Shown in pieces: positions 1-64,000 of a DNA stretch of 64,000 bases. The DNA is taken from the NCBI RefSeq assembly GCF_000060345.1, contig NC_008571.1:3352501-3416500 (forward strand). Direction: 5' to 3'. The notes beneath the pieces are model-generated. The model saw only the letters and a program-made list of their open reading frames with translations. It did no database searches and had not been told where the DNA came from. A program made the translations under genes and the position numbers. Each line of letters starts with the position of its first letter. Position 1 is the stretch's first letter. The DNA is from Christiangramia forsetii KT0803. GTDB taxonomy: Bacteria > Bacteroidota > Bacteroidia > Flavobacteriales > Flavobacteriaceae.

Positions 1-1679
1 ATTTTATTAGATCTTGAGACAACATTTGAAATATTGTCTGCACTTTCAGCAATAATCCCCTGAACCGTCTTGCTTTCAGATTTTTTAAGTCCGGAAGTAT
101 CAGCTTTTTCAATTGCTTTATTCTTATGAGAAATATAATTTCTTACAAGTAAGCCTATAGCCACTAATAGTAAGATTGCGATCGCAGGTCCTTTTCCAAG
201 AAAAATGATATACGTTAAGATCCCTGCTGCTGAAAATGCACTAAAGGCCGTAAAGAACCATCCGCCAATAACTTTTAATACACCGGCTACTCTATAAACT
301 GCGCTTTCCCTTCCCCATGCTTTATCTGCTAAAGAAGTACCCATCGCCACCATAAAAGTTACATAGGTTGTTGATAGAGGTAATTTATAAGAAGTCGCTA
401 TTGAGATAAGAACACCCGCAACAGTAAGGTTAATGGAGGCTCTAATCATATCAAAAGCTGGTTGTTCTTCTGATTTATCCCCAACAAGGATCTCATCAGG
501 CTTTGCAAAGCTCTTACTAATCCTTCTTTTCGTCCCAACAGGAAGAATATTTCTTAATCCGTCAGCAAGTCTGGTACTTCCTGCAACAACGGCTCTGGAC
601 AGCATATTCGGATCAAACTTTTCAGTTCCATGACCTTGCCTGGATAAGCCAATTTCTGTTTCAGCAACACTTCTTGCTTTCTTAGAGAACCACAAGGTCA
701 ACACCATAATCCCTCCTGAAATAAATAACAGGATAGGTTCTGCCGGTACTTCTGTTCTTAAAACTTCCATAGAGAAAGTTGAAGCTGCCTGGCCAGATGC
801 TGCCCAAGCTTCATAGGAGTGATATGCTGCCATTGGAACCCCAATGAAGTTTACCAGGTCATTTCCTGAAAATGCAAGTGCCAATCCAAAAGTTCCAATA
901 GCAATCACTATAATGAGAATACTTCTTTTAAAAATTTTCATGAATAACCATGAAAATAACGTCCAGAAAACAAAACTTACCCCAACTACTAAAAGCACCT
1001 GGCTAGAAAGTACATCTTTAAAACTGTCGTAATAAGGAGTTCCTTTTAAACCTTTAAAGAAAATAAAGTACCCAATAGCGGTTAAACAAACACCTCCGAA
1101 TAGTGCGCCAAAATTCTTGATTTTCTTCTCATATTCAAAAGAAAACACCAACCTGGAAAGCCACTGTACAATGGCACCTATTGTAAAGGCGATAACAACT
1201 GAAAGAAAAATACCTGAAATTATTTCAGTAGCTTTTTCAGTATTTATATAATTTGAAAGGTTTGCTAAAGTTTCTGTATCTGATGCGCTTACCTTAATCA
1301 ATGCCATTACCACTGCGGCCCCTAATAATTCAAATACGATAGATACCGTAGTAGAGGTAGGCATCCCCAGGGTATTAAAGAAATCGAGCAGAAGAATGTC
1401 AGTAATCATGACCGCCATGAATATGATCATAATCTCGTCAAAATAAAACTGGCCGGGCATGAATATACCTTTCCGGGCCACTTCCATCATTCCGCTTGAA
1501 AATACTGCACCAATAAAAATACCCAAACTGGCAACGATCATAATCGTTTTAAATGAGATCGCTTTAGAACCAATTGCTGAGTTCAAAAAGTTTACAGCAT
1601 CATTACTAACCCCAACCACCAAGTCTGCGATGGCAAGAACTACTAATGCAACTAACATTAACAAATAAATATTCTCCAT
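1..1679 (-). CDS. PiT-family inorganic phosphate transporter (C-terminus beyond window)
   Basis: Low-affinity phosphate permease of the PiT (Pho-4) family in the inner membrane, importing phosphate or metal-phosphate with H+ or Na+. The frame is open from the ATG at 1679 to the window edge (about 559 codons), so the C-terminus is missing. The N-terminal PiT signature GVSNDAVNF is at residues 23-31. The family's internal duplication shows as a second SGNDLVNFIG segment, and the paired loops GMPTSTT and LPLSTTYVT are present. Many hydrophobic helices follow, and a polar Lys/Ser-rich stretch near the window edge suggests the long C-terminal extension common in Bacteroidota members. It lies 73 bp downstream of the phosphate-type porin on the same strand, so the two probably form an operon for outer- and inner-membrane phosphate passage. 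Family assignment is firm; the substrate is inferred from family. Confidence 0.93.
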   Translation of the reverse strand, partial: MENIYLLMLVALVVLAIADLVVGVSNDAVNFLNSAIGSKAISFKTIMIVASLGIFIGAVFSSGMMEVARKGIFMPGQFYFDEIMIIFMAVMITDILLLDFFNTLGMPTSTTVSIVFELLGAAVVMALIKVSASDTETLANLSNYINTEKATEIISGIFLSVVIAFTIGAIVQWLSRLVFSFEYEKKIKNFGALFGGVCLTAIGYFIFFKGLKGTPYYDSFKDVLSSQVLLVVGVSFVFWTLFSWLFMKIFKRSILIIVIAIGTFGLALAFSGNDLVNFIGVPMAAYHSYEAWAASGQAASTFSMEVLRTEVPAEPILLFISGGIMVLTLWFSKKARSVAETEIGLSRQGHGTEKFDPNMLSRAVVAGSTRLADGLRNILPVGTKRRISKSFAKPDEILVGDKSEEQPAFDMIRASINLTVAGVLISIATSYKLPLSTTYVTFMVAMGTSLADKAWGRESAVYRVAGVLKVIGGWFFTAFSAFSAAGILTYIIFLGKGPAIAILLLVAIGLLVRNYISHKNKAIEKADTSGLKKSESKTVQGIIAESADNISNVVSRSNK

Positions 1680-1752
1680 TTTGTTCTGTTTAAAAAACGG
1701 TGCAAGTATCCGATCTAATTAGGGATTTCTTGTTACCAAATTGTTATCTTTT

Positions 1753-2958
1753 TTAAAAATGAAAATCAAAACCAAATCTAAAAGCAATATAATTGCTCAT
1801 ACCATCCTGCCTGGAGTAGTTTAGATCTGCCTGTACTTTTAGTTTGTGTCCTACAATATACTTAGAACCACCCAAGGTGTATTCTTCCAGTCCTAATAAA
1901 TTGGTTACTTCATTAAAATCGTTTGACGAATAGCGAGCCGCAATCTCGTAATTATTATCAAATAAATAACCAGCCTGGATATTAAATGCATTTCCCTCGG
2001 CAACTACATACTCAGCGAAATCAGTTTCTCCAGGTTGCATGGCAAGAGGTTCACTTGCTTCTCTATTAGCATATTCTGTCATGAAAGAAAAACCCTGATA
2101 TTTAAAAACAGCATCGACAAAGAAAGTAGAAATATCTGTCATATATAGTGATCCATCATCAAAAGCCATAAAACTACCCTGATTACTTCTGGTTCTCACG
2201 GCATCATCGTTAAAATCGTATACAGCACCAAGCATTAATTTGGGGGTTTCTTCGCGTTGAAGATCTGCTTGAGAGTAATCTCCACCTTTAGTAAATTCTC
2301 CAAAGGGCAAAAACTCCAGTCTTCCGGTATATTTTAATCCGCCAATATTCCCGACCACAATATTCCTTCCTTCTCCCTGGGAAAGGGCAAATTTTTCTTT
2401 GATCACAAAATTTTCACCTAAGTTGATTTTATGATGGAGCTGTAATCCTATATCCCGATCTAAATTAAAACGGCTATTTAGAATAGAACGATCTATAAAT
2501 TGGAGATTTCCTGAAGAAATAACCCGTTCCACATTTCCAGGCAGTTTAGTTTGACCAGCCCATAATTCAAAATTCTCATAAAAATTCCACTTTAGAACGG
2601 CGTCTAAGATATAGCGCGGGGAATTCCCCGTGTATTCATTGGCTCCCCCAATATCATTATTGGATAGGCCTAACTCAATCTTATATTTAAGTTTTGGCGT
2701 CACCGCCCAACCGTCAAATTTCAATCTGGCCCTTCTTATTAGAAATGCCTGTTCTAGATCTTCATAATTCTCCCCGTCGTAATCCCAGGAAGTAAATGAT
2801 CTAAATTGAATTCTGGGAGCAAATTTCACGCTAAAAGAACTGTCTTTAGCAGTAAAATTGATTAATCCCTTCCCAAATTTGGTATCACTTATTTCCTGAG
2901 AATGTATGTTAAGAGTAAATAGTAAACACGCAAGAACTGCGTAAATAGCATTTTTCAT
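1753..2958 (-). CDS. OprP/OprO-type (phosphate-selective) porin
   Basis: Outer-membrane beta-barrel porin of the phosphate-selective O/P family, 401 aa. A Sec signal peptide (MKNAIYAVLACLLFTLNIHSQ) is followed by alternating amphipathic strands. Family-like segments include FAPRIQFRSF, LIRRARLKFDGWAV and LELWAGQTKLPGNVER, and the protein ends in the aromatic barrel signature FGFDFHF. It is encoded immediately upstream of the PiT permease, which supports a role in anion or phosphate entry. Selectivity cannot be read from sequence: members of this family in Bacteroidota also carry other anions, and the Arg/Lys constriction residues were not mapped. The leader (2959-3085) contains an upstream hairpin terminator on the same strand, described separately. 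Confidence 0.85.
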   Translation of the reverse strand: MKNAIYAVLACLLFTLNIHSQEISDTKFGKGLINFTAKDSSFSVKFAPRIQFRSFTSWDYDGENYEDLEQAFLIRRARLKFDGWAVTPKLKYKIELGLSNNDIGGANEYTGNSPRYILDAVLKWNFYENFELWAGQTKLPGNVERVISSGNLQFIDRSILNSRFNLDRDIGLQLHHKINLGENFVIKEKFALSQGEGRNIVVGNIGGLKYTGRLEFLPFGEFTKGGDYSQADLQREETPKLMLGAVYDFNDDAVRTRSNQGSFMAFDDGSLYMTDISTFFVDAVFKYQGFSFMTEYANREASEPLAMQPGETDFAEYVVAEGNAFNIQAGYLFDNNYEIAARYSSNDFNEVTNLLGLEEYTLGGSKYIVGHKLKVQADLNYSRQDGMSNYIAFRFGFDFHF

Positions 2959-3299
2959 GGAAATCGTTTATTAAGTTTTTGTCGGCGACAAAGAAACAAC
3001 ACCTATGTTAACTTAATGTTTCCAAACAGTTAAGGCTATGGCATCATTAAAAAGATAAAAAAAAGGGCTGTCTGGAAGACAGCCCTACACACTATATGAA
3101 TCTAGTCGACAAAAACTATAACGATTTCAAGTGTGCATCTTTGAACACACAAATAAAACCCAACAGTTTAATATTATCATTAAGGCTATATTAAATTAAA
3201 ATTAAAGAATAAGCTTTCTGAAATAGAACATCATTTTATTCAGAATGATTTAGATGGAAATATTCTCTAACTTTCCTTATGATCATTAATCCATTAACA
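2959..3299. other. Intergenic region between divergent porin and GDPD genes
   Basis: About 340 bp with no credible coding frame. It holds a strong hairpin at 3065-3085 followed, on the minus strand, by a T-run. This is unexpected because no annotated minus-strand gene ends just upstream of it. The remainder is AT-rich and must contain the divergent promoters for the porin and the lipoprotein GDPD, but no clear TAnnTTTG box stands out. Confidence 0.6.
3055..3085 (-). terminator. Orphan intrinsic terminator in the porin leader
   Basis: Perfect 9-bp stem GGGCTGTCT / AGACAGCCC (3065-3073 and 3077-3085) with a 3-nt loop. Read on the minus strand it is followed by eight T residues. It lies about 100 bp upstream of the porin start on the same strand, so it would end a short transcript or attenuate a long porin leader. 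Confidence 0.7.
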
Positions 3300-4208
3300 A
3301 TGAAATTCCATAAGTTCTATTTACTCTTATTTTTTACCGGATTATTAGTGGGCTGTAAGTCGATTCCCCCGGAAAAAATCATAAACAACAACTTCCCAGA
3401 TTTTTTAATTGAAGGTCATCGTGGCGCGCGAGGGCTAAGCCCTGAAAATACGATCCCATCAATGATTAGGGCAATTGACGATGGTGCAAATGTTTTAGAA
3501 CTCGATATTCAGATCTCAAAAGATAAACAAGTTGTGGTTACCCATGATGCCTATTTAAGTCCCAAGTTAGTTTTACTGTCAAACGGAGAAAAAATAGCCG
3601 AAAACAGTGATGATGAATATATTATACATAAAATGGATTATGATTCTATTCGGAAATTTAAATTAGGAATGTTGCCACAAAATCGCTTTCCCAGGCAGCA
3701 AAGTATAAATACCTACATTCCATTACTAGGGGAATTAATCGATTCTGTAGAAACGTATACTTCAAAGAATAACCTATCAAAAATATTCTATAATATTGAG
3801 ATCAAATCTAATCCTGAAAAAGACGGTCATTATCAGCCAGAACCAAAAGTTTTAATGCCGTTAGTAATGAATGTTTTAAATAATAAAAATATAGATAAGC
3901 GGTTCTATATTCAGTCTTTTGATGTTCGACAAATTCAGGAAGTAAGAGCGAATTACCCCAACGTTCCGGTCGGTTTCTTAACCGGAAATAAAAAGAAAAC
4001 ATTTGAAGAAAATATCGAAAGTATTGGATTCATGCCAGAAATATACAGCCCGCATTTTAGCCTGGTTACTAAAGAGTTAATTGAAAAATGTCATCAAAAG
4101 GCAATCAAAATTATTCCGTGGACCGTAAATACTATAAAAGAAATTGAAAATCTTAGAGAATTGGGTGTAGATGGAATTATAACTGATTTTCCTAATCTGG
4201 TAAAATAA
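3300..4208 (+). CDS. Glycerophosphodiester phosphodiesterase, lipoprotein
   Basis: GDPD-family hydrolase (TIM barrel) that cleaves glycerophosphodiesters to glycerol-3-phosphate and an alcohol. The start is placed at the ATG at 3300, because that gives a clean lipoprotein signal peptide ending in LVGC with Cys19; an in-frame ATG at 3279 would add seven polar residues in front. The catalytic pattern is intact: H40-R41 in EGHRGARG, E49 in SPENT, E67 and D69 in LELDIQ, and H82 in VTHD. The C-terminal GVDGIITDFP matches the family end. It is probably anchored on the periplasmic side or cell surface and may release phosphate-containing headgroups, which fits the adjacent phosphate porin/PiT genes, though it is transcribed divergently. 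Length (302 aa) is normal. Confidence 0.92.
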   Translation: MKFHKFYLLLFFTGLLVGCKSIPPEKIINNNFPDFLIEGHRGARGLSPENTIPSMIRAIDDGANVLELDIQISKDKQVVVTHDAYLSPKLVLLSNGEKIAENSDDEYIIHKMDYDSIRKFKLGMLPQNRFPRQQSINTYIPLLGELIDSVETYTSKNNLSKIFYNIEIKSNPEKDGHYQPEPKVLMPLVMNVLNNKNIDKRFYIQSFDVRQIQEVRANYPNVPVGFLTGNKKKTFEENIESIGFMPEIYSPHFSLVTKELIEKCHQKAIKIIPWTVNTIKEIENLRELGVDGIITDFPNLVK

Positions 4209-4244
4209 TGAAATTCAACTTATTCTAAGACGGGATACTTAAAA

Positions 4245-4277
4245 CAAAAAAGCCGTTCGAAATGAACGGCTTTTTTT
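4245..4277 (+). terminator. Rho-independent terminator after GDPD
   Basis: Stem AGCCGTTC / GAACGGCT (4251-4258 and 4264-4271) with flanking A-tract and T-tract, so it can work in both directions. It ends the GDPD transcript. Confidence 0.85.
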
Positions 4278-4295
4278 GCTCCTCCTCTTGGGCTC
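4275..4295. repeat. Duplicated 3' end of tRNA-Asn
   Basis: A 21-nt stretch identical to 4372-4392, the 3' end of the downstream tRNA-Asn gene (acceptor-stem 3' strand, discriminator and part of the T arm, minus-strand sense) plus its immediate 3' flank. The copies are 97 bp apart. Directly after it comes a TTCGACCTCGCTC element of the dispersed repeat type seen also at 26.2-26.7 kb. It is not a functional tRNA. Confidence 0.75.
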
Positions 4296-4337
4296 CCTTC
4301 GACCTCGCTCAGGATAAACTTCTCGCCCAACTATCTT

Positions 4338-4369
4338 CCAACAAAAAACCCACCGAAAAAGTGGGTTTT
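4338..4369 (-). terminator. Terminator of the tRNA-Asn transcript
   Basis: Stem AAAACCCAC / GTGGGTTTT (4345-4353 and 4361-4369). Read on the minus strand it follows the tRNA 3' end within a few bases and runs into a T-rich tract. Confidence 0.8.
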
Positions 4370-4375
4370 AATTTG

Positions 4376-4449
4376 CTCCTCCTCTTGGGCTCGAACCAAG
4401 GACCCTCTGATTAACAGTCAGATGCTCTAACCAACTGAGCTAAGGAGGA
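4376..4449 (-). tRNA. tRNA-Asn (anticodon GTT)
   Basis: On the minus strand the sequence folds as a standard cloverleaf. The acceptor stem is TCCTCCT paired with AGGAGGA, followed by discriminator G. The D arm is AGCTCAGTTGGTTAGAGC, the anticodon loop CTGTTAA carries GTT, and the T loop is TTCGAGC. The CCA end is not encoded. It is 74 nt long and is followed by its own hairpin terminator. Confidence 0.96.
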
Positions 4450-4585
4450 ATGTTTGCTTTGTAAGCGGTTGCAAATATAAATCAAATTTTAAATGCTGTC
4501 AAAAGATTTTTTCGATTTTTTTCTAAGAAATTTTATGAGGTTTCCAATCGCACGGATAGTCAACAAATTAGAGCAATCTCAATAT

Positions 4586-6385
4586 TTATTTTTCTTTATA
4601 TAATACATAATTCCCCAGCACCAACATATCCATTTCTGTTTTCAAAAAACAATCTATGGCATCCTGCGGAGAACAGACTATTGGCTCATCTTTAATATTG
4701 AAACTTGTATTGATCACGATTCCGTCCCCAGTCCGTTCTTTTAATGTATTTAATAATTTCCAGTATCGCAGATTCGTTTTCTTTGAAACTGTTTGAATAC
4801 GCGCTGTATAATCTACGTGCGTCACTGCCGGAATTGCCGATCTCTTCTCATCCAGCCTCTCCATAAAACCAAGAGACTTGTTTAGATTCTCATTTTTATA
4901 AGCAGCTTTTACTTCCCTTACCAAAAGCATATAAGGAGAACAACTGCTAAGATCAAAGTACTCTGAAACATCATCCTCCAAAACACTTGGAGCAAAAGGC
5001 CTGAAACTCTCCCTGAATTTTATCTTTTGATTGATCTTTCTTTGCATTTCAGGATTTCTGGCATCCCCGAGAATGCTTCGGTTCCCTAAAGCCCTTGGTC
5101 CAAATTCCATTCTTCCCTGGAACCAACCCACTATCAATCCATTTTCAATTGCTTTGGCGGTCTCTTCCAGAAGCGAAGTTTCCTCTAAATATCGAAAATT
5201 AAGCCCGGTATATTTTGAGATCATAGAACCGATCTGTTCATTACTATATCCTGGGCCAAGATAAGAGCCTTGCATAGCATCTTCAGAAATCGGTTCTCTT
5301 TCGTTATTTAATGAAATATGCCAGGTAGCCAGGGCAGCACCAAGCGCTCCCCCAGAATCTCCCGCAGCCGGCGGAATCCAAAGTTCGCTTAAACCTTCAA
5401 TTTCCATTATTTTACCATTGGCGACGCCATTTAACGCAACGCCACCAGCAAGGACAAGATTTTTAGAACCTGTTAAATTAAGTGCAGTTCGGGCAAGCCT
5501 AAGAACAATTTTTTCAAGTACTTTTTGAGCAGCAAAAGCGAGATTTGCGTGTAACTGCTGGAGTTTGTCTTCTTTTCCCCTTCTGAATACTCCAAAAAGC
5601 GCACTCCATTTTTTATCATTGGTCATTGTTAAATGGGTCGCGAACCGAAAATATTCCATATTTAGAAGAAAAGAACCATCCTCTCTAAGATCAACGATTT
5701 CATCAAAAAGTTTTTTTATAAAGACTTTGGTTTCCTCTGCCTCAGGATCTCCGTAAGCCGCCAATCCCATCACTTTATATTCCCCACTATTCACCTCAAA
5801 ACCCAGGTAATAGGTAATGGCAGAATAGAATAAGCCTAACGAATGTGGAAAATGTTGTTCTTTTAAGATTTTGATCTTATTCCCGGAGCCTCGAGCTATC
5901 GTCATATTGGCCCACTCTCCTACACCATCTATGGTTAAAATCGCGGCTTCTTCAAAAGAGGAAGGATAAAAAGCACTTGCAGCATGAGAAAGATGATGTT
6001 CAGGAAAAAGTAATTTTAACCTGGGAAAACCCAGGGCTTTAAGTTCCGAGTTTATCATTCTTCTAAAGAATAGCTTATCTTTGAGCCAGACAGGCATTGC
6101 TTTTAGAAAGCTTCTCAAACCATTTGGAGCAAAAGCATGATAAGTTTCCAGAAGTCTCTCAAATTTTAAAAGAGGTTTTTCGTAAAACGCAATTTGTGTA
6201 ACTTCTTCCGGATGTACTCCGGCTTCTTCTAAAACATACTTTATAGCAGCTGATGGAAATGCTGAATCATTTTTAATTCTACTGAAGCGTTCTTCCTGCG
6301 CGGCCGCAATAATTTTTCCGTCCACCACTAATGCCGCCGCACTATCATGAAAAAAAGCGGAAATCCCCAGAATTATTTCAGCCAT
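4586..6385 (-). CDS. O-carbamoyltransferase, NodU/CmcH family
   Basis: Full-length (599 aa) carbamoyltransferase of the NodU/CmcH/TobZ type, which transfers a carbamoyl group from carbamoyl phosphate via carbamoyl-adenylate to a hydroxyl acceptor. The N-terminal Kae1-like domain begins with ILGISAFFHDSAA. It carries the conserved HHLSHAAS metal/adenylate motif near residue 130, TIDGVGEW, GEYKVMGLAAYG and LAGGVALNGVANG. The C-terminal carbamoyltransferase domain shows GRMEFGPRALGNRSIL at about 424-439 and INTSFNIKDEPIV. The next gene starts one base away, and the order carbamoyltransferase, SxtJ, DUF5989, SGNH-TPR forms one minus-strand operon in which this gene is last. The acceptor is unknown; a secreted glycan or lipid headgroup is an inference from the membrane and SGNH partners. 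Confidence 0.93.
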   Translation of the reverse strand: MAEIILGISAFFHDSAAALVVDGKIIAAAQEERFSRIKNDSAFPSAAIKYVLEEAGVHPEEVTQIAFYEKPLLKFERLLETYHAFAPNGLRSFLKAMPVWLKDKLFFRRMINSELKALGFPRLKLLFPEHHLSHAASAFYPSSFEEAAILTIDGVGEWANMTIARGSGNKIKILKEQHFPHSLGLFYSAITYYLGFEVNSGEYKVMGLAAYGDPEAEETKVFIKKLFDEIVDLREDGSFLLNMEYFRFATHLTMTNDKKWSALFGVFRRGKEDKLQQLHANLAFAAQKVLEKIVLRLARTALNLTGSKNLVLAGGVALNGVANGKIMEIEGLSELWIPPAAGDSGGALGAALATWHISLNNEREPISEDAMQGSYLGPGYSNEQIGSMISKYTGLNFRYLEETSLLEETAKAIENGLIVGWFQGRMEFGPRALGNRSILGDARNPEMQRKINQKIKFRESFRPFAPSVLEDDVSEYFDLSSCSPYMLLVREVKAAYKNENLNKSLGFMERLDEKRSAIPAVTHVDYTARIQTVSKKTNLRYWKLLNTLKERTGDGIVINTSFNIKDEPIVCSPQDAIDCFLKTEMDMLVLGNYVLYKEK

Positions 6386-6386
6386 T

Positions 6387-6770
6387 CTAAAATGGATTTT
6401 TTAGATCAGAAGCCTGGTAAGTATAATTTCTATCTTCCAGTACCGAGTTTGAAGACTTTTTAAAACTTTTCAATTTTAAAGAATCTTTCCCGAGCATTCT
6501 TCGAAACAAACCCACCGGGGTGACCAGTAAAAAGAATAGTATCGTAAGCAGGATATTAGAGGTAATAAAGCTTAAAACTTTCGCCAGGCCAAACCATGCG
6601 ATCGCCAGAGGTTTGAGCAGGATTGGTAGAATTAGGGAAACTAACAAAATCCCGGCTGCTCCTAAACCGAAATTCCAATTTTCACCATACCAGCCATAAA
6701 CAAGAAGAACAACCGACAGCAAAATGCCGGTTTCCATATATTGTCGCCTGGTTAAATCCTGCATCTTCAA
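6387..6770 (-). CDS. SxtJ-family small membrane protein
   Basis: 127-aa membrane protein resembling the SxtJ family, small proteins that recur beside carbamoyltransferases (named from the saxitoxin cluster of cyanobacteria). A polar N-terminus (MKMQDLTRRQYMETG) is followed by three hydrophobic segments at roughly 14-27, 33-50 and 55-85. The middle segment has the family's ILPILLKPLAIAWFGLAKVL flavour and the third ends in TPVGLFRRMLGKD. The tail is basic and polar. It sits between the DUF5989 gene (its stop is immediately before that gene's end) and the carbamoyltransferase, one base away. The biochemical role is unknown. Assignment rests on context plus the PVGLFRR segment. Confidence 0.8.
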   Translation of the reverse strand: MKMQDLTRRQYMETGILLSVVLLVYGWYGENWNFGLGAAGILLVSLILPILLKPLAIAWFGLAKVLSFITSNILLTILFFLLVTPVGLFRRMLGKDSLKLKSFKKSSNSVLEDRNYTYQASDLKNPF

Positions 6771-6920
6771 TTAAAAAAGGGAATAAATGAATGGCGCCAG
6801 GGCAGAGCCGGTAGTAAGTATTATAAAAAAACTAATAAGTAAGAGCATTAGCATGATGGGAATCATCCAGTATTTCTTCCTGGATCGCAAAAACAGCCAG
6901 AACTCTTTTAAAGTTTCCAT
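6771..6920 (-). CDS. DUF5989-type small membrane protein (49 aa)
   Basis: A 49-codon gene: METLKEFWLFLRSRKKYWM starts a short amphipathic Lys/Arg-rich head, followed by a single strongly hydrophobic helix (about 18-38) and the end SALAPFIYSLF. This matches the DUF5989 family, tiny proteins found almost exclusively between SxtJ-like and SGNH/carbamoyltransferase genes. The start ATG lies 9 bp downstream of the SGNH stop and the stop touches the SxtJ gene, so translation is probably coupled. Function is unknown; a membrane adaptor for the carbamoylation cassette is an inference. Confidence 0.85.
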   Translation of the reverse strand: METLKEFWLFLRSRKKYWMIPIMLMLLLISFFIILTTGSALAPFIYSLF

Positions 6921-6929
6921 AGATTCAAA

Positions 6930-8837
6930 TTACAATTTTTTAAGCAAATTTTCTGCTTCCGTATTGGTGGGATTTGTCTGCAAAAATTCATCAAGTAGTT
7001 TTTTAGCTCTTGAATCCTGACCCACCTGGTAATAAATTTCAGCCAGTTTCAGCTTTCTATTCGCTACAGAATCCTTTGAAACGGAAATTAAATCTGACCT
7101 CAGTTTTTTACTCATAATATCCCGGGGATCATTTTTCTGGATAAACTCTAAATAGATAATAGCCTCTTTAAACTGATCATTCTTAATCAAATTAACCGTA
7201 ATTTTTCTCGCAATTCTAACAGAAGCCCCTAACTTAAAAGCTTTTTTATAAAGGGAAACTGCCTTTTTGAAATTATTTATTTGTGCGGCAAGATCGCCTG
7301 TCTTTACATAAAATTGCGGTTCGTTTGGATACTCCAGAGTAATAGCTTCTGAAACTTTTAATGCCGACTCAAAATCCTGATTTTGATAATAATAACCATA
7401 CAGAGCTTCCATAGCCTCCTCCCAGCTAATTTTTCTCAATGCCAACCGTCCGGCAATTTTTTGTGGCTGGCTCAAGTTACTGCTGTCAAAATCCAACTTT
7501 TCGTAATAAGGCCAGCCTTGCTTGAGCATCATTACTTCATAAGCGCCTTGCAGTGAATCAAGTTCGGTAATTGGCATTCGCTCCCTTAAATCTTCCAGAG
7601 ACCAGGAATTTTGCCATTTTAGTTCTAACACATTGTTCTTTTCAAGTGCCTTGTAAAAATTGTAAGCGATCAAAGAATAACCCTTTAAATTAGGATGCAC
7701 ATGCTCAACCAGCAATTCATTTCCGATACTTAAATGCGGAGAATTCTCTGTAAAATTAGCCTCGGTATCCACCACATGAACATGATCATATGTATCAAAA
7801 GACCGTATAATTTCATTAATTTCAGAAGGCGCTCTGAAGCGTAACATATCCAGTTCTTTTGCCTTGATAAAATTGGTTTTCGCCTCCTGATACTTAGTTT
7901 CAGAATAGGCCTTTTTCGCTTTCTGAAAATATTCTATCGCAGAATTCTCAATGGAAGTACTGTCGCTAATAAATGGCCTAATGTCTTTCTCGTTACTTGC
8001 GATCGTACTTAAAAATACAGGGATTTCACTTTTATCTAAATTCTTCAGAAGATTTTCAATATTGTACCGAAATTGATCAATTCCATCGCTATATGTTTCT
8101 GAATTTAATGGAATGGCCTGTTCTGCCACCATTTTTTTCATTAAAGTTTCTTCTTCCTGTTTTTCAGCTCTGAATAAAGACTGAACTTTTCCAATACCAT
8201 TTGAAATCAATTGCACAAGCCGATACTCCCTAATTTGCAAAGCGAAATTGACCAAAGAAGGATAACCTCCCAGCGAGTTTACCGAACCCACCCCCAAAGC
8301 GCCATAATACTCATTATGCCCGGCATAGATCAATACCACATCGGGTTCATATTTTACAAGTTCTTTTCCAAAATCTCTAAGGGTGTAAGAATTTATCGCT
8401 GTTAAAGATAAATTGATGATCTCGATATTTTCTTCAGGAAAATTCTCATTCATCGCATACTGAAGCCACCGATGAAAAGAACCATTTTTGAGATAAGGGT
8501 AACCAATTCCCGTAGATGCTCCCAGCATAAAAATCCTTTTGGTGGTACTATCTTTTTCGGCTTTAAATAACTCACGATATCCCGTAGTGGCATTATTAGT
8601 TCCGAAGAAATATTTATCGGAAATATTAGGGTTCATATAAATATAACCGGGTTTATTTTCGGCATCTGTAAACAAAGAAAAATCTGATCCGTAGCCAGCA
8701 ATTCTTAAGATCATTTCCAATAAAACTATAAAGACCAGTGCGAGAATTACCGCTGAAATCTTGAATATCAAAAGCTTTTTCTTGCTGATTTTGCCAGAGC
8801 TTTTCAATTTAGATTTTTCTGAATTCTGTCCTTTCAT
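6930..8837 (-). CDS. Membrane-anchored SGNH/GDSL hydrolase with C-terminal TPRs
   Basis: 635-aa protein in three parts. A basic N-terminus leads to a signal-anchor helix at about 23-46. An SGNH-like hydrolase domain follows, with block I GAST at 106-109 (nucleophile Ser108), Asn in INLSLTAIN near 142, block III GHNE at 173-176, and a catalytic His in EHVHPN. The C-terminal third consists of TPR-like helical repeats (SALKVSEAITLEYPNEPQFY and similar), ending EAENLLKKL. The catalytic domain would face the periplasm. SGNH enzymes here act as esterases, deacetylases or glycan O-acyl transferases; the partner carbamoyltransferase suggests it acts on or with an O-carbamoylated exported molecule. 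It is the first gene of the four-gene cassette. Substrate unknown. Confidence 0.85.
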   Translation of the reverse strand: MKGQNSEKSKLKSSGKISKKKLLIFKISAVILALVFIVLLEMILRIAGYGSDFSLFTDAENKPGYIYMNPNISDKYFFGTNNATTGYRELFKAEKDSTTKRIFMLGASTGIGYPYLKNGSFHRWLQYAMNENFPEENIEIINLSLTAINSYTLRDFGKELVKYEPDVVLIYAGHNEYYGALGVGSVNSLGGYPSLVNFALQIREYRLVQLISNGIGKVQSLFRAEKQEEETLMKKMVAEQAIPLNSETYSDGIDQFRYNIENLLKNLDKSEIPVFLSTIASNEKDIRPFISDSTSIENSAIEYFQKAKKAYSETKYQEAKTNFIKAKELDMLRFRAPSEINEIIRSFDTYDHVHVVDTEANFTENSPHLSIGNELLVEHVHPNLKGYSLIAYNFYKALEKNNVLELKWQNSWSLEDLRERMPITELDSLQGAYEVMMLKQGWPYYEKLDFDSSNLSQPQKIAGRLALRKISWEEAMEALYGYYYQNQDFESALKVSEAITLEYPNEPQFYVKTGDLAAQINNFKKAVSLYKKAFKLGASVRIARKITVNLIKNDQFKEAIIYLEFIQKNDPRDIMSKKLRSDLISVSKDSVANRKLKLAEIYYQVGQDSRAKKLLDEFLQTNPTNTEAENLLKKL

Positions 8838-8914
8838 TCTAATTTATAAGAAACCGATCTAAATATCGACGATTTTTAAGGCAAGCCAAAGTCTTCGTGC
8901 TAAAATTATACACT

Positions 8915-8947
8915 AAAAAGAAAAAGCAGCACTATCGCGCTGCTTTT
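8915..8947 (-). terminator. Terminator after rseP
   Basis: Nine-bp stem AAAAGCAGC / GCTGCTTTT (8922-8930 and 8939-8947). Read on the minus strand it is followed by TTTTTCTTTTTAG. It separates rseP from the SGNH operon downstream. Confidence 0.8.
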
Positions 8948-8969
8948 ATTATTAATCTATATCTATTTT

Positions 8970-10286
8970 CTAATCGAATAAGGCACGGTAAATATCATTC
9001 CCATTAGCATAAAGCACCAATGCGATCAATAAAAAGAAACCTACCATTTGCGCAACCTCCATAAATTTATCATTAGGCTTTCTACCCGTCACCATTTCAT
9101 ATAATAAGAACATCACATGTCCACCATCCAGTGCAGGAATTGGAAGTATATTCATAAATGCAAGGATTATAGAAAGTAAAGCGGTGGTGTTCCAGAACCC
9201 TAACCAGTTCCAGGTATCGGGAAATAAGCCTCCAATTGCTCCAAACCCACCTAGTTGCGTAGCTCCTTTTTTAGTGAAAACGTATTTGAACTGATATACA
9301 TAATCTCTTAGTGTCCAATACCCGTAATCAAAGCCTTTACTAATACTTTCTGCCAGACCAAACTGTTTGCGTTTTATATCAAAATCGTAATTCTTAACAA
9401 ATCCCAGTTTACCTTCTTCACTTGGAGTGATCATCGTACTTTTTATCTCCCCATCTCTTTCAAAGACCAGCTCAACTTCTTTTTCTTTATTCTCCATAGA
9501 AACCGGAGCAAGCTCATGCCAGTATCCAATCTCCACATTATTTAGAGAAATAAGTTTATCTCCTTTCTTTAATCCAGCTGTTTCTGCAGCTAAATCTGGT
9601 TGAATAGAATCCAGTACCGGTGCCATGATCGGCACGAATGGCTGCATGATTCCTTCTTTAAACATTTGGGTACCAATTTCTTCCGGAATAGAAATGGTTT
9701 CTTCTGTACCATTTTGATGTAGTACGGTTATATTCTGAATACCTCTCATAAACAAGTGTTTATTAATATCCAGACTATTCTCAAATTCTTTCCCGTCTAC
9801 TTCTAGAATCCTATCTCCATCCTGAAAACCGTATTCCTCGAAGGAGTCTACCACCGCAAAACCTTCAGGCATCTCATCTGGCCCCACATAAGCAGTACCC
9901 CAAACGAACATGATCATCATATAAATAAGGAATCCCAGAACAAGGTTCACCGTAACTCCACCTAACATGATAATAAGTCGCTGCCAGGCCGGTTTGCTCC
10001 TGAACTCCCATTCCTTAGGAGGTTCAGCCATTTGTTCCTTATCCATACTCTCATCGATCATCCCCGAGATCTTAACATAACCTCCAAGTGGTAACCAACC
10101 AATTCCGTACACGGTATCCCCGATCTTTTTCTTAAAAAGAGCGAATTTCACATCAAAGAATAAAAAGAACTTTTCTACACGAGTACCAAATAATTTTGCC
10201 GGTATAAAATGACCCAATTCGTGAAGAACGATCAAGAAAGACAAGCTTAATATTAATTGTATGGCTTTTACTAAAAATGGATCCAT
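8970..10286 (-). CDS. rseP: RIP metalloprotease RseP (site-2 protease)
   Basis: Integral-membrane zinc protease of the M50B family that cleaves transmembrane segments of anti-sigma factors and remnant signal peptides. The zinc motif HELGH is at residues 22-26 inside the first helix. LGGYVKISGMIDE follows, as in the family, then helix 2 (LIIMLGGVTVNLVLGFLIY), two PDZ-like domains (about 130-310), and the C-terminal helix with NILPIPALDGGHV supplying the third metal ligand. Its 438 aa is usual. It is expressed alone, with a terminator downstream. In this window a possible client is the ECF sigma/anti-sigma pair at 58 kb, but this is only a suggestion. Confidence 0.95.
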   Translation of the reverse strand: MDPFLVKAIQLILSLSFLIVLHELGHFIPAKLFGTRVEKFFLFFDVKFALFKKKIGDTVYGIGWLPLGGYVKISGMIDESMDKEQMAEPPKEWEFRSKPAWQRLIIMLGGVTVNLVLGFLIYMMIMFVWGTAYVGPDEMPEGFAVVDSFEEYGFQDGDRILEVDGKEFENSLDINKHLFMRGIQNITVLHQNGTEETISIPEEIGTQMFKEGIMQPFVPIMAPVLDSIQPDLAAETAGLKKGDKLISLNNVEIGYWHELAPVSMENKEKEVELVFERDGEIKSTMITPSEEGKLGFVKNYDFDIKRKQFGLAESISKGFDYGYWTLRDYVYQFKYVFTKKGATQLGGFGAIGGLFPDTWNWLGFWNTTALLSIILAFMNILPIPALDGGHVMFLLYEMVTGRKPNDKFMEVAQMVGFFLLIALVLYANGNDIYRALFD

Positions 10287-10416
10287 CAGCTAACTTCAAA
10301 TTTAAAATCGCACAAAAGTAAGTTTTTAAAAGCTCCTACAAAAGTTTAAGTTTCAAGTGATTTACTAACTCAGCAAATTTTCACAAACAGAATTCGACTA
10401 TTTGAGGCTCAGGCCA

Positions 10417-10424
10417 TAACTTTG
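10417..10424 (+). promoter_or_regulatory. -7 box (TAACTTTG) upstream of the SCO gene
   Basis: Matches the Bacteroidota housekeeping -7 consensus TAnnTTTG, 15 bp before the ATG at 10440. No convincing -33 TTG at normal spacing was seen. The TTG at its end is in frame with the gene and could be mistaken for a start codon. Confidence 0.5.
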
Positions 10425-10439
10425 CAAAAAATTAAAGGT

Positions 10440-11111
10440 ATGCTCAAGTTTTTTGCCAGATATAAAACCTTTGCCATAGTTTTCTTTATCCTATCACTAA
10501 TCATCGTATATATAATTTATACATTGAAGGTTCCTGAAGAAAAATTACCAATTTTTCAGCCTGATATGGTTAATGCCGAACTCGTAGATACCACAGTGCA
10601 ATATGTGAGAAAATACCATAAAATTGCCGATTTTAAACTGGTGAATCAAAATGGTGATACTATTACCGAAGAATTCTATAAAGACAAAATTTATATCGCC
10701 GATTTCTTTTTTACCACCTGTCTAACCATTTGTCCGGTTATGACAGATCATATGATCAAAATTCAGGAAAAGATAAAAGACGATGACGAGGTTCTGCTTC
10801 TTTCCCATACGGTTTTTCCGGTAACGGATAGCGTTCCGGTTTTAAAAAAGTATGCTGAAGAAAAAGGGGTGATAGATGAAAAATGGAATCTCGTTACCGG
10901 AGATAAAAAAGAAATTTATGATCTCGCGCGAAAATCCTACCTGGCGACTAAATCTACCGGAGACGGCGGTCCTTATGATATGATTCATACTGAAAACTTT
11001 GTGTTAGTAGATAAAAACAAACAGATTCGCGGGTTTTATGATGGCACAGATTCTGAAGCCATAAAAACTCTTATGCACGACCTGAAAGTGCTTAAAGGAG
11101 AGGATCACTAA
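10440..11111 (+). CDS. SCO1/SenC-family copper chaperone / thiol protein
   Basis: 223-aa thioredoxin-fold protein anchored by an N-terminal helix (about 9-28), used in delivering copper to the CuA site of cytochrome c oxidase or in keeping its cysteines reduced. The metal/redox motif CLTIC (Cys94, Cys98) and distal His183 in MIHTENF are the three SCO copper ligands. The thioredoxin-like segments YIADFFFTTC and LLLSHTVFPVTDSV fit. The ATG at 10440 is chosen because an in-frame TTG at 10422 lies inside the -7 promoter box. It is followed about 75 bp later by feoA, which has its own promoter. A terminal oxidase role is inferred from the family; no oxidase genes are in the window. Confidence 0.92.
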   Translation: MLKFFARYKTFAIVFFILSLIIVYIIYTLKVPEEKLPIFQPDMVNAELVDTTVQYVRKYHKIADFKLVNQNGDTITEEFYKDKIYIADFFFTTCLTICPVMTDHMIKIQEKIKDDDEVLLLSHTVFPVTDSVPVLKKYAEEKGVIDEKWNLVTGDKKEIYDLARKSYLATKSTGDGGPYDMIHTENFVLVDKNKQIRGFYDGTDSEAIKTLMHDLKVLKGEDH

Positions 11112-11128
11112 TAATTTAGCCTTTAACT

Positions 11129-11158
11129 TTTGTATTGGTCTAAATTCCATTACTTTTG
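11129..11158 (+). promoter_or_regulatory. Promoter of feoAB
   Basis: A TTTG at 11129-11132 and TACTTTTG at 11151-11158, 18 bp apart, fit the Bacteroidota -33/-7 consensus. The predicted start of transcription (about 11164) coincides with the beginning of the candidate iron box. Confidence 0.6.
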
Positions 11159-11163
11159 CCTTG

Positions 11164-11180
11164 TTTAAAATCAATCTAAA
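11164..11180 (+). promoter_or_regulatory. Candidate iron box upstream of feoA
   Basis: TTTAAAATCAATCTAAA lies between the -7 box and the GTG start of feoA. It is identical at 16 of 17 positions to the perfect palindrome at 37003-37019 in the leader of the AraC gene. Its place at the predicted transcription start suits a repressor such as the DtxR protein encoded at 15 kb. The regulator assignment is inferred. Confidence 0.5.
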
Positions 11181-11186
11181 TAAAAA

Positions 11187-11417
11187 GTGAAGGTGACGGT
11201 AGCTAATTTAAAAAGAGGCCAGCGCGGAATTATAAAAGAATTCTCGGCAGATATGGTGCCTCTAAAGCTTCTAGAAATGGGTTGCCTTCCCGGGAACGAA
11301 GTAGAGCTTGTACAAACTGCGCCATTCCATGACCCCATGTATCTTAATATAAACGGAAGTCATTTGGCGATAAGAAAAGAAACAGCGCTACTAATAGAAA
11401 TTGAATTAATAGGCTAA
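11187..11417 (+). CDS. feoA: Ferrous iron transport protein A (FeoA)
   Basis: 76-aa SH3-like FeoA, the small cytoplasmic partner needed for FeoB-driven Fe(II) uptake. The sequence covers the whole domain: LKRGQRGIIKEF, LKLLEMGCLPGNEVELVQ, DPMYLNINGSHLAIRKE. The start is GTG at 11187; no in-frame ATG exists before the conserved domain begins. feoB starts two bases after the stop, so the two are co-transcribed and probably translationally coupled. A candidate iron box and promoter lie directly upstream. Confidence 0.95.
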   Translation: MKVTVANLKRGQRGIIKEFSADMVPLKLLEMGCLPGNEVELVQTAPFHDPMYLNINGSHLAIRKETALLIEIELIG

Positions 11418-11418
11418 T

Positions 11419-13521
11419 ATGGGTAAGCAAATTAATGTTGCTTTAATTGGAAATCCCAACACCGGCAAGACTTCTGTATTTAACCAGTTAACAGGGCTAA
11501 ACCAAAAGGTTGGTAACTATCCCGGTATAACTGTTGAAAAAAAAGAAGGTATTTGTAAACTTCCCAGGGGCTTAAAAGCTCATATTCTGGATCTTCCGGG
11601 AACGTATAGCCTGAATGCGTCTTCTTTTGATGAAAATGTAGTTATTGAACTACTTCTTAATAAAAACGATAAGGATTTTCCGGATGTCGCTGTTGTGGTA
11701 AGCGATGTTGAAAATTTAAAAAGAAACCTATTACTTTTTACCCAGATAAAAGATCTTGGAATTCCAACGATCCTTGCTGTTAACATGGCAGACAGGATGG
11801 ATAGAAAAGGTATTTCCCTGGATATTGAACTTCTGGAAGAACGCTTAAAAACTAAAATTGCTCTGGTTAGTGCCCGTAAAAGAATGGGAATTGATCATTT
11901 AAAAGAATTAATTTTAAACCATCGCCATCTACCTGTTGAACCTTGCGTAAATGCATCGATCATTGACCCGGAATATTTCGGAAACCTTCGAAAAGCATTT
12001 CCAAACCAGTCTTTATATAAGCTATGGCTGGTGATTACCCAGGATGTAAACTTCGGAAATATCAATCGAGGGGAATTAAAGAAAAGTTCAGATTTTAGTA
12101 CAAAATCGGTAAGTGATCTTAAACGGCTTCAGCAAAAAGAAACGATTTTAAGATATCAGTTTATTAACGGAGTGTTACGTGAGACCTTAGTAATTGATAA
12201 AAACGCAGCTACCGATCTTAGATCCAGGTTAGATAGAATTTTAACCCATAAGGTGTGGGGATATGTTATTTTCTTCGGAATACTATTACTCATATTCCAG
12301 GCGATTTATAGTTGGTCCAGCTATCCTATGGATATGATCGACACTGCATTTGCTTCACTTAGTGAATGGACCAAAGATACTTTTCCAGGTGGCGCATTTA
12401 CAAATCTTATTGCCGAAGGTATTGTTCCCGGGCTCGGCGGGATCGTAATTTTTATTCCGCAAATCGCTTTCCTGTTCCTGTTTATTTCAATTCTAGAAGA
12501 ATCCGGATATATGAGCCGGGTAGTATTCTTAATGGATCGTATTATGCGACGTTTTGGACTTAGCGGAAAAAGTGTGGTGCCTTTGGTTTCCGGAACCGCC
12601 TGTGCTATTCCCGCTGTAATGGCTACACGAAATATAGAGCATTGGAAGGAGCGACTTATTACAATTTTAGTGGTTCCGTTTACAACCTGTTCTGCCAGGT
12701 TACCCGTTTATCTTATCATTATCGCCCTGGTGATTCCAGACAAAACCTTTATAGGTCTTAATTTACAGGGAATCACCCTCATGATCCTTTATATGTTAGG
12801 ATTTGGGATGGCCATATTTTCTGCCTGGTTACTTCATAAAGTTATGAAGTCTAAGACCAAGAGTTATTTCGTGATAGAAATGCCCAACTACAAATTGCCC
12901 ATGATAAAGAATGTGGCGATCAATGTAATTGAAAAAACAAAATCCTTCATTTTCGGTGCCGGTAAGATTATTTTGGCAATATCTGTGATCTTATGGGTAC
13001 TGGCCAGTTACGGTCCCGGCGATAATTTTGATAATGCCGAAGAAATTGTCACTTCCCAGTATACCTCTGAAAGCAACATTAGCCAAAGTGAATTAGATGA
13101 AGAAATCGCTTCTTTCAAATTGAAAAATTCCTACATCGGGATCATGGGTAGAGGGATAGAACCTGCTGTGGCACCACTGGGATATGACTGGAAGATTGGG
13201 ATCGCCATCATAAGTTCCTTTGCCGCACGAGAGGTATTTGTAGGAACTTTAGCTACCATTTATAGTGTGGGTAGTGATGAAGAGGAAACCATTAAAAACC
13301 GTATGGCTGCGGAAACGAACCCGGTACTGGGCGGACCATTATTCACTTTCGCAAGTGGGGTAAGCTTATTACTGTTCTATGCATTTGCGATGCAGTGTAT
13401 GAGTACGCTGGCAATTGTAAAACGAGAAACGAATACCTGGAAATGGCCTATGCTACAGTTATTTATAATGAGTGGCTTTGCATATGTTGTTGCCTTGATA
13501 GCATTTCAACTGCTAAAATAG
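11419..13521 (+). CDS. feoB: Ferrous iron transporter FeoB
   Basis: 700-aa Fe(II) permease with an N-terminal GTPase. G1 is GNPNTGKTS at 11-19, G3 is DLPGTYSL, and G4 is NMAD. A helical regulatory domain follows to about 270, and the rest is membrane-embedded. The two Gate motifs contain the conserved cysteines in VSGTACAIPAVMATR and VPFTTCSARLPVYLIII, and the late segment SSFAAREVFVGTLATIY is family-typical. It is in one operon with feoA upstream and a small Cys-rich membrane protein downstream, the usual Bacteroidota feo layout. Expression is probably repressed by iron through the box upstream of feoA. Confidence 0.97.
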   Translation: MGKQINVALIGNPNTGKTSVFNQLTGLNQKVGNYPGITVEKKEGICKLPRGLKAHILDLPGTYSLNASSFDENVVIELLLNKNDKDFPDVAVVVSDVENLKRNLLLFTQIKDLGIPTILAVNMADRMDRKGISLDIELLEERLKTKIALVSARKRMGIDHLKELILNHRHLPVEPCVNASIIDPEYFGNLRKAFPNQSLYKLWLVITQDVNFGNINRGELKKSSDFSTKSVSDLKRLQQKETILRYQFINGVLRETLVIDKNAATDLRSRLDRILTHKVWGYVIFFGILLLIFQAIYSWSSYPMDMIDTAFASLSEWTKDTFPGGAFTNLIAEGIVPGLGGIVIFIPQIAFLFLFISILEESGYMSRVVFLMDRIMRRFGLSGKSVVPLVSGTACAIPAVMATRNIEHWKERLITILVVPFTTCSARLPVYLIIIALVIPDKTFIGLNLQGITLMILYMLGFGMAIFSAWLLHKVMKSKTKSYFVIEMPNYKLPMIKNVAINVIEKTKSFIFGAGKIILAISVILWVLASYGPGDNFDNAEEIVTSQYTSESNISQSELDEEIASFKLKNSYIGIMGRGIEPAVAPLGYDWKIGIAIISSFAAREVFVGTLATIYSVGSDEEETIKNRMAAETNPVLGGPLFTFASGVSLLLFYAFAMQCMSTLAIVKRETNTWKWPMLQLFIMSGFAYVVALIAFQLLK

Positions 13522-13553
13522 TAAGGATCTAAATTGAAAACGACTTAAATAAC

Positions 13554-13700
13554 ATGGAAATTTTACAGGAAATACTAGTCTTTATAACCTTTCTAATCGC
13601 ATTAGGTTATATAATCACGAAGTTTGTGTGGAAACCTGCATTTTTAGGCGGAAAGAAAAAATCGGGATCCTGCGGGGTTTCAGACTGCGGTTGTGACTAA
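13554..13700 (+). CDS. FeoB-associated Cys-rich membrane protein (48 aa)
   Basis: A 48-codon gene with one transmembrane helix (about 5-24, LQEILVFITFLIALGYII), a short basic linker with KPAFLGGKKK, and a Cys-rich tail SCGVSDCGCD. This is the pattern of the small FeoB-associated Cys-rich proteins found after feoB in many bacteria. It lies 32 bp after feoB on the same strand. The three cysteines may bind iron or sense it; the function is not established. Its last four bases overlap the end of the convergent gene at 13697. Confidence 0.85.
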   Translation: MEILQEILVFITFLIALGYIITKFVWKPAFLGGKKKSGSCGVSDCGCD

Positions 13701-14179
13701 TCTTCTTCTATTTCTTCTGAAACTTTCAGGTTTAGCCTATACTGCTCCGGAGAGATCTTCTCACTTATATTAGGATATGGTAATACGATTACATTATCAA
13801 TAAATAGATCTTTAACACTGAAAAAATCTGCTACTGGAATTTTTGAACCGGTACTTATTTTATTCTTTCTTACCTCTCCCTCAACATACATTTCATCTAC
13901 CAGGATATTAGATCCCACGATGATCTTTTCACCTTTAAATTCACCATCTTCATAAAATTCTACCAGCACCTTTACTTCTCCTGCCCAAATACATGTAACT
14001 CCTTTGGGACATCTGGAATCTGAAATTACTCCTTTAAATTTAATTGACTTTTTACCAAAGTTCATACGATCTCCAATACACAATTGAGCGTTGTAAGTAT
14101 TGTATTTCGTACTTTCCTGTTCCTCACCTGCTAGAAATACCAGGTGAATCAAGACAAGAAAAAATATCGGGATTTTCAT
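13697..14179 (-). CDS. Exported protein of unknown function with CxWAG motif
   Basis: 160-aa secreted protein; no function recognised. The start is set at the ATG at 14179 because it begins a clean signal peptide (MKIPIFFLVLIHLVFLAG); a TTG at 14224 would add 15 residues without need. After cleavage the chain is beta-rich. It carries the segment SRCPKGVTCIWAGEVKV, a Cys-x5-Cys-x-Trp-Ala-Gly element that recurs in small exported Bacteroidota proteins. Only two cysteines remain in this motif (plus LCIGD), so a disulfide is likely. It converges on the feo operon with a 4-bp overlap and lies 6 bp downstream of the ZIP transporter on the same strand, so it may be the third gene of the dtxR-ZIP operon. 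Confidence 0.75.
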   Translation of the reverse strand: MKIPIFFLVLIHLVFLAGEEQESTKYNTYNAQLCIGDRMNFGKKSIKFKGVISDSRCPKGVTCIWAGEVKVLVEFYEDGEFKGEKIIVGSNILVDEMYVEGEVRKNKISTGSKIPVADFFSVKDLFIDNVIVLPYPNISEKISPEQYRLNLKVSEEIEED

Positions 14180-14230
14180 AGTGGTCTTTAGTATAAAGAC
14201 GACAGGATATTCATAAAGTTGCAAAAATTC

Positions 14231-15052
14231 TTATCCCAGACCAACATCCAGGGTCATCATAACCATGAATCCACCGATGAATCCCATAGTTGATATATCG
14301 GTAAAGTTACCTTGCTGAGCTTCCGGCACTACTTCTTCCACCACTACAAAGATCATCGCACCTGCAGCAAAACATAGCGCGTAAGGCAGTATTGGCTGGA
14401 AAGTTAACACGGCCCATGCTCCCAACACCGCTGCGACTGGCTCTACAATAGCCGATAATTGCCCGTAATTAAAACTTTTCCAACGGCTAAGCCCCTGTCT
14501 TCTTAAAGGCATTGCAACAGCAAAACCTTCAGGAAAGTTTTGTAAACCAATCCCAATAGCCAAAGCGACGGCGCCTCCTATACTTGCACCCTCAAAACCC
14601 GCTGCAACCCCACCAAACAGGACACCTACAGCCAGGCCTTCCGGAATATTATGCATGGTTATAGCCAGGGTTAATAATACAGATTTATGCCAGGGAGTTT
14701 TAATCCCTTCTTTTTCGCTCATTTTGAAGTTTACGTGTAAATGAGGAAGAATTTTATCTAATCCGAAAATAAATAGTGCTCCTAAACCAAATCCAACCAG
14801 GGCGGGAATTACTTTTACAAATCCCTCGCCAGGGCTCATCTCAATTCCCGGAGCCAGTAAACTCCAAAAACTGGCGGCAACCATTACTCCCCCGGTAAAA
14901 CCAAGCATCCCGTCAAAAAAGGCACGGTTCATACCCTTAAACAGGAATACCAGTGAAGCTCCTAATGCTGTAAGCCCCCAGGTAAATAAGGTTGCTAAAA
15001 ATGCTGCATACACAGGATCAAGAGATTCAAAATAGTTAATTATAGTATCCAT
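14231..15052 (-). CDS. ZIP-family metal transporter (GufA/ZupT type)
   Basis: 273-aa eight-helix ZIP importer for divalent metals (Zn, Mn or Fe). The two signature helices with the binuclear metal site are intact: HNIPEGLAVGVLFGG in helix 4 and LQNFPEGFAVAMPLRRQG in helix 5. A short His-containing loop (LPHLHVNFKMSEKEG) lies before helix 4, as in GufA-type proteins. It starts one base after the stop of the DtxR-family regulator, so the two are co-transcribed; this pairing suggests Mn(II) or Fe(II) as the cargo and repression by the regulator. The metal cannot be told from sequence alone. Confidence 0.92.
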   Translation of the reverse strand: MDTIINYFESLDPVYAAFLATLFTWGLTALGASLVFLFKGMNRAFFDGMLGFTGGVMVAASFWSLLAPGIEMSPGEGFVKVIPALVGFGLGALFIFGLDKILPHLHVNFKMSEKEGIKTPWHKSVLLTLAITMHNIPEGLAVGVLFGGVAAGFEGASIGGAVALAIGIGLQNFPEGFAVAMPLRRQGLSRWKSFNYGQLSAIVEPVAAVLGAWAVLTFQPILPYALCFAAGAMIFVVVEEVVPEAQQGNFTDISTMGFIGGFMVMMTLDVGLG

Positions 15053-15053
15053 T

Positions 15054-15710
15054 CTATATTGTTTTAATAAATAGGTTAGTTGATATCTGGTTAGATATCA
15101 TTAATTCATTTCCGTCCATTTTGATTAGCATAGACTGGTCAAAATCTTCCTTCTCCAGGATTTGAATTTTCTTCCCCAAGGAGATTTTGTTCTTATCCAG
15201 ATATTGAAGGAAATCTGCGGAAGAATCCTTTACGCCAACACAAATTCCGGTTTCGCCTTTTTTTAATGCCGATAATAATATCCTGTCTCCAACACTAAAA
15301 TTCCCCTTAGCATCCGGGATAGGATCTCCATGGGGGTCTTTCTTTGGATATTCTAAAAACTTATCAAGCTCATTAGTAAGTTTTTCAGATTTAATATGCT
15401 CCAACTGCTCTGCTACCTCATGAACTTCATCCCAGTTAAATCCCAGTTTTTCAACAAGAAAGACCTCCCATAACCTGTGTTTCCTAATCACTTCAATAGC
15501 AGCCTGCTTTCCTTCAGAGCTTAGTTTTACACCCTGGTATTTTTTATAATTCACCAGAGCTTTATCAGATAAGCGCTTTATCATATCGGTTACAGACGAG
15601 GCTTTGGTTTGCATCTCCTCAGCCAGGGCATTTGTACTCACTCCATTTTTATAAGCGGTTTCCAAATGAAAAATGGCTTTCAGGTAATTTTCTTCAGATA
15701 AGCTAAACAT
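15054..15710 (-). CDS. DtxR/MntR-family metal-dependent repressor
   Basis: 218-aa DtxR-type regulator. It has an N-terminal winged helix (SEENYLKAIFHLE... ALAEEMQTKASSVTDMIKRLSDKALVNY), a metal-binding and dimerisation domain with VAEQLEHIKSEKLTNELDKF and the family motif DPHGDPIPD, and a C-terminal SH3-like (FeoA-like) domain from about 140. The start is the ATG at 15710; the in-frame TTG one codon upstream is ignored. The gene is first in an operon with the ZIP transporter and divergent from a TonB receptor. The 100-bp intergenic region contains a palindrome with TTTAG/CTAAA half-sites, a likely operator. It may also act on feoA and the AraC gene, which carry related sites. Confidence 0.93.
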   Translation of the reverse strand: MFSLSEENYLKAIFHLETAYKNGVSTNALAEEMQTKASSVTDMIKRLSDKALVNYKKYQGVKLSSEGKQAAIEVIRKHRLWEVFLVEKLGFNWDEVHEVAEQLEHIKSEKLTNELDKFLEYPKKDPHGDPIPDAKGNFSVGDRILLSALKKGETGICVGVKDSSADFLQYLDKNKISLGKKIQILEKEDFDQSMLIKMDGNELMISNQISTNLFIKTI

Positions 15711-15762
15711 CAATTAAATTTTAATTGCGCCAAAAATACATTTTTTAATTCAATTAATCAAT

Positions 15763-15782
15763 TTTTTAGTTGAGTCTAAAAA
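15763..15782 (+). promoter_or_regulatory. Candidate DtxR operator over the TonB-receptor promoter
   Basis: Perfect inverted repeat TTTTTAG-N6-CTAAAAA between the divergent dtxR and TonB-receptor genes. The TTG inside the spacer (15770-15772) is 17 bp upstream of TACATTTG (15790-15797), so the palindrome covers the -33 element of the receptor promoter. Binding would block the polymerase. Confidence 0.6.
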
Positions 15783-15797
15783 TAATTTATACATTTG
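15770..15797 (+). promoter_or_regulatory. Promoter of the TonB receptor-thioredoxin operon
   Basis: TTG at 15770 and TACATTTG at 15790-15797, 17 bp apart, match the Bacteroidota -33/-7 consensus. The start codon at 15813 leaves a leader of only about ten bases. Confidence 0.6.
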
Positions 15798-15812
15798 TAA
15801 AAAATAATTTTA

Positions 15813-18170
15813 ATGAAGTATCTAATACGTATCGTATTTAGTTTTGTATTTACGGCAGCTGCAGCGCAAAATATTGAGGTTTCGGGGACGGTTACCGAAG
15901 AAAAAAGATCCATCCCCTTTGCCAACATTTATATCTCAGGTACCAATCAGGGAACCAGCGCCGACATGAAAGGAAATTTCACGATCTCTTTAAAACCTGA
16001 AAATACAGAGCTTACCATCCAGGCTATTGGATTTAAGACACGTAGAATTTCTATAGATCCCGAAGACTATAAAGAGACAGAACTAAATATAGCTATGCAG
16101 GAAGATGCCTTGGGACTGGACCAGGTAGTGATAAGCGCCACCAGAAACCGAATCAACCTCAAAGATGCCCCCGTGATCGTGAATGTGCTGGGTTCAAAAT
16201 TATTTAATGCTACCCAATCAGTTTCGGTCGCTGAAAGCTTAAATTTTCAACCCGGGGTTCGGGTGGAGACCAATTGCCAGAATTGTGGTTTTACCCAGGT
16301 AAGATTAAATGGCCTTGATGGGAGTTATACTCAGGTCCTAATAAATAGCCGCGCAGTTTTTAGCGCGCTAAATAGTGTGTATGGCCTGGAGCAAATTCCG
16401 ACTTCTATTTTAGACCGAGTAGAGGTGGTACGTAGCGGGGGATCGGCCCTTTTTGGTTCTAATGCAATTGCCGGTACTATAAATATCATCACCAAGGAAC
16501 CTGTTCTAAATACCTGGAATATCGCTTCAAATATTTCTTTGATAGATGGAGAAATCCCCGACAGAACCCTGAATTTTGCCGGTTCGGTGGTAACTGAAGA
16601 CTTGAATAGCGGTGTTACCATATATGGGATGAATAGGGACCGTGCAGCATACGATGCCAATGGTGACGGATTTACGGAAATCACTGAATTAACCAACAAT
16701 ACCCTCGGCGCAAAAGCTTTCCTAAAGCCTTCGGAAACCAGTAAAATAACCTTAGATCTTACCGCTTTAAAGGAATACCGAAGAGGAGGTGATCGTCTGG
16801 AGCTGGCACCTCATTTAACCGATATCACAGAACAATTAGATCATAACACCTTTATTGGTGGACTTACCTATGAGTTTTCAAATCCCGAAATGACCAATAA
16901 TTATTCGGTGTATGTTTCTGGCCAGCATACCGATAGAAAAAGTTTTTATGGCGGACTCGGTGGCGGTCGTACCGCCCAGGATAGCCTGGCAGCCTCCAAT
17001 GCTTACGGAAACACCAGTGATCTTGCACTTTTAGGTGGATTTCAGTTTACCCATAATTTCAAAAATAACGATGTGCTTACCACCGGAGTAGAGTATAATC
17101 GTAGTAGAACCGAAGATGATATTGCGGGTTACAAAAGATTTATTGATCAGGAAGTAAATTCTTATGCTGCTTTTGGTCAATATGAATGGAAACCGGTAGA
17201 AAATTTTACCGCACTTGTGGGAGCCAGGCTGGATCATGTGGATATTCTGGGAGAATATGCCGTTGAGAATGTAGAACGAAAATCTAAAATTAACCAGACG
17301 GTTTTAAGCCCAAGGCTTACCATTCTTTACGATATTACTAATGAATTACAATTTAGAGGTGGTTATGCCAGGGGTTTTAGAGCTCCGCAGGCGTTTAATG
17401 AGGATCTTCATATCTCTTCAGTTGGCGGAGAACCGCAATTTGTGATTCTCTCAGACGATCTTAAAACAGAATATTCTAATGCTTATACAGCATCTTTCAA
17501 TTATTCAAAAAGCATTAATAAATTACAAACAGATTTTTTACTAGAAGGTTTTTATACAGAACTCATAGATCCTTTTACCACCGTGAGCACAGGTGCAAGT
17601 TTGCCTAATGGTTCTATTCTGAAGGAAGTAAGAAACGGAAGCGGAGCTTATGTTACCGGAACCAATTTTGAGATTGGTGTTTCACCTTCTTCAGATTTAA
17701 CCTTTCAATTAGGCGGAACTTTTCAGCAATCAATATATAAAGAAGACCAGATCCTGTATGAAGCAGATCCTGCTTCAGAAAGAGAAGAAGATATTATAAT
17801 TTCAGAATTTGTAAGGAATCCGGATTTTTACGGCTACCTAAATGTAAACACCTCCCCTTTTGAAAATTTTTCTGTAGACCTTACAGGAACCTACACTGGA
17901 AAAATGACTATCCCCAAGGTCATTAATGCCAATGGGTTCTTAGAGCTGAGAGAGTCCCCTTCTTTTTGGGACATGAATTTGAAATTAAGTCAGCATTTAG
18001 ATATAACAGAGAATTTTCACATTAATCTAAGTACGGGTGTTCAGAATGTGTTCAACGCTTATCAGGATGATTTTGATACCGGCCCTACCCGGGATTCAGA
18101 TTACATCTATGGACCATCCAGACCCCGTACTTTTTTCTTCGGAATTAAATTTGGAAATCTTCACGATTAA
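15813..18170 (+). CDS. TonB-dependent outer-membrane receptor
   Basis: 785-aa TonB-dependent transporter. It has a signal peptide (MKYLIRIVFSFVFTAAAAQ), a CarboxypepD-regulatory-like domain (about 20-100, VSGTVTEEKRSIPFANIYISG), a plug domain (about 115-225) with RVEVVRSGGSALFGSNAIAGTINI, and a 22-strand-type barrel to the C-terminus. The plug contains an uncommon Cys pair, ETNCQNCGFTQVRLNG. The gene is preceded by a promoter overlapped by a DtxR-type palindrome and followed 10 bp later by a periplasmic thioredoxin. This points to iron, heme or another metal complex as substrate. It has no SusD partner, so glycan uptake is unlikely. The exact ligand is unknown. Confidence 0.92.
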   Translation: MKYLIRIVFSFVFTAAAAQNIEVSGTVTEEKRSIPFANIYISGTNQGTSADMKGNFTISLKPENTELTIQAIGFKTRRISIDPEDYKETELNIAMQEDALGLDQVVISATRNRINLKDAPVIVNVLGSKLFNATQSVSVAESLNFQPGVRVETNCQNCGFTQVRLNGLDGSYTQVLINSRAVFSALNSVYGLEQIPTSILDRVEVVRSGGSALFGSNAIAGTINIITKEPVLNTWNIASNISLIDGEIPDRTLNFAGSVVTEDLNSGVTIYGMNRDRAAYDANGDGFTEITELTNNTLGAKAFLKPSETSKITLDLTALKEYRRGGDRLELAPHLTDITEQLDHNTFIGGLTYEFSNPEMTNNYSVYVSGQHTDRKSFYGGLGGGRTAQDSLAASNAYGNTSDLALLGGFQFTHNFKNNDVLTTGVEYNRSRTEDDIAGYKRFIDQEVNSYAAFGQYEWKPVENFTALVGARLDHVDILGEYAVENVERKSKINQTVLSPRLTILYDITNELQFRGGYARGFRAPQAFNEDLHISSVGGEPQFVILSDDLKTEYSNAYTASFNYSKSINKLQTDFLLEGFYTELIDPFTTVSTGASLPNGSILKEVRNGSGAYVTGTNFEIGVSPSSDLTFQLGGTFQQSIYKEDQILYEADPASEREEDIIISEFVRNPDFYGYLNVNTSPFENFSVDLTGTYTGKMTIPKVINANGFLELRESPSFWDMNLKLSQHLDITENFHINLSTGVQNVFNAYQDDFDTGPTRDSDYIYGPSRPRTFFFGIKFGNLHD

Positions 18171-18180
18171 TATTTAAAAC

Positions 18181-18648
18181 ATGAAAAATTTATTATTCAT
18201 TATACTGATTTTCATCCTCCAACCTATGCAAGCACAACGTACTGAAATAGCATGGATAGGTTTTGAAGACCTGGAAGATTCTTTAAAAGTAAAAGCCAAG
18301 CCTGTAGTTCTTTATTTCTATACAGACTGGTGCGTTTACTGTAAAAAAATGGATAAGAATGCTTTCAGGGATCCAGAAGTTATTTCAACAGTAAATCAGG
18401 ATTTTTATGCGGTTAAAATGAATGCCGAAAGTACCGAACCTGTTGATTTTGAAGGACAAACTTTTATCAATGAACAGGCAAAAGTGCAACGCAACGGAGT
18501 ACACCAGATCCCTCAAATGCTCGCAACGCGCGAGGATAAGCCAATTTCATTTCCTGTTGTTATGGTGCTAGATAAAAATTTCAGGGTTGAAAAAAGAAGT
18601 TTTGAATACCTCACTTCAGAAAAAATGAGACTATTAATTAAAGGCTAG
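18181..18648 (+). CDS. Periplasmic thioredoxin-fold protein
   Basis: 155-aa exported thioredoxin-like protein. It has a signal peptide (to about residue 19, PMQAQ), then VVLYFYTDWCVYCKKMDKN with active site CVYC, and a cis-Pro region in QIPQMLATREDKPISFPVVM. The dipeptide between the cysteines (Val-Tyr) resembles DsbD-gamma or DUF255-type thioredoxins more than oxidising DsbA, so a reducing role is more likely. It is in an operon with the upstream TonB receptor, 10 bp after its stop. It could keep the CxxC in the receptor plug, or a metal-binding partner, reduced; this is an inference. Confidence 0.88.
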   Translation: MKNLLFIILIFILQPMQAQRTEIAWIGFEDLEDSLKVKAKPVVLYFYTDWCVYCKKMDKNAFRDPEVISTVNQDFYAVKMNAESTEPVDFEGQTFINEQAKVQRNGVHQIPQMLATREDKPISFPVVMVLDKNFRVEKRSFEYLTSEKMRLLIKG

Positions 18649-18700
18649 TTCCAGATTGAATTTTTGATCAAGGGTTTTTTCATAATCAATAAGGGCTGGC

Positions 18701-18735
18701 AAGCCTCCTGGTAAATCATTGGGAGGCTTTTTAAA
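18701..18735 (+). terminator. Terminator of the TonB receptor-thioredoxin operon
   Basis: Stem AAGCCTCC / GGAGGCTT (18701-18708 and 18722-18729) followed by a T-run. It ends just inside the stop codon of the convergent co-chaperone gene. Confidence 0.75.
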
Positions 18736-19465
18736 TACCTCTTTCTTTCTGGATCTGCTCGTAAGCTTCCTGAACTTTGGTGAATTTTTCCTGGGCGCCC
18801 TTTCGATAAGCCTCATCCATATGCCCTAATTTATCGGGATGGTATTTTTTGGCCATTTTACGGTAGGCTTTTTTAACTTCAGCATCTGTCGCAGACTTTT
18901 CAATCTCCAAAATAGTATAGGCACTATCGGTACTTTTGAAAAACATCGCTTTAATACTCTCAAAATCTCTACTGCCAATTTGAAGATAACCGGCAATATC
19001 TTTGATGATATTTCCTTCAGCCTCACTTACCCGACCATCTGCCTGGGCAATTCCGAATAAAAAATGGATGATCTGTAGCCTGGTAGGATATTTAGTTCTT
19101 GCGGCCAGGTATCTGGCAACATTTGCAGCGGACACCTGCCTGTTCTTCACAACTTCATTAAATGTTCTAAAAGTAGCGTTAGCCCGCTCTTTCCCGTATG
19201 CCTGAATAAAATAGGATCTTACATAATCCAACTCCTGTTGAGAAACCTGGCCATCGGCCTTTATCACGATAGAGCTTAGGGATAATAGATTCAATTCAAA
19301 ATCACCCGGAGAAACACTTTGTTTTTTCCCACCTGCCATAGAATTGAAAATACCTCCTGAAGACCGGATATAATTATCCAGTAAAGAACCTATAATAAAC
19401 CCGAGAATAGCACCAGGAAATCTGAAGTACATATATCCCAGCACTGCGGCAAGCCATTTGATCAT
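18731..19465 (-). CDS. Membrane-anchored TerB/J-domain co-chaperone (DjlA-like)
   Basis: 244-aa protein with a Gly-rich N-terminal membrane segment (about 1-28, FRFPGAILGFIIGSLLD), a TerB-like helical domain at about 50-165 (LSLSSIVIKADGQVSQQELDYV... IAQADGRVSEAEGNIIKDIA, with two acidic A-D-G-x-V motifs), and a C-terminal J domain at about 178-244. The J domain contains the essential HPD in KKYHPDKLG, so it can stimulate DnaK ATPase. This order (membrane anchor, TerB, J) is that of DjlA, placing a DnaK recruitment site at the inner membrane. It is transcribed alone, converging on the TonB operon. Confidence 0.9.
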   Translation of the reverse strand: MIKWLAAVLGYMYFRFPGAILGFIIGSLLDNYIRSSGGIFNSMAGGKKQSVSPGDFELNLLSLSSIVIKADGQVSQQELDYVRSYFIQAYGKERANATFRTFNEVVKNRQVSAANVARYLAARTKYPTRLQIIHFLFGIAQADGRVSEAEGNIIKDIAGYLQIGSRDFESIKAMFFKSTDSAYTILEIEKSATDAEVKKAYRKMAKKYHPDKLGHMDEAYRKGAQEKFTKVQEAYEQIQKERGI

Positions 19466-19603
19466 TGGGCAATTTTCTTTGGGTGCAAGATAGCATTTTC
19501 AATAATTAATTGACAATTTTCGAGCTTCTCTTCCCCTATTTTAGTATAAATTCAACCTATTCGCACATAATAATTTGAGATATGCAAGCTTAACTTAATT
19601 TGG

Positions 19604-19611
19604 TATCTTTG
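19604..19611 (+). promoter_or_regulatory. -7 box (TATCTTTG) of the bacilliredoxin gene
   Basis: Exact TAnnTTTG match, 36 bp before the ATG at 19648. No good -33 partner was found. Confidence 0.45.
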
Positions 19612-19647
19612 TGACTCATTAAAGTCTAATACAAAAAACTAAAATAT

Positions 19648-20058
19648 ATGTATCCAGCAGATTTAGTAAAACCAATGAGAGAAGATCTTACTAGCATTGG
19701 TTTCGGAGAATTACATACGGTAGAAGATGTAGAAAAAGCAATGGAGCTTAAGGGAACTACTTTGGTAGTAGTGAATTCCGTTTGTGGTTGTGCTGCAGCC
19801 AATGCACGTCCGGGAGCTAGAATTTCCCTTCAAAACGCTAAAAAACCAGATAACCTGGTAACCGTATTCGCCGGTGTAGATAAAGAAGCTACAGATAAGG
19901 CAAGAGATATGATGGTACCTTTTCCTCCATCTTCTCCTTCTATGGCATTGTTTAAAGACGGAGAATTGGTTCATATGCTAGAGCGTCACCATATTGAAGG
20001 TCGTCCTGCAGATATGATCGCAGAAAACCTTATTGGAGCTTATAACGAATTTTGCTAA
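19648..20058 (+). CDS. BrxA/BrxB-family bacilliredoxin
   Basis: 136-aa thioredoxin-fold protein of the YphP/YqiW (bacilliredoxin) family, which removes bacillithiol from mixed disulfides on proteins. The active site CGC (Cys46 and Cys48 in VVNSVCGCAAANARPG) is intact, and MVPFPPSSPSMALFKDGELVHMLERHHIEGR is the conserved C-terminal half. Length is normal. It is monocistronic, with its own -7 box and a terminator. Its presence suggests the organism makes bacillithiol, which is common in Bacteroidota; no bsh genes are in the window. Confidence 0.94.
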   Translation: MYPADLVKPMREDLTSIGFGELHTVEDVEKAMELKGTTLVVVNSVCGCAAANARPGARISLQNAKKPDNLVTVFAGVDKEATDKARDMMVPFPPSSPSMALFKDGELVHMLERHHIEGRPADMIAENLIGAYNEFC

Positions 20059-20079
20059 TCTTTAATAAGATAGTAGATA

Positions 20080-20107
20080 AAACCACGCTACAGGCGTGGT
20101 TTTTTTA
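20080..20107 (+). terminator. Terminator after the bacilliredoxin gene
   Basis: Stem AACCACGC / GCGTGGTT (20081-20088 and 20094-20101) followed by a run of T. Confidence 0.88.
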
Positions 20108-20127
20108 TATCCCTAATTTGAAATAGT

Positions 20128-20135
20128 TATTTTTG
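20128..20135 (+). promoter_or_regulatory. -7 box (TATTTTTG) of the plsC-like gene
   Basis: TAnnTTTG match 15 bp before the ATG at 20151. The predicted leader is very short; no clear -33 element was found. Confidence 0.45.
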
Positions 20136-20150
20136 TACTTTTAAATTAAG

Positions 20151-20882
20151 ATGAAAAGATTTTTCTCCTATCCCCTATCGGTTGTTTTCTATATTTTCTT
20201 TTTTCTTAATCTGTTGATATTTCATCCTATTCAGTGGCTCTGCCTTAAACTTGGAGGATACGAGGCACATAAAAAGAGTGTGGATATTTTCAATTTTATG
20301 TTAATGAAGTGCCTGAATATTTTAGGTACTACGTTTAGCGTTGAAAATGAACATGATATTCCCGTAAATAAGACCTGCATTTTTGTAGCAAATCACCAGG
20401 GAATGTATGATATCCCTCCCATCATTTGGTATTTTAGAAAACATCATCCAAAGTTTGTTAGTAAAAAGGAGTTGGGAAGAGGAATTCCAAGTATTTCCTT
20501 CAATCTAAGACATGGGGGCTCAGTGCTGATAGACCGAAATAACCGAAGGGAATCACTTATTAAAATGGGCAATTTTGGTGACTATTTAAAGGAAACCAAA
20601 AGATCTGCCGTAATCTTTCCTGAAGGTACCCGCAGCCGTACTGGTGCAGCGAAAGAATTTAGAAAAAATGGAATGATGATGCTTTTCAAAAAAATGCCTG
20701 AAGCTGTCGTTGTTCCCATTACCATCAATAATTCCTGGAAGCTTTTTAAACATGGAAACTTCCCTATAGATCTTGGTGTAAACGTGAATTTAAAAACACA
20801 TGAACCCATCAAAATAGGAAGTGAAGATCCTGAAGCACTGGCCGCTAAAGTGGAAAGAATCATAACAGCCGATATCAGATAA
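20151..20882 (+). CDS. 1-acyl-sn-glycerol-3-phosphate acyltransferase (PlsC family)
   Basis: 243-aa membrane-bound acyltransferase that adds the second acyl chain to lysophosphatidic acid. It has an N-terminal hydrophobic hairpin (about 8-35), catalytic motif I NHQGMYD (His82, Asp87; HX4D), the GSVLIDR motif II, the substrate-binding FPEGTRSRTG motif III near 157, and VVPITINN motif IV. A second PlsC-like protein is encoded at 60 kb; this copy has the GTRS form typical of true PlsC. The HD-hydrolase gene starts five bases after its stop. Confidence 0.92.
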   Translation: MKRFFSYPLSVVFYIFFFLNLLIFHPIQWLCLKLGGYEAHKKSVDIFNFMLMKCLNILGTTFSVENEHDIPVNKTCIFVANHQGMYDIPPIIWYFRKHHPKFVSKKELGRGIPSISFNLRHGGSVLIDRNNRRESLIKMGNFGDYLKETKRSAVIFPEGTRSRTGAAKEFRKNGMMMLFKKMPEAVVVPITINNSWKLFKHGNFPIDLGVNVNLKTHEPIKIGSEDPEALAAKVERIITADIR

Positions 20883-20887
20883 AAACT

Positions 20888-21541
20888 ATGTCCCAAAATA
20901 ACCTGATCGGGAATACGATCGCATTTGTAAAAAAAACACTTGAAGGAGCCGAAGGTGGTCACGATTGGTTTCATATTCAGCGAGTCCTAAATAATTCAAG
21001 ACTGATTGCTCAGGGCGAAAAAGCAGACCTTGAAATTGTGGAATTGGGTGCTTTGCTTCATGATATCGCAGATTCAAAATTTCATAACGGTGATGAATCA
21101 GTAGGACCAAGATTAGCTGTAAAATTTTTAAGAAAGCAGAAGGTTACTGAAGATACTATTGATCATGTAGTGAAGATCATTCAGAATATCTCATTTAAAG
21201 GGGGCAATATTGATCAACAATTCACTTCTCCAGAACTGGATATCGTCCAGGATGCAGACCGGCTGGATGCTATTGGAGCTATTGGGATTGCCCGTACTTT
21301 TAACTACGGCGGATTTAAAGGAAGAACTTTATATGATCCTGAAATTGAACCAAATCTCAATATGACCAAAGAAGAATATAAAGCGTCTAACGCACCTACG
21401 ATCAATCATTTTTATGAAAAATTATTGCTTCTAAAGGATCGAATGAATACACAGACAGGGCGACGAATCGCGGCAGACCGGCATACATTTATGATTCATT
21501 ACCTGGAGCAATTCTATGCGGAATGGAACGGGGAAAAATAA
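20888..21541 (+). CDS. HD-domain phosphohydrolase (YedJ-like)
   Basis: 217-aa HD-superfamily metal-dependent phosphohydrolase. Metal ligands are visible as GGHDWFHIQRV (His25, His29), the HD doublet in GALLHDIADSKFH (His58-Asp59) and the distal Asp in QDADRLDAIGAIGIART. This is the compact YedJ/YpgQ-type layout, whose members hydrolyse nucleotides. Substrate unknown. It is probably co-transcribed with the plsC-like gene (5-bp gap) and followed by a strong terminator. Confidence 0.88.
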   Translation: MSQNNLIGNTIAFVKKTLEGAEGGHDWFHIQRVLNNSRLIAQGEKADLEIVELGALLHDIADSKFHNGDESVGPRLAVKFLRKQKVTEDTIDHVVKIIQNISFKGGNIDQQFTSPELDIVQDADRLDAIGAIGIARTFNYGGFKGRTLYDPEIEPNLNMTKEEYKASNAPTINHFYEKLLLLKDRMNTQTGRRIAADRHTFMIHYLEQFYAEWNGEK

Positions 21542-21573
21542 AAAGACCGGTGCAAATTACACCGGTCTTTTTA
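21542..21573 (+). terminator. Bidirectional terminator between convergent genes
   Basis: Stem AAAGACCGGTG / CACCGGTCTTT (21542-21552 and 21560-21570) with T-runs on both strands. It serves the HD-hydrolase operon and probably the S9 peptidase gene from the other side. Confidence 0.88.
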
Positions 21574-21593
21574 TTCAATATTAAATATTAGTA

Positions 21594-23891
21594 TTATCCT
21601 TTAATAGGTGCGGCCTTTTTATCTTTAAGATGTTCAGCAAAGAATCCCATCATTGCTTTATAGAGATCCAATCTATTTTCTTCTTTACCAAAGCCGTGTC
21701 CTTCATCATATTTTACCATATAAGGCACTTCAACACCGCGCTCTCTTAAGCTTTCTACAATTTGGTCTGCTTCATCGATATTAACTCGTGGATCATTCGC
21801 TCCCTGAATCACAAATAGCGGGTTTTCAATCTTATCTACGTGTAATGCCGGAGAAATTTCATCCATGATTACTTTCTCTTCAGCATTTTCAGGGTTATAC
21901 CAGATTTTATACATCATATCCCTGTATTTTTCCCAATAAGGAGGAATGGTTGACATGAATGTATTCAAGTTGCTTACTCCCACGTAATCTACACCACAGG
22001 CATATTTTTCAGGAGTTTTTGTCATTCCGCGTAATACTGCGTAACCACCATGACTACCGCCATAAATAGCTACTTTATCTTTGTCTACCCAACCCTGATC
22101 GATCACAAAGTCAACACCATCTTCTACATCATCCATGGCTTTACGGCCTATTTGTCCAAAACCGGCTTTTAGGAACTTTTTACCGTACCCCCCGGAAATT
22201 CTAAAGTTTACATGTAAAGTAGCATACCCACGGCTTGCGAAAAGCTGTGCTTCCGGGTTAAAGCCCCAGTTGTCACGAATTCCCTGTGGCCCTCCATGAG
22301 GATTTACAATAAGTGGCAGTTTCTGACCATTTTTATAACTTTTTGGAAGCGTAATATAACCGTGAAGTGTTAAGCCATCACGACTTTTAAAAGTTATTGG
22401 CTTCATGGAGGCCATATCTGCAGTTTTTAAATGAGGTAAAAGCTTATATAGAAGCGTAACCTCATCTTTTTCAACATCGTACAAATAATATTCTCCTACG
22501 ATCTTATCACTCGTAACAGCGACCATATATTGAGATTCGTCATCGGTTCTACCAATCGTGAAAAATTGTTTTTCGCCAAACTCCTTTTGTAAACGCTTAT
22601 AAATCTTTTTATAAGTGTCACTTTCCGGTACTACCACTGTTTTTTCACCTGTGTAGCTGAAATAGTCAATTTCATAGTTTCTTTTTCTCGAAAGTGATAT
22701 TCCTGATACATCAAAAGTATCGTTACTAAAAACTGTTTTTATCTTCTTATTTTGTTTGAGATCATAAAGCTGAATTTCGGTTTTATCATCTTCCAGATTT
22801 GAGATCACATAGGCATCATCCGGGTTTTCAGTATTCGGATTAAATGAAGAAATAGCAAAGGTGTCGCCAAACTCAGTAAGTTTTACACGTTTAAATTCGC
22901 CCTCCATCTCATATAGCAATTCGGTTTTTATACCATCTACAATTCTGGTGATCGCTCTTAAGTTACCCTTGCGATCAAAATTGTACCCGGCAATTGGCGC
23001 CTCACCTTCATTTACCGTGTAAAGTTTGGTAACTTCACCTGTATTCACATTTAGGCGATATGGCTCTTCCTGCTGAGGATTATCCTTATTCATCTGCACG
23101 ATCACATGCTCCTCATCTTCTTTTAAAGATTCGATAATATTAACCCTAACGCCATCAAATGGAGTAAGCTCTTTGCTATTCTCACCATCTATATTTACAC
23201 CGTAGACGTGGTAATTCTCATTTCCTCCTTTATCCTGTAGGTATAGAATTCGGTTGTTATTTGCCCAATAAAATCCACGAATCAAATCTTCACCCTGTTC
23301 TTTTAACAAGCTTTCTTTTTGAGTGGCGGTTTCTTTCAAATACAAATCACGCTCTCCGGTTTTTCTACGCTTCATATAAGCGATATATTTTCCGTCTGGA
23401 GATAACTGAAATGAATAAGCTTCCGGCGTTGTAAAATAATCTTCCACGGAGTATTTATAGTCGCCAGCCTCTAGTGCGGCGAGCTTATCTAATTCTGCTT
23501 CAGTAGATGGTAATTGTGTATTTCCTGGCTGTTTCTTCACAGTTTTATTTAAGTTTAACGGAAATTCTTTTCCCGCTTGTTTGTAAGTCCCTTCGATACT
23601 TTCATTACTCAAAGTACCAGTATAGGTCATTTGTAATTTTGCAGAGCTTATACTTACTCTATTATCCTGCAAAACTACCGAATCAAGTTCGATTCCCGAA
23701 GCGCCCTGAGCCGGAACATCCAAAGTTGCCTCATAACCATCTTCCGAAGGACTAATATTAAAAATCAATTCCATTTGAGTTCCCTGTACATCCAGGTTCC
23801 CGCTGTAAGAACCGTTTAGCTCCTGCGACTGTAGTGTTGCTCCCAAAAGGATCGATACAAACACGACCGTGTATTTTAATAGTGTTGTCAT
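21594..23891 (-). CDS. S9-family prolyl oligopeptidase-like serine peptidase, exported
   Basis: 765-aa exported peptidase. It has a signal peptide (to about residue 22), an extra N-terminal beta-rich domain (about 25-110, NGSYSGNLDVQGTQMELIF), a beta-propeller (about 150-490), and a C-terminal alpha/beta-hydrolase. The catalytic triad is Ser613 in GGSHGGYA, Asp700 in GANDPRV and His732 in DEGHGF. The oxyanion region NPHGGPQG is present. It belongs to the S9C/acylaminoacyl-peptidase-like group common in Bacteroidota periplasm for peptide use. It stands alone on the minus strand. Specificity is not predictable from sequence. Confidence 0.93.
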   Translation of the reverse strand: MTTLLKYTVVFVSILLGATLQSQELNGSYSGNLDVQGTQMELIFNISPSEDGYEATLDVPAQGASGIELDSVVLQDNRVSISSAKLQMTYTGTLSNESIEGTYKQAGKEFPLNLNKTVKKQPGNTQLPSTEAELDKLAALEAGDYKYSVEDYFTTPEAYSFQLSPDGKYIAYMKRRKTGERDLYLKETATQKESLLKEQGEDLIRGFYWANNNRILYLQDKGGNENYHVYGVNIDGENSKELTPFDGVRVNIIESLKEDEEHVIVQMNKDNPQQEEPYRLNVNTGEVTKLYTVNEGEAPIAGYNFDRKGNLRAITRIVDGIKTELLYEMEGEFKRVKLTEFGDTFAISSFNPNTENPDDAYVISNLEDDKTEIQLYDLKQNKKIKTVFSNDTFDVSGISLSRKRNYEIDYFSYTGEKTVVVPESDTYKKIYKRLQKEFGEKQFFTIGRTDDESQYMVAVTSDKIVGEYYLYDVEKDEVTLLYKLLPHLKTADMASMKPITFKSRDGLTLHGYITLPKSYKNGQKLPLIVNPHGGPQGIRDNWGFNPEAQLFASRGYATLHVNFRISGGYGKKFLKAGFGQIGRKAMDDVEDGVDFVIDQGWVDKDKVAIYGGSHGGYAVLRGMTKTPEKYACGVDYVGVSNLNTFMSTIPPYWEKYRDMMYKIWYNPENAEEKVIMDEISPALHVDKIENPLFVIQGANDPRVNIDEADQIVESLRERGVEVPYMVKYDEGHGFGKEENRLDLYKAMMGFFAEHLKDKKAAPIKG

Positions 23892-24043
23892 AATATTAGA
23901 TTTAAAATATTAGTATGATAAATAAGAAAATTGTTACGCAAGTTAAATTACGATATGTGAACTCATAAAAGCCTCGAAATAGTAGATAATGAGCAAATTA
24001 CATAACACACTCGTAATAGTTCCAAAGTGAAATTTTGAAATTT

Positions 24044-24826
24044 CTATTTTTCTTCCTGACATTCCGAACAAAAATAAGTGCTTCTTCCTCCCACTTTTAT
24101 CATTTTTATTTTGCCCTTAGCAATAGGACAAGCTTCGCCTTCATTTCTATGATTTCTTAAGTAAGTATCGGGAATTGGATTTCCTTCTGTTTTACTTTTG
24201 GTAACCGTTTCGAGAATAGCCACCATGTTTTTAAACATATTTGAAAGATCTTTATCAGAGAGATTCTCAGACTTCGATTTAGGATGAATTCCACTCTGAA
24301 ATAGTATTTCGTCTACATATAAATTTCCAAGTCCGGCAATAAAAGACTGATCCATCAACGCTGTTTTCACACTACCTCTTTTGCCGTCAAATAAGTTATG
24401 AAAATCTTCTTCTGATATTTCTGTTGCATGCGGACCCAGCTTCTGTTTTTTTCTGAATTCATCCGGGCTTGTTGTTAGAAAAAGCTTTCCAAATTTTCTG
24501 GGACATACAAATGAAAGTTTTCCACCGTCTTCAAAAGTTAAAGTGAGTTGTGCATGTTTTTGAATCTCATCATGCTGAAAATAATCCATCTTGCCGGTCA
24601 TACCAAAATGCACTACCAGATACCCTTTTTCCTTCAATTTCAACAATAGATATTTTCCAATCTGTGTGCTGGAAACAAACTCATTTTTAAGCAAAGTTGC
24701 TTCAAATTCACTTTTTGGTGATTGAAAAATTTTATCAGCTCCCATATCCACTTTCACTATTTTATGGTGGAGACTAGTTGAATCTACATATATTTTTTGA
24801 TAGGCTACTTCCGGTAATTCTGGCAT
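24044..24826 (-). CDS. Fpg/Nei-family DNA glycosylase with incomplete zinc finger
   Basis: 260-aa DNA glycosylase/AP lyase for oxidised purines. The start is the ATG at 24826 because the mature enzyme must begin MPELPEV (Pro is the catalytic N-terminal amine, Glu3 the acid); upstream in-frame codons run through a palindromic repeat and are not real. Lys58 (IGKYLLL) and the helix-two-turn-helix IAGLGNLYVDEILFQSGIHP are conserved. The C-terminal zinc finger is altered: GEACPIAKGKIK has one Cys where the family has CxxC, followed by a normal FCSEC. Arg in GGRSTYFC, which contacts the abasic strand, remains. It is either a zincless or three-Cys variant. Monocistronic. Confidence 0.9.
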   Translation of the reverse strand: MPELPEVAYQKIYVDSTSLHHKIVKVDMGADKIFQSPKSEFEATLLKNEFVSSTQIGKYLLLKLKEKGYLVVHFGMTGKMDYFQHDEIQKHAQLTLTFEDGGKLSFVCPRKFGKLFLTTSPDEFRKKQKLGPHATEISEEDFHNLFDGKRGSVKTALMDQSFIAGLGNLYVDEILFQSGIHPKSKSENLSDKDLSNMFKNMVAILETVTKSKTEGNPIPDTYLRNHRNEGEACPIAKGKIKMIKVGGRSTYFCSECQEEK

Positions 24827-24872
24827 CTCTATTTGTTTATTGAATGTCCCTAAGTTATCAAATTTTAAGGTC

Positions 24873-24907
24873 ACCCTGTCCCGATAGCTATCGGGATATT
24901 TCAGGGT
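24873..24907. repeat. Dispersed palindromic repeat, copy 1
   Basis: An 18-bp perfect palindrome TCCCGATAGCTATCGGGA (24879-24896) nested inside an outer ACCCTG...CAGGGT pair. A degenerate copy lies at 35263-35298. It looks like a REP-type intergenic element and falls just upstream of fpg. Confidence 0.65.
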
Positions 24908-24980
24908 CTTATAAAGATAAAACATTCAAAGTCGCTACCTAAAAACCGATACTGAAACAAGCTCAGCATTTATAATATAT

Positions 24981-26054
24981 CTAAAAAAGCTTCATCTGAC
25001 CGTCTTTGTATTCTTCATGCAGTTTACAGTTAAGCTTTGGTCTTTCCCGATCCTTCAAATATAACTTTCTCGCAATTTTAAACTGCTGTTTCACCTGATC
25101 GGCAAACTCCCCTTCACCTTTCATCCTGGTTCCAAACCTGCTATCATTTAGACTTCCGCCATGAATATGCTCTATTTGATGTAATACTTTTTCTGCCCTA
25201 TCCGGCATCGCTTTTCTTATCCAGTCTGAAAATATTTGCCCAATAGATCCATTCAAACGAACAATAGTGTAACCTACTCCTAAAGCTCCTCTTTCAGCAA
25301 TTTCCTTAACCAAAGGCATGATTTCATGACTGTTAATGGATGGAATTATAGGTGCCATCATCACACTTACCGGAATATTCGCTGCTGAAAGTTTCTCTAC
25401 AGTTTCAAGCCTTTTTTTGATAGATGCTGTTCTTGGTTCCAGAATTCTACGAGTTTCTTCTTTCAGGGAAGTGATAGACAGGCTAACATGAATTAAATTA
25501 TCCTGTGCCAATTCCCTTAAAATATCAATATCACGTTGGATGAGCGCATTTTTTGTGATCATCCCCACAGGATGTCGATATTTTAGAAAAGTTTGAAGTA
25601 GACTCCGCGTGATTTTTAGCTTTTTTTCGATTGGTTGATAACAATCTGTGTTCCCCGAAAGTACAATTGGTTTCGCTTCCCAGCTTTTACTTTTTAGCTT
25701 CTTTTCCAGCAGTTCTACCGCATTTCGCTTAACCAGGATCTTTTGTTCAAAATCAAGTCCGGCACTATAGCCCCAATATTCATGAGAATTCCTGGCATAA
25801 CAATAAATACAGCCATGTTCACAACCCTGGTACGGATTCAAGGAATAATCCATCCCAACATCGGGGCTTGCAACCTTATTAACAATGCTTTTTGGAAAGG
25901 TCTCAATAATCGTGGTTTTCGATTCTCTAAACTCATCACCTTCCGCAGCACAATAATTGAGAAAATCATCTCTATCCTCGTGACTCAACTCATTGAACCT
26001 GTTTGAAACGTTTAGCTGGGCTCCCCTTCCTTTTATAAATTCTTCTGAAGACAT
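24981..26054 (-). CDS. Radical SAM protein, PA0069 / Rv2578c family
   Basis: 357-aa radical SAM enzyme related to spore photoproduct lyase-like SplB proteins. The [4Fe-4S] motif CEHGCIYCYAR (Cys-x3-Cys-x2-Cys) follows NPYQG. Further family segments are ILVKRNAVELLEKKL, VLSGNTDCYQPIEKK, TRSLLQTF, ITKN and VSLSITSL. The ATG at 26054 is preferred: an in-frame ATG at 26099 lies upstream of a -7 box (TATATTTG on the minus strand at 26059-26066), so it would not be transcribed. The reaction is unknown in this family. It is transcribed alone, 154 bp upstream of fpg on the same strand; a DNA-repair link is only suggestive. Confidence 0.87.
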   Translation of the reverse strand: MSSEEFIKGRGAQLNVSNRFNELSHEDRDDFLNYCAAEGDEFRESKTTIIETFPKSIVNKVASPDVGMDYSLNPYQGCEHGCIYCYARNSHEYWGYSAGLDFEQKILVKRNAVELLEKKLKSKSWEAKPIVLSGNTDCYQPIEKKLKITRSLLQTFLKYRHPVGMITKNALIQRDIDILRELAQDNLIHVSLSITSLKEETRRILEPRTASIKKRLETVEKLSAANIPVSVMMAPIIPSINSHEIMPLVKEIAERGALGVGYTIVRLNGSIGQIFSDWIRKAMPDRAEKVLHQIEHIHGGSLNDSRFGTRMKGEGEFADQVKQQFKIARKLYLKDRERPKLNCKLHEEYKDGQMKLF

Positions 26055-26778
26055 AAAACAAATATATGGAATTATTCCTTTTAATAGGATTTTTTCCATA
26101 TACTATAAAATTAAAGAGGCTATAAATTTTTCATCTATAGCCCGATTTCTGTTCTATAATTCTGATTGCAATCTTTATATCGTCATGTCTATCCTTCGAC
26201 TGCGCTACCACTGAAGTATTTTCATGGATTTGGAAAATACTCCCTTAGGTCGATGATGATTTGTTTGATTTTTAAGATTGTTCATTTTTTTGCTTGTCCA
26301 TAAAAGCGAACCAAAAAAAGGACACTTTTTTGTAGGTGTTTCCAATTATGCTGCCGCATAATTAAAACCGTACTTCCCCGGCTAAATTTTCTCCAAGGCT
26401 TCAAAAATTTTACGCCGGGGGATGCACTACACTTGCAAAAAATAAATCTGCTATGAAATTATACATCAATTCCCAACACTAGATAAAATTTATCTCAGCG
26501 CTCAGGATGACAAAAATGTGTCTGCATTAATTATTAGTGCATTCGTGGCACTTTAAGTTTAATTACATTTTACCTATAGTAGCTGAATAGGCCTGTCGTT
26601 AAGACAAGACCTGAAAATATTAAAACTGATTACGAAGGATATAAAAATAACTCTATTGTCAGTTCGAGCGCAGTCGAGAACTATTGGCCAGATACATTTA
26701 GGTTTCGACTTCGCTCAACCTGACATTCACAGATCTAATAAACATTGGAATATTAAACTGTCTACTGTCTCAAAGAAA
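26055..26778. other. Gene-poor stretch with dispersed repeat debris
   Basis: About 720 bp without a supportable gene. It contains the -7 box for the radical SAM gene at its left end, several TTCGACTGCGCTC-like fragments (26192-26210, 26505-26520, 26657-26725), and an AT-rich filler with a CCGGGG-type patch near 26380-26420. The only long plus-strand frame entering it continues antisense through the crotonase gene and is rejected. It looks like accumulated intergenic repeats. Confidence 0.6.
26657..26725. repeat. Inverted pair of TTCGAGCGCAGTCGA-type dispersed repeats
   Basis: The arm at 26657-26682 and the reverse complement of 26700-26725 agree at about 20 of 26 positions (both of the form TGTCAGnTnGAGCGnAGTCGA). 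A related single element lies at 4295-4320. This is a common dispersed intergenic repeat in Flavobacteriia. Confidence 0.65.
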
Positions 26779-27561
26779 CTATTTTCCAGGAAAATTTGCT
26801 TTTCTTTTGTTCAAAAATGCGGAAGTGCCTTCTTTAAAATCGTCAGTTCCAAAAGAACGACCAAACTCATTGATTTCAGTATCAAAACCGTTTACGCCAT
26901 CTTCGTAGTTAGCGTTAATAGCTTTTATCGCGGCGCCAATGGCAATCATAGAATTTTTCATGATCTTTTTAGCCATAGCTTCAGTGAACTCTGTAAGTTT
27001 TTCAAGTTCTACTACATGGTTTATAAGCCCGTATTGCAGTGCCTGATTGGCGTCTACCATCCCTGCAGTCATAATCAATTCCATAGCACGACCTTTCCCT
27101 ACTAATTGAGGTAATCTTTGGGTTCCGCCATATCCGGGAATAACGCCAAGAGATACCTCAGGAAGTCCCATTTTCGCGTTTTCACTGGCAATTCTAAAAT
27201 GTGCTGCCATCGCTAACTCTAATCCGCCTCCCAAAGCAAATCCATTCACAGCGGCAATTACCGGTTTTGGAAAATTCGCTACATAATTAAAAAGCTTTTC
27301 CTGACCATCAGCAGCCAGTTTTTTCCCTTCTTTAGGAGAATAATCGGCAAATTCACTAATATCGGCACCGGCAACAAATGCTTTTTCGCCTGTCCCTGTT
27401 ATAATGACCACTTTTACCTCATCATTAGTCCTAGCCTCCTTAAAAGCCTCATGCAGTTCCTGAATGGTTTCCCTATTCAGCGCATTTAATTTCTTTGGCC
27501 GATCTATAGATATAGTTAAAATATTGTCTTCAATCTCTTCTAAAATGTTTTGATAACTCAT
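26779..27561 (-). CDS. Enoyl-CoA hydratase/isomerase (crotonase) family
   Basis: 260-aa crotonase-fold enzyme, probably short-chain enoyl-CoA hydratase for beta-oxidation or related degradation. The CoA and oxyanion region AFVAGADISEF is present, as is ALGGGLELAMAAHFRIA with the first catalytic Glu and GLPEVSLGVIPGYGGTQRLPQLVG with the second, so hydratase activity is likely rather than isomerase only. Length is standard. It is followed by, and probably co-transcribed with, the histidine kinase gene upstream (5-bp gap), an unusual pairing with no obvious functional link. Confidence 0.93.
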   Translation of the reverse strand: MSYQNILEEIEDNILTISIDRPKKLNALNRETIQELHEAFKEARTNDEVKVVIITGTGEKAFVAGADISEFADYSPKEGKKLAADGQEKLFNYVANFPKPVIAAVNGFALGGGLELAMAAHFRIASENAKMGLPEVSLGVIPGYGGTQRLPQLVGKGRAMELIMTAGMVDANQALQYGLINHVVELEKLTEFTEAMAKKIMKNSMIAIGAAIKAINANYEDGVNGFDTEINEFGRSFGTDDFKEGTSAFLNKRKANFPGK

Positions 27562-27566
27562 AAATT

Positions 27567-29021
27567 TTATTTTGGAAATCGTACGTTAAATATAGTTCCT
27601 TTATTTTGTTTAGATACAAAGCTAATGCTTCCGTTATAAGTCTCCACGATATTTTTTACCATGGCCAGTCCAAGCCCCATTCCACTGGATTTTGTGGTGA
27701 ATTTTGGTTCAAAAACCTTGGTTTTATTTTCTTCGGAAATTCCAGAACCATTGTCTGAAACCGAAACAAGAACCGTTTCCTCTTCGTCTTCCACCATCAC
27801 CAAAATACGAGGATCTTCAACATCTTTCAAAGCCTGGGTCGCATTCTTTACCAGGTTGGTAACTACCCTTATCAATTGGGTTCTATCAAACTTAGCAAGA
27901 ACCTCCTCCTTTTCACATTTAAATTCAATATAATTTTCGTTGAAAATATCCAGTGCGAGTTTTACTATTTTCGGAACATTTAAAGTTTCATTTTGCTGCG
28001 CCGGCATTTTTGCAAAATTTGAAAATGCTGAAGCTATAGAACTCATGGTGTCTATCTGATTGATAAGCGTATTACTGTATTCTGTCACTTTAAGTTCAAT
28101 ATCGGGATCATTTTTGTCAAAATTGCGCTGAAAACTTTGAACACTCAGCCTCATGGGTGTTAGCGGATTCTTGATCTCATGCGCTACCTGCTTCGCCATT
28201 TCCCGCCAGGCCTGTTCACGTTCCCCTGTCGCCAATTTTACCGCGCTTTCTTCCAATTCATCTATCATACTATTATATGCGGAAACCAGTGCATAAATTT
28301 CCTCGGTAGCATTTGAAAGTTCAATTTTCTGGTTTCGTTTATCAAGCCTGGTTTGATTAATCTTTTCTGAAACGATCTTAAGTGATTTAGTAATATACTT
28401 TGAAAGAAAAAATGAAAGTATGATGGCTATAAAAAGCATAAAAAGGTATACCTCGGCCATTCTTACCAGGAAATTATTCAAATCCCGATTAAGCAAACTA
28501 TCATCCTGAAGATAGGGCAGGTATAAAATTCCCAGCGGTTTGAATTTCTTATCGGTTATATAGCTATAAGAAGACTGGTATTTTTGCCCGTTGATCTCAG
28601 TTTTCTTGAGATATTTCTTATCTGAACTTGCATCCAGTTTCTCAAGAATCCCATTAGGGATCTTAACTTCAGTAGTATCCTTAAAGAAAGATTCATCAGA
28701 TTTAATGATGAGATCACCTTCCAGACTATAAATATGGATCTGCATCTCATGAACCTCGGCCATTTCATCTATCTTCTCATATTCATTGAAGATAGGTGCA
28801 AGATTTTCACTATCCACTACATAGGTGGTACTGGCGAGAACGAATTTAATATTTTCAAGAATTGCCTTCTGCTTTCTTTCCAGCCGTTCTTCGTGATAAT
28901 TTTCAGCTTCCTGCTTGTATTGATAGACAGTAACCCCAAAAATCAGGATTGATGCTCCCAGCACCAATAAAATCATGGAGATAAAAATCCGGGTTCGTAA
29001 GGATAATTTAAGTAGTTTCAT
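27567..29021 (-). CDS. Sensor histidine kinase (NtrY/HAMP type)
   Basis: 484-aa membrane sensor kinase. The start is the ATG at 29021 rather than a TTG three codons upstream. It has TM1 at about 12-32, a periplasmic sensor region (about 33-180), TM2 at about 190-210 and a HAMP linker. The H-box is VAHEIKNPLTPMRLSVQSF with phospho-acceptor His, the N-box NLVKNATQAL, G1 SDNGSGISEE and G2 GMGLGLAMVKNIV. The HEIKNPLTP form is typical of NtrY-like kinases. No response regulator is adjacent, so it is an orphan whose partner is elsewhere. The signal is unknown. Confidence 0.9.
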   Translation of the reverse strand: MKLLKLSLRTRIFISMILLVLGASILIFGVTVYQYKQEAENYHEERLERKQKAILENIKFVLASTTYVVDSENLAPIFNEYEKIDEMAEVHEMQIHIYSLEGDLIIKSDESFFKDTTEVKIPNGILEKLDASSDKKYLKKTEINGQKYQSSYSYITDKKFKPLGILYLPYLQDDSLLNRDLNNFLVRMAEVYLFMLFIAIILSFFLSKYITKSLKIVSEKINQTRLDKRNQKIELSNATEEIYALVSAYNSMIDELEESAVKLATGEREQAWREMAKQVAHEIKNPLTPMRLSVQSFQRNFDKNDPDIELKVTEYSNTLINQIDTMSSIASAFSNFAKMPAQQNETLNVPKIVKLALDIFNENYIEFKCEKEEVLAKFDRTQLIRVVTNLVKNATQALKDVEDPRILVMVEDEEETVLVSVSDNGSGISEENKTKVFEPKFTTKSSGMGLGLAMVKNIVETYNGSISFVSKQNKGTIFNVRFPK

Positions 29022-29062
29022 ACCAAGCAAGCTTCCTCAATTGTTACAATTATCGCACCATT

Positions 29063-29611
29063 TCAAGCTTTAGGATTCTTTGCTCTTATTCTTTTGTAAA
29101 GTTTTATTCCAAGCATTAAAATTATGGCGAGTAGAAAAATTCCGATTACCCCGTAAATCCAATTAATCGCATCTCTAACGATTACGAGAAAAATCACCGA
29201 AAATAGAATAAGCGTTGAACCTTCATTCCATATCCTCATTTTATTAGAACTCCATTTTACAACGTCCTCCTGAAGTTGCTTAAAGATCATATGGCATTTG
29301 ATATGATAAGCGTACAATAACACTACAAACCCAAGTTTTACGTGCATCCACGACTGCTGTAACCACTCCGGAATCATAAAAAGAAGCATAATAGCAAAAA
29401 TACTCGCTAGAATAGCGGAAGGCCAGGTAATGATGAACCATAACCTTTTAGTCATAAGTTTTAACTGCTTTACAAGAATCGATCTTTCAGGTTCTTCTTT
29501 TTGATCTGCTTCAATTTGATAAACAAATAATCTCGGGATATAAAATAAGCCTGCAAACCACGTGATCACAAAAATCAGGTGTAAGGCCTTTATGTAATTA
29601 TAGTATTCCAT
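29063..29611 (-). CDS. hemJ: Protoporphyrinogen oxidase HemJ
   Basis: 182-aa integral-membrane protein of the HemJ (UPF0093) family, which oxidises protoporphyrinogen IX to protoporphyrin IX. Family marks are the first helix IKALHLIFVITWFAGLFYIPRLFVY with conserved His11, the helix HVKLGFVVLLYAYHIKCH, and RIWNEGSTLILFSVIF with the RxxNE motif. Four to five TM segments are predicted. It is adjacent to the BNR-repeat gene (its start overlaps that gene's stop by one base). Together with hemH and the hemACDEFB run in the same 15 kb, it closes the heme pathway in this region. CopD-family membrane proteins are the alternative, but the motif set favours HemJ. Confidence 0.85.
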   Translation of the reverse strand: MEYYNYIKALHLIFVITWFAGLFYIPRLFVYQIEADQKEEPERSILVKQLKLMTKRLWFIITWPSAILASIFAIMLLFMIPEWLQQSWMHVKLGFVVLLYAYHIKCHMIFKQLQEDVVKWSSNKMRIWNEGSTLILFSVIFLVIVRDAINWIYGVIGIFLLAIILMLGIKLYKRIRAKNPKA

Positions 29612-32600
29612 TATTCTTCAGCCTCTACAAATAGATAGTTTAGATCGAGTGCATTGAACTCCTTATTGAATTCTTTGATTTCATTCTTCAATAAATGGTC
29701 AAACTTATCGAGTTGCGAATTGATTTTTGCGGTAAGTTGCTCTTTCACCTGAATATCCTGAGTTGTTGGAGGAAAATCGTCCATTCCCACAAGGCTATTT
29801 AAATGTGCCAGTTTATTAGTTAATTTGATTGGAAAATTCAGCGGATCCTGATTGCTCTTATTCTTTGTTTGATAAAGTGCATTTTCAATTTTAGAAAGCT
29901 CTTCGCTTAACTTTTCAGCTTTTTCAAGTAACGGTTTCACTCTGTCATCCTCTTTATATTGTTTCTGAAAATCCTTTAATTGCACATCTACTTTTCTCAT
30001 TTTCTCAATGGACTTATGAGCTTTATCTACAGTTTTATTTACACTACTGATAAAGTCAAATTGTTTTTGCATTCCGGCAATGTCTGCCTCAGAATTTCCA
30101 TCAGGAATAATTTTGAATTCTTTCTTTAGAACCTCATCAGCTATTTCCAGCACTACTTTATAATCTCCTGGAACAGCTTGTGGCGCGTCTGTACTAGCCC
30201 ACCATAATATCATTCCGTCGAGTTTCTCAGCACCTTTACCACGCATATCCCAGGTATGCATATTAGCACCCTCTTTCACCTCTAGCTTGTTTTTTTCATC
30301 TTCAGTACTAAAACTTTGGATGGTATCATTGGAAGGATTTAGATAGCTAATCTTTATTTTTTTATCCTTAGGATCTTTTACATAAAAGTAGGTGCTAACG
30401 CCAGAAGGATGATTGGTTCCGGCCGTTAAAGAAGTGGAAGAAGTCCCATCCATTCTATAACTATCTTTTGGTTTAAAAAGAATATTAGAGTTCTTATCTG
30501 CTCCAGATAATTGATGAATTAGTGACAAATCATCAATGATCCAAAGACTTCTTCCCTGCGTTGCCACGATCAGGTTATTATTCTTAATAGTAAGATCGGT
30601 AATGGGCACTATTGGCAGGTTTAACTGGAAAGCTTTCCAATTTGCTCCGTCATCAAATGAAATATACATTCCGGTTTCAGTTCCAGCATATAACAGTCCT
30701 TTCTTTTCCGGATCTTCCCTTAATACACGGGTAAAATGTTCAGAAGAGATCCCATTTGTTATTTTATTCCAGGACTTACCATAATTTGTAGTTTTATATA
30801 AATAGGGAGCAAAATCCCCTAATTTGTATCGTGTTCCAGCTATATAAGCCGTACCTGCATCAAAAGAAGAAGGTTCCACGCTATTGATCATCATCCATTC
30901 TGGCATACCTTTAGGAGTTACATTTTCCCAATTTACCCCTCCATCTTTTGAAACATGAATTAAGCCATCATCACTTCCTGTCCATAATACTCCCGGAGTA
31001 ACAGGAGATTCAGCAGCAGCGAATATTGTACTATAATATTCCACTGAAGTGTTATCCTGAGTGATAGGCCCGCCAGAAGATTTTTGTTTCGATTTATCAT
31101 TTCTCGTTAAGTCGGGACTTATCTCTTTCCAGCTCTCTCCTTCATTAGTGGTAACGTGAAGATGATTCGAGGCTGTATAAAGTTTATTGGGATCGTGCGG
31201 AGAGAAAAATATCGGGAAGTTCCACTGGAATCTATATTTAAGATCTTCGGCTCCATGTCCCATAGGGTTATCTGGCCATACACTTACACTTCTTACTGTT
31301 CCGGTTTCATGATTATAACGCGTTAAAAATCCATCATAGCTCCCTCCATAAACAATGTCACTATTTTCTGGATCTACGGCAATATGCGCACTTTCTCCAC
31401 CAGCGGTAGATTCCCAGTCACCTTCCCCAATACTTCCACCTTCTGTTCTATGTTTTATTCGCATTGTAGAATTATCTTGCTGTGCAGCATAAATTCTATA
31501 AGGAAATGCATTATCTGTTGTGACCCGATAAAATTGAGCGGTTGGCTGATTATGATACGTACTCCAGGTTTCTCCACCGTCATAAGTAACCTGTGCACCA
31601 CCATCGTCTCCCATAATCATACGTTGTGGATCGTTAGGAGCTATCCAGAGATCATGATGATCTCCATGAGGAGCTCTGTCAGATTCAAAAGTTTTCCCGC
31701 CATCAGTACTTTTGTGGTAACTAACGTTTAGCACATACATGATGTCTTCATCCTTTGGATCAGCGTAAATTCTTGTATAATACCAGGCTCTTTGTCTCAG
31801 ACTCCGGTCTTCATTAATATGATCCCAGGTTTCACCGCCATCATCACTTCTATAAATTCCTCCTTTTTCTTTATTTTCAACAATAGCCCAAATGCGTTCA
31901 CTATTCGCAGGAGAAACACTCACTCCAATAATTCCTAAAGTGTCTTTAGCAAAACCTTTATTATTAGAAATCTCCTTCCAGGTCTCCCCACTATCTGTAC
32001 TTTTCCATAAAGCTGAACCTTCTCCACCACTGCTTAAACTATAAGGTGTTCTTTGAACGTTCCAGGTAGAAGCATATAATATTCTAGGATTATTGGGATC
32101 CATAATAAGATCTACCGCTCCAGATTGATTGTTCGAAAAGAGCATTTTTTTCCAGTTCTTTCCGCCATCTATAGATTTATAAACTCCGCGCTCTTCGGTT
32201 GGTTTATAAATATTGCCTAGAACTGCAGCATAAACGATATTATAATCTTTAGGATGGGTTACAATCCTGGGCACATGCCTGCTTTTTTCAAGACCTGCCT
32301 TCTTCCAGGTTTTTCCTGCATCTTCTGTTTTCCATACTCCATAACCCGATGAAACATTTCCTCTCACCGTTTTTTCTCCACCACCAACATAGATCACATT
32401 AGGATCATTTTTTGCAACTTCAATAGCACCTATAGAGCCGCCAAAAAAGCCATCAGAAATATTTTCCCAACTTCTGCCTCCATTTTCTGTTTTCCAAACA
32501 CCTCCCCCGGCTGCGCCAAAATAATAGAGATTTGGTTTATCTGGAACCCCGGTAACAGCGGCACTTCTGCCTCCGCGAAACGGCCCGACTAATCTGTATT

Positions 32601-32712
32601 CTAATGCGTCATATAATTTCTCATCATAATTCTGAGCTGAAACGGATCCAATAAAAATTCCGTTGAATAGAAAGCAAAGACAAATGCTTACCTGAAGTAG
32701 TTGTTTGTTCAT
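29611..32712 (-). CDS. Exported BNR/sortilin-type beta-propeller protein (1033 aa)
   Basis: Very long exported protein with a signal peptide (to about residue 26). About two-thirds consists of BNR/Asp-box and sortilin-like propeller repeats, recognisable by recurring SxDGGxTW: TENGGRSWENI, TEDAGKTWKKA, SIDGGKNWKKM, STDSGETWKEI, SDDGGETWDHI, SKDGGVNWENV. The C-terminal third (about 740-1033) is a beta domain followed by a charged coiled-coil-like helical tail. It is often annotated as a glycosyl hydrolase, but no catalytic residues can be assigned; binding or a structural role is equally possible. It is the gene directly upstream of hemJ with a one-base overlap, an arrangement that probably reflects operon packing rather than shared function. 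Confidence 0.85.
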   Translation of the reverse strand: MNKQLLQVSICLCFLFNGIFIGSVSAQNYDEKLYDALEYRLVGPFRGGRSAAVTGVPDKPNLYYFGAAGGGVWKTENGGRSWENISDGFFGGSIGAIEVAKNDPNVIYVGGGEKTVRGNVSSGYGVWKTEDAGKTWKKAGLEKSRHVPRIVTHPKDYNIVYAAVLGNIYKPTEERGVYKSIDGGKNWKKMLFSNNQSGAVDLIMDPNNPRILYASTWNVQRTPYSLSSGGEGSALWKSTDSGETWKEISNNKGFAKDTLGIIGVSVSPANSERIWAIVENKEKGGIYRSDDGGETWDHINEDRSLRQRAWYYTRIYADPKDEDIMYVLNVSYHKSTDGGKTFESDRAPHGDHHDLWIAPNDPQRMIMGDDGGAQVTYDGGETWSTYHNQPTAQFYRVTTDNAFPYRIYAAQQDNSTMRIKHRTEGGSIGEGDWESTAGGESAHIAVDPENSDIVYGGSYDGFLTRYNHETGTVRSVSVWPDNPMGHGAEDLKYRFQWNFPIFFSPHDPNKLYTASNHLHVTTNEGESWKEISPDLTRNDKSKQKSSGGPITQDNTSVEYYSTIFAAAESPVTPGVLWTGSDDGLIHVSKDGGVNWENVTPKGMPEWMMINSVEPSSFDAGTAYIAGTRYKLGDFAPYLYKTTNYGKSWNKITNGISSEHFTRVLREDPEKKGLLYAGTETGMYISFDDGANWKAFQLNLPIVPITDLTIKNNNLIVATQGRSLWIIDDLSLIHQLSGADKNSNILFKPKDSYRMDGTSSTSLTAGTNHPSGVSTYFYVKDPKDKKIKISYLNPSNDTIQSFSTEDEKNKLEVKEGANMHTWDMRGKGAEKLDGMILWWASTDAPQAVPGDYKVVLEIADEVLKKEFKIIPDGNSEADIAGMQKQFDFISSVNKTVDKAHKSIEKMRKVDVQLKDFQKQYKEDDRVKPLLEKAEKLSEELSKIENALYQTKNKSNQDPLNFPIKLTNKLAHLNSLVGMDDFPPTTQDIQVKEQLTAKINSQLDKFDHLLKNEIKEFNKEFNALDLNYLFVEAEE

Positions 32713-32768
32713 TGAATTTTGGTTAGATAGGTTTTAAAGATAAGGATTTAAGTCAATTTTCAATATTC

Positions 32769-34109
32769 CTATTTTAAGGTCTTAACGATCTCACGATTTA
32801 GAAAGTAAGCTGTAATAATCGTTGAAATTACATCTGCTATAGGAAAGGATATCCACACCCCAATCTCTCCATAGTATTTTGGCAGAATTAATATTAGTGG
32901 AATAAATATAAATCCCTGCCTGGATAAGGTGAGTAAAAATGCCGGAACCGCTTTTCCTATTGCCTGAAAGTAGGCTGCCCCAATTAACTGAACAGCTACA
33001 ATTGGAATGGCTGCAAAAACCCAGCGCATTGCCGATGGGGTTTGTTCAATAATAGATGCTTCCTGTGTGAAAATTTTTACTAAGCTTGGAGCAAAAAACA
33101 TGATCCCCAGGAAAATTAACAATCCCATTCCACAGGCATATAGAATGGCTATATTGATGCTTTTTCTAACTCTTGGATATTTGCCGGCTCCATAATTAAA
33201 ACCTGCAATTGGTAAAAATCCCTGAGTAACTCCCAGAACCGGAAACAGTGCAAACATTAGCATTCGTGCAATAATCGCATATACCGTAACCGAATCTGCT
33301 CCTCCAAGGTCAAAAAGAATATTGTTCATTAAAAGATACGTAACGCTTACCACGGCCTGTCTTGCCAGAGTTACCACTCCCAAAGATGATATTTCCTTTA
33401 AAATTGGTAGATCCAATCTAAAATGTGAAAAACTAATCCTTAATTCTGAATTTTTCGACAGGAAAAACCAAACGATATAACCCAAACAGAATAAATAAGA
33501 GGCAGAAGATGCCAAAGCAGCACCTTCCATTCCCATATCCAGCCTGTTAATAAGAATATAATCTAAAATAAGGTTTGCTACGGAAGGGATGATCATTGCC
33601 GTCATCGCAAATTTAGGTTTCCCTTCAGCTCTAATCACATTATTCCCCATCATGGCCAAAGCCAGAAAGGGAACTCCACATAAAACGATGATGTAATATA
33701 TCTTTGCAGGATCAAAAATTTCCCCTTTTCCGCCAAATGCCGGGATTAGATCATTTACAAAGATCAATCCTGGGATCACCAGTCCAATAGCTAGTAATAT
33801 TGTTAGGGTAATCTGATTTCCAAAGGTCTTAAGCGCCTTAGGTGTATCATCCCCTCCCAGTGCCCTGGAAATTATAGACGAGCCTCCAATTCCTATGGCC
33901 ATCCCAAGCGCTGCAATAAAGAAAGAAACCGGAAGCACCACATTAATAGCTGCAATCGCTATTGGCCCGATCCAGTTTCCTACAAAAATAGTGTCTACAA
34001 GAATATTTAGGGACATCACAAGAATTCCCACAGATGCAGGTAGCGCTTGCTGGATAAGAAGCTTACCAATGGGTTTTTCGCCCAGTTCTTTAGAATTTTT
34101 GACGGCCAT
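32769..34109 (-). CDS. MATE-family efflux transporter
   Basis: 446-aa multidrug and toxin extrusion-type antiporter with twelve predicted helices in two MatE halves. N-terminal features are LGEKPIGKLLIQQALPASVG and GNWIGPIAIAAINVVLP, and the second half repeats the pattern after about 230. Its start overlaps the hemH stop by one base, so the two are co-transcribed. A tempting inference is export of porphyrin intermediates, but MATE proteins have broad substrates and nothing in the sequence shows this. Confidence 0.92.
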   Translation of the reverse strand: MAVKNSKELGEKPIGKLLIQQALPASVGILVMSLNILVDTIFVGNWIGPIAIAAINVVLPVSFFIAALGMAIGIGGSSIISRALGGDDTPKALKTFGNQITLTILLAIGLVIPGLIFVNDLIPAFGGKGEIFDPAKIYYIIVLCGVPFLALAMMGNNVIRAEGKPKFAMTAMIIPSVANLILDYILINRLDMGMEGAALASSASYLFCLGYIVWFFLSKNSELRISFSHFRLDLPILKEISSLGVVTLARQAVVSVTYLLMNNILFDLGGADSVTVYAIIARMLMFALFPVLGVTQGFLPIAGFNYGAGKYPRVRKSINIAILYACGMGLLIFLGIMFFAPSLVKIFTQEASIIEQTPSAMRWVFAAIPIVAVQLIGAAYFQAIGKAVPAFLLTLSRQGFIFIPLILILPKYYGEIGVWISFPIADVISTIITAYFLNREIVKTLK

Positions 34110-35143
34110 TAAGCTTCAACCGGCTTTTGATGCGCCCATTCGTCAATCCATCGGGAAAGTACTTTTACCCATTCTTCCCTGTCATTCAAACAAGGAACTA
34201 CCGTAAATTTTTCCCCTCCAACTTCATGAAAGATCTCTTCCCCTTCCATGGCGATTTCTTCCAGGGTTTCAAGACAGTCTGAAACAAAGGCCGGAGTTAC
34301 GATTGCAAGTTTTTTCATTCCCTGTTTTCCAAATCTTTCGATCGTACGATCTGTGTAAGGTTTTAACCAAGGATCAAACCCAAGCCTTGACTGAAAAGAA
34401 ACACTATACGTATTCTCTTTTAAACCTAAATATTCGGCAACAAGTCGGGTTGTTTCAAAACATTGGTGCCTGTAACAGAACTGATGCGCCGTAGAAGGAG
34501 ACTGGCAACAGGAACCGTCAATTTTACAATGAGAATTGGTAATATCGCTTTTTCTGATATGTCTTTCAGGAACCCCGTGATAAGAAAACAGTAAATGTTC
34601 ATATTCTTTATCCTGAAGCGATTCTGAAATGCTATTTGCAAGCGTTCTTATATAATCCGGATGATTGTAAAAAGATGGAACCGTGGTAAAGCTCATATCT
34701 GGAAAATGCTCTTTCCTGAGTTCTTCGGCCAGCACCAAAATAGTTTCCGTAGTTGCCATGGCAAACTGAGGATATAGCGGAAAAAGCAACACCTCATCTA
34801 CTCCCTGATCATGTAGCTCCTGCATTCCCTGCTTTATATTCGGGGTTCCGTAGCGCATAGCCAGCGAAATTGGAACCGAAGTATGATCATCTATTTTAGC
34901 CTGTAATCTTTCTGAAAGCACGATTAACGGTGAACCTTCTTCCCACCAGATTTTTTGATAAGCTTCGGCAGACTTTTTTGGTCTTGTATTCAGAACAATT
35001 CCTTTCACTAGAAGCGTTCGAGCCCAATAAGGAACATCGATTACCCGCTCGTCCATCAGGAATTCGCCAAGGTATTTTTTTACATCTTTCGGGTCGGTAC
35101 TATCGGGAGACCCCAGGTTGACCAGCAGTACACCTTTACTCAT
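34109..35143 (-). CDS. hemH: Ferrochelatase HemH
   Basis: 344-aa ferrochelatase inserting Fe(II) into protoporphyrin IX, the last step of protoheme synthesis. It has an N-terminal GVLLVNLGSPDS, the catalytic His motif LFSYHGVPERHI, and the C-terminal PAFVSDCLETLEEI with the conserved Glu. Four cysteines (HCKIDGSCCQ and QFCYRHQC) lie in the central part, a Cys-rich insertion seen in some bacterial enzymes that could hold a [2Fe-2S] cluster, but this is not proven here. It is first in an operon with the MATE transporter. Not linked in transcription to the hem run at 37 kb, which is on the other strand. Confidence 0.95.
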   Translation of the reverse strand: MSKGVLLVNLGSPDSTDPKDVKKYLGEFLMDERVIDVPYWARTLLVKGIVLNTRPKKSAEAYQKIWWEEGSPLIVLSERLQAKIDDHTSVPISLAMRYGTPNIKQGMQELHDQGVDEVLLFPLYPQFAMATTETILVLAEELRKEHFPDMSFTTVPSFYNHPDYIRTLANSISESLQDKEYEHLLFSYHGVPERHIRKSDITNSHCKIDGSCCQSPSTAHQFCYRHQCFETTRLVAEYLGLKENTYSVSFQSRLGFDPWLKPYTDRTIERFGKQGMKKLAIVTPAFVSDCLETLEEIAMEGEEIFHEVGGEKFTVVPCLNDREEWVKVLSRWIDEWAHQKPVEA

Positions 35144-35262
35144 AATTTTTCTTTTTCAGGTCAAAAATAATATTCTGTATACTTCTATTCATGTTTTTAT
35201 CATCGGAGTTTTCTATAATTAGATAATTGTATATCCGATTATAGTAAGAATAGAGAACTCGT

Positions 35263-35298
35263 CACTCTGTCCCGATAACTATCGCGATTGTTTCAGGG
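35263..35298. repeat. Dispersed palindromic repeat, degenerate copy 2
   Basis: Partial match to the element at 24873-24907: CTGTCCCGATAACTATCGCG then a TTTCAGGG end. The inner palindrome is decayed. It lies in the 280-bp gap between hemH and thuA, which otherwise shows no feature. Confidence 0.5.
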
Positions 35299-35358
35299 AT
35301 TAATTCATGAGGTTCTGAAACCAGTTCAGGGTAAAGCCATTTGTCAATTTACAGACAA

Positions 35359-36081
35359 TCAATTATCTAATGCGAATTCAATACATCTGCTTAAATGCTC
35401 CAGAAAATCAGGTTCAGAATAAGATTCTGAGGTATGACCTCCGCCAGTGTAAATAGATTTCCCTCCTCCGCGATAATTCTGAAACCAGGCAATAGGATGA
35501 AAATCTCCATTTTCGCCTCCTTCATAACTACTTTCATCCAACGTCATTAGTACATTTAAACCTGTAGCAATATTTTTATAATTATACCACTCATCTGTTC
35601 TTTTCCATTTATCATCCTGCAAGTGATCTAAGGTGCTATGCTGCGGCATTTTTATATTTACAATTGCTTCCTGAACCTTTGGATGACTTTTAAAATATGC
35701 TCCAACCAGATCTCCATACCATCTCCAGTTATATTCGGTATCTGCGGCAGCATGAATTCCGAAGAAATTCCCGCCATTATCCATATAATTTTGAAAAGCC
35801 GTTTGTTCTTCCATATTCAAAATATCCCCGGTGGTATTTAAAAAAATGACCAGGTCTATCTCCTGCATATTATTTTCAGTAAAAAACCTGCTATCCTGAC
35901 TTGTGATACTTTTGAAATTAATTTCGTTCCCGATTCTTTGAATTGCCTGAATCCCATCTTCAATAGAATTATGCCTGAAACCCTCGGTTTTAGAAAAGAT
36001 CAAAACCTGCTTTTCCTGAGCTGATAAAGCAGAAATATTCAGAATAGTAAAACAAATGATCACAGAAAATAAAAATTTCAT
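35359..36081 (-). CDS. ThuA-domain protein, exported
   Basis: 240-aa secreted ThuA-like (class I glutamine amidotransferase-like) protein. It has a signal peptide MKFLFSVIICFTILNISALSAQ, then VLIFSKTEGFRHNSIEDGIQAI, VIFLNTTGDILNMEEQTAFQNYM and GGNFFGIHAAADTEYNW, and it ends with GGGKSIYTGGGHTSESY. These are the standard ThuA segments (FRHxSI, IHxA, GHT). The ATG at 36081 gives the cleanest signal peptide, but an ATG at 36090 is possible. ThuA proteins have been tied to trehalose and other sugar metabolism, with no enzymatic activity established. It follows the AraC-family gene by 11 bp and is probably co-transcribed with it. Confidence 0.85.
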   Translation of the reverse strand: MKFLFSVIICFTILNISALSAQEKQVLIFSKTEGFRHNSIEDGIQAIQRIGNEINFKSITSQDSRFFTENNMQEIDLVIFLNTTGDILNMEEQTAFQNYMDNGGNFFGIHAAADTEYNWRWYGDLVGAYFKSHPKVQEAIVNIKMPQHSTLDHLQDDKWKRTDEWYNYKNIATGLNVLMTLDESSYEGGENGDFHPIAWFQNYRGGGKSIYTGGGHTSESYSEPDFLEHLSRCIEFALDN

Positions 36082-36092
36082 AGCATGCATTT

Positions 36093-36983
36093 TTAGTTAA
36101 TAGACAATGTATATTTCTTGGGCGTAGTACCGAATTTCTTTTTGAAACCAGCTATAAAATGACTTGCCGTACTATAACCTACTTTTAATCCCACCTCATT
36201 TACATTGTAATCTCCAGACTCTAGGAGCTTACGAGCATATTCCATTTTGTAATCGAACAAAAAGCTGTAAACCGAATCTCCATAAATCTGCTTAAAACCT
36301 TCCTTTAATTTTTTAAGACTCAAGCCTATTTCTTCTGAAAGCTCCTGCAAAGAAGGCGGCTCAGCCATACGGGAAATTACAATGTCTTTAGCCCTTCTTA
36401 TTTTTTTGATGTTTTCCTCATCACTTAAAAAAGGACATTGTTCCAAATCTGGATTTTCAGATTTATTAAAATACAGGCTCATCAGCTCAAAAGCTTTCGC
36501 TTTAAAGTAAAGATTTTTAATACTGGGAGTTAGATTAAAATTCATCAATTGATTGAGGACAACGGCCATAGAAGGAGAAACCGGTGCATCTTTATAGTAT
36601 TTTTTATCTTTATTGTCGGTACTCAAAAAAGTAATATAATCGGCTTCCTGGGAAAATAGAGCGTGGAATTTTTTGATGGAAATTACCAGTGAGATCAACC
36701 AGGTTTCGGCTTCCAAAGAAACATTCAACGGCAGGTCCCGCTGAGGATTATACAACAACAGGGAATTTTCTTCCTTTAGCGGCAGTTCATAACTACCATT
36801 ATTAAAAAGAAACTTGCTGTTTCCCTTCACATTAAAATGAAACTGGATAAAACTATTGTCTATATCCCTGGACATCAATTTTGTATCTGCAGTATCGTTC
36901 TGAAATTTCAGAATAAATAAACCATCTTCAATCTTTATCTCTTCAGAAATACTTACAGCGTTATTTTTTAAATGACTTTCCAT
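36093..36983 (-). CDS. AraC-family transcriptional regulator
   Basis: 296-aa regulator with an N-terminal cupin-like effector domain (about 10-180, SFIQFHFNVKGNSKFLFNNGSYEL) and a C-terminal double helix-turn-helix (about 200-296). The HTH pair is PSLQELSEEIGLSLKKLKEGFKQIYG then NEVGLKVGYSTASHFIAGFKKKFGTTPKKY. The spacing and the KLKxGFKxxYG helix resemble PchR/YbtA-type regulators that sense ferric siderophores. The ATG at 36983 is chosen over an upstream TTG. The leader contains a perfect palindrome (37003-37019) nearly identical to the site before feoA. It is divergent from hemA, so it may control hemA, thuA or both. Effector unknown. Confidence 0.88.
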   Translation of the reverse strand: MESHLKNNAVSISEEIKIEDGLFILKFQNDTADTKLMSRDIDNSFIQFHFNVKGNSKFLFNNGSYELPLKEENSLLLYNPQRDLPLNVSLEAETWLISLVISIKKFHALFSQEADYITFLSTDNKDKKYYKDAPVSPSMAVVLNQLMNFNLTPSIKNLYFKAKAFELMSLYFNKSENPDLEQCPFLSDEENIKKIRRAKDIVISRMAEPPSLQELSEEIGLSLKKLKEGFKQIYGDSVYSFLFDYKMEYARKLLESGDYNVNEVGLKVGYSTASHFIAGFKKKFGTTPKKYTLSIN

Positions 36984-37002
36984 AAAATACAATTTTTATT
37001 TA

Positions 37003-37019
37003 TTTAGAATCAATCTAAA
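37003..37019 (-). promoter_or_regulatory. Candidate iron box in the leader of the AraC gene
   Basis: Perfect palindrome TTTAGA-ATCAA-TCTAAA, 20 bp upstream of the ATG at 36983. It is identical to the feoA site at 16 of 17 positions. It lies downstream of the likely -7 box (37050-37057), so a bound repressor would act as a roadblock. Confidence 0.55.
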
Positions 37020-37049
37020 CAAACAGCCTCAAAGCAGCTATCATTACTA

Positions 37050-37076
37050 CAAAAGTATGGCATTTTCATATTTCAA
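37050..37076 (-). promoter_or_regulatory. Promoter of the AraC gene
   Basis: On the minus strand TTG (37074-37076) and TACTTTTG (37050-37057) are 16 bp apart, a reasonable fit to the Bacteroidota promoter. Confidence 0.45.
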
Positions 37077-37152
37077 GTCCTATTTTCATGATAATTATCA
37101 TCTATCGACACATTTAGTGCTTCTAGCGTTACTTTTTCGTTAAGGCTTATAT

Positions 37153-37160
37153 TATTTTTG
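37153..37160 (+). promoter_or_regulatory. -7 box (TATTTTTG) of the hemA operon
   Basis: TAnnTTTG match 24 bp before the ATG at 37185; the -33 element is weak. Its TTG is in frame with hemA and would be a false start. Confidence 0.5.
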
Positions 37161-37184
37161 CAGCGGTATTCCCTAAACCATTAC

Positions 37185-38441
37185 ATGGAAGATTATCACA
37201 TTTCTAGAGGAAAGCACTTTTACACCATAGGTTTAAGTTACAAAAAGGCCGATGCCGAGATTAGAGGACATTTTAGTCTTACTGAAGAATCTAAGCAGCG
37301 ATTGCTTGAACAGGCAAAAGAAGAAGGCATTGATGGTATTTTAGTAACATCTACTTGCAACCGAACCGAAATTTACGGCTTCGCACAACATCCATTTCAG
37401 CTTATCAAATTACTTTGTGAACATACTCACGGCACCGTGGAAGAGTTTGAAAAAGTAGCATACGTTTATAAAAACAAACAGGCAATAACTCATATTTTTA
37501 AGGTAGGAACCGGGCTGGATAGTCAGATTCTGGGAGATTTTGAAATTATCAGTCAGTTAAAAATCGCCTTTGTAAGATCTAAAAAACTCGGGCTGGTAAA
37601 TGCATTTTTAGAACGCCTTGTAAATGCGGTTATTCAGGCCAGCAAGCGAATTAAGAATGAGACAGAGATTTCTACCGGGGCAACTTCGGTATCTTTCGCT
37701 TCAGTACAGTATATTTTAAAACATATTGATAAAGTTTCTGAAAAGAATATTTTGCTTTTCGGAACCGGGAAAATTGGTAGAAATACTTGTGAAAACCTAG
37801 TGAAACATACCAGAAATAATCATATTACTTTAATAAACCGTACCAAGGATAAAGCCGAAAGGATTGCCGGAAAATTCAATTTAATCGTTAAAGATTATGC
37901 CGATCTTCAGGCGGAAATTAGAAATAGCGATATTTTAATCGTCGCTACCGGGGCTCAAAATCCTACGATTTCCAAAGAGCTTATCTATCCAAAAAAGGAG
38001 CTTCTTATCCTCGATCTTTCTATTCCGAAGAATGTTTCAGATGATGTTCACGAGTTGGAAAATGTGAAATTGATCCATCTCGATCATCTTTCTCAAATGA
38101 CCGATGAAACTTTGGAAAAACGCAAACAATTTATTCCGCAGGCCAAAGAAATAATCACTGAAGTTGAAAGTGAATTTAACCGGTGGCTGGAAACCAGAAA
38201 ATTCGCTCCTACCATTAAAGCTTTGAAAAAGAAGCTAAAAACGATGAAAGATGATGAGCTTGATTTTCAGCGGAAAAAAATATCTGACTTTAACGATGAA
38301 CAGGCTGAAATTGTAAGCAACAGGATCATTCAAAAGATCATGAAACATTTCGCCAATCATCTAAAAGGAGATGCTGAAACTACTGATGAGAGTCTGGAAC
38401 TTATTCAGAAAGTCTTTCAACTTGAAGAGGTTAACAAATGA
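37185..38441 (+). CDS. hemA: Glutamyl-tRNA reductase HemA
   Basis: 418-aa NADPH-dependent glutamyl-tRNA reductase, the first committed step of C5 tetrapyrrole synthesis. The catalytic Cys58 is in TSTCNRTEIYG, SQILGDFEIISQLK is the substrate loop, and a Rossmann segment LLFGTGKIGRNTC and the C-terminal dimerisation helix are present. The ATG at 37185 is used because an in-frame TTG at 37158 sits in the -7 box. First gene of the run hemA-hemC-hemD-hemE-unknown-hemF-(four-helix gene)-hemB; its stop overlaps hemC by 4 bases. Divergent from the AraC-family gene, which could regulate it. Confidence 0.97.
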   Translation: MEDYHISRGKHFYTIGLSYKKADAEIRGHFSLTEESKQRLLEQAKEEGIDGILVTSTCNRTEIYGFAQHPFQLIKLLCEHTHGTVEEFEKVAYVYKNKQAITHIFKVGTGLDSQILGDFEIISQLKIAFVRSKKLGLVNAFLERLVNAVIQASKRIKNETEISTGATSVSFASVQYILKHIDKVSEKNILLFGTGKIGRNTCENLVKHTRNNHITLINRTKDKAERIAGKFNLIVKDYADLQAEIRNSDILIVATGAQNPTISKELIYPKKELLILDLSIPKNVSDDVHELENVKLIHLDHLSQMTDETLEKRKQFIPQAKEIITEVESEFNRWLETRKFAPTIKALKKKLKTMKDDELDFQRKKISDFNDEQAEIVSNRIIQKIMKHFANHLKGDAETTDESLELIQKVFQLEEVNK

Positions 38442-39355
38442 GTAAAGTAATTAGAATTGGTACACGCGATAGCGAACTTGCGCTCTGGCAGGCCAAAACC
38501 GTACAAAAAGCTCTGGAAAGTACGGGGCATCAAACCGAACTGGTTCCGGTAAAATCTACCGGAGACCTCAATTTGGATCAGCCACTTTATGAAATGGGCA
38601 TTACCGGGATATTTACGAAAACCCTCGATGTTGCCATGATAAATGGCGATGTTGATATTGCGGTACATTCCATGAAAGATGTTCCTACAGCACTTCCAAA
38701 AGGTATTGTGGAAGCTGCTATTATGAAAAGGGCCAACAGCAAAGATCTTCTTATTCATAAAGGAGTGGAATTTTTAGAAAATGAAGAGGGCACCATCGCA
38801 ACCGGAAGTCTTCGGAGAAAAGCGCAATGGCTTCATAAATATCCCAATCATAAAGTAGTAGATCTTCGTGGGAATGTAAATACCCGCATGCAGAAACTAA
38901 ATGATAATAACTGGAACGGAGCGATTTTCGCTGCTGCCGGACTGGAACGAATAGAAATAAAGCCTGAGAACTTTATAGATCTCAATTGGATGATTCCCGC
39001 TCCTGCACAGGGTGCGATGCTCATTGTTGCCATGGAAGAAGATGAGTATTGCAGAAGAGCGCTTTCGGTTTTAAACCACAAGGAATCTGAACTTTGCGTT
39101 CATGTAGAGCGTGAATTTTTGAAAACTCTGGAAGGTGGATGTACCGCTCCCATTGGAGCTTTGGCCAAAATTCTGAATAATCATGTTCATTTTCATGGTG
39201 CATTATTCAGTTTAGACGGAAAAAAGAAGATGGAAGTAGAAAGATCTCTGCCTGTTGCTGAAATTGAAGATATGGGGAAAGAATGTGCGCAGGAAATTTT
39301 AAAAAATGGCGGCAAAGAGTTAATGGCTAATATCAAATCGGTATTAAACAACTAA
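38438..39355 (+). CDS. hemC: Porphobilinogen deaminase (hydroxymethylbilane synthase) HemC
   Basis: 305-aa enzyme joining four porphobilinogens into hydroxymethylbilane. The dipyrromethane cofactor Cys235 is in LEGGCTAPIGA, catalytic Asp81 in AVHSMKDVP, and the Arg-rich cofactor site is GSLRRKAQ and DLRGNVNTR. N-terminal IGTRDSELALWQA is canonical. Translation is coupled to hemA by an ATGA overlap, and hemD follows 3 bp later. Confidence 0.97.
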   Translation: MSKVIRIGTRDSELALWQAKTVQKALESTGHQTELVPVKSTGDLNLDQPLYEMGITGIFTKTLDVAMINGDVDIAVHSMKDVPTALPKGIVEAAIMKRANSKDLLIHKGVEFLENEEGTIATGSLRRKAQWLHKYPNHKVVDLRGNVNTRMQKLNDNNWNGAIFAAAGLERIEIKPENFIDLNWMIPAPAQGAMLIVAMEEDEYCRRALSVLNHKESELCVHVEREFLKTLEGGCTAPIGALAKILNNHVHFHGALFSLDGKKKMEVERSLPVAEIEDMGKECAQEILKNGGKELMANIKSVLNN

Positions 39356-39358
39356 GCA

Positions 39359-40009
39359 ATGCCCAGCGTTCTTTCTACGAAAAAATTAGCACTTAATCAG
39401 AAGGAATTACTACTGAATAGCGGAATAGGATTCGTAGAATATGACGCAATTTCCATTAAGTCCATTGATTTCGATCTTAAAAAAGAAGTCTTTGAAAATA
39501 CCATTTTCACCAGTAAGAATGCAGTAAGGGCTATTCAGGGAAAAGATATAAAAATTAAAAACTGTTTTTGTGTTGGAGAGAAAACCGCAACATTTCTGAA
39601 CGAAAAGGGATTTTCGGTTTTAGAAACCGCTGACAATGGAACAGACTTAGCTCAAAAAATTATTCAGAAGCATCGCGAAAAACAGTTTCATTTTTTCTGC
39701 GGAAATAAGCGAAGAGAGGAATTGCCTCAATTATTAAAGAAAAGCAACATTCAGCTTTCGGAAACTGTTGTTTATAAAACAGCTTTAAATCCAAAGAAAT
39801 TTGAATCTCATTTTGATGGAATTCTTTTTTTTAGTCCGAGTGCTGTTCAGAGTTTTACAAAAAAAAATAAAATAAATTCCATTGCTTTTTGCATTGGAGA
39901 AACCACGGCTAATGAAGTTAAAAAGCATTCAGAAAATGTAGTCATAGCTTCTAAACCTAGTATTGAAAATGTGATTGTAAAGGTGGTTTCAAATTTAAAG
40001 AACATATAA
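39359..40009 (+). CDS. hemD: Uroporphyrinogen-III synthase HemD
   Basis: 216-aa two-lobed cyclase converting hydroxymethylbilane to uroporphyrinogen III. HemD sequences diverge strongly; visible family marks are [35 protein letters not shown], and the [10 protein letters not shown] and [13 protein letters not shown] pair near the end. Place between hemC and hemE makes the call secure. Start ATG at 39359 is 3 bp after the hemC stop. Confidence 0.9.
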
Positions 40010-40022
40010 AATACATCAGGAA

Positions 40023-41048
40023 ATGATAAAGAACGATCTATTACTAAAAGCTTTAAAAGGAGAATCTGTAGAACGCCCTCCCGTTTGGATGATGCGACAG
40101 GCAGGAAGATATCTGCCAGATTTTATGAAACTTAAAGAAAAGTACGATTTCTTTACCCGTTGCAGAACTCCGGAGCTTGCTACAGAAATTACGGTAATGC
40201 CCATAAGACAAATTGGTCCTGATGCTGCAATTCTCTTTAGCGATATTCTGGTAGTTCCTCAAGCGATGAATATTGAGGTGGAGATGAAACCGGGAGTTGG
40301 GCCATGGTTGCCAAATCCTATTGATTCTCCCAAAAAGGTAGAACAGGTGATTGTTCCTGATGTGAATGAAGAATTAGGATATGTATTTGAAGCTATCAAA
40401 ATGACGAAGCAGGAACTTAATGATGAGGTTCCATTAATAGGTTTTGCCGGTTCTCCATGGACCATTTTATGTTATTGCGTACAGGGACAGGGTTCAAAAA
40501 CTTTCGACAAAGCTAAAAGATTCTGTTTTATGAATCCTATCGCGGCCCACACCCTACTTCAGAAGATTACAGACACAACTATCGCTTATTTAAAGGAAAA
40601 AGTAAAAGCAGGCGTAGATGCCGTTCAGCTTTTTGATTCCTGGGGTGGATTATTAGAACCTAAGGATTATCAGGAGTTTTCATGGAAATACATGCAGCAG
40701 ATCATTGAAGCTTTAAAAGATGAAGTTCCGGTAATCGCCTACGGAAAAGGATGCTGGTTTGCTCTGGATAAAATGGCGAAATCTGGTGCCGCAGCACTGG
40801 GTGTAGACTGGACGTGTGAAGCAAGAAACGCAAGATATTTAAGTGGCGGAGAGATCACGCTACAAGGGAATTTTGATCCGGCGAGGTTATATTCTAAACC
40901 TATTGAAATAAAATATATGGTTAATGATATGATTAAAGCCTTCGGAAAAGACCGATATATCGCAAATCTTGGTCATGGAATTTTGCCGAACATTCCAGTA
41001 GATAATGCCAAAGCCTTTGTAGATGCTGTAAAAGAATATAAGGAGTAA
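40023..41048 (+). CDS. hemE: Uroporphyrinogen decarboxylase HemE
   Basis: 341-aa TIM-barrel enzyme decarboxylating the four acetate side chains to give coproporphyrinogen III. N-terminal signature [14 protein letters not shown] carries the conserved Arg residues, and [13 protein letters not shown] has the catalytic Asp. The second signature [12 protein letters not shown] and C-terminal [14 protein letters not shown] are intact. The next gene begins with GTG directly after its stop and has AAGGAG inside the end of hemE as a strong ribosome site. Confidence 0.97.
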
Positions 41049-41528
41049 GTGTTAATCTGGAATAGGCTCAAAAGCTTGAATTTTCGACAAATATTGAGGC
41101 TTTCTAAGTTTTTCATAACGCGTCCACTTTATATTATTCCAACCTACAAAGCAACCAGAAGGACACTAAAAATTTGCAATACTAAATTTGGAAAAGAACA
41201 TCATCTGGACAATAAGGCAAACGCATTTAGACATGCCTTATGGAATTTTATACTTTGTGAAGCTTATTTTGAAATTTCAAAATCTGTAGAAAAAGCTCTA
41301 TTTCAAAGTAAAAGAATAACAGATTTACATGAAGATCTATTTCCAAATTCAGCACCGGCAAGGTTAATGGACCTGCATAATAATAAAGTTGGGAGAACGC
41401 TGTTTAATATGGATAATCAGTTGGAGATCGTAAATCACCTCGAACTGATGATGGAAAATGCTAGAAAATTAGCGCCTTTTCCAGAAGTGAAAAATTCCGA
41501 TACCTATCTGGTATATTTAGAAGACTGA
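41049..41528 (+). CDS. Conserved protein of unknown function inside the heme operon (DUF6973-like)
   Basis: 159-aa cytoplasmic protein with no firm function. It carries a set of polar motifs: KANAFRHALWNF (about 57-68), DLHEDLFPNSAPARLMDLHNNKVGRTLF (about 97-124; His, Asp, Glu, Asn), which resemble DUF6973-type proteins where the same FRHALW and DLHNNxxGR occur. This spacing of His/Asp/Asn looks like a metal or phosphate site; hydrolase activity is speculation. The start is GTG at 41049, right after hemE, preceded by a good AAGGAG at 41040-41045, unusual for this group, which suggests tight coupling. hemF begins 11 bp after the stop. Confidence 0.75.
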   Translation: MLIWNRLKSLNFRQILRLSKFFITRPLYIIPTYKATRRTLKICNTKFGKEHHLDNKANAFRHALWNFILCEAYFEISKSVEKALFQSKRITDLHEDLFPNSAPARLMDLHNNKVGRTLFNMDNQLEIVNHLELMMENARKLAPFPEVKNSDTYLVYLED

Positions 41529-41539
41529 AAAATAAACTA

Positions 41540-42442
41540 ATGAAGAATCGTTTTTACGCATATATACAGAAACTTCAGGATACCATCACTGCCAAATTGG
41601 AAGAGGTAGATGGAAAAGCCAAATTTCAGGAAGATATTTGGAAACGTGAAGAAGGTGGCGGTGGAAGAACCAGGGTCATAGAGAACGGAGCTGTTTTTGA
41701 AAAAGGGGGCGTAAATATTTCCGCAGTTTATGGTCCGCTGGCTCCAGCCATGCAGCAATATTTTAAAGTAGGAGATGTAGACTTTTTTGCCTGCGGATTA
41801 AGTTTAGTGCTCCACCCAAAAAATCCAATGATTCCTACTGTACATGCAAATTGGAGATATTTTGAAATGTATAATAAAGACGGAAAGATCATAGACCAGT
41901 GGTTTGGTGGTGGCCAGGATCTTACTCCTTATTATCTTTTTGAAGAAGATGCGCAGCATTTTCACAGAGTGTCTAAAAACGCCTGTACTCCGCATGGTTT
42001 TTCATTGTATACAGATTTCAAGCAGAAATGCGATGAATATTTCTGGAACTCACATCGTGAAGAAGCCCGCGGAATTGGTGGTTTATTCTTCGATTATTTA
42101 AAAGGCGACAGTCACATGAAGATTAATGACTGGTATGATTTTGTTACAGATGTTGGAAATTCTTTTCTGAATGCCTACGTCCCGATCGTGGAGAAAAGAA
42201 AGCGTCTTTCTTACACTAAAGAAAATAGGACCTGGCAGGAAATACGAAGAGGCCGATATGTGGAATTCAACCTGGTTCACGATAAAGGAACTTTATTCGG
42301 ATTAAAAACCAACGGTAGAATTGAAAGCATTTTAATGAGTCTTCCTCCCCACGTTCAATGGGTCTATGATCATCATCCGGAAAAAGGAAGCGCTGAAGAG
42401 AAACTATTGAAAGTACTAAAAAAACCTGTTGATTGGGTTTAA
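41540..42442 (+). CDS. hemF: Oxygen-dependent coproporphyrinogen III oxidase HemF
   Basis: 300-aa aerobic enzyme decarboxylating coproporphyrinogen III to protoporphyrinogen IX. The signature around WFGGGQDLTPYYLFEED, the following ACTPHGFSLYTDFKQKCDEYFWNSHREEARGIGGLFFD, and WQEIRRGRYVEFNLVHDKGTLFG are fully conserved. Length is normal. The usual next hem gene, hemB, is separated from it by a four-helix-bundle gene and its flanking heptamer arrays. Confidence 0.97.
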   Translation: MKNRFYAYIQKLQDTITAKLEEVDGKAKFQEDIWKREEGGGGRTRVIENGAVFEKGGVNISAVYGPLAPAMQQYFKVGDVDFFACGLSLVLHPKNPMIPTVHANWRYFEMYNKDGKIIDQWFGGGQDLTPYYLFEEDAQHFHRVSKNACTPHGFSLYTDFKQKCDEYFWNSHREEARGIGGLFFDYLKGDSHMKINDWYDFVTDVGNSFLNAYVPIVEKRKRLSYTKENRTWQEIRRGRYVEFNLVHDKGTLFGLKTNGRIESILMSLPPHVQWVYDHHPEKGSAEEKLLKVLKKPVDWV

Positions 42443-42443
42443 T

Positions 42444-42478
42444 AGCTAAAAGCTTTAGGCTCTAAGCTGAAAGCTTTT
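42444..42478 (+). repeat. Left 7-bp tandem array of four-helix-bundle element 1
   Basis: Five consecutive heptamers of the form AGCTnnA (starts at 42444, 42451, 42458, 42465, 42472; the middle unit begins GG). The core 42451-42467 is a 15/17 inverted match to 42863-42879 on the other side of the gene. Confidence 0.75.
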
Positions 42479-42491
42479 TAATGAAATAAAT

Positions 42492-42851
42492 ATGGTTGAT
42501 TATAGAAATTACACTGTTTGGAAAAAAGCTCATGCTTTAGTGTTAGATATCTATAAAACCACCAGGAATTTACCTTCTGAAGAAAAATTCAATTTAATTT
42601 CACAAATGAATAGAGCTGCGCTTTCTGTTCCAACTAATATTGTTGAAGGATGTGGCAGGGAAACTCAAAAAGAATTTTTAAGATTTCTACATATTTCTTC
42701 AGGTTCCGCTTTTGAATTGGAATATCTAATCTTGGTATGTAGGGATCTTAAATTCATTGATATTGAAACTTCAGAAGAATTGATGCGTCAAATAGCCGAA
42801 ATCAAAAGAATGCTATTTTCTTTAATTCAAAAAATAAAATCAGACCTCTAA
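42492..42851 (+). CDS. Four-helix-bundle protein, S23/TIGR02436 family
   Basis: 119-aa protein of the S23 (23S rRNA intervening-sequence protein) family, related to Avd of diversity-generating retroelements. Hallmarks are NYTVWKKAHALVLDIYKTT, FNLISQMNRAALSVPTNIVEGCGRE with the conserved RAALS, and EFLRFLHISSGSAFELEYLI. It is predicted to be an all-helical pentamer with a basic surface that binds nucleic acid. It lies between hemF and hemB in the operon's direction, where these hem genes would normally be adjacent. Flanked by 7-bp arrays in inverted orientation and without a transposase. A second member of the family sits in the scoAB operon at 49.7 kb. Function is unknown. Confidence 0.92.
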   Translation: MVDYRNYTVWKKAHALVLDIYKTTRNLPSEEKFNLISQMNRAALSVPTNIVEGCGRETQKEFLRFLHISSGSAFELEYLILVCRDLKFIDIETSEELMRQIAEIKRMLFSLIQKIKSDL

Positions 42852-42853
42852 TT

Positions 42854-42888
42854 CTACTTAACGCTTAGAGCTTAACGCTAAAAACTTA
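42854..42888 (+). repeat. Right 7-bp tandem array of four-helix-bundle element 1
   Basis: Five heptamers ending TTA or TAA (starts at 42854, 42861, 42868, 42875, 42882). Reverse-complemented they correspond to the AGCT-type units on the left. It ends six bases before the hemB start codon. Confidence 0.75.
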
Positions 42889-42894
42889 ATTCCA

Positions 42895-43884
42895 ATGTAC
42901 CCATTACGCCGAAACAGAAGACTAAGAACCAACGAATCTATAAGAGCCATGGTTAGAGAAACTATTATTTCTCCCAATGATTTTATCGTCCCATTATTTA
43001 TTGTAGAAGGTAAAAATGTAAAGGACGAGATCGCTTCCATGCCGGGATATTTTAGATATAGCCTGGACCTTATTGAAAAAGAGGTAAAGGAATTATGGAG
43101 TATGGGCTTAAAATCGGTGTTGCTTTTTGTGAAAGTGCCTGAAAATCTAAAAGATAATGCGGGTAAGGAAGCTCTTAATCCTGAAGGCCTGATGCAACGA
43201 GCGATTAAAACTGTAAAAAACGCGATTCCTGAGATGGTGGTAATGACAGATGTTGCCCTTGACCCCTATTCGGCTTATGGGCATGATGGGATTATTGCTA
43301 ATGGTAAAGTTCTGAATGATGATACTACGGCAGTGCTTGCTGAAATGTCTCTTTCCCATGCTAAGGCAGGTGCCGATTTTGTTGCTCCAAGTGATATGAT
43401 GGACGGCAGAATTTTTGAAATTAGAAGTCTACTGGAAGATGAAGGTTTCCACGATACGGGAATCATGAGCTATTCTGCTAAATATGCTTCGGCTTTCTAT
43501 GGTCCTTTTAGAGATGCGTTAGATTCTGCACCGGTAGAGGCTAAGAATACTCCGAGAGATAAAAAAACCTATCAGATGGATCCTTCAAATCGAGAAGAGG
43601 CTGTAAGAGAAACGCTCATGGATATTGACGAAGGTGCAGATATTGTGATGGTAAAACCAGGTTTATGTTATCTGGATATCGTTAGAGATCTTAGAAATAC
43701 AGTAAATGTACCATTGGCAGTATATCAGGTAAGTGGGGAATATGCGATGATAAAAGCGGCTTCAGAAAAAGGCTGGCTGGATCATGATGCGGTAGTATTA
43801 GAACAACTAACGGCAATAAAACGTGCCGGAGCCAACATGATCGCTTCCTATTTCGCCAAAGAAGCAGTAAAATTAATTTCCTGA
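42895..43884 (+). CDS. hemB: Delta-aminolevulinic acid dehydratase (porphobilinogen synthase) HemB
   Basis: 329-aa enzyme condensing two ALA molecules to porphobilinogen. The two active-site lysines are in SYSAKYASAFYGPFRDA and MVKPGLCYLDIVRD. The metal region reads DVALDPYSAYGHDG, with Asp in place of the Cys triad of the zinc enzymes, so this is the Cys-poor (Mg/K type) form. Last hem gene of the run and separated from hemF by the four-helix-bundle insertion. The hemL gene needed to supply ALA is not in this window. Confidence 0.96.
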   Translation: MYPLRRNRRLRTNESIRAMVRETIISPNDFIVPLFIVEGKNVKDEIASMPGYFRYSLDLIEKEVKELWSMGLKSVLLFVKVPENLKDNAGKEALNPEGLMQRAIKTVKNAIPEMVVMTDVALDPYSAYGHDGIIANGKVLNDDTTAVLAEMSLSHAKAGADFVAPSDMMDGRIFEIRSLLEDEGFHDTGIMSYSAKYASAFYGPFRDALDSAPVEAKNTPRDKKTYQMDPSNREEAVRETLMDIDEGADIVMVKPGLCYLDIVRDLRNTVNVPLAVYQVSGEYAMIKAASEKGWLDHDAVVLEQLTAIKRAGANMIASYFAKEAVKLIS

Positions 43885-43946
43885 TCCGGAGAAAATTATA
43901 ACTAAATTTTTCATCTTTGAATTTGTTTTCTCAGTAGTTTTATAAT

Positions 43947-44303
43947 GTGAAAAATAAAAAGCAACTCTATATAAGTCTGTTATTGCTGCAGGTCTTTCTA
44001 ATGACCTCGGCAAATGCTTTTGCTTTTACAAGTTTTTCTAAAATTACTGACTCTTCTGAACAGGAAGAATACTACAATCCTCATCTAAATAAGCAAGCAG
44101 TACTTTTTGAAGAAAGTATTACGGGCTTTGAAGCAGAGACCTCTTCAGAAAATGAGAATGAGCTTTATTCCTATATTCCGGAGCACTACTTCAAGTTTAG
44201 ACCTGACTTTTCTTATTCGGTAAATAATCATATTTCCGATTATCAACCTAATGGGAAAGAGTTCCTCAAAAAACACATTTTCCCTTTCCATTTTTTCTGG
44301 TAA
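43947..44303 (+). CDS. Small exported protein with aromatic C-terminus, unknown
   Basis: 118-aa protein, not recognised. The start is GTG at 43947 (the overlapping ATG is out of frame). The N-terminus is a signal peptide (KKQLYISLLLLQVFLMTSANAFA), followed by an acidic, Ser/Glu-rich middle (about 30-75) with no cysteine. The tail has a dense aromatic/His cluster, KKHIFPFHFFW. A periplasmic or surface role is likely; a metal-binding role for the tail histidines is only a possibility. It lies 62 bp after hemB on the same strand and may be transcribed with it. Confidence 0.6.
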   Translation: MKNKKQLYISLLLLQVFLMTSANAFAFTSFSKITDSSEQEEYYNPHLNKQAVLFEESITGFEAETSSENENELYSYIPEHYFKFRPDFSYSVNNHISDYQPNGKEFLKKHIFPFHFFW

Positions 44304-44396
44304 TTAAGTAACACATTTCGGGCTTTAATAAGCACAAAAGAACTCGTTCAAATTTCCTGAACGAGGCTAAATTCAATTACTTAATTTAAAATAAAA

Positions 44397-44882
44397 ATGG
44401 ATAAAACATCTTTAATTATTGGGATAGCGCTCTTTGCAGCCTTTATTTTTCCTATCGCATATATACTTATAAAACAAAAATCACAGGTTAAGAAAAACAG
44501 GAACCTTTTAACCAATATCGCTTCAAAAAACAACCTGAAGTTAGACAAAACCGAAACATTTGGTCATCTATCTCTTGGGCTGGACAGTTCCCAAAAGAAA
44601 CTGGTAATTCTTGAATACGGCGATGTTCAAAATTCAAATATTATAGATCTTACGAAAGTAGATCAGATAAAAATTGCCAAAAAACTGGAGACTAGTTTTT
44701 CCGGAGATATCAAGAAAGAAAAAATTGTACACCTGGCTCTTGAATTTGCCGGAGAAAAACAAAGTAAGTTAGCAGAAATCACTTTTTATGATGAGGATGA
44801 CTATGACAGTACCGATGCTGAAATAAGATTGAACGAAGCTAAAAAATGGGATGATATACTTCAAAAGAATCTTGCATTTTAA
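44397..44882 (+). CDS. Membrane-anchored protein of unknown function
   Basis: 161-aa protein with one N-terminal transmembrane helix (about 4-24, SLIIGIALFAAFIFPIAYILI), a basic stretch, and a soluble alpha/beta cytoplasmic domain. The chain has segments such as KLVILEYGDVQNSNIIDLTKVDQIKI that recall small PH-like domains, but this is impressionistic. No known domain is assigned. Closes the stretch after hemB with a terminator downstream. Confidence 0.65.
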   Translation: MDKTSLIIGIALFAAFIFPIAYILIKQKSQVKKNRNLLTNIASKNNLKLDKTETFGHLSLGLDSSQKKLVILEYGDVQNSNIIDLTKVDQIKIAKKLETSFSGDIKKEKIVHLALEFAGEKQSKLAEITFYDEDDYDSTDAEIRLNEAKKWDDILQKNLAF

Positions 44883-44905
44883 TGCTTAGTTTAGTTCATT
44901 GTATA

Positions 44906-44935
44906 AAGCCTTCTTTGAAAACGGAAGGCTTTTTT
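44906..44935 (+). terminator. Terminator after the hem-downstream genes
   Basis: Stem AAGCCTTC / GAAGGCTT (44906-44913 and 44924-44931) followed by T-run. Confidence 0.85.
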
Positions 44936-45013
44936 AATTCGCTTTTATCATTTCTTTTAAAAAATTTGCTTTCAGATTACATAAATTAGCCAGTCTAACA
45001 GTCAATTAAGTAT

Positions 45014-46138
45014 ATGGGCTTATTAATTCTTATTGCCACATTATCAATTTTTTTCTCATTTATGTGCTCTATACTGGAGGCTTCATTGCTCAGTATCACC
45101 CCATCTTTTATTAAGATCAAAAGAAAAGAGGGAAAAGCTTATGCCAATACCTTAGCTCATTTAAAGCAAGATATCGATAAACCTCTTATAGCCATACTCA
45201 CTATCAATACCATCGCACATACCGTTGGAGCGATATTGGTAGGGGTGCAGGCTGAAAAAACCTTTGGGGATGGAGGAAATTCCGTCGGAATTGTTTCCGC
45301 AGTGATGACCTTAGCGATTTTAATACTTTCAGAAATTATCCCGAAGACCATTGGGGCAACTTACTGGCAATCCCTTGGAAATTTTACAGCAAAATCTTTA
45401 AATATCATGATTTTTCCCCTGAAGTATACGGGAATCTTATGGCTTATGATGCTTACTACAAAGTTGATAGGCAAGTCGGCTCATGTAAGCAGTATGAGTA
45501 AAGAGGAATTTGCAGCAATCACTGATGCCGCCGAAGAAGATGGAGTTTTTGAAGAAAGTGAAACCACGGTGATTAAAAATCTATTGGTTTTTAAATCTGT
45601 AGAAGCCAAAGATGTAATGACGCCATTTTCAGTAGCAATTACTGAAGATGAAAGTATGTCCTTGGAAGATTTTCACCAAAGCCACCGAAATTTAAAATTT
45701 TCAAGAATCCCGGTTTATAAGGAGAAATCGAATAATGTCTCCGGTTTTATTCTGAAAGATGATGTACTTGAAGAGATGATCGATGAAAAGGGAAAACAGC
45801 CTTTAAGCAGCATTAAGAGAGAAATTTTGGTTACTAAAGATAATACTCCTATTCCCGAATTGTTTGAAATCTTTGTTCAGAAAAGAGCACATATTTCCAT
45901 GATCGTGGATGAATATGGAAATGTTACCGGGATCGTAACCATGGAAGATATCATTGAAACCCTTCTTGGACTGGAGATCATGGATGAGAGTGACAGTGTG
46001 GAAGATATGCAAATGCTTGCCAGGAAAAACTGGGAAAGACGTGCAAAACGTCTTGGACTTATCCAGAGAAAGCAGGATCAGGAAACTGGAAATATTACCA
46101 AAGAGGCAGAAGAAACTAATGAAAAAAGCCAGAATTAA
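45014..46138 (+). CDS. CNNM/HlyC-like membrane protein with CBS pair
   Basis: 374-aa protein with an N-terminal CNNM (DUF21) domain of three to four helices (to about 150), then a CBS-domain pair (about 195-325, KDVMTPFSVAIT... RIPVYKEKSNNVSGFILKDD... ISMIVDEYGNVTGIVTMEDIIETLLG). The C-terminal CorC_HlyC domain found in longer relatives is absent; a polar charged tail ends the chain. These proteins are linked to Mg2+ or Co2+ homeostasis, often with nucleotide binding at the CBS pair. Its last 20 bases overlap the start of ogt in another frame. Confidence 0.9.
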   Translation: MGLLILIATLSIFFSFMCSILEASLLSITPSFIKIKRKEGKAYANTLAHLKQDIDKPLIAILTINTIAHTVGAILVGVQAEKTFGDGGNSVGIVSAVMTLAILILSEIIPKTIGATYWQSLGNFTAKSLNIMIFPLKYTGILWLMMLTTKLIGKSAHVSSMSKEEFAAITDAAEEDGVFEESETTVIKNLLVFKSVEAKDVMTPFSVAITEDESMSLEDFHQSHRNLKFSRIPVYKEKSNNVSGFILKDDVLEEMIDEKGKQPLSSIKREILVTKDNTPIPELFEIFVQKRAHISMIVDEYGNVTGIVTMEDIIETLLGLEIMDESDSVEDMQMLARKNWERRAKRLGLIQRKQDQETGNITKEAEETNEKSQN

Positions 46139-46589
46139 AACGCCGCTTGGAATTGCTGAATTATGTGGAAATTCAGATGGATTGATCTCTGTAAAAGTAA
46201 TGGATGCAGGAAGTGTCACTTCGGAAATCCCTTCAGAACTGAAAACTGCTGCTACTCAACTGGCATCTTATTTTAAAGGAGAGTTGAATGAATTCAGTTT
46301 GAAACTGAATCCGCAGGGAACAGATTTTCAGAAAAAAGTATGGAAGCAACTTGAAAAGATCCCTTACGGAACTACCACTTCTTACCTCCAATTATCACGG
46401 GAATTGGGAGATAAAAAAGCAATAAGAGCCGTAGCTGCGGCCAACGGTAAAAATCCGCTATGGATCATTGTGCCATGCCACAGGGTTATTGGTAGCGATG
46501 GCTCACTCACAGGTTATGCCGGCGGACTATATCGTAAAAAATGGCTGCTTGATCTTGAAAATCCTCCTAAGCAACAGAGTCTGTTTTAA
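46119..46589 (+). CDS. Methylated-DNA-protein cysteine methyltransferase (Ogt/MGMT)
   Basis: 156-aa suicide repair protein moving the methyl group from O6-methylguanine to its own cysteine. The active site PCHRVIG in WIIVPCHRVIGSDGSLTGYAGG is intact, as is the helix-turn-helix TTTSYLQLSRELGDKKAIRAVAAANGKNP with the finger Arg in the RAVAAAN region. The start is the ATG at 46119 (MKKARIKTPLG); a longer in-frame ORF from 45954 would run antiframe through the CNNM gene for 165 bp and is not supported by the family length. Overlap of 20 bp with the CNNM gene suggests translational coupling. Confidence 0.93.
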   Translation: MKKARIKTPLGIAELCGNSDGLISVKVMDAGSVTSEIPSELKTAATQLASYFKGELNEFSLKLNPQGTDFQKKVWKQLEKIPYGTTTSYLQLSRELGDKKAIRAVAAANGKNPLWIIVPCHRVIGSDGSLTGYAGGLYRKKWLLDLENPPKQQSLF

Positions 46590-46607
46590 AATTATTATTT
46601 TAATCAG

Positions 46608-47756
46608 ATGAAAAAGCTATTCAGAGGCCTTTTACTTTTTATCGGATTTTTATTTGTTGCCTCGCTTATTTTATACATTCTGGGCTACGGATATATTTTC
46701 AAAGGAATTAGCACTACCTATTTCTCAGGCCATAAAACAGCCTTTATAGACGACTATCCATATTTTGATAACCATGTTATTCAGAATTCAGATAAAGTAC
46801 AGGAGTGGCCTTTAGCTGAAGCCTATAACGAGGTTGATGCTACCCTAACCCTAGATAGTTTACATAGCGCGTTAGAAACCGCTGCTTTCCTAATTATCAA
46901 AAACGATAGTATCTGGTTTGAGAAATATTATAATGGTTATGATAAGATCTCCAAAACCAATTCATTTTCGATGGCAAAGAGTATTGTCACCACTTTGATG
47001 TTCAAGGCCATTCAGGACGGGCACCTGGAAAATATAAATCAACCTGTTTCAGATTTCTTTCCACAATTTGAAAAAAAGCTAACAATCGGCGATCTATCTT
47101 CCATGTCTTCAGGTTTAAACTGGAACGAGAATTATTACAATCCTTTTGCATCTACGGCAAGGGCTTATTTTGATGATGATATTAGAGAACAGGTCCTGGA
47201 GTTAAAAGTGGTAGAAGCACCGGGGAAAGAATTTAAATATCTCAGCGGAAATACCCAGTTATTGGGAATGGTACTTGAGAAAGCTACTGGAAAGAGCCTT
47301 AGCGAATATCTAAGCGAAAGTTTCTGGAAACCGTTGGGTATGAATGATGCTGGGCTCTGGCAGGTAGACAGCGAAGAATCTGGAATGGAGAAAGCATATT
47401 GTTGTATTTCCAGCAATGCCCGAAATTTTGGAAAATTCGGTAAACTCTTTATCAATTATGGAAAATGGGACGATCAGCAAATCCTTGATTCCGCATATAT
47501 CGCAAAAGCCTCCAAACCCAGATTTGAAGAAACCCCACATTACGGTTATGGTTTCTGGCTAAGTGATTATAAAAACAAGAATATTTTCTATATGCGTGGG
47601 GTTTTAGGCCAGTACGTTATCATGATTCCTGAAGATGATCTGGTTATTGTTAGGTTGGGCAGGAAACTTATCAGAAGCACCAATGGTGATAAACACTACA
47701 AAGACTTTTATATGTATATTGATGAGGCTTATAAAATGTTAGATCATGCTTCATAA
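46608..47756 (+). CDS. Serine hydrolase, beta-lactamase class C family
   Basis: 382-aa protein with an N-terminal signal anchor (about 4-28) and a beta-lactamase/transpeptidase-like domain facing the periplasm. The SxxK nucleophile motif is in FSMAKSIVTTL; the YxN-like element is in FKYLSGNTQLLGMVLEKATGKSLSEYL. The third motif near GYGFWLSDY is diverged. Esterases, D-aminopeptidases and penicillin-binding-like proteins share this fold. Substrate unknown. It overlaps the exonuclease gene by 11 bp, so they are one transcript. Confidence 0.88.
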   Translation: MKKLFRGLLLFIGFLFVASLILYILGYGYIFKGISTTYFSGHKTAFIDDYPYFDNHVIQNSDKVQEWPLAEAYNEVDATLTLDSLHSALETAAFLIIKNDSIWFEKYYNGYDKISKTNSFSMAKSIVTTLMFKAIQDGHLENINQPVSDFFPQFEKKLTIGDLSSMSSGLNWNENYYNPFASTARAYFDDDIREQVLELKVVEAPGKEFKYLSGNTQLLGMVLEKATGKSLSEYLSESFWKPLGMNDAGLWQVDSEESGMEKAYCCISSNARNFGKFGKLFINYGKWDDQQILDSAYIAKASKPRFEETPHYGYGFWLSDYKNKNIFYMRGVLGQYVIMIPEDDLVIVRLGRKLIRSTNGDKHYKDFYMYIDEAYKMLDHAS

Positions 47757-48459
47757 ACTCAACCTGGAAAACGTCCTTTTTCTGGATATTGAAACCGTGC
47801 CAGAATTCAGGGATTTCTCTGAAATGGATGATGAAAAAAAGATTCTTTGGGAAGAAAAATCCAAATATCAACGAAAGGATGACTTTACTCCTGAAGAATT
47901 TTATGAGAGAGCCGGAATATGGAGTGAATTTGGAAAGATCATCTGTATTTCCGTTGGATTTTTTAGCTTTAGAAATGGAAATAGAAACTTCAGGCTTACC
48001 AGTTTTAAAGGTGAAGAGGAAAAGCTTTTAGGAGAGTTTACAGCGCTTTTAGAAGAATATTTCTTTCAACCCAATCAATTACTATGCGCCCATAATGGGA
48101 AGGAATTTGATTTCCCTTATATCGCCAGGAGGATGCTTATTCATAATATGCGATTGCCTTCAAAACTGAATCTCTTCGGAAAAAAACCATGGGAAGTACC
48201 TCATCTGGATACTTTAGAATTATGGAAATTTGGAGATTATAAGCACTACACTTCATTAAAACTTCTCACTCACGTCCTCGGAATCCCTTCTCCTAAAGAA
48301 GATATAGACGGCTCCATGGTTAGGGAAGTATATTACGAAAAAGGTGAGTTAAACAGGATCGTAGAATACTGTGAGCGCGATGTTCTTGCCATCGCCCAGG
48401 TGATCTTAAGACTGCGGCAGGAAAACTTACTGACTGAATCTGAGATCATTTCCGTATAA
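47746..48459 (+). CDS. DEDD 3'-5' exonuclease (DnaQ-like, PolB-related)
   Basis: 237-aa RNase H-fold exonuclease. Motif I FLDIETVPEF (Asp-x-Glu), motif II near HNGKEFDFPYIARRM, and motif III YCERDVLAIAQVILRL (Tyr-x3-Asp, DEDDy) complete the metal site. The sequence is close to the predicted 3'-5' exonucleases related to PolB exonuclease domains. It probably proofreads or degrades single-stranded DNA or RNA. Starts inside the end of the serine hydrolase gene. Confidence 0.9.
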   Translation: MLHKLNLENVLFLDIETVPEFRDFSEMDDEKKILWEEKSKYQRKDDFTPEEFYERAGIWSEFGKIICISVGFFSFRNGNRNFRLTSFKGEEEKLLGEFTALLEEYFFQPNQLLCAHNGKEFDFPYIARRMLIHNMRLPSKLNLFGKKPWEVPHLDTLELWKFGDYKHYTSLKLLTHVLGIPSPKEDIDGSMVREVYYEKGELNRIVEYCERDVLAIAQVILRLRQENLLTESEIISV

Positions 48460-48556
48460 ATTATTCTTAAAATATTGTTATTCAGAAGTGAAGATAGACC
48501 TATTCCCTCTCTAAATGTGTAACTTTAAGATATACTAAACCAATAAATTCTTATTT

Positions 48557-48916
48557 ATGTATTTATATATTGAAATGTGGAATGTTACTACAAAATGGAT
48601 GAAACTCGACCGCAATGAAAGAAGAAAATTGATGGATGATATGCATGGCCGAATAAAAAACATGAGGGCCAGTGGTGTTGAAAACCTTGGATGGGCGAGA
48701 AATGATGAACATACTCCTTATAGAAGTGACTATCGCTATATGACGGTATGGAAAATGCCTTCTAAAGCAGAAGTAGAAGCTTTGGAAAGTAACTTGAAGA
48801 AAGTTGGCTGGTACGATTATTTCTCCCAGGCGAATTCAAGAGGCGAAATGATCTTACAGGAAGATGCAATTGATTTTCTTGTAGATATCGAAGAGAATTC
48901 AACTTCAATGTCCTAA
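48557..48916 (+). CDS. Small conserved protein, DUF6616-like
   Basis: 119-aa soluble protein, MYLYIEMWNVTTKWMKLD at the N-terminus and a Trp-rich core (LGWARNDEHTPYRSDYRYMTVWKMPSKAEVEALESNLKKVGWYDYF). This matches the DUF6616 pattern of short ferredoxin-like/dimeric alpha-beta proteins, perhaps related to dimeric alpha-beta barrel monooxygenase-like folds; function unknown. Own transcription unit with a long terminator stem after it. Confidence 0.7.
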   Translation: MYLYIEMWNVTTKWMKLDRNERRKLMDDMHGRIKNMRASGVENLGWARNDEHTPYRSDYRYMTVWKMPSKAEVEALESNLKKVGWYDYFSQANSRGEMILQEDAIDFLVDIEENSTSMS

Positions 48917-48919
48917 ATA

Positions 48920-48972
48920 AAAAGAGGTCTAAAAAGGTGTCCACATTGTGATTGCCTTTTTAGACCTCTTTT
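48920..48972. terminator. Long bidirectional terminator between convergent genes
   Basis: Perfect 18-bp stem AAAAGAGGTCTAAAAAGG / CCTTTTTAGACCTCTTTT (48920-48937 and 48955-48972), loop 17 nt. Serves the DUF6616 gene and scoB. Confidence 0.8.
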
Positions 48973-48974
48973 AA

Positions 48975-49631
48975 TTATTTCAATTTCATTTCGGGAATAT
49001 CACCCTCAATAATTAATTTCCCTTCTGTAGCTTTCTCAATTTCATCTACACTCACTCCCGGAGCTCTTTCCAATAGTTTAAAACCATTTTCCGTAACTTC
49101 CAGAACTGCCAGGTTGGTCACAATCTTAGTAACACAACCAACTCCTGTTAAAGGCAATGAACACTTTTTAAGTAATTTGGAGTCTCCGGCTTTGTTGGTA
49201 TGCATCATCGCTACAATAATATTTTCTGCGGAAGCTACCAGATCCATAGCCCCTCCCATACCTTTTACCATTTTACCAGGAATTTTCCAGTTTGCGATAT
49301 CGCCATTTTCAGCTACTTCCATAGCTCCAAGAATAGTAAGATCTACATGTTGACCTCTAATCATTCCAAAACTAATAGCCGAATCAAAGAAACTAGCTCC
49401 CGGTAGAGCGGTTATCGTTTGCTTTCCAGCGTTTATAAGATCTGCATCTTCCTCTCCATCAACCGGAAATGGTCCCATTCCCAGGATTCCATTTTCGCTC
49501 TGAAACTCCACCTGTATATCGTCACGTACAAAATTGGCCACCAACGTTGGAATTCCAATCCCCAGATTTACATAATATCCGTCTTTTATCTCCTTAGCTA
49601 TTCTTTGTGCTATTCCGTTTTTATCTAACAT
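48975..49631 (-). CDS. scoB: 3-oxoacid CoA-transferase subunit B (ScoB/AtoA)
   Basis: 218-aa beta subunit of succinyl-CoA:3-ketoacid CoA-transferase, moving CoA to acetoacetate. The catalytic Glu is in FQSENGILGMGPFP, and YVNLGIGIPTLVANFV and AMEVAENGDIANWKIPGKMVKGMGGAMDLV are characteristic. Partner of the alpha subunit at 50059; the two are normally adjacent, but here a four-helix-bundle gene and AT-rich repeats separate them. Confidence 0.95.
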   Translation of the reverse strand: MLDKNGIAQRIAKEIKDGYYVNLGIGIPTLVANFVRDDIQVEFQSENGILGMGPFPVDGEEDADLINAGKQTITALPGASFFDSAISFGMIRGQHVDLTILGAMEVAENGDIANWKIPGKMVKGMGGAMDLVASAENIIVAMMHTNKAGDSKLLKKCSLPLTGVGCVTKIVTNLAVLEVTENGFKLLERAPGVSVDEIEKATEGKLIIEGDIPEMKLK

Positions 49632-49637
49632 CTTTTC

Positions 49638-49673
49638 AATTTGTTAATTTGAGAATTAGGTAATTTGAAAATT
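49638..49673. repeat. Left AATTTG array of four-helix-bundle element 2
   Basis: Three AATTTG hexamers at 49638, 49646 and 49662 (8-bp register). The last forms AATTTGAAAATT (49662-49673), a 12-bp perfect inverted match to 50032-50043. Confidence 0.7.
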
Positions 49674-50025
49674 ATCTCATTTTGGTTGAACTTATTATTT
49701 TCGAAAGAATCTTGGTAATCGTCTTTAGTTCTTCTAATAACTCGATTTTAGGAGAAGGAAGTACTTCAGACTTCAAGCATAACTCTAACCAGTAGGTAGT
49801 CTCATCAGCTTCTTTCGCAGCAATTTTGAATTTGTGTATAAAATCAGCCTTACTTTCGGCATTTTGAGCTTCCTTCACATTCGCACCAATTGATGTACCA
49901 CTACGAAATAATTGAGAGGCCAGTTCAAACTTATGTTCTTTCCTTAGTAATTCTGTAAACAGAATAATTTCCAAAGAAAAATTAAAAGTTTTCTGAACTA
50001 TTATATTATCCCTGTCATCTCTCAA
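49672..50025 (-). CDS. Four-helix-bundle protein, second copy of the S23-like family
   Basis: 117-aa helical protein of the four-helix-bundle family, of a subtype different from the one in the hem operon: FNFSLEIILFTELLRKEHKFELASQLFRSGTSIGANVKEAQNAESKADFIHKFKIAAKEADETTYWLELCL. The conserved elements LFRSGTSIGANVxEA and KxAAKEADETxYWLELC are strong. The start codon appears to be TTG at 50025; an ATG nearby is out of frame. It lies between scoB and scoA in the same direction, flanked by 8-bp-register AATTTG repeats in inverted orientation. No transposase. Function unknown. Confidence 0.88.
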   Translation of the reverse strand: MRDDRDNIIVQKTFNFSLEIILFTELLRKEHKFELASQLFRSGTSIGANVKEAQNAESKADFIHKFKIAAKEADETTYWLELCLKSEVLPSPKIELLEELKTITKILSKIISSTKMR

Positions 50026-50029
50026 TCTT

Positions 50030-50059
50030 CAAATTTTCAAATTAAACCATTTTCAAATT
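50030..50059. repeat. Right CAAATT array of four-helix-bundle element 2
   Basis: Three CAAATT hexamers at 50030, 50038 and 50054, the same 8- and 16-bp steps as on the left side but in inverted sense. The array reaches the last base of scoA. Confidence 0.7.
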
Positions 50060-50757
50060 TATTTCTGTCTTACCGTTCGTTGTTCAATTCGTTTCTCATA
50101 GTCTTTTCCCTGGAAAATTCGTTGTACAAATATTCCCGGAATATGTATATGGTTTGGATCAAGTTCTCCTGGCTCTACCAGTTCTTCTACCTCAGCCACG
50201 GTGATCTTGGCTGAACCGCACATAGTTGGATTAAAGTTTCTTGCCGTTCCTTTAAAGATTAAGTTCCCTGCCTTATCCCCTTTCCAGGCTTTTACAAAGG
50301 CAAAATCTGCTTTAAAAGCTTTTTCAAGTACATACATTTTACCGTCAAACTCCCTGGTTTCTTTGCCCTGGGCAACTTCAGTTCCATAGCCTGCAGGTGT
50401 ATAAATCGCCGGAAATCCCTGCTGTGCCGCCTGGCATCTGGCCGCTAATGTTCCCTGCGGAATTAATTCTACATCAAGTTCACCGCTAAGCATCTGCTTT
50501 TCAAAAATGGCATTTTCTCCCACGTAGGAAGAGACCATTTTATCAATTTGTTTTTTATGAAGTAATTGCCCCAGGCCAAAATCGTCTACCCCGGCATTAT
50601 TGGAAATACAGGTAAGATTCTTTACGTTGAGTCTAACAAGTTCAGAAATCGCATTTTCAGGGATTCCGCTTAAACCGAAACCTCCAAGCATAAAGGTCAT
50701 CTCGTCCTTAACGCCTTCTAGAGCGTCCTGTACATTATTAACCGTTTTTATGATCAT
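50059..50757 (-). CDS. scoA: 3-oxoacid CoA-transferase subunit A (ScoA/AtoD)
   Basis: 232-aa alpha subunit of the CoA-transferase: MLGGFGLSGIPENAI at the N-terminus, CISNNAGVDDFGLGQLL and YTPAGYGTEVAQGKETREFDGK. Works with ScoB in acetoacetate or branched-acid activation. First gene of the transcription unit on the minus strand. The expected tight spacing to scoB is broken by about 430 bp of insert. Confidence 0.95.
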   Translation of the reverse strand: MIIKTVNNVQDALEGVKDEMTFMLGGFGLSGIPENAISELVRLNVKNLTCISNNAGVDDFGLGQLLHKKQIDKMVSSYVGENAIFEKQMLSGELDVELIPQGTLAARCQAAQQGFPAIYTPAGYGTEVAQGKETREFDGKMYVLEKAFKADFAFVKAWKGDKAGNLIFKGTARNFNPTMCGSAKITVAEVEELVEPGELDPNHIHIPGIFVQRIFQGKDYEKRIEQRTVRQK

Positions 50758-50864
50758 TTTTTCAGAATTTTACCCGAAAATACGAAAATAAAAATGTGGC
50801 CGCAACGAAAGATGTTCGTGAATTGAGGAATAGATAAAATTAAAGGATGTTTTTTATGAAAAGC

Positions 50865-53177
50865 TTAAAAATCCAGCTCATCCGGGACTGAATCGTTCGT
50901 ATTTTGGTTTGCACCATAATTGTCACAATTCACTTCAATACTTAAATTTTTAGGTCGTTCAAAGGCATCTTTAGAAACCTTGAGATCTTCGTTTTTATAA
51001 ACGTCTTTCATATACATTCCCCAAATTGGTAACGCCATGGTTGCTCCCTGGCCATATCTAATTCCCGGGAAATGTACCGCGCGATCTTCTGCTCCCACCC
51101 AAACACCTGTGGCAAGGTTTGGAACCATCCCTATAAACCAACCATCACTTTGATTTTGTGTAGTTCCCGTTTTCCCGGCAATAGGATTTTTGAAATCATA
51201 AGGATAACCGGTCACTGCCCTTTCGTAATCCTGTCGTCCTTTTGCCCAGGTTCCTCGTAGTCTAATACCGGACCCAGATTGTGTAACCCCTTCCAATAAT
51301 GTAGTAGTTACGTATGCCGCCTCTTTACTTAATACATCCCTGGTCTCAGGTACATGTTGATATAGTACGGTACCATTTTTATCTTCGATACGATTTACTA
51401 GAACGGGTTTTACATACACTCCCTGGTTAGCGAAAGTGCTAAAAGCCGAAACCATTTCGAACAAACTAAGATCTGCAGTTCCAAGAGCAATAGAAGGTAC
51501 TTTTGGAATATTTGATACATCAACACCTAGTTTTTTCGCAAGGTCTATTACAGGTCCCGGGCCTGTTTTGTCGATTAATCTTGCTGTTACCGTATTAACA
51601 GATTTTGCCAATGCTTCCTTCAGGGAAATCATCCCTTCATAACCATCATTACCGGCATTCTTTGGTGACCAGTCTTTTTGATTGCCATGCTTTCCGGCCT
51701 CAATGGTAAATCGTGCTCTTGGCAGGGTATCACAAGGAGAAAATTTTAACTGATCTATCGCTGTGGCATATACAAAGGGTTTAAAAGTAGAACCCACTTG
51801 CCTTTTCCCCTGCTTAACGTGATCGTATTTAAAATGCTTGAAATTAGTACCACCAACCCAGGCCTTCACCTCGCCAGTTTGCGGCACCATAGACATCATT
51901 CCCGCCTGGAGGAAAGATTTATAGTATAAGATGGAATCACGGGGAGTCATTACTGTATCAATAGTTCCTTTCCAACTAAAGACACGCATCTCTGCATCTT
52001 CTGTAAAAGAATTTCTAATTTCTTCCTCAGATTTTCCCTGAGCCTCCATTTTATTCCATCTTGCTGAACGCTGCATGGCGCTTTCTACAAGACTTTCTAC
52101 TTCAGATTTATCAATATCACGAAAAGGGGCTGTAGAATTATTTTCATTTTGACGATCAAATTCCTTCTGAATATGCGAAATATGCTTTGTTACGGCGTCT
52201 TCTGCGTATTCCTGCATCTTAGAATCTAAACTGGTATAAATTTTAAGTCCGTCTCTAAAAAGACTATATTCGCTACCATCTGGCTTAGGATTTTCTTCAA
52301 TCCAATTCCTCATAAACTTCTGAAGATAAGCTCTGAAATAAGTTGCCATCCCTTCATCATGGCCTTCCGGGGTAAATTCAATCTTCATAGGTAACTTCTG
52401 AAGTGAATCCATTTCCTGTTCAGAAAGAAAACCATTACGGTTCATCTGTTCAAAAACCTGATTTCTTCTGTCTTTTACCATTTCAGGTCTTCTCATAGGG
52501 TTGTATAAAGCAGAGTTCTTAAGCATCCCTACCAATACAGCCGATTCTTCTATCTTTAGATCCCTAGGTTCTTTATCAAAATAAATTTTAGAAGCTGAAC
52601 GTATTCCTACTGCCTGATAAATAAAATCGTATTTATTAAAATACATGGTAATGATCTCCTCCTTGGTATACTGGCGTTCCAATCTCGTGGAGATCACCCA
52701 TTCCTTGACTTTCTGAAAGACCCTTTCTACATTATTCTGAGCAACGTCTTCTGTAAAAAGTTGTTTTGCCAGCTGTTGTGTGATGGTACTTGCTCCGCCC
52801 CTGGTTCCCAGATAAACAGCGGCCCTTACGGTTCCTTTTGCATCTATTCCCGCATGCTGATAGAAGCGTTCATCTTCTGTTGCCACTAAGGCCTGAACCA
52901 AATGCTCTGGCAGGTCATCGTATTTAATAGGTGTTCTATTTTCGCTATAGTATTTACCCAAAGTCTCACCGTCTGAAGAAAATATTTCGGTAGCAAGATT
53001 AGTTTCAGGGTTCTCAAGCTCATCAAAGCTTGGCATTTTACCAAATGCTCCCCAGCCTGCAAGTAAAAAGATAAAGATTGATACTAGAATTCCAATTCCG
53101 AAAAGTGTCCAGAATCCAACAATAAACTTACGATTGCTGTGTGCAGGTTTCTTAGTTTTTTTGGGTGTGCGGGCCAT
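50865..53177 (-). CDS. Penicillin-binding protein 1A, bifunctional
   Basis: 770-aa class A PBP with a short cytoplasmic basic tail (PKKTKKPAHSNRK), one TM helix (about 20-42), a GT51 glycosyltransferase domain (ATEDERFYQHAGID with catalytic Glu, GGASTITQQLAKQLF, ERQYTKEEIITMYFN) and a transpeptidase domain. The latter has SxxK in GSTFKPFVYA, SxN in SVNTVTARL and KTG in GKTGTTQNQSDGWF. It polymerises and crosslinks peptidoglycan. gldH follows in the same direction, but upstream of it in transcription; the gap is 14 bp, so they probably form one operon. Confidence 0.96.
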   Translation of the reverse strand: MARTPKKTKKPAHSNRKFIVGFWTLFGIGILVSIFIFLLAGWGAFGKMPSFDELENPETNLATEIFSSDGETLGKYYSENRTPIKYDDLPEHLVQALVATEDERFYQHAGIDAKGTVRAAVYLGTRGGASTITQQLAKQLFTEDVAQNNVERVFQKVKEWVISTRLERQYTKEEIITMYFNKYDFIYQAVGIRSASKIYFDKEPRDLKIEESAVLVGMLKNSALYNPMRRPEMVKDRRNQVFEQMNRNGFLSEQEMDSLQKLPMKIEFTPEGHDEGMATYFRAYLQKFMRNWIEENPKPDGSEYSLFRDGLKIYTSLDSKMQEYAEDAVTKHISHIQKEFDRQNENNSTAPFRDIDKSEVESLVESAMQRSARWNKMEAQGKSEEEIRNSFTEDAEMRVFSWKGTIDTVMTPRDSILYYKSFLQAGMMSMVPQTGEVKAWVGGTNFKHFKYDHVKQGKRQVGSTFKPFVYATAIDQLKFSPCDTLPRARFTIEAGKHGNQKDWSPKNAGNDGYEGMISLKEALAKSVNTVTARLIDKTGPGPVIDLAKKLGVDVSNIPKVPSIALGTADLSLFEMVSAFSTFANQGVYVKPVLVNRIEDKNGTVLYQHVPETRDVLSKEAAYVTTTLLEGVTQSGSGIRLRGTWAKGRQDYERAVTGYPYDFKNPIAGKTGTTQNQSDGWFIGMVPNLATGVWVGAEDRAVHFPGIRYGQGATMALPIWGMYMKDVYKNEDLKVSKDAFERPKNLSIEVNCDNYGANQNTNDSVPDELDF

Positions 53178-53191
53178 TTATATCACGAAAA

Positions 53192-53680
53192 TTAATTGTC
53201 ACTTTTTTCAATTCTGAATCCAACATCTGTGATTCCTTCCAATTCCTGAATTCCATCTACGTCACCATTCTTGCGCATTGCCTGCTGAATGCTTACTTTG
53301 TATTTTCCGGATTCATCGAATTTCACATTCTCCTTGTACCAGAGTTTGCTCTCTTTAACATCCCCAAAACCTATACCGAGCCATTCCCCGTTTGGTTTGG
53401 TCATATCATATTCTAACGTATCGCTAATCACTTTTCCCTGCGGAAATTTAATCTCAGTGATTAGAAAAAGATTACTATACCGGTAATCATTGTTGTTCCT
53501 GATATTTATAAATAAATCGTAGACCTTTGTAGAGTCTATATTATCCAGCTCAAAATTTACCAGGGAGTCTTTATGCCATTCATGAATAGACTCATACTCA
53601 TCATAAACTCTTTTCTTGTCGCAGGATGAAAACAGGATAATAGTAAAGATGAATATAAAAACAGAAAAAGCACTACGCAT
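53192..53680 (-). CDS. gldH: Gliding motility lipoprotein GldH
   Basis: 162-aa lipoprotein of the GldH family of flavobacterial gliding. The ATG at 53680 gives MRSAFSVFIFIFTIILFSSC with the lipobox FSSC; a longer in-frame ORF from 53800 has no signal peptide at its start and overlaps ricT deeply. Then YDEYESIHEWHKDSLVNFELDN, FINIRNNNDYRYSNLFL, and GIGFGDVKESKLWYKENVKF. The start overlaps the end of ricT by 8 bp. It indicates that the organism is a gliding or T9SS-carrying member of the Flavobacteriia, though no other gld genes are here. Confidence 0.9.
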   Translation of the reverse strand: MRSAFSVFIFIFTIILFSSCDKKRVYDEYESIHEWHKDSLVNFELDNIDSTKVYDLFINIRNNNDYRYSNLFLITEIKFPQGKVISDTLEYDMTKPNGEWLGIGFGDVKESKLWYKENVKFDESGKYKVSIQQAMRKNGDVDGIQELEGITDVGFRIEKSDN

Positions 53681-54854
53681 TTTTAGACTTTGAAGTATTC
53701 CCTTTATGTTTTTTTCTCTTCTTATTCTTGTTTCTGCGTTTACGCTGTTGTTGCTTTGGCTTATCAAACCTGGTAAGGCTATCTTCACCAATACCGTCAT
53801 TAAAACTCTTTTGATCGGTTTCAGCTAACTGCAGATTCAATTCGTATTCTTCTAAACTTCCAACCACTTCGTCCTTCTTATTTTTAGCAATGATCTTATT
53901 CGCCTGTTCCGGAGTCAACGTATGCCAGTTCATCCATTCACCTTCATAAGCATACCAAAGAAGACCCTTGAAAATGTCAATTTTCTGACATACCGCAGTT
54001 CCTTTCTTTGTCTTTAACTTAACGTCGGTTTTCGGAAAAGATTTTAAGGCTTCCAAATAAGTATCTAATTCATAGTTTAGACAGCATTTCAATTTCCCGC
54101 ATTGTCCCGCTAATTTCTGCGGATTCAGGGATAATTGCTGGTATCTTGCTGCAGAAGTACTTACAGATCTAAAATCTGTTAACCAGGTAGAACAGCAAAG
54201 TTCACGACCACAGGAACCAATTCCTCCCAGTCTTGCTGCTTCCTGACGCAGACCTATCTGCTTCATTTCAATACGTGTATTGAATTCACGGGCAAATTCT
54301 TTGATCAGCTGCCTGAAATCCACACGATCTTCCGCAGTATAATAGAAAGTTGCTTTTGAAGCATCTCCCTGAAACTCGATATCGCTAATTTTCATGCTTA
54401 ATTTAAGCCTGATAGCAATTTGCCTGGAGCGTTGCTGGATCTTTTCTTCCCTGTCACGGGCTTCCTGCCAAACATCGATATCCCTTTGAGAAGCTTTTCT
54501 ATAGATCTTTAGAATTTCTGCCGAATTTGGATCTTCCCGCTTCTTTTTCATCTGAACTCTTACCAGTTCCCCGGTAAGACTTACAATCCCAACATCATGG
54601 CCCGGGCTGGCTTCTGTAGCAACCACATCGCCAATACTCAGACTTAAATTTTCAGTGTTTTTAAAGAAATGTTTCCGCCCGTTTTTAAAACGGACCTCAA
54701 CAAAATCGAAAGGTTCTGCACCTCCCGGAAGAGACATATTAGAAAGCCAGTCGAAAACGGTTAGTTTATTACATCCGTCTGTTCCACAGGTTCCATTGTT
54801 CTTACATCCTTTCGGCTGACCGTCTTTGCCGGTCGAGCAACTTGTGCAAGCCAT
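53673..54854 (-). CDS. PSP1/RicT-family protein
   Basis: 393-aa PSP1-domain protein related to RicT (YaaT), part of the RicA-RicF-RicT complex that in Bacillus binds [4Fe-4S] clusters and governs RNase Y. Cys-rich start MACTSCSTGKDGQPKGC and CGTDGC; the PSP1 core ends with clusters GSCGRELCCSTW and GQCGKLKCCLNYE, which hold conserved Cys. The C-terminal 50 residues are highly basic (KQQQRKRRNKNKKRKKH), a Bacteroidota extension that probably binds RNA. Operon order ricT-gldH-PBP1A is common in Flavobacteriia. RicA and RicF are not seen here. Confidence 0.9.
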   Translation of the reverse strand: MACTSCSTGKDGQPKGCKNNGTCGTDGCNKLTVFDWLSNMSLPGGAEPFDFVEVRFKNGRKHFFKNTENLSLSIGDVVATEASPGHDVGIVSLTGELVRVQMKKKREDPNSAEILKIYRKASQRDIDVWQEARDREEKIQQRSRQIAIRLKLSMKISDIEFQGDASKATFYYTAEDRVDFRQLIKEFAREFNTRIEMKQIGLRQEAARLGGIGSCGRELCCSTWLTDFRSVSTSAARYQQLSLNPQKLAGQCGKLKCCLNYELDTYLEALKSFPKTDVKLKTKKGTAVCQKIDIFKGLLWYAYEGEWMNWHTLTPEQANKIIAKNKKDEVVGSLEEYELNLQLAETDQKSFNDGIGEDSLTRFDKPKQQQRKRRNKNKKRKKHKGNTSKSKNA

Positions 54855-55061
54855 ATATATATTATATTGAGGAAGTCACTTTTGTGCTTTGTAAACATCA
54901 TTCTGTCCTACCATTCCGGTAATATTTCGCAGAATCTCCTTCATCTTCACAGGCAATCTTTCAGCCGTTCGCACTTCTTAAAGTACCTTCTTAAGGTTCA
55001 TAAAAATTTTCAACAGTAAATATACCAATATTAATTGGCTCCACCATTCTAGTAAAGAAAC
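54855..55061. other. 207-bp gap between ricT and trhO
   Basis: AT-rich region without a recognised gene. A 22-codon minus-strand frame at 54876-54944 (start M-K-E-I-L-R) is too short to call. No clear -7 box for ricT was found. Confidence 0.4.
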
Positions 55062-56093
55062 CTATTGCTTAAATCGTAAAACCTCAGACCTTCCTTTTTT
55101 AAAGATCTTATTGCTCGCTCCCTTGCCTTTTCTAAGCGCTTTCTGCTCTTCATAAGGCAATGCCGCAATTTCTTTACAATTATCTGAACAACAAATGTTC
55201 ATTTTTTCAGCGCATTCTTCACACTGAATAAACAATAAGTGACAGGCTTCATTTGCACAATTAACATGCGTATCACAGGGTTTTCCGCATTGATGACATT
55301 GCGCGATCACATCTTCTGAAATTCGCTCGGATCTACGATGGTCAAAAACAAAATTTTTACCAATAAATTTATTCTCCAGCTGCTGTTTTTCTACCTGTCG
55401 CGTATATTCAATTATTCCACCTTCAAGCTGATACACATTTTTAAATCCGCGGTGTTTGTAATAGGCACTGGCTTTCTCACAACGAATTCCGCCTGTGCAA
55501 TACATCACAAGATTCTTATCTTCCTTATGCTCTTTAAGATCTTCTTCAATAATATCCAGAGAATCTCTGAAAGTGTCTACATCTGGGGTGATTGCTCCCT
55601 GAAAATGACCAATTTCGCTTTCATAGTGATTTCTCATATCTACTAAAACGGTATTGGGATCATTGATAAGTTCATTGAACTTTGAAGCATCTACATGAAC
55701 ACCTTTGTTGGTAACATCAAAAGTTTCATCGTTCAAACCATCGGCCACGATCTTGGTTCTTACCTTCACTTTCAGTTTCAGGAAAGACTTAATATCATGT
55801 TCAATTGCGATATTTAAACGTACGTTCTCAAGAAAATAGATCTCATCTATAAATGCTTTGAATTCATTAAATCGCTTTGCCGGAACAGAGAGTTGTGCAT
55901 TGATACCTTCATGCGCCACATAAATTCTTCCAAGGACATCTATCTGGTCCCAGGCGATGTATAAATGATTTCTGAATAATTCGGGATTTCCGATCTTTGC
56001 ATAAGCATAGAAAGAGAGCGTAAGCCTGTCTTCTCCGGCTTCTTCTAAAAGGGCTTCTCTTTCTTTAGCGCTCAATTTATTGTACAGTTGCAT
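55062..56093 (-). CDS. tRNA uridine(34) hydroxylase TrhO (rhodanese-like)
   Basis: 343-aa protein of the YceA/TrhO family that makes 5-hydroxyuridine at tRNA position 34 with O2. N-terminal acylphosphatase-like domain (to about 110), rhodanese domain with VLVDMRNHYESEIGHFQGA and active-site Cys in MYCTGGIRCEKASAYY. The C-terminal part is Cys-rich (CHQCGKPCDTHVNC, FIQCEECAEKMNICCSDNC), likely a zinc-binding module. Monocistronic. Confidence 0.92.
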   Translation of the reverse strand: MQLYNKLSAKEREALLEEAGEDRLTLSFYAYAKIGNPELFRNHLYIAWDQIDVLGRIYVAHEGINAQLSVPAKRFNEFKAFIDEIYFLENVRLNIAIEHDIKSFLKLKVKVRTKIVADGLNDETFDVTNKGVHVDASKFNELINDPNTVLVDMRNHYESEIGHFQGAITPDVDTFRDSLDIIEEDLKEHKEDKNLVMYCTGGIRCEKASAYYKHRGFKNVYQLEGGIIEYTRQVEKQQLENKFIGKNFVFDHRRSERISEDVIAQCHQCGKPCDTHVNCANEACHLLFIQCEECAEKMNICCSDNCKEIAALPYEEQKALRKGKGASNKIFKKGRSEVLRFKQ

Positions 56094-56381
56094 GCTATAC
56101 TAATATTTTAAGTGTTAAAGAAATTTTTGCAAATATAAAAAAGAAATTAGATCGCTGCGCTGTTAGAATATAGAAACTAGACTTGCTGGAAATTATTTAC
56201 TGAAATTTCTGAATTAAAACTTTAATGATGTTATTTTTTCTATTTAAGATCATGATATTAATTCAAAATACGATATTCCAATTTTTTGGAAATATTCCAT
56301 AAAAGGCGAATGAATTTTATTGTATTACAGCAAAACTTATAGTATTTTAGCATTCCTTATTTTACAATTTAAAATACATTC

Positions 56382-57395
56382 ATGAGCAACGATAAAGAAA
56401 AAGACGCAAAACTAAAGGCACTGAAGCTTACCCTGGATAAAATGGACAAAACCTACGGAAAAGGTACGGTCATGAAAATGAGCGACCAGGTAGTAGTAGA
56501 TGTAGACGCTATTTCTACAGGTTCTTTAGGCCTTGATCTTGCATTGGGAGTTGGAGGATATCCAAGAGGAAGGGTAATTGAAATTTACGGTCCTGAATCT
56601 TCAGGTAAAACAACCCTTACGCTACATGCAATCGCTGAAGCGCAGAAAAAAGGCGGAATTGCAGCTTTTATTGATGCTGAACATGCTTTTGATAGATTTT
56701 ACGCTGAAAAACTGGATGTAGATATAGATAACCTGATCATTTCTCAACCAGACAATGGAGAGCAGGCGCTTGAAATTACAGATAACCTGATTCGATCAGG
56801 TGCTATTGATATTATTGTGATTGACTCTGTTGCAGCTCTTACTCCAAAAAGTGAGATCGAAGGAGAAATGGGAGATTCTAAAATGGGGCTTCATGCTCGT
56901 TTAATGTCTCAGGCACTTAGAAAGTTAACTTCTTCTATTAGTAAAACTAACTGTACGGTAATTTTCATTAACCAGTTAAGAGAGAAAATCGGGGTAATGT
57001 TCGGGAATCCTGAAACCACTACCGGTGGTAATGCTCTTAAATTTTATGCTTCCGTAAGACTTGATATTAGAAGGTCTACACAAATAAAAGATAGCGCCAA
57101 CAATGTGATGGGTAATAAAACCCGTGTTAAAGTTGTAAAGAATAAAGTGGCTCCACCATTTAAAATGGCCGAATTTGATATCATGTATGGGGAAGGGATT
57201 TCCAAAATTGGGGAGATCATCGATATTGGAGTAGATTATGAGATCGTAAAGAAAAGTGGTTCATGGTTTAGTTACGAAGACACCAAACTGGGACAGGGAC
57301 GTGATGCGGTTAAGATACTGCTAAAGGATAATCCGGATCTTATGGAAGAGCTGGAAGAAAAGATTAAAAACGCTATTAAAGCCGCTAAGGAATAA
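56382..57395 (+). CDS. recA: Recombinase RecA
   Basis: 337-aa RecA with Walker [10 protein letters not shown], Walker [11 protein letters not shown], loop L1 region [22 protein letters not shown], and [28 protein letters not shown] around L2. The C-terminus is short and slightly acidic. It is monocistronic, followed by a hairpin terminator. A clear SOS operator was not recognised in the 288-bp gap upstream. Confidence 0.99.
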
Positions 57396-57399
57396 ATGA

Positions 57400-57424
57400 G
57401 AATCCCCGAAAGGGGATTTTTTTT
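57400..57424 (+). terminator. Terminator after recA
   Basis: Stem AATCCCC / GGGGATT (57401-57407 and 57412-57418) with a GAAA loop and a T-run. Confidence 0.9.
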
Positions 57425-57481
57425 GCTTTGTACGCAACCTTTTCCATTAAATCGCATCTACTATACAAATGTAAATAGTAT

Positions 57482-57949
57482 ATGAAACGATTGATTTTTG
57501 CCTTTATGGCATTGCTTACCCTGAGCAGTTGTTCAGTTGATGACGACGCTGCAAATTTATCTTATGATTTTGCAGAAATTACAGATTCCACATTTCCGGA
57601 ATTTTTTGAAGCAGGCAAGAGTTATGATCTCAAATTAACCTACAAAAGACCTACGACCTGCCATAATTTTATTGGAATTGATGGAGGAAGAGAGGATTTG
57701 AATTCAAACGAAATATTTTTATATGCCCTCACTTCCCTTGATCGTGGAGCTACAGGATGTGATTCCTCCAATGAGACTAATTTAATTTCCGAAACTACGA
57801 TTAGAGGTTTTAGCATTAGCGCAAATATTACAGATGATGAAGTTTTTATATTTCAACTATGGACGGGCGAGGATGCTAATGGAGATCCGGTTTTCACGAC
57901 AATAGAAGTACCGGTAGGTGATCCTGAAGTTCCAAATTCGTCCTCATAA
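57482..57949 (+). CDS. Putative lipoprotein of unknown function
   Basis: 155-aa exported lipoprotein: MKRLIFAFMALLTLSSC, lipobox LSSC with Cys17, then an acidic beta-rich domain (DDDAANLSYDFAEITDS..., YDLKLTYKRPTTCHNF, ...VFIFQLWTGEDANGDPVFTTIEVPVGD). Two cysteines (TCHNF and TGCDSS) may form a disulfide. No family recognised. It stands just upstream of the ECF sigma gene (35-bp gap) and may be its target or its neighbour. Confidence 0.75.
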   Translation: MKRLIFAFMALLTLSSCSVDDDAANLSYDFAEITDSTFPEFFEAGKSYDLKLTYKRPTTCHNFIGIDGGREDLNSNEIFLYALTSLDRGATGCDSSNETNLISETTIRGFSISANITDDEVFIFQLWTGEDANGDPVFTTIEVPVGDPEVPNSSS

Positions 57950-57956
57950 GTTTAAA

Positions 57957-57964
57957 TATCTTTG
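57957..57964 (+). promoter_or_regulatory. -7 box (TATCTTTG) of the sigma-factor operon
   Basis: TAnnTTTG match right after the lipoprotein stop and 20 bp before the TTG start of the sigma gene. The -33 element is weak. Confidence 0.45.
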
Positions 57965-57984
57965 TATCTGTTTGAAATCTGAAA

Positions 57985-58533
57985 TTGGTAAAAATTAAGA
58001 ATCTTATTCAGGGGTGTAAAAACCAGGATAGAAATGCTCAGGAACAGCTTTACCGTCTTTATGCGGCAAAGCTGTTTGGTGTATGTCTTAAATATTCCAA
58101 TAATTACCAGGAAGCAGAAGACAATATTCAGGATGGCTTTGTAACCATATTTGAAAAGATCTCACAATATAAAGATGAAGGTTCTTTTGAGGGCTGGATG
58201 AAAAGGATTTTGATAAACACAGCGCTTCAAAAACACAGGCAGCAAAAAGTATATGGCCTCACCAATGAAGACAATATTCAGGAAGAAGAAATCGAGGTAG
58301 AAACAGATGAACCTTCTGTTGATTTTCTTCTGGAATGTGTACAAAGTCTTCCAGACAGATACCGACAGGTCTTTAATATGTATGTTATGGATGGTTTTTC
58401 ACATAAAGAAATTGCCAACCTGCTAAAAATATCTGAAGGAACTTCAAAATCCAATCTTGCCAGAGCGAGAATGGCTTTAAGAGATAAAATTGAAAAAAAA
58501 GAAAATATTAAAAATTCGGCTCAATCGTCATGA
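57985..58533 (+). CDS. ECF-type RNA polymerase sigma factor
   Basis: 182-aa sigma-70 family ECF factor. Region 2 (about 22-85, RLYAAKLFGVCLKYSNNYQEAEDNIQDGFVTIFEKISQY) and region 4 (about 120-175, LPDRYRQVFNMYVMDGFSHKEIANLLKISEGTSKSNLARARMALRDKI) are both present. The start is TTG at 57985; no in-frame ATG is available before region 2. The gene overlaps the following anti-sigma/barrel gene by four bases, so the two are coupled. The promoter set that it reads is unknown. Confidence 0.93.
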   Translation: MVKIKNLIQGCKNQDRNAQEQLYRLYAAKLFGVCLKYSNNYQEAEDNIQDGFVTIFEKISQYKDEGSFEGWMKRILINTALQKHRQQKVYGLTNEDNIQEEEIEVETDEPSVDFLLECVQSLPDRYRQVFNMYVMDGFSHKEIANLLKISEGTSKSNLARARMALRDKIEKKENIKNSAQSS

Positions 58534-59984
58534 AAGAAAAGAAAAACATAGACCGGATTTTTCAGGAGGGTTTCAAAGATTTTGAGACGGAACCCCGTGA
58601 ACAAGTTTGGGATAACATTGCTTCAAGGCTCGACAAAAAGGAAAAGAAAAGACCTCTTATCATTCCTTTATGGTTAAAACTTGGAGGAATTGCTGCTGTT
58701 ATGACTTTAATAGTAGCCAGTCTACTTTTTACAGATAATCAAAATTCTGTTTTAGAGGAACCCGGGGTTGTTTTTGAAAAACCTGAGAAATCTACTAAAG
58801 ATGAAAATAAAGACAAAAGATCTTCAGAAAGTCCTAATCAAATAAACGAACCTGCAGAGCAAATCGTTTCCGATGAAAAAAATACTGAATCTAAAAGTGG
58901 CAAAATAGATGCTTCTTCAGATAATAAATCATCTTCAAATTCGGCAATAGTTGAAAATAGAAATAATCCAGTTGCTAATAATAAGGCAGATAAAACTAGA
59001 GAACCTGGTAGTGCTTCTAATTCTGTAGTTGATAATAATCCGCAGAAACCAGGATCTTTAAATGACATACATAAAAAAGAAGATTCAGCGAATACTTCTC
59101 CGTTAAAAGATGAACCAGCAAAAGCAATTGCTCATACTGAAGCTATAGAAAATGATTCTATAAACAATGAATCTATTATGAAAGAGGAAGAGAATGCCCT
59201 TGCCCAGGTGGAAGAGGACAAGAAAAAAGCGGAAAATGAAGAAGAAGCCCTGGCCGAGACAGATTTTAAAAAGTTGAGACTTTCAACTTTCGCAGCGCCG
59301 GTTTTCTATAAAAATATTGGAAGTGGAAATGAACTCTCTAATCAGTTATCAGATAATTCAACTTCATCAGAAGTTACCCTTTCTTATGGGGTTAAAGTAG
59401 CCTATCAAATTTCTAAAAAACTAAAAATAAGAACCGGAATTAGCAAAATTGATATCAGCAATAATATCCAGGATATTTCCTATTCTCCTTCAGCGATGTC
59501 TTCAAGTTTTGAAAATCTCAGCCCGCTAGATGATAATGTGGAAATTAGGGATAATTCTTCTTTAGATAATGGCTTGCCTGGTTTTGAAATGGGCGAAAAC
59601 AATTCCTTCACCACCATAATTTCCAATCCGGGAGAGATCAAGCAGCAATTTGGCTATATAGAAGTGCCGCTTGAACTTGAATATACTCTAATAGACAATA
59701 AATTTGGTTTGAATATTATTGGGGGCGGTAGTAGTTTATTTCTTGATAATAACAGGGTTCAATTAATTTCTGAAGAGGTAAAAACAGATCTTGGGAAAGC
59801 AACAAATATTAATAATACTAGCTTTAGTACAAATATCGGGTTGGGAATGGATTATAAACTAACAGATAAGTTTAGTATTAGTGTAGAACCGATCTTTAAA
59901 TACCAGATCAATACCTTCAATAATGTGAATAATGTACAACCGGTGAACTTTGGCGTTTACTCAGGTTTGAGCTTTAGGTTTTAA
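58530..59984 (+). CDS. Putative double-membrane anti-sigma factor with C-terminal beta-barrel
   Basis: 484-aa protein in three parts. A charged cytoplasmic N-terminus (about 1-45, KKNIDRIFQEGFKDFETEPREQVWDNIASRL) would bind the sigma factor. A single TM helix (about 50-67, LGGIAAVMTLIVASLLF) follows. A long Ser/Asn/Asp/Lys low-complexity linker (about 70-245) leads to a beta-rich C-terminal domain ending VNFGVYSGLSFRF with the terminal Phe of outer-membrane barrels. It would span inner membrane, periplasm and outer membrane. Coupled to the ECF sigma gene. Similar proteins in Bacteroides thetaiotaomicron (Dma) have been described as dual-membrane anti-sigma factors. The 3' end overlaps the convergent gene by 4 bp. 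Confidence 0.78.
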   Translation: MKEKKNIDRIFQEGFKDFETEPREQVWDNIASRLDKKEKKRPLIIPLWLKLGGIAAVMTLIVASLLFTDNQNSVLEEPGVVFEKPEKSTKDENKDKRSSESPNQINEPAEQIVSDEKNTESKSGKIDASSDNKSSSNSAIVENRNNPVANNKADKTREPGSASNSVVDNNPQKPGSLNDIHKKEDSANTSPLKDEPAKAIAHTEAIENDSINNESIMKEEENALAQVEEDKKKAENEEEALAETDFKKLRLSTFAAPVFYKNIGSGNELSNQLSDNSTSSEVTLSYGVKVAYQISKKLKIRTGISKIDISNNIQDISYSPSAMSSSFENLSPLDDNVEIRDNSSLDNGLPGFEMGENNSFTTIISNPGEIKQQFGYIEVPLELEYTLIDNKFGLNIIGGGSSLFLDNNRVQLISEEVKTDLGKATNINNTSFSTNIGLGMDYKLTDKFSISVEPIFKYQINTFNNVNNVQPVNFGVYSGLSFRF

Positions 59985-60724
59985 TGTACCGTTGGATTTT
60001 TGAGCTCCTGATGGATAATTCTAAACGTCTTATCACGTAAATTCTTTCTTTCTGTTGCTTCCAAACCTTCTGTACAGATAAAATTATGAATCTTCACTCT
60101 TAATTTTCCCGGGCATCCGGTAAGAAACCTATAAGAAAATCGTTTTTTATTATCATGAAAGCTAATGGGAACAATTGGAATTTGGTGCTCAATTGCCAGC
60201 CTAAAAGCACCATCTTTAAATTGATCAAGAATAATTGACTGATCATTTGGCACCCCACCTTCAGGAAAAATACAAATACTGTTTTCCTGTTTTAATCTCC
60301 TCTGAGCTTCTTCAAAAGCCTCCAACCTGCTCTTTTGGTTTTTTCGATCTACAAGAATACAGGTTCGGCGATAAAAAAAACCGAAAACCGGGATTCTGCC
60401 TAATTCCTTTTTTCCTATGAATACAAAGGGTTGCTTCATAATAGAAAGCATCAACATTATATCTAACATAGAGGTATGATTGGCTACCAACATGTAACTT
60501 TTCTGTTTTTCAGGCACTTCATCAGCTTCCATTTTAATTCGGAAACCCATTCCAAATAAGATCACTTTAGCCCATATTCTGGCACAAATAAAATATTGAG
60601 GGTAAAATTTTTCAGAAGAAGTAAAAATGATAAGAACCGGAAGCATAATGATTATGGGAATGATCATCAAAATATAAAACCATATTCGCCATAACAGAAT
60701 TGCCGCCGATTTAATAAAACTCAT
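59981..60724 (-). CDS. Lysophospholipid acyltransferase (PlsC-like)
   Basis: 247-aa membrane acyltransferase. N-terminal TM segment (about 7-32). Motif I NHTSMLD (HX4D), GKKELGRIPVFGFFYRR, motif III FPEGGVPND, and motif IV PIVPISF. The ATG at 60724 is used, since the in-frame TTG at 60733 lies in the -7 box TACTTTTG (60731-60738). This would put the transcription start on or next to the start codon, so the mRNA may be leaderless. Second PlsC-like gene of the window (see 20151); GGVPND in place of GTRS suggests another acyl acceptor. Confidence 0.9.
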   Translation of the reverse strand: MSFIKSAAILLWRIWFYILMIIPIIIMLPVLIIFTSSEKFYPQYFICARIWAKVILFGMGFRIKMEADEVPEKQKSYMLVANHTSMLDIMLMLSIMKQPFVFIGKKELGRIPVFGFFYRRTCILVDRKNQKSRLEAFEEAQRRLKQENSICIFPEGGVPNDQSIILDQFKDGAFRLAIEHQIPIVPISFHDNKKRFSYRFLTGCPGKLRVKIHNFICTEGLEATERKNLRDKTFRIIHQELKNPTVH

Positions 60725-60730
60725 AGTTTT

Positions 60731-60738
60731 CAAAAGTA
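60731..60738 (-). promoter_or_regulatory. -7 box (TACTTTTG) of the acyltransferase gene
   Basis: Minus-strand TAnnTTTG match whose last bases are only 6 bp from the ATG at 60724, implying a leaderless or nearly leaderless transcript. Confidence 0.45.
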
Positions 60739-60771
60739 GTAAAATGAACCGAGTGAATTATATAAAAAAAT

Positions 60772-60779
60772 TACCTTTG
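60772..60779 (+). promoter_or_regulatory. -7 box (TACCTTTG) of trpS
   Basis: TAnnTTTG match 20 bp before the trpS ATG at 60800, in the 75-bp gap between divergent genes. Confidence 0.45.
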
Positions 60780-60799
60780 CATCAAAATTCAAAAAGTCC

Positions 60800-61768
60800 A
60801 TGTCCAGAATACTTACAGGAGTACAAAGTACGGGAACCCCACACCTGGGGAATCTTTTAGGCGCTATTATGCCGGCAATTGAAATGGCAAATCAGCCAGA
60901 TAATGATTCTTTTATTTTTATTGCTGATATGCACTCTCTAACCCAAATAAAAGATGCTGAAACACTTAGGCAAAACACCTATTCTGTAGCGGCAACCTGG
61001 CTGGCCTGCGGACTTGATATTGAAAGAAGTGTTTTTTATCGTCAAAGTGATATTCCGCAAGTGACGGAGTTATCCTGGTATTTAAGCTGCTTTTTTCCTT
61101 ATCAGCGCTTAACCCTCGCCCATTCATTCAAAGATAAAGCAGACCGACTTGAAGATATTAACAGCGGGCTTTTCTCTTACCCGATGTTAATGGCAGCAGA
61201 TATTTTGCTGTATGATGCTGAAATTGTTCCCGTGGGAAAAGACCAGCTACAACATATTGAAATGACGAGGGATGTTGCTTCCAGATTCCATGCGAAAATG
61301 GGAGAAGTCTTTGTGATGCCTGAAGCAAATGTTCAAAAAGACTCCATGTATGTCCCCGGAACCGATGGTGCGAAAATGAGCAAGTCTAAAGAAAATACCA
61401 TCAATATTTTCCAGACCGATAAAAAACTAAGGAAACAGATCATGAGTATTGATACAGACAGTACTCCACTGGAAGAGCCTAAAGATCCAGATACCTGCAA
61501 CGTTTTTGCTCTTTATAAGATCATGGCGACCGAAGGGCAAATTACTGAAATGCGCAAAAATTATGAAGCTGGCGGTTACGGATACGGCCATGCTAAACAG
61601 GCACTTTTTGAACTGGTTAAAGAAAAATTTGAGCAGCCAAGAGAAAAGTATGAATACTATATCAACAATTTAGAGGAAATAGACAAGGCCCTGGAAGTAG
61701 GAGCTGAAAAGGCAAAAGCAGTTGCCGGTAAAGTATTAGGAAAAGTTAGAGCGAAGGCAGGCTATTAG
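60800..61768 (+). CDS. trpS: Tryptophanyl-tRNA synthetase TrpS
   Basis: 322-aa class I synthetase charging tRNA-Trp. HIGH-like motif is TGTPHLGNLLGA near the N-terminus and KMSKS is in GTDGAKMSKSKENTINIF near 200. VPVGKDQLQHIEMTRDVA is the conserved binding region. Overlaps the dprA stop from the other strand by four bases. Confidence 0.97.
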   Translation: MSRILTGVQSTGTPHLGNLLGAIMPAIEMANQPDNDSFIFIADMHSLTQIKDAETLRQNTYSVAATWLACGLDIERSVFYRQSDIPQVTELSWYLSCFFPYQRLTLAHSFKDKADRLEDINSGLFSYPMLMAADILLYDAEIVPVGKDQLQHIEMTRDVASRFHAKMGEVFVMPEANVQKDSMYVPGTDGAKMSKSKENTINIFQTDKKLRKQIMSIDTDSTPLEEPKDPDTCNVFALYKIMATEGQITEMRKNYEAGGYGYGHAKQALFELVKEKFEQPREKYEYYINNLEEIDKALEVGAEKAKAVAGKVLGKVRAKAGY

Positions 61769-62865
61769 ATCACTTCAAAAAGTTTTCCCGGTAATGGCCT
61801 TATTGCTCCTTTCAACTCCATGTTAAGGAGAAGAGAGGCTGTTTTAAAAGTTGGGAAATTACAATTAAGGGCTACCATATCCAGTTCTGTTTTGCCCTGT
61901 AATTTCAAAAACTCATAAAGTCGTTGTTCATCTTCTTCCAGTTCTATAAAAAGTTGCTTTTGAACCGGTTTTATTTCTTCCGCAACTTTCCAATTCAGAA
62001 TATAGGCAAGATCTGCCACAGAGGTTAAAACATGGGCTTGCTGAGCTTTTATTAAATTATTGCACCCCAGGCTAAACTTATCTGAAGGCCTTCCCGGAAC
62101 TGCAAAAACTTCCCTGTCATAAGAATTAGCAATATCTGCCGTAACCAAAGCACCTCCTTTTTCTGCACTTTCAATTACGATGGTGGCCTCACTCAAACCG
62201 GCAATGATACGGTTACGCTTCAAAAAATTGTTGCGATCAAAAGTATCGGTACTCCAAAAATCTGTGAAAAACCCACCATTATCTTCGATCTCACTCATAT
62301 ATTTTTTGTGGGATTTTGGGTATATCTGATTTAAGCCATGCGCAAGGCAACCAATAGTTTGAAGACCATTTTTTACAGCTGCTTTTTGAGCAGTAATATC
62401 TACTCCATACGCAAAGCCCGAAATAATCACCGGGTTTAAAATTGCCAGGTCTTCTATTAATTTTTCACAAAAAGAAACTCCGTGAGGAGTTATTTGTCTT
62501 GTACCTACAATACTGATAATCCTTCTTTTGTGCAGCTCTATATTTCCGCGGGAAAACAATAAAATTGGCCCATCCAGGCAGTGTTTTAGTTTTTCAGGAT
62601 AGTCTTCATCTTGAAAATAAAAGGTTTGGATACTGTTCTTTTCTATGAATTTGAGTTCGTTCTCTGCCGCCTTTAAATGTTTGGTATCATGTAATTCCTT
62701 AATTCGAATTTGACCTATTCCATCAATTTTTAAAAGATTAATCTTCTTTTCTTTAAAGATATTTTCGGCACTCCCTAATTTCCTAATAAGCTTTTTTGCA
62801 GTAGTATCTCCCAGATTTGGAATATGTTGCAACGCAAGTGTATAAATTAGGTCTTCAGAATTCAT
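61765..62865 (-). CDS. dprA: DNA-processing protein DprA
   Basis: 366-aa DprA/Smf that protects incoming single-stranded DNA and loads RecA during natural transformation. N-terminal helix-hairpin-helix region (about 1-60, HIPNLGDTTAKKLIRKLGSAENIF), Rossmann-like core with SIVGTRQITPHGVSF, ISGFAYGVDITAQKAAVKNG, GCLAHGLNQIYPKSHK, and a C-terminal winged helix (LDMVALNCNFPTFKTASLLLNMELKGAIRPLPG). RecA lies 4.4 kb away on the other strand. Confidence 0.95.
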   Translation of the reverse strand: MNSEDLIYTLALQHIPNLGDTTAKKLIRKLGSAENIFKEKKINLLKIDGIGQIRIKELHDTKHLKAAENELKFIEKNSIQTFYFQDEDYPEKLKHCLDGPILLFSRGNIELHKRRIISIVGTRQITPHGVSFCEKLIEDLAILNPVIISGFAYGVDITAQKAAVKNGLQTIGCLAHGLNQIYPKSHKKYMSEIEDNGGFFTDFWSTDTFDRNNFLKRNRIIAGLSEATIVIESAEKGGALVTADIANSYDREVFAVPGRPSDKFSLGCNNLIKAQQAHVLTSVADLAYILNWKVAEEIKPVQKQLFIELEEDEQRLYEFLKLQGKTELDMVALNCNFPTFKTASLLLNMELKGAIRPLPGKLFEVI

Positions 62866-62950
62866 TCAGAACAATTTGACTAAAATTACAGAAAAAAACA
62901 TTTGTTAATAAAATTTCTTTAGGTAACTTTATAGCACTACCAATAACCTA

Positions 62951-62958
62951 TATTTTTG
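62951..62958 (+). promoter_or_regulatory. -7 box (TATTTTTG) of the SPOR-domain gene
   Basis: TAnnTTTG match; its TTG is in frame with the gene but the ATG at 62965, six bases further on, is the start. A very short leader is implied. Confidence 0.45.
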
Positions 62959-62964
62959 CAACCA

Positions 62965-63894
62965 ATGAATATTTCCAGCTACATCCAGGATTTGCTTTAT
63001 AGATATGAATGCGTGGTTTTGCCCGGTTTCGGTGCTTTCCTTTCGCAAAAGCAATCAGCATACATAGACGATCAATCCAACGAATTCTTCCCTCCTAATA
63101 AGGTTATTTCCTTTAACAGGCAGCTGATTAAGAATGACGGTTTACTAGCAAATTATATTGCAGATGCTGAATCTGTGAAATATGGTACTGCAAATAATAT
63201 GATCCAGGAGTTTGTTTATGATCTGGAAAATTCTTTGCAAAATGAAGCTAAGGCCGAACTGGCCAATATTGGAAAACTATATCTGGATAGTGAAGACAGG
63301 CTTCAATTTGAACCTTTTACAGAGATTAATTTCCTGACTCAATCTTTTGGGTTGGATTCTTATAAAACGATTCCGGTTCAACGGGAAGTTTACAAAAAAC
63401 AGGTGGAGGAAATTGAGGAAAAAGCGCCTCTTTTATTCACTCCGGAAAGAAGAAAATCTTCTCTTCTAAAATATGCTGCTATTGGACTTATAGCTCTTGG
63501 AGTTTCTAGTTTCGCAGGTTTGAATATTTATAGCAGCCAGGTTTCTAAGCATAATATCGCTGAGCAACAGGAGGCTGAAAGCCAGCTTCAGGAACAAATA
63601 CAGCAGGCAACCTTTATAATTGACAATCCTTTACCTGCGGTTACTTTTGAAGTAGAAAAGCAGTCTGGAAACTATCATATTATTGCCGGTGCCTTTAGAG
63701 TGGAAGAAAATGCTCAGAAGAAAGTTGATGAACTGCGTGAAGATGGCCATAAAGCAAGGCTTATTGGAGCCAACAAATACGGACTCCATCAGGTGGTATA
63801 TTCCAGCCACCAAGGCCGAAGAGAAGCCATCAATAAACTTTACGAAGTAAAAAGAACGAATGAAGCTGCCTGGTTATTAGTTCAGGAACTTTAA
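62965..63894 (+). CDS. HU-CCDC81-like and SPOR-domain membrane protein
   Basis: 309-aa protein. The N-terminal about 130 residues (SSYIQDLLYRYECVVLPGFGAFLSQ..., FFPPNKVISFNRQLIKNDGLLANYIADAE...) form a duplicated HU-like domain of the type named after CCDC81, which resembles IHF-like DNA-binding folds but is cytoplasmic here. A TM helix (about 168-188, YAAIGLIALGVSSFAGLNIY) follows. A coiled, Gln/Glu-rich linker leads to a C-terminal SPOR domain (about 230-309, GNYHIIAGAFRVEENAQKKVDELREDGHKARLIG) that binds denuded glycan strands. So it links a cytoplasmic HU-like module to peptidoglycan, probably at division sites. The start is the ATG at 62965 because the in-frame TTG lies in the -7 box. 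Confidence 0.85.
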   Translation: MNISSYIQDLLYRYECVVLPGFGAFLSQKQSAYIDDQSNEFFPPNKVISFNRQLIKNDGLLANYIADAESVKYGTANNMIQEFVYDLENSLQNEAKAELANIGKLYLDSEDRLQFEPFTEINFLTQSFGLDSYKTIPVQREVYKKQVEEIEEKAPLLFTPERRKSSLLKYAAIGLIALGVSSFAGLNIYSSQVSKHNIAEQQEAESQLQEQIQQATFIIDNPLPAVTFEVEKQSGNYHIIAGAFRVEENAQKKVDELREDGHKARLIGANKYGLHQVVYSSHQGRREAINKLYEVKRTNEAAWLLVQEL

Positions 63895-63929
63895 TACTTT
63901 CTTAACGGCATAAGCTCCAAAATCCTCCT

Positions 63930-63937
63930 TACTTTTG
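63930..63937 (+). promoter_or_regulatory. -7 box (TACTTTTG) of the 3'-most gene
   Basis: TAnnTTTG match 13 bp before the ATG at 63951. Confidence 0.45.
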
Positions 63938-63950
63938 CAAAAAAATTGAT

Positions 63951-64000
63951 ATGGAGGCTAAACCACCAAGCGAATCACGTACTACCTTAACCGATCTTGT
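63951..64000 (+). CDS. N-terminus of an acyl-CoA thioesterase (cut by window end)
   Basis: Sixteen complete codons, MEAKPPSESRTTLTDL, preceded by a -7 box, and cut at the window edge. The start resembles hot-dog-fold acyl-CoA thioesterases that follow HU-SPOR genes in Flavobacteriia (TLTDLV before the conserved domain). With so little sequence the call rests mainly on this pattern. Confidence 0.5.
   Translation, partial: MEAKPPSESRTTLTDL

Follow-up and report, generated by a model that had tools for sequence, protein, structure and literature searches.

Inverted arrays of short repeats enclose S23 four-helix-bundle genes in the gaps between protein genes of Christiangramia forsetii and other bacteria

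The closest described counterpart of the element considered here is the intervening sequence (IVS) of the Coxiella 23S rRNA, which holds an S23 open reading frame, is closed by a 28-bp terminal stem and excised by RNase III, and carries directly before the S23 frame tandem heptamers whose number varies between strains, as described in the consulted portion of that source (PMC4990558). Heptamer arrays have also been reported in their own right, with the unit TAACTGA in Beggiatoaceae, Cyanobacteria and Bacteroidetes, Gramella forsetii being among the named hosts (PMC4679880), and with the unit GGGAATC in Xanthomonas and Nostoc, where two xanthomonads have 70 and 75 inverted pairs (PMC4692102), according to the parts of these two papers that were available; the terms S23 and four helix are absent from the main texts of both, and in PMC11270868 no mention of S23 or repeat was matched. 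The S23 family PF05635 is related to Avd of the diversity-generating retroelements (DGRs), as stated in the accessible part of PMC10053308. Genes with a PF05635 match are named merely 'four helix bundle protein', and among the open-access matches listed, judged by title and the start of the abstract and drawn from outside subscription journals and preprints, no paper joins S23 genes outside rRNA with heptamer arrays. The Foldback transposons of Drosophila end in long inverted stretches built from short tandem repeats, and the sequences of these ends are shared within a family.

The DNA analysed here, called the window below, is a stretch of 64,000 nucleotides of the C. forsetii KT0803 chromosome, and its relevant features are collected in the table. 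A first-pass annotation of the window had proposed that an S23-like gene splits the co-directional genes for the two subunits of a CoA transferase, and this is confirmed by a PF05635 gene lying between two PF01144 genes with all three on the minus strand. The product of the S23 gene between scoA and scoB matches PF05635 (23S_rRNA_IVP) with E 7.7e-26 and 90.8 bits (curated cut-off 33.8) and TIGR02436 with E 4.7e-30 and 104 bits (cut-off 24). The AATTTG units at 49638, 49646 and 49662 and the CAAATT units at 50030, 50038 and 50054 were found at the positions first given for them, and the reported 12-bp perfect inverted match is likewise real, AATTTGAAAATT (49662-49673) being the exact reverse complement of AATTTTCAAATT (50032-50043) and both lying within a longer arm pair (49646-49673 / 50032-50059; 28 nt, 82% complementary). 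The array on the scoB side gives TRF periods of 8 and 16. The 8-nt register is present at this locus as claimed, but it belongs to a minority class, 7 nt being the general register over many loci, and with its 8-nt units the locus falls outside the heptamer (STRR-like) arrays as defined by 7-nt tandem units. Similarly, the total of AATTTG in the window is ordinary (101 found, 119 expected), but its clustering at the locus is not: at least three same-strand copies within 30 nt occur in the window only in the two scoA-scoB flank clusters, and 100 dinucleotide shuffles of the window yielded one such triplet cluster in total. The 100-nt flanks have an inverted score of 86 (p=0.0035 against shuffled flanks; p=0.0045 with 50-nt flanks), and the gene with its two arms forms a unit of ~0.43 kb. 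A tRNA gene at 4376-4449 (-) is the sole Rfam match at gathering scores in the window, the same scan found no rRNA gene there, and models of defence systems gave no match.

Table. Features of the two S23 cassettes of the window and the host genes of the scoA-scoB cassette (window positions).
Feature	Position	Strand	Remarks
Upstream arm of other cassette	42443..42478	.	AAGCTTT/AGGCTCT/AAGCTGA heptamers, by eye
Other S23 gene of the window	42492..42851	+	PF05635 E 1.6e-38
Downstream arm of other cassette	42856..42889	.	TRF period 14
scoB, CoA transferase subunit, downstream host gene	48975..49631	-	PF01144 E 1.7e-48
Arm 3' of S23 gene, before scoB start	49633..49673	.	Octamer-register array, AATTTG x3
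S23/IVP four-helix-bundle gene	49672..50025	-	117 aa, TTG start; sole gene assigned to cassette
Arm 5' of S23 gene, touching scoA stop codon	50024..50059	.	CAAATT x3, inverted to other arm
scoA, CoA transferase subunit, upstream host gene	50059..50757	-	PF01144 E 6.3e-71

Set against the described systems, such S23 cassettes resemble the rRNA IVS in having an S23 frame within complementary terminal arms, with the heptamers that the consulted part of the Coxiella paper places before the frame as a further likeness, and differ from it in lying between protein genes, in occurring several to a genome, in having units specific to each locus and in having short repeats in both arms; they are not filed as IVSs because they are not in rRNA. 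With the TAACTGA and GGGAATC repeats they share the 7-nt unit, the mostly intergenic position and, in part, the inverted pairing, but many of those arrays, in the portions of the sources at hand, stand alone. Foldback transposons have ends of similar build, but their hosts and proteins are different, and the ends of the cassettes differ between loci.

The second S23 gene of the window lies between genes for coproporphyrinogen oxidase (PF01218) and ALA dehydratase (PF00490), and its flanks contain an inverted pair of 17 nt at 88% (p=0.008 at 100 nt and 0.025 at 50 nt against shuffled flanks). The first-pass annotation had drawn attention to two cases within 64 kb with the same architecture and different units; both are indeed inverted and their units differ, but they are two of the nine PF05635 genes in this genome (3.80 Mb, one contig). 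The repeat finder returns an inverted pair around eight of these nine, the ninth having an inverted score of 86, and the repeat units differ from locus to locus. The family is present in 23 of 24 genomes of the genus and in 232 of 296 genomes of a phylum sample. When the arms of each gene were scored against each other and against swapped flanks, the own inverted score was 87.8 against 59.5 for 108 genus genes (55 at the 95th percentile), 91.0 against 62.2 for 30 phylum-wide genes (15 at the 95th percentile) and, for genes of named loci, 102.8 against 56.7 (22 of 47 at the 95th percentile). Pooled and with duplicates removed, the values are 91.9 and 57.5, with 102 of 179 genes at or above the 95th percentile of swapped arms, 57 at or above the 99th and 77 below the 95th, in a sample whose loci were mostly taken best match first, such that the set leans towards subfamilies near the Pfam model. 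In direct orientation the score is lower (69.6 vs 91.9 inverted; 31/179 at the 95th percentile), and with the set reduced to one gene per genus site 12 of 22 still reach that percentile in the inverted test.

A score of at least 86 is reached by 116 of 204 S23 genes, a set that leaves out S23 fragments below 95 aa and genes with too little flank, vs 18 of 361 non-S23 genes sampled over 464 kb of the C. forsetii genome, and by five of the 34 controls most like S23 genes (co-directional, gaps of 20-200 nt). Of ten high-scoring controls inspected by eye, one is an ArsR-like gene with palindromes and others show integron-like sites or gapped matches in AT-rich sequence; none has a heptamer array of its own, and one is the gene before the other S23 cassette of the window. 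At one control locus (C1:1000001-1020000 of the C. forsetii genome) intergenic sites of the type AAGCCGACAAATCC...CGGTT are repeated; we take these to resemble the attC sites of integrons, and a chromosomal integron may lie there. A test of period was added because the plain inverted-score control is not clean.

This test gave a sharp answer at 7 nt. Autocorrelation over the 60-nt flanks of the 204 S23 genes peaks at 7, by +12.9 points upstream (z 15.9) and +12.1 points downstream (z 17.5); the peak is echoed at 14 and 21, and a small one stands at 8. A comparison with control gaps, which had been proposed with the original observation, puts 304 control gap ends at -0.9 points at period 7, without a peak. 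Strong arrays (at least 19/24 matches) occur in 38/204 upstream and 31/204 downstream flanks vs 1/304 controls, and 33 of the 38 and 26 of the 31 have period 7. The signal remains with one gene for each of the 22 genus sites (+10.2, z 6.0). A similar pattern was seen for 26 S23 genes in seven genomes reached via Planctomycetota, Polyangiaceae, Nitrospinota, Atribacteria and a bacterial MAG; seven of the 26 were already in the 204-gene set by way of loci picked for visible arrays and four below 95 aa were dropped, and the 15 new genes give +10.1 at period 7 (z 4.1), own arms at 93.8 vs 54.6 and 8/15 at the 95th percentile. Among plasmid records, 27 have an S23 match, and the 15 loci analysed, all cyanobacterial, have a stronger period-7 signal than any other set (+18.2), GTAGGGA and CAGGAGT being examples of their units, and 5/15 reach the 95th percentile of the inverted score. 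On three cyanobacterial plasmids S23 lies within a CRISPR-cas operon (L221 1501-1860, L224 1489-1857, L229 1471-1827), the order being cas6-S23-cas4 in two and cas10-S23-cmr3 in one. Carriage of S23 by phages was considered and gave no match in phage records, and all-frame stop codons as the purpose of 7-nt units were set aside, their excess being weak and on both strands. The anatomy of the S23 cassette and its generality are for us practically beyond doubt. Chance in AT-rich gaps is rejected for the S23 set by the inverted-score, gap-control and period tests, and the suggestion that a general mechanism is at work is upheld by the 102/179 own arms at or above the 95th percentile and by a period of 7 in S23 flanks that is absent from controls. 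We know of no mechanism that predicts a period fixed at 7 nt together with a sequence peculiar to each locus.

Whether the arms of one cassette belong to each other can be asked within orthologous gaps. Over 88 genes at 12 genus sites the summed own-arm score is 7374 vs a permutation mean of 6796 and was reached in 0 of 5000 permutations; the effect is carried by sites 0-3, and at three of the 12 sites (4, 8 and 9) own arms score no better. The most serious rival to a DNA element, although in our view unlikely, is an IVS acting at the level of RNA, whose arms would pair in the operon transcript and be cut by RNase III, so that the S23 piece leaves the mRNA and the stem is under selection as RNA. 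The predicted transcript fold does pair the cassette ends (z -2.5 at the scoA-scoB locus, -4.5 at L004), the Coxiella 23S IVS with its S23 frame, RNase III-cut stem and heptamers is a precedent as far as the consulted portion of its description goes (PMC4990558), and 156 of 173 S23 genes (the 179 less six without both neighbours, many of them orthologues) lie in the sense of both neighbours, vs 31 of 55 genes of the window. An RNA stem should, however, tolerate G-U pairs, and the mismatches in 102 arm pairs are 248 of the G-U type and 247 of the A-C type (3962 and 3934 in the swapped control); G-U pairs are not spared, selection on an RNA stem is rejected on this count, and upkeep of the arms at the level of DNA is favoured because G-U mismatches are not in excess. 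Against the RNA reading stand also eight cassettes from one site (s4) that are antisense to both neighbours, out of 11 S23 genes so placed. On the coding strand the upstream arm is rich in G, the aligned columns of the 102 pairs containing 1301 G and 633 C, and upstream arms of S23 genes were seen to be poor in ATG on that strand.

The gap between scoA and scoB offers alleles with and without the cassette, and the comparison with empty scoAB sites recommended at the outset could be made, such sites being found in both genus and family. Of the 23 genus genomes readable here, 10 carry the cassette, in 12 the two genes are 1-3 nt apart and in one (G016) they are 39 nt apart; the 29 loci of other genera comprise four with S23, nine with a 1-3 nt gap and others with unrelated sequence, and one locus (L303) with a cassette-sized gap and no S23 match at 1e-3 was scored as filled in the gap and tree counts. 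Filled gaps measure 387-461 nt, and in 15 of them the best inverted alignment lies 0-20 nt from the scoA stop at one end and 0-16 nt from the scoB start at the other, extending weakly into the gene in many. The cassette fills the space from scoA stop to scoB start. The 39 nt of G016 (L040 1420-1530) match nothing in filled relatives but their right arm; gene and left arm have gone, and this remnant is, to judge by its sequence, the scar of a cassette loss. An Ala codon at first taken for a mark of insertion was discarded, being variable in empty relatives as well. No target site duplication was seen by eye at scoAB or in the MAG contig L376; the gap ends have diverged.

The history of the gap is less sharply drawn. 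Fourteen scoAB S23 proteins form one clade (97/98) vs the S23 proteins of five other sites, and within it a sub-lineage 'B' unites an other-genus member with six genus members (95/95), four genus members lying outside; 'B' alone is supported and sub-lineage 'A' is not, and in a wider genus tree the ten genus scoAB proteins fall in two groups, forming one clade in 22% of bootstraps. On a scoA tree of 51 rows (L051, which is masked, and L298 being left out) the filled and empty states require 14 changes, no fewer than in shuffles, three of them forced by well supported branches; the genus part has seven changes, with three so forced. The scoA and scoB trees are weak, and vertical descent with many losses may fit them. 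Transfer of the cassette together with its flanks was rejected, near and far parts of scoA and scoB giving 5 to 9 changes with no clear gradient.

Beyond this gap, a tree of 103 genus S23 proteins shows 25 changes of site label for 22 sites (minimum 21), from which it follows that most S23 lineages keep one site, and some genus gaps hold two or three distant S23 lineages. The label 'between fadB and fadA' changes six times on a quick tree, with three changes forced by well supported branches. Near-identical sampled S23 genes come from different genomes and, by their flanks, from the same sites, with two exceptions. The first is a Flavobacteriaceae assembly (L162 2001-3156) with three tandem S23 copies, 99% alike, in 398-nt units, and the cassette can thus amplify head to tail. 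The second is the MAG contig L376, with three cassettes within 13.5 kb (555-1051, 3775-4279 and 13586-14007). The first pair agrees at 95.5% over 507 nt, with S23 at 99.7% over 330 nt, and the third is ~85% alike; the similarity starts and stops inside the arrays, the flanks are unrelated, and the neighbours include a T2SSF gene and a gene with an N-methylation motif. This contig is the best evidence for gene and arms moving as one unit, which it suggests subject to the possibility of misassembly in a MAG. Among the sampled genus S23 genes the same cassette was not seen at unrelated sites of one genome, and movement is concluded to be rare or old in most lineages because, L162 and L376 apart, no near-identical sampled S23 genes occupy two sites of a genome.

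Arrays also occur without S23. A strict detector found intergenic solo arrays, in 400-kb samples, at two places in the C. forsetii genome, at three of period 7-8 and one of period 10 in an S23-rich genome (G007), and at none in an S23-less one (G157), the same detector marking 34 of 204 S23 genes. Inspection by eye added solo arrays in L376 and, for five genus genomes (L202, L204, L205, L210, L211), heptamer arrays without S23 in the hemB gap, the units of the latter looking unlike those of S23-filled relatives. No remnant of S23 was found at E 0.01 near six solo arrays. These solo arrays would suit an order of events in which heptamer arrays arise alone in gaps and then capture S23 genes as targets, but we hold this to be distinctly improbable. 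The empty scoA-scoB gaps of 1-3 nt contain no array to hit, insertion into an array would leave direct halves and not the observed excess of inverted over direct scores, the arrays of L376 travel with the gene, and the solo array of G016 can be a leftover of a cassette, loss that spares one arm probably being one way in which a solo array arises.

A still smaller probability attaches to a regulatory module, in which S23 and its arms would tune translation or decay of neighbouring operon genes. It can draw on the conservation of S23, on the several S23 lineages held by some gaps and on thiolase genes lying downstream of S23 in 28 of 192 cases, an excess that is in part one of sampling because the loci came best match first; yet relatives alternate between the filled and the empty state at a single gap, and the neighbours are varied, with functions as far apart as haem or FeS synthesis and pili or CRISPR. 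At five loci (L063, L083, L095, L182, L252) S23 was noted with a fadA-like thiolase gene on one side and a gene resembling acyl-CoA dehydrogenase on the other, both named from sequence, with a further S23 before the thiolase in L063, L182 and L252.

The protein itself is constrained. For 54 same-site S23 pairs within chosen limits the median dN/dS is 0.105, and the S23 protein is under purifying selection; in-frame stops were noticed in some genus copies. S23 family proteins form pentamers. An AlphaFold2 monomer model of the scoA-scoB product (22-sequence alignment) has four helices and a mean pLDDT of 92.6, and a fold search places it closest to the S23 protein structures 2rld (the best; TM 0.74-0.89) and 2gsc (TM 0.76-0.82), Avd chains appearing at E 0.09 or worse (TM 0.61-0.76) amid unrelated bundles. 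A DGR-like system, with S23 acting as Avd and a reverse transcriptase supplied in trans, is hardly credible, the shared four-helix bundle, those Avd chains and a match to the Avd profile far under its cut-off (19.5 bits for the scoA-scoB S23 and 38.1 bits for the other S23 of the window, against 80 bits) being outweighed by the lack of an RVT_1 match in the C. forsetii genome, on which a reverse transcriptase in trans was rejected, and in the S23-rich G003, G007, G009 and G012 (RVT_1 is matched in 7 of 24 genus genomes).

The reading that we prefer, and consider rather probable, treats the cassette as an IVS-like element, selfish or mobile, with its mobility inferred; the arms would be its ends and would be kept alike at the level of DNA. 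The S23 gene and its arms would act as a compact cassette in gaps between protein genes, with ends formed by inverted short-period arrays (7 nt as a rule, 8 at scoA-scoB) of locus-specific sequence. Such a cassette might spread horizontally and re-enter the same gap, and it would presumably borrow host functions because it codes no recombinase, while the S23 protein, from a pentamer-forming family, could hold the folded ends. The likeness of the arms would come from slippage and template switching in DNA, one arm being copied into the other, and not from selection on an RNA stem. A wider proposal, possible though on balance doubtful, is that S23 cassettes constitute a new recombinase-free minimal class of mobile element in several phyla, mostly faithful to one site, with filled and empty alleles and self-made inverted 7-nt ends; on this view they would have left as footprints, besides the solo arm of G016, the STRR-like arrays of cyanobacteria, Beggiatoaceae and xanthomonads, and the 23S rRNA IVSs would be a special case that landed in rRNA.

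The cassette architecture recurs in several phyla and looks like an undescribed mobile or selfish element. As such it would tie together three puzzles, namely the rRNA intervening sequences, the orphan S23 genes and the heptamer arrays, and the filled, empty and scarred alleles of the scoA-scoB gap make gain, loss and the effect on the host operon directly testable.
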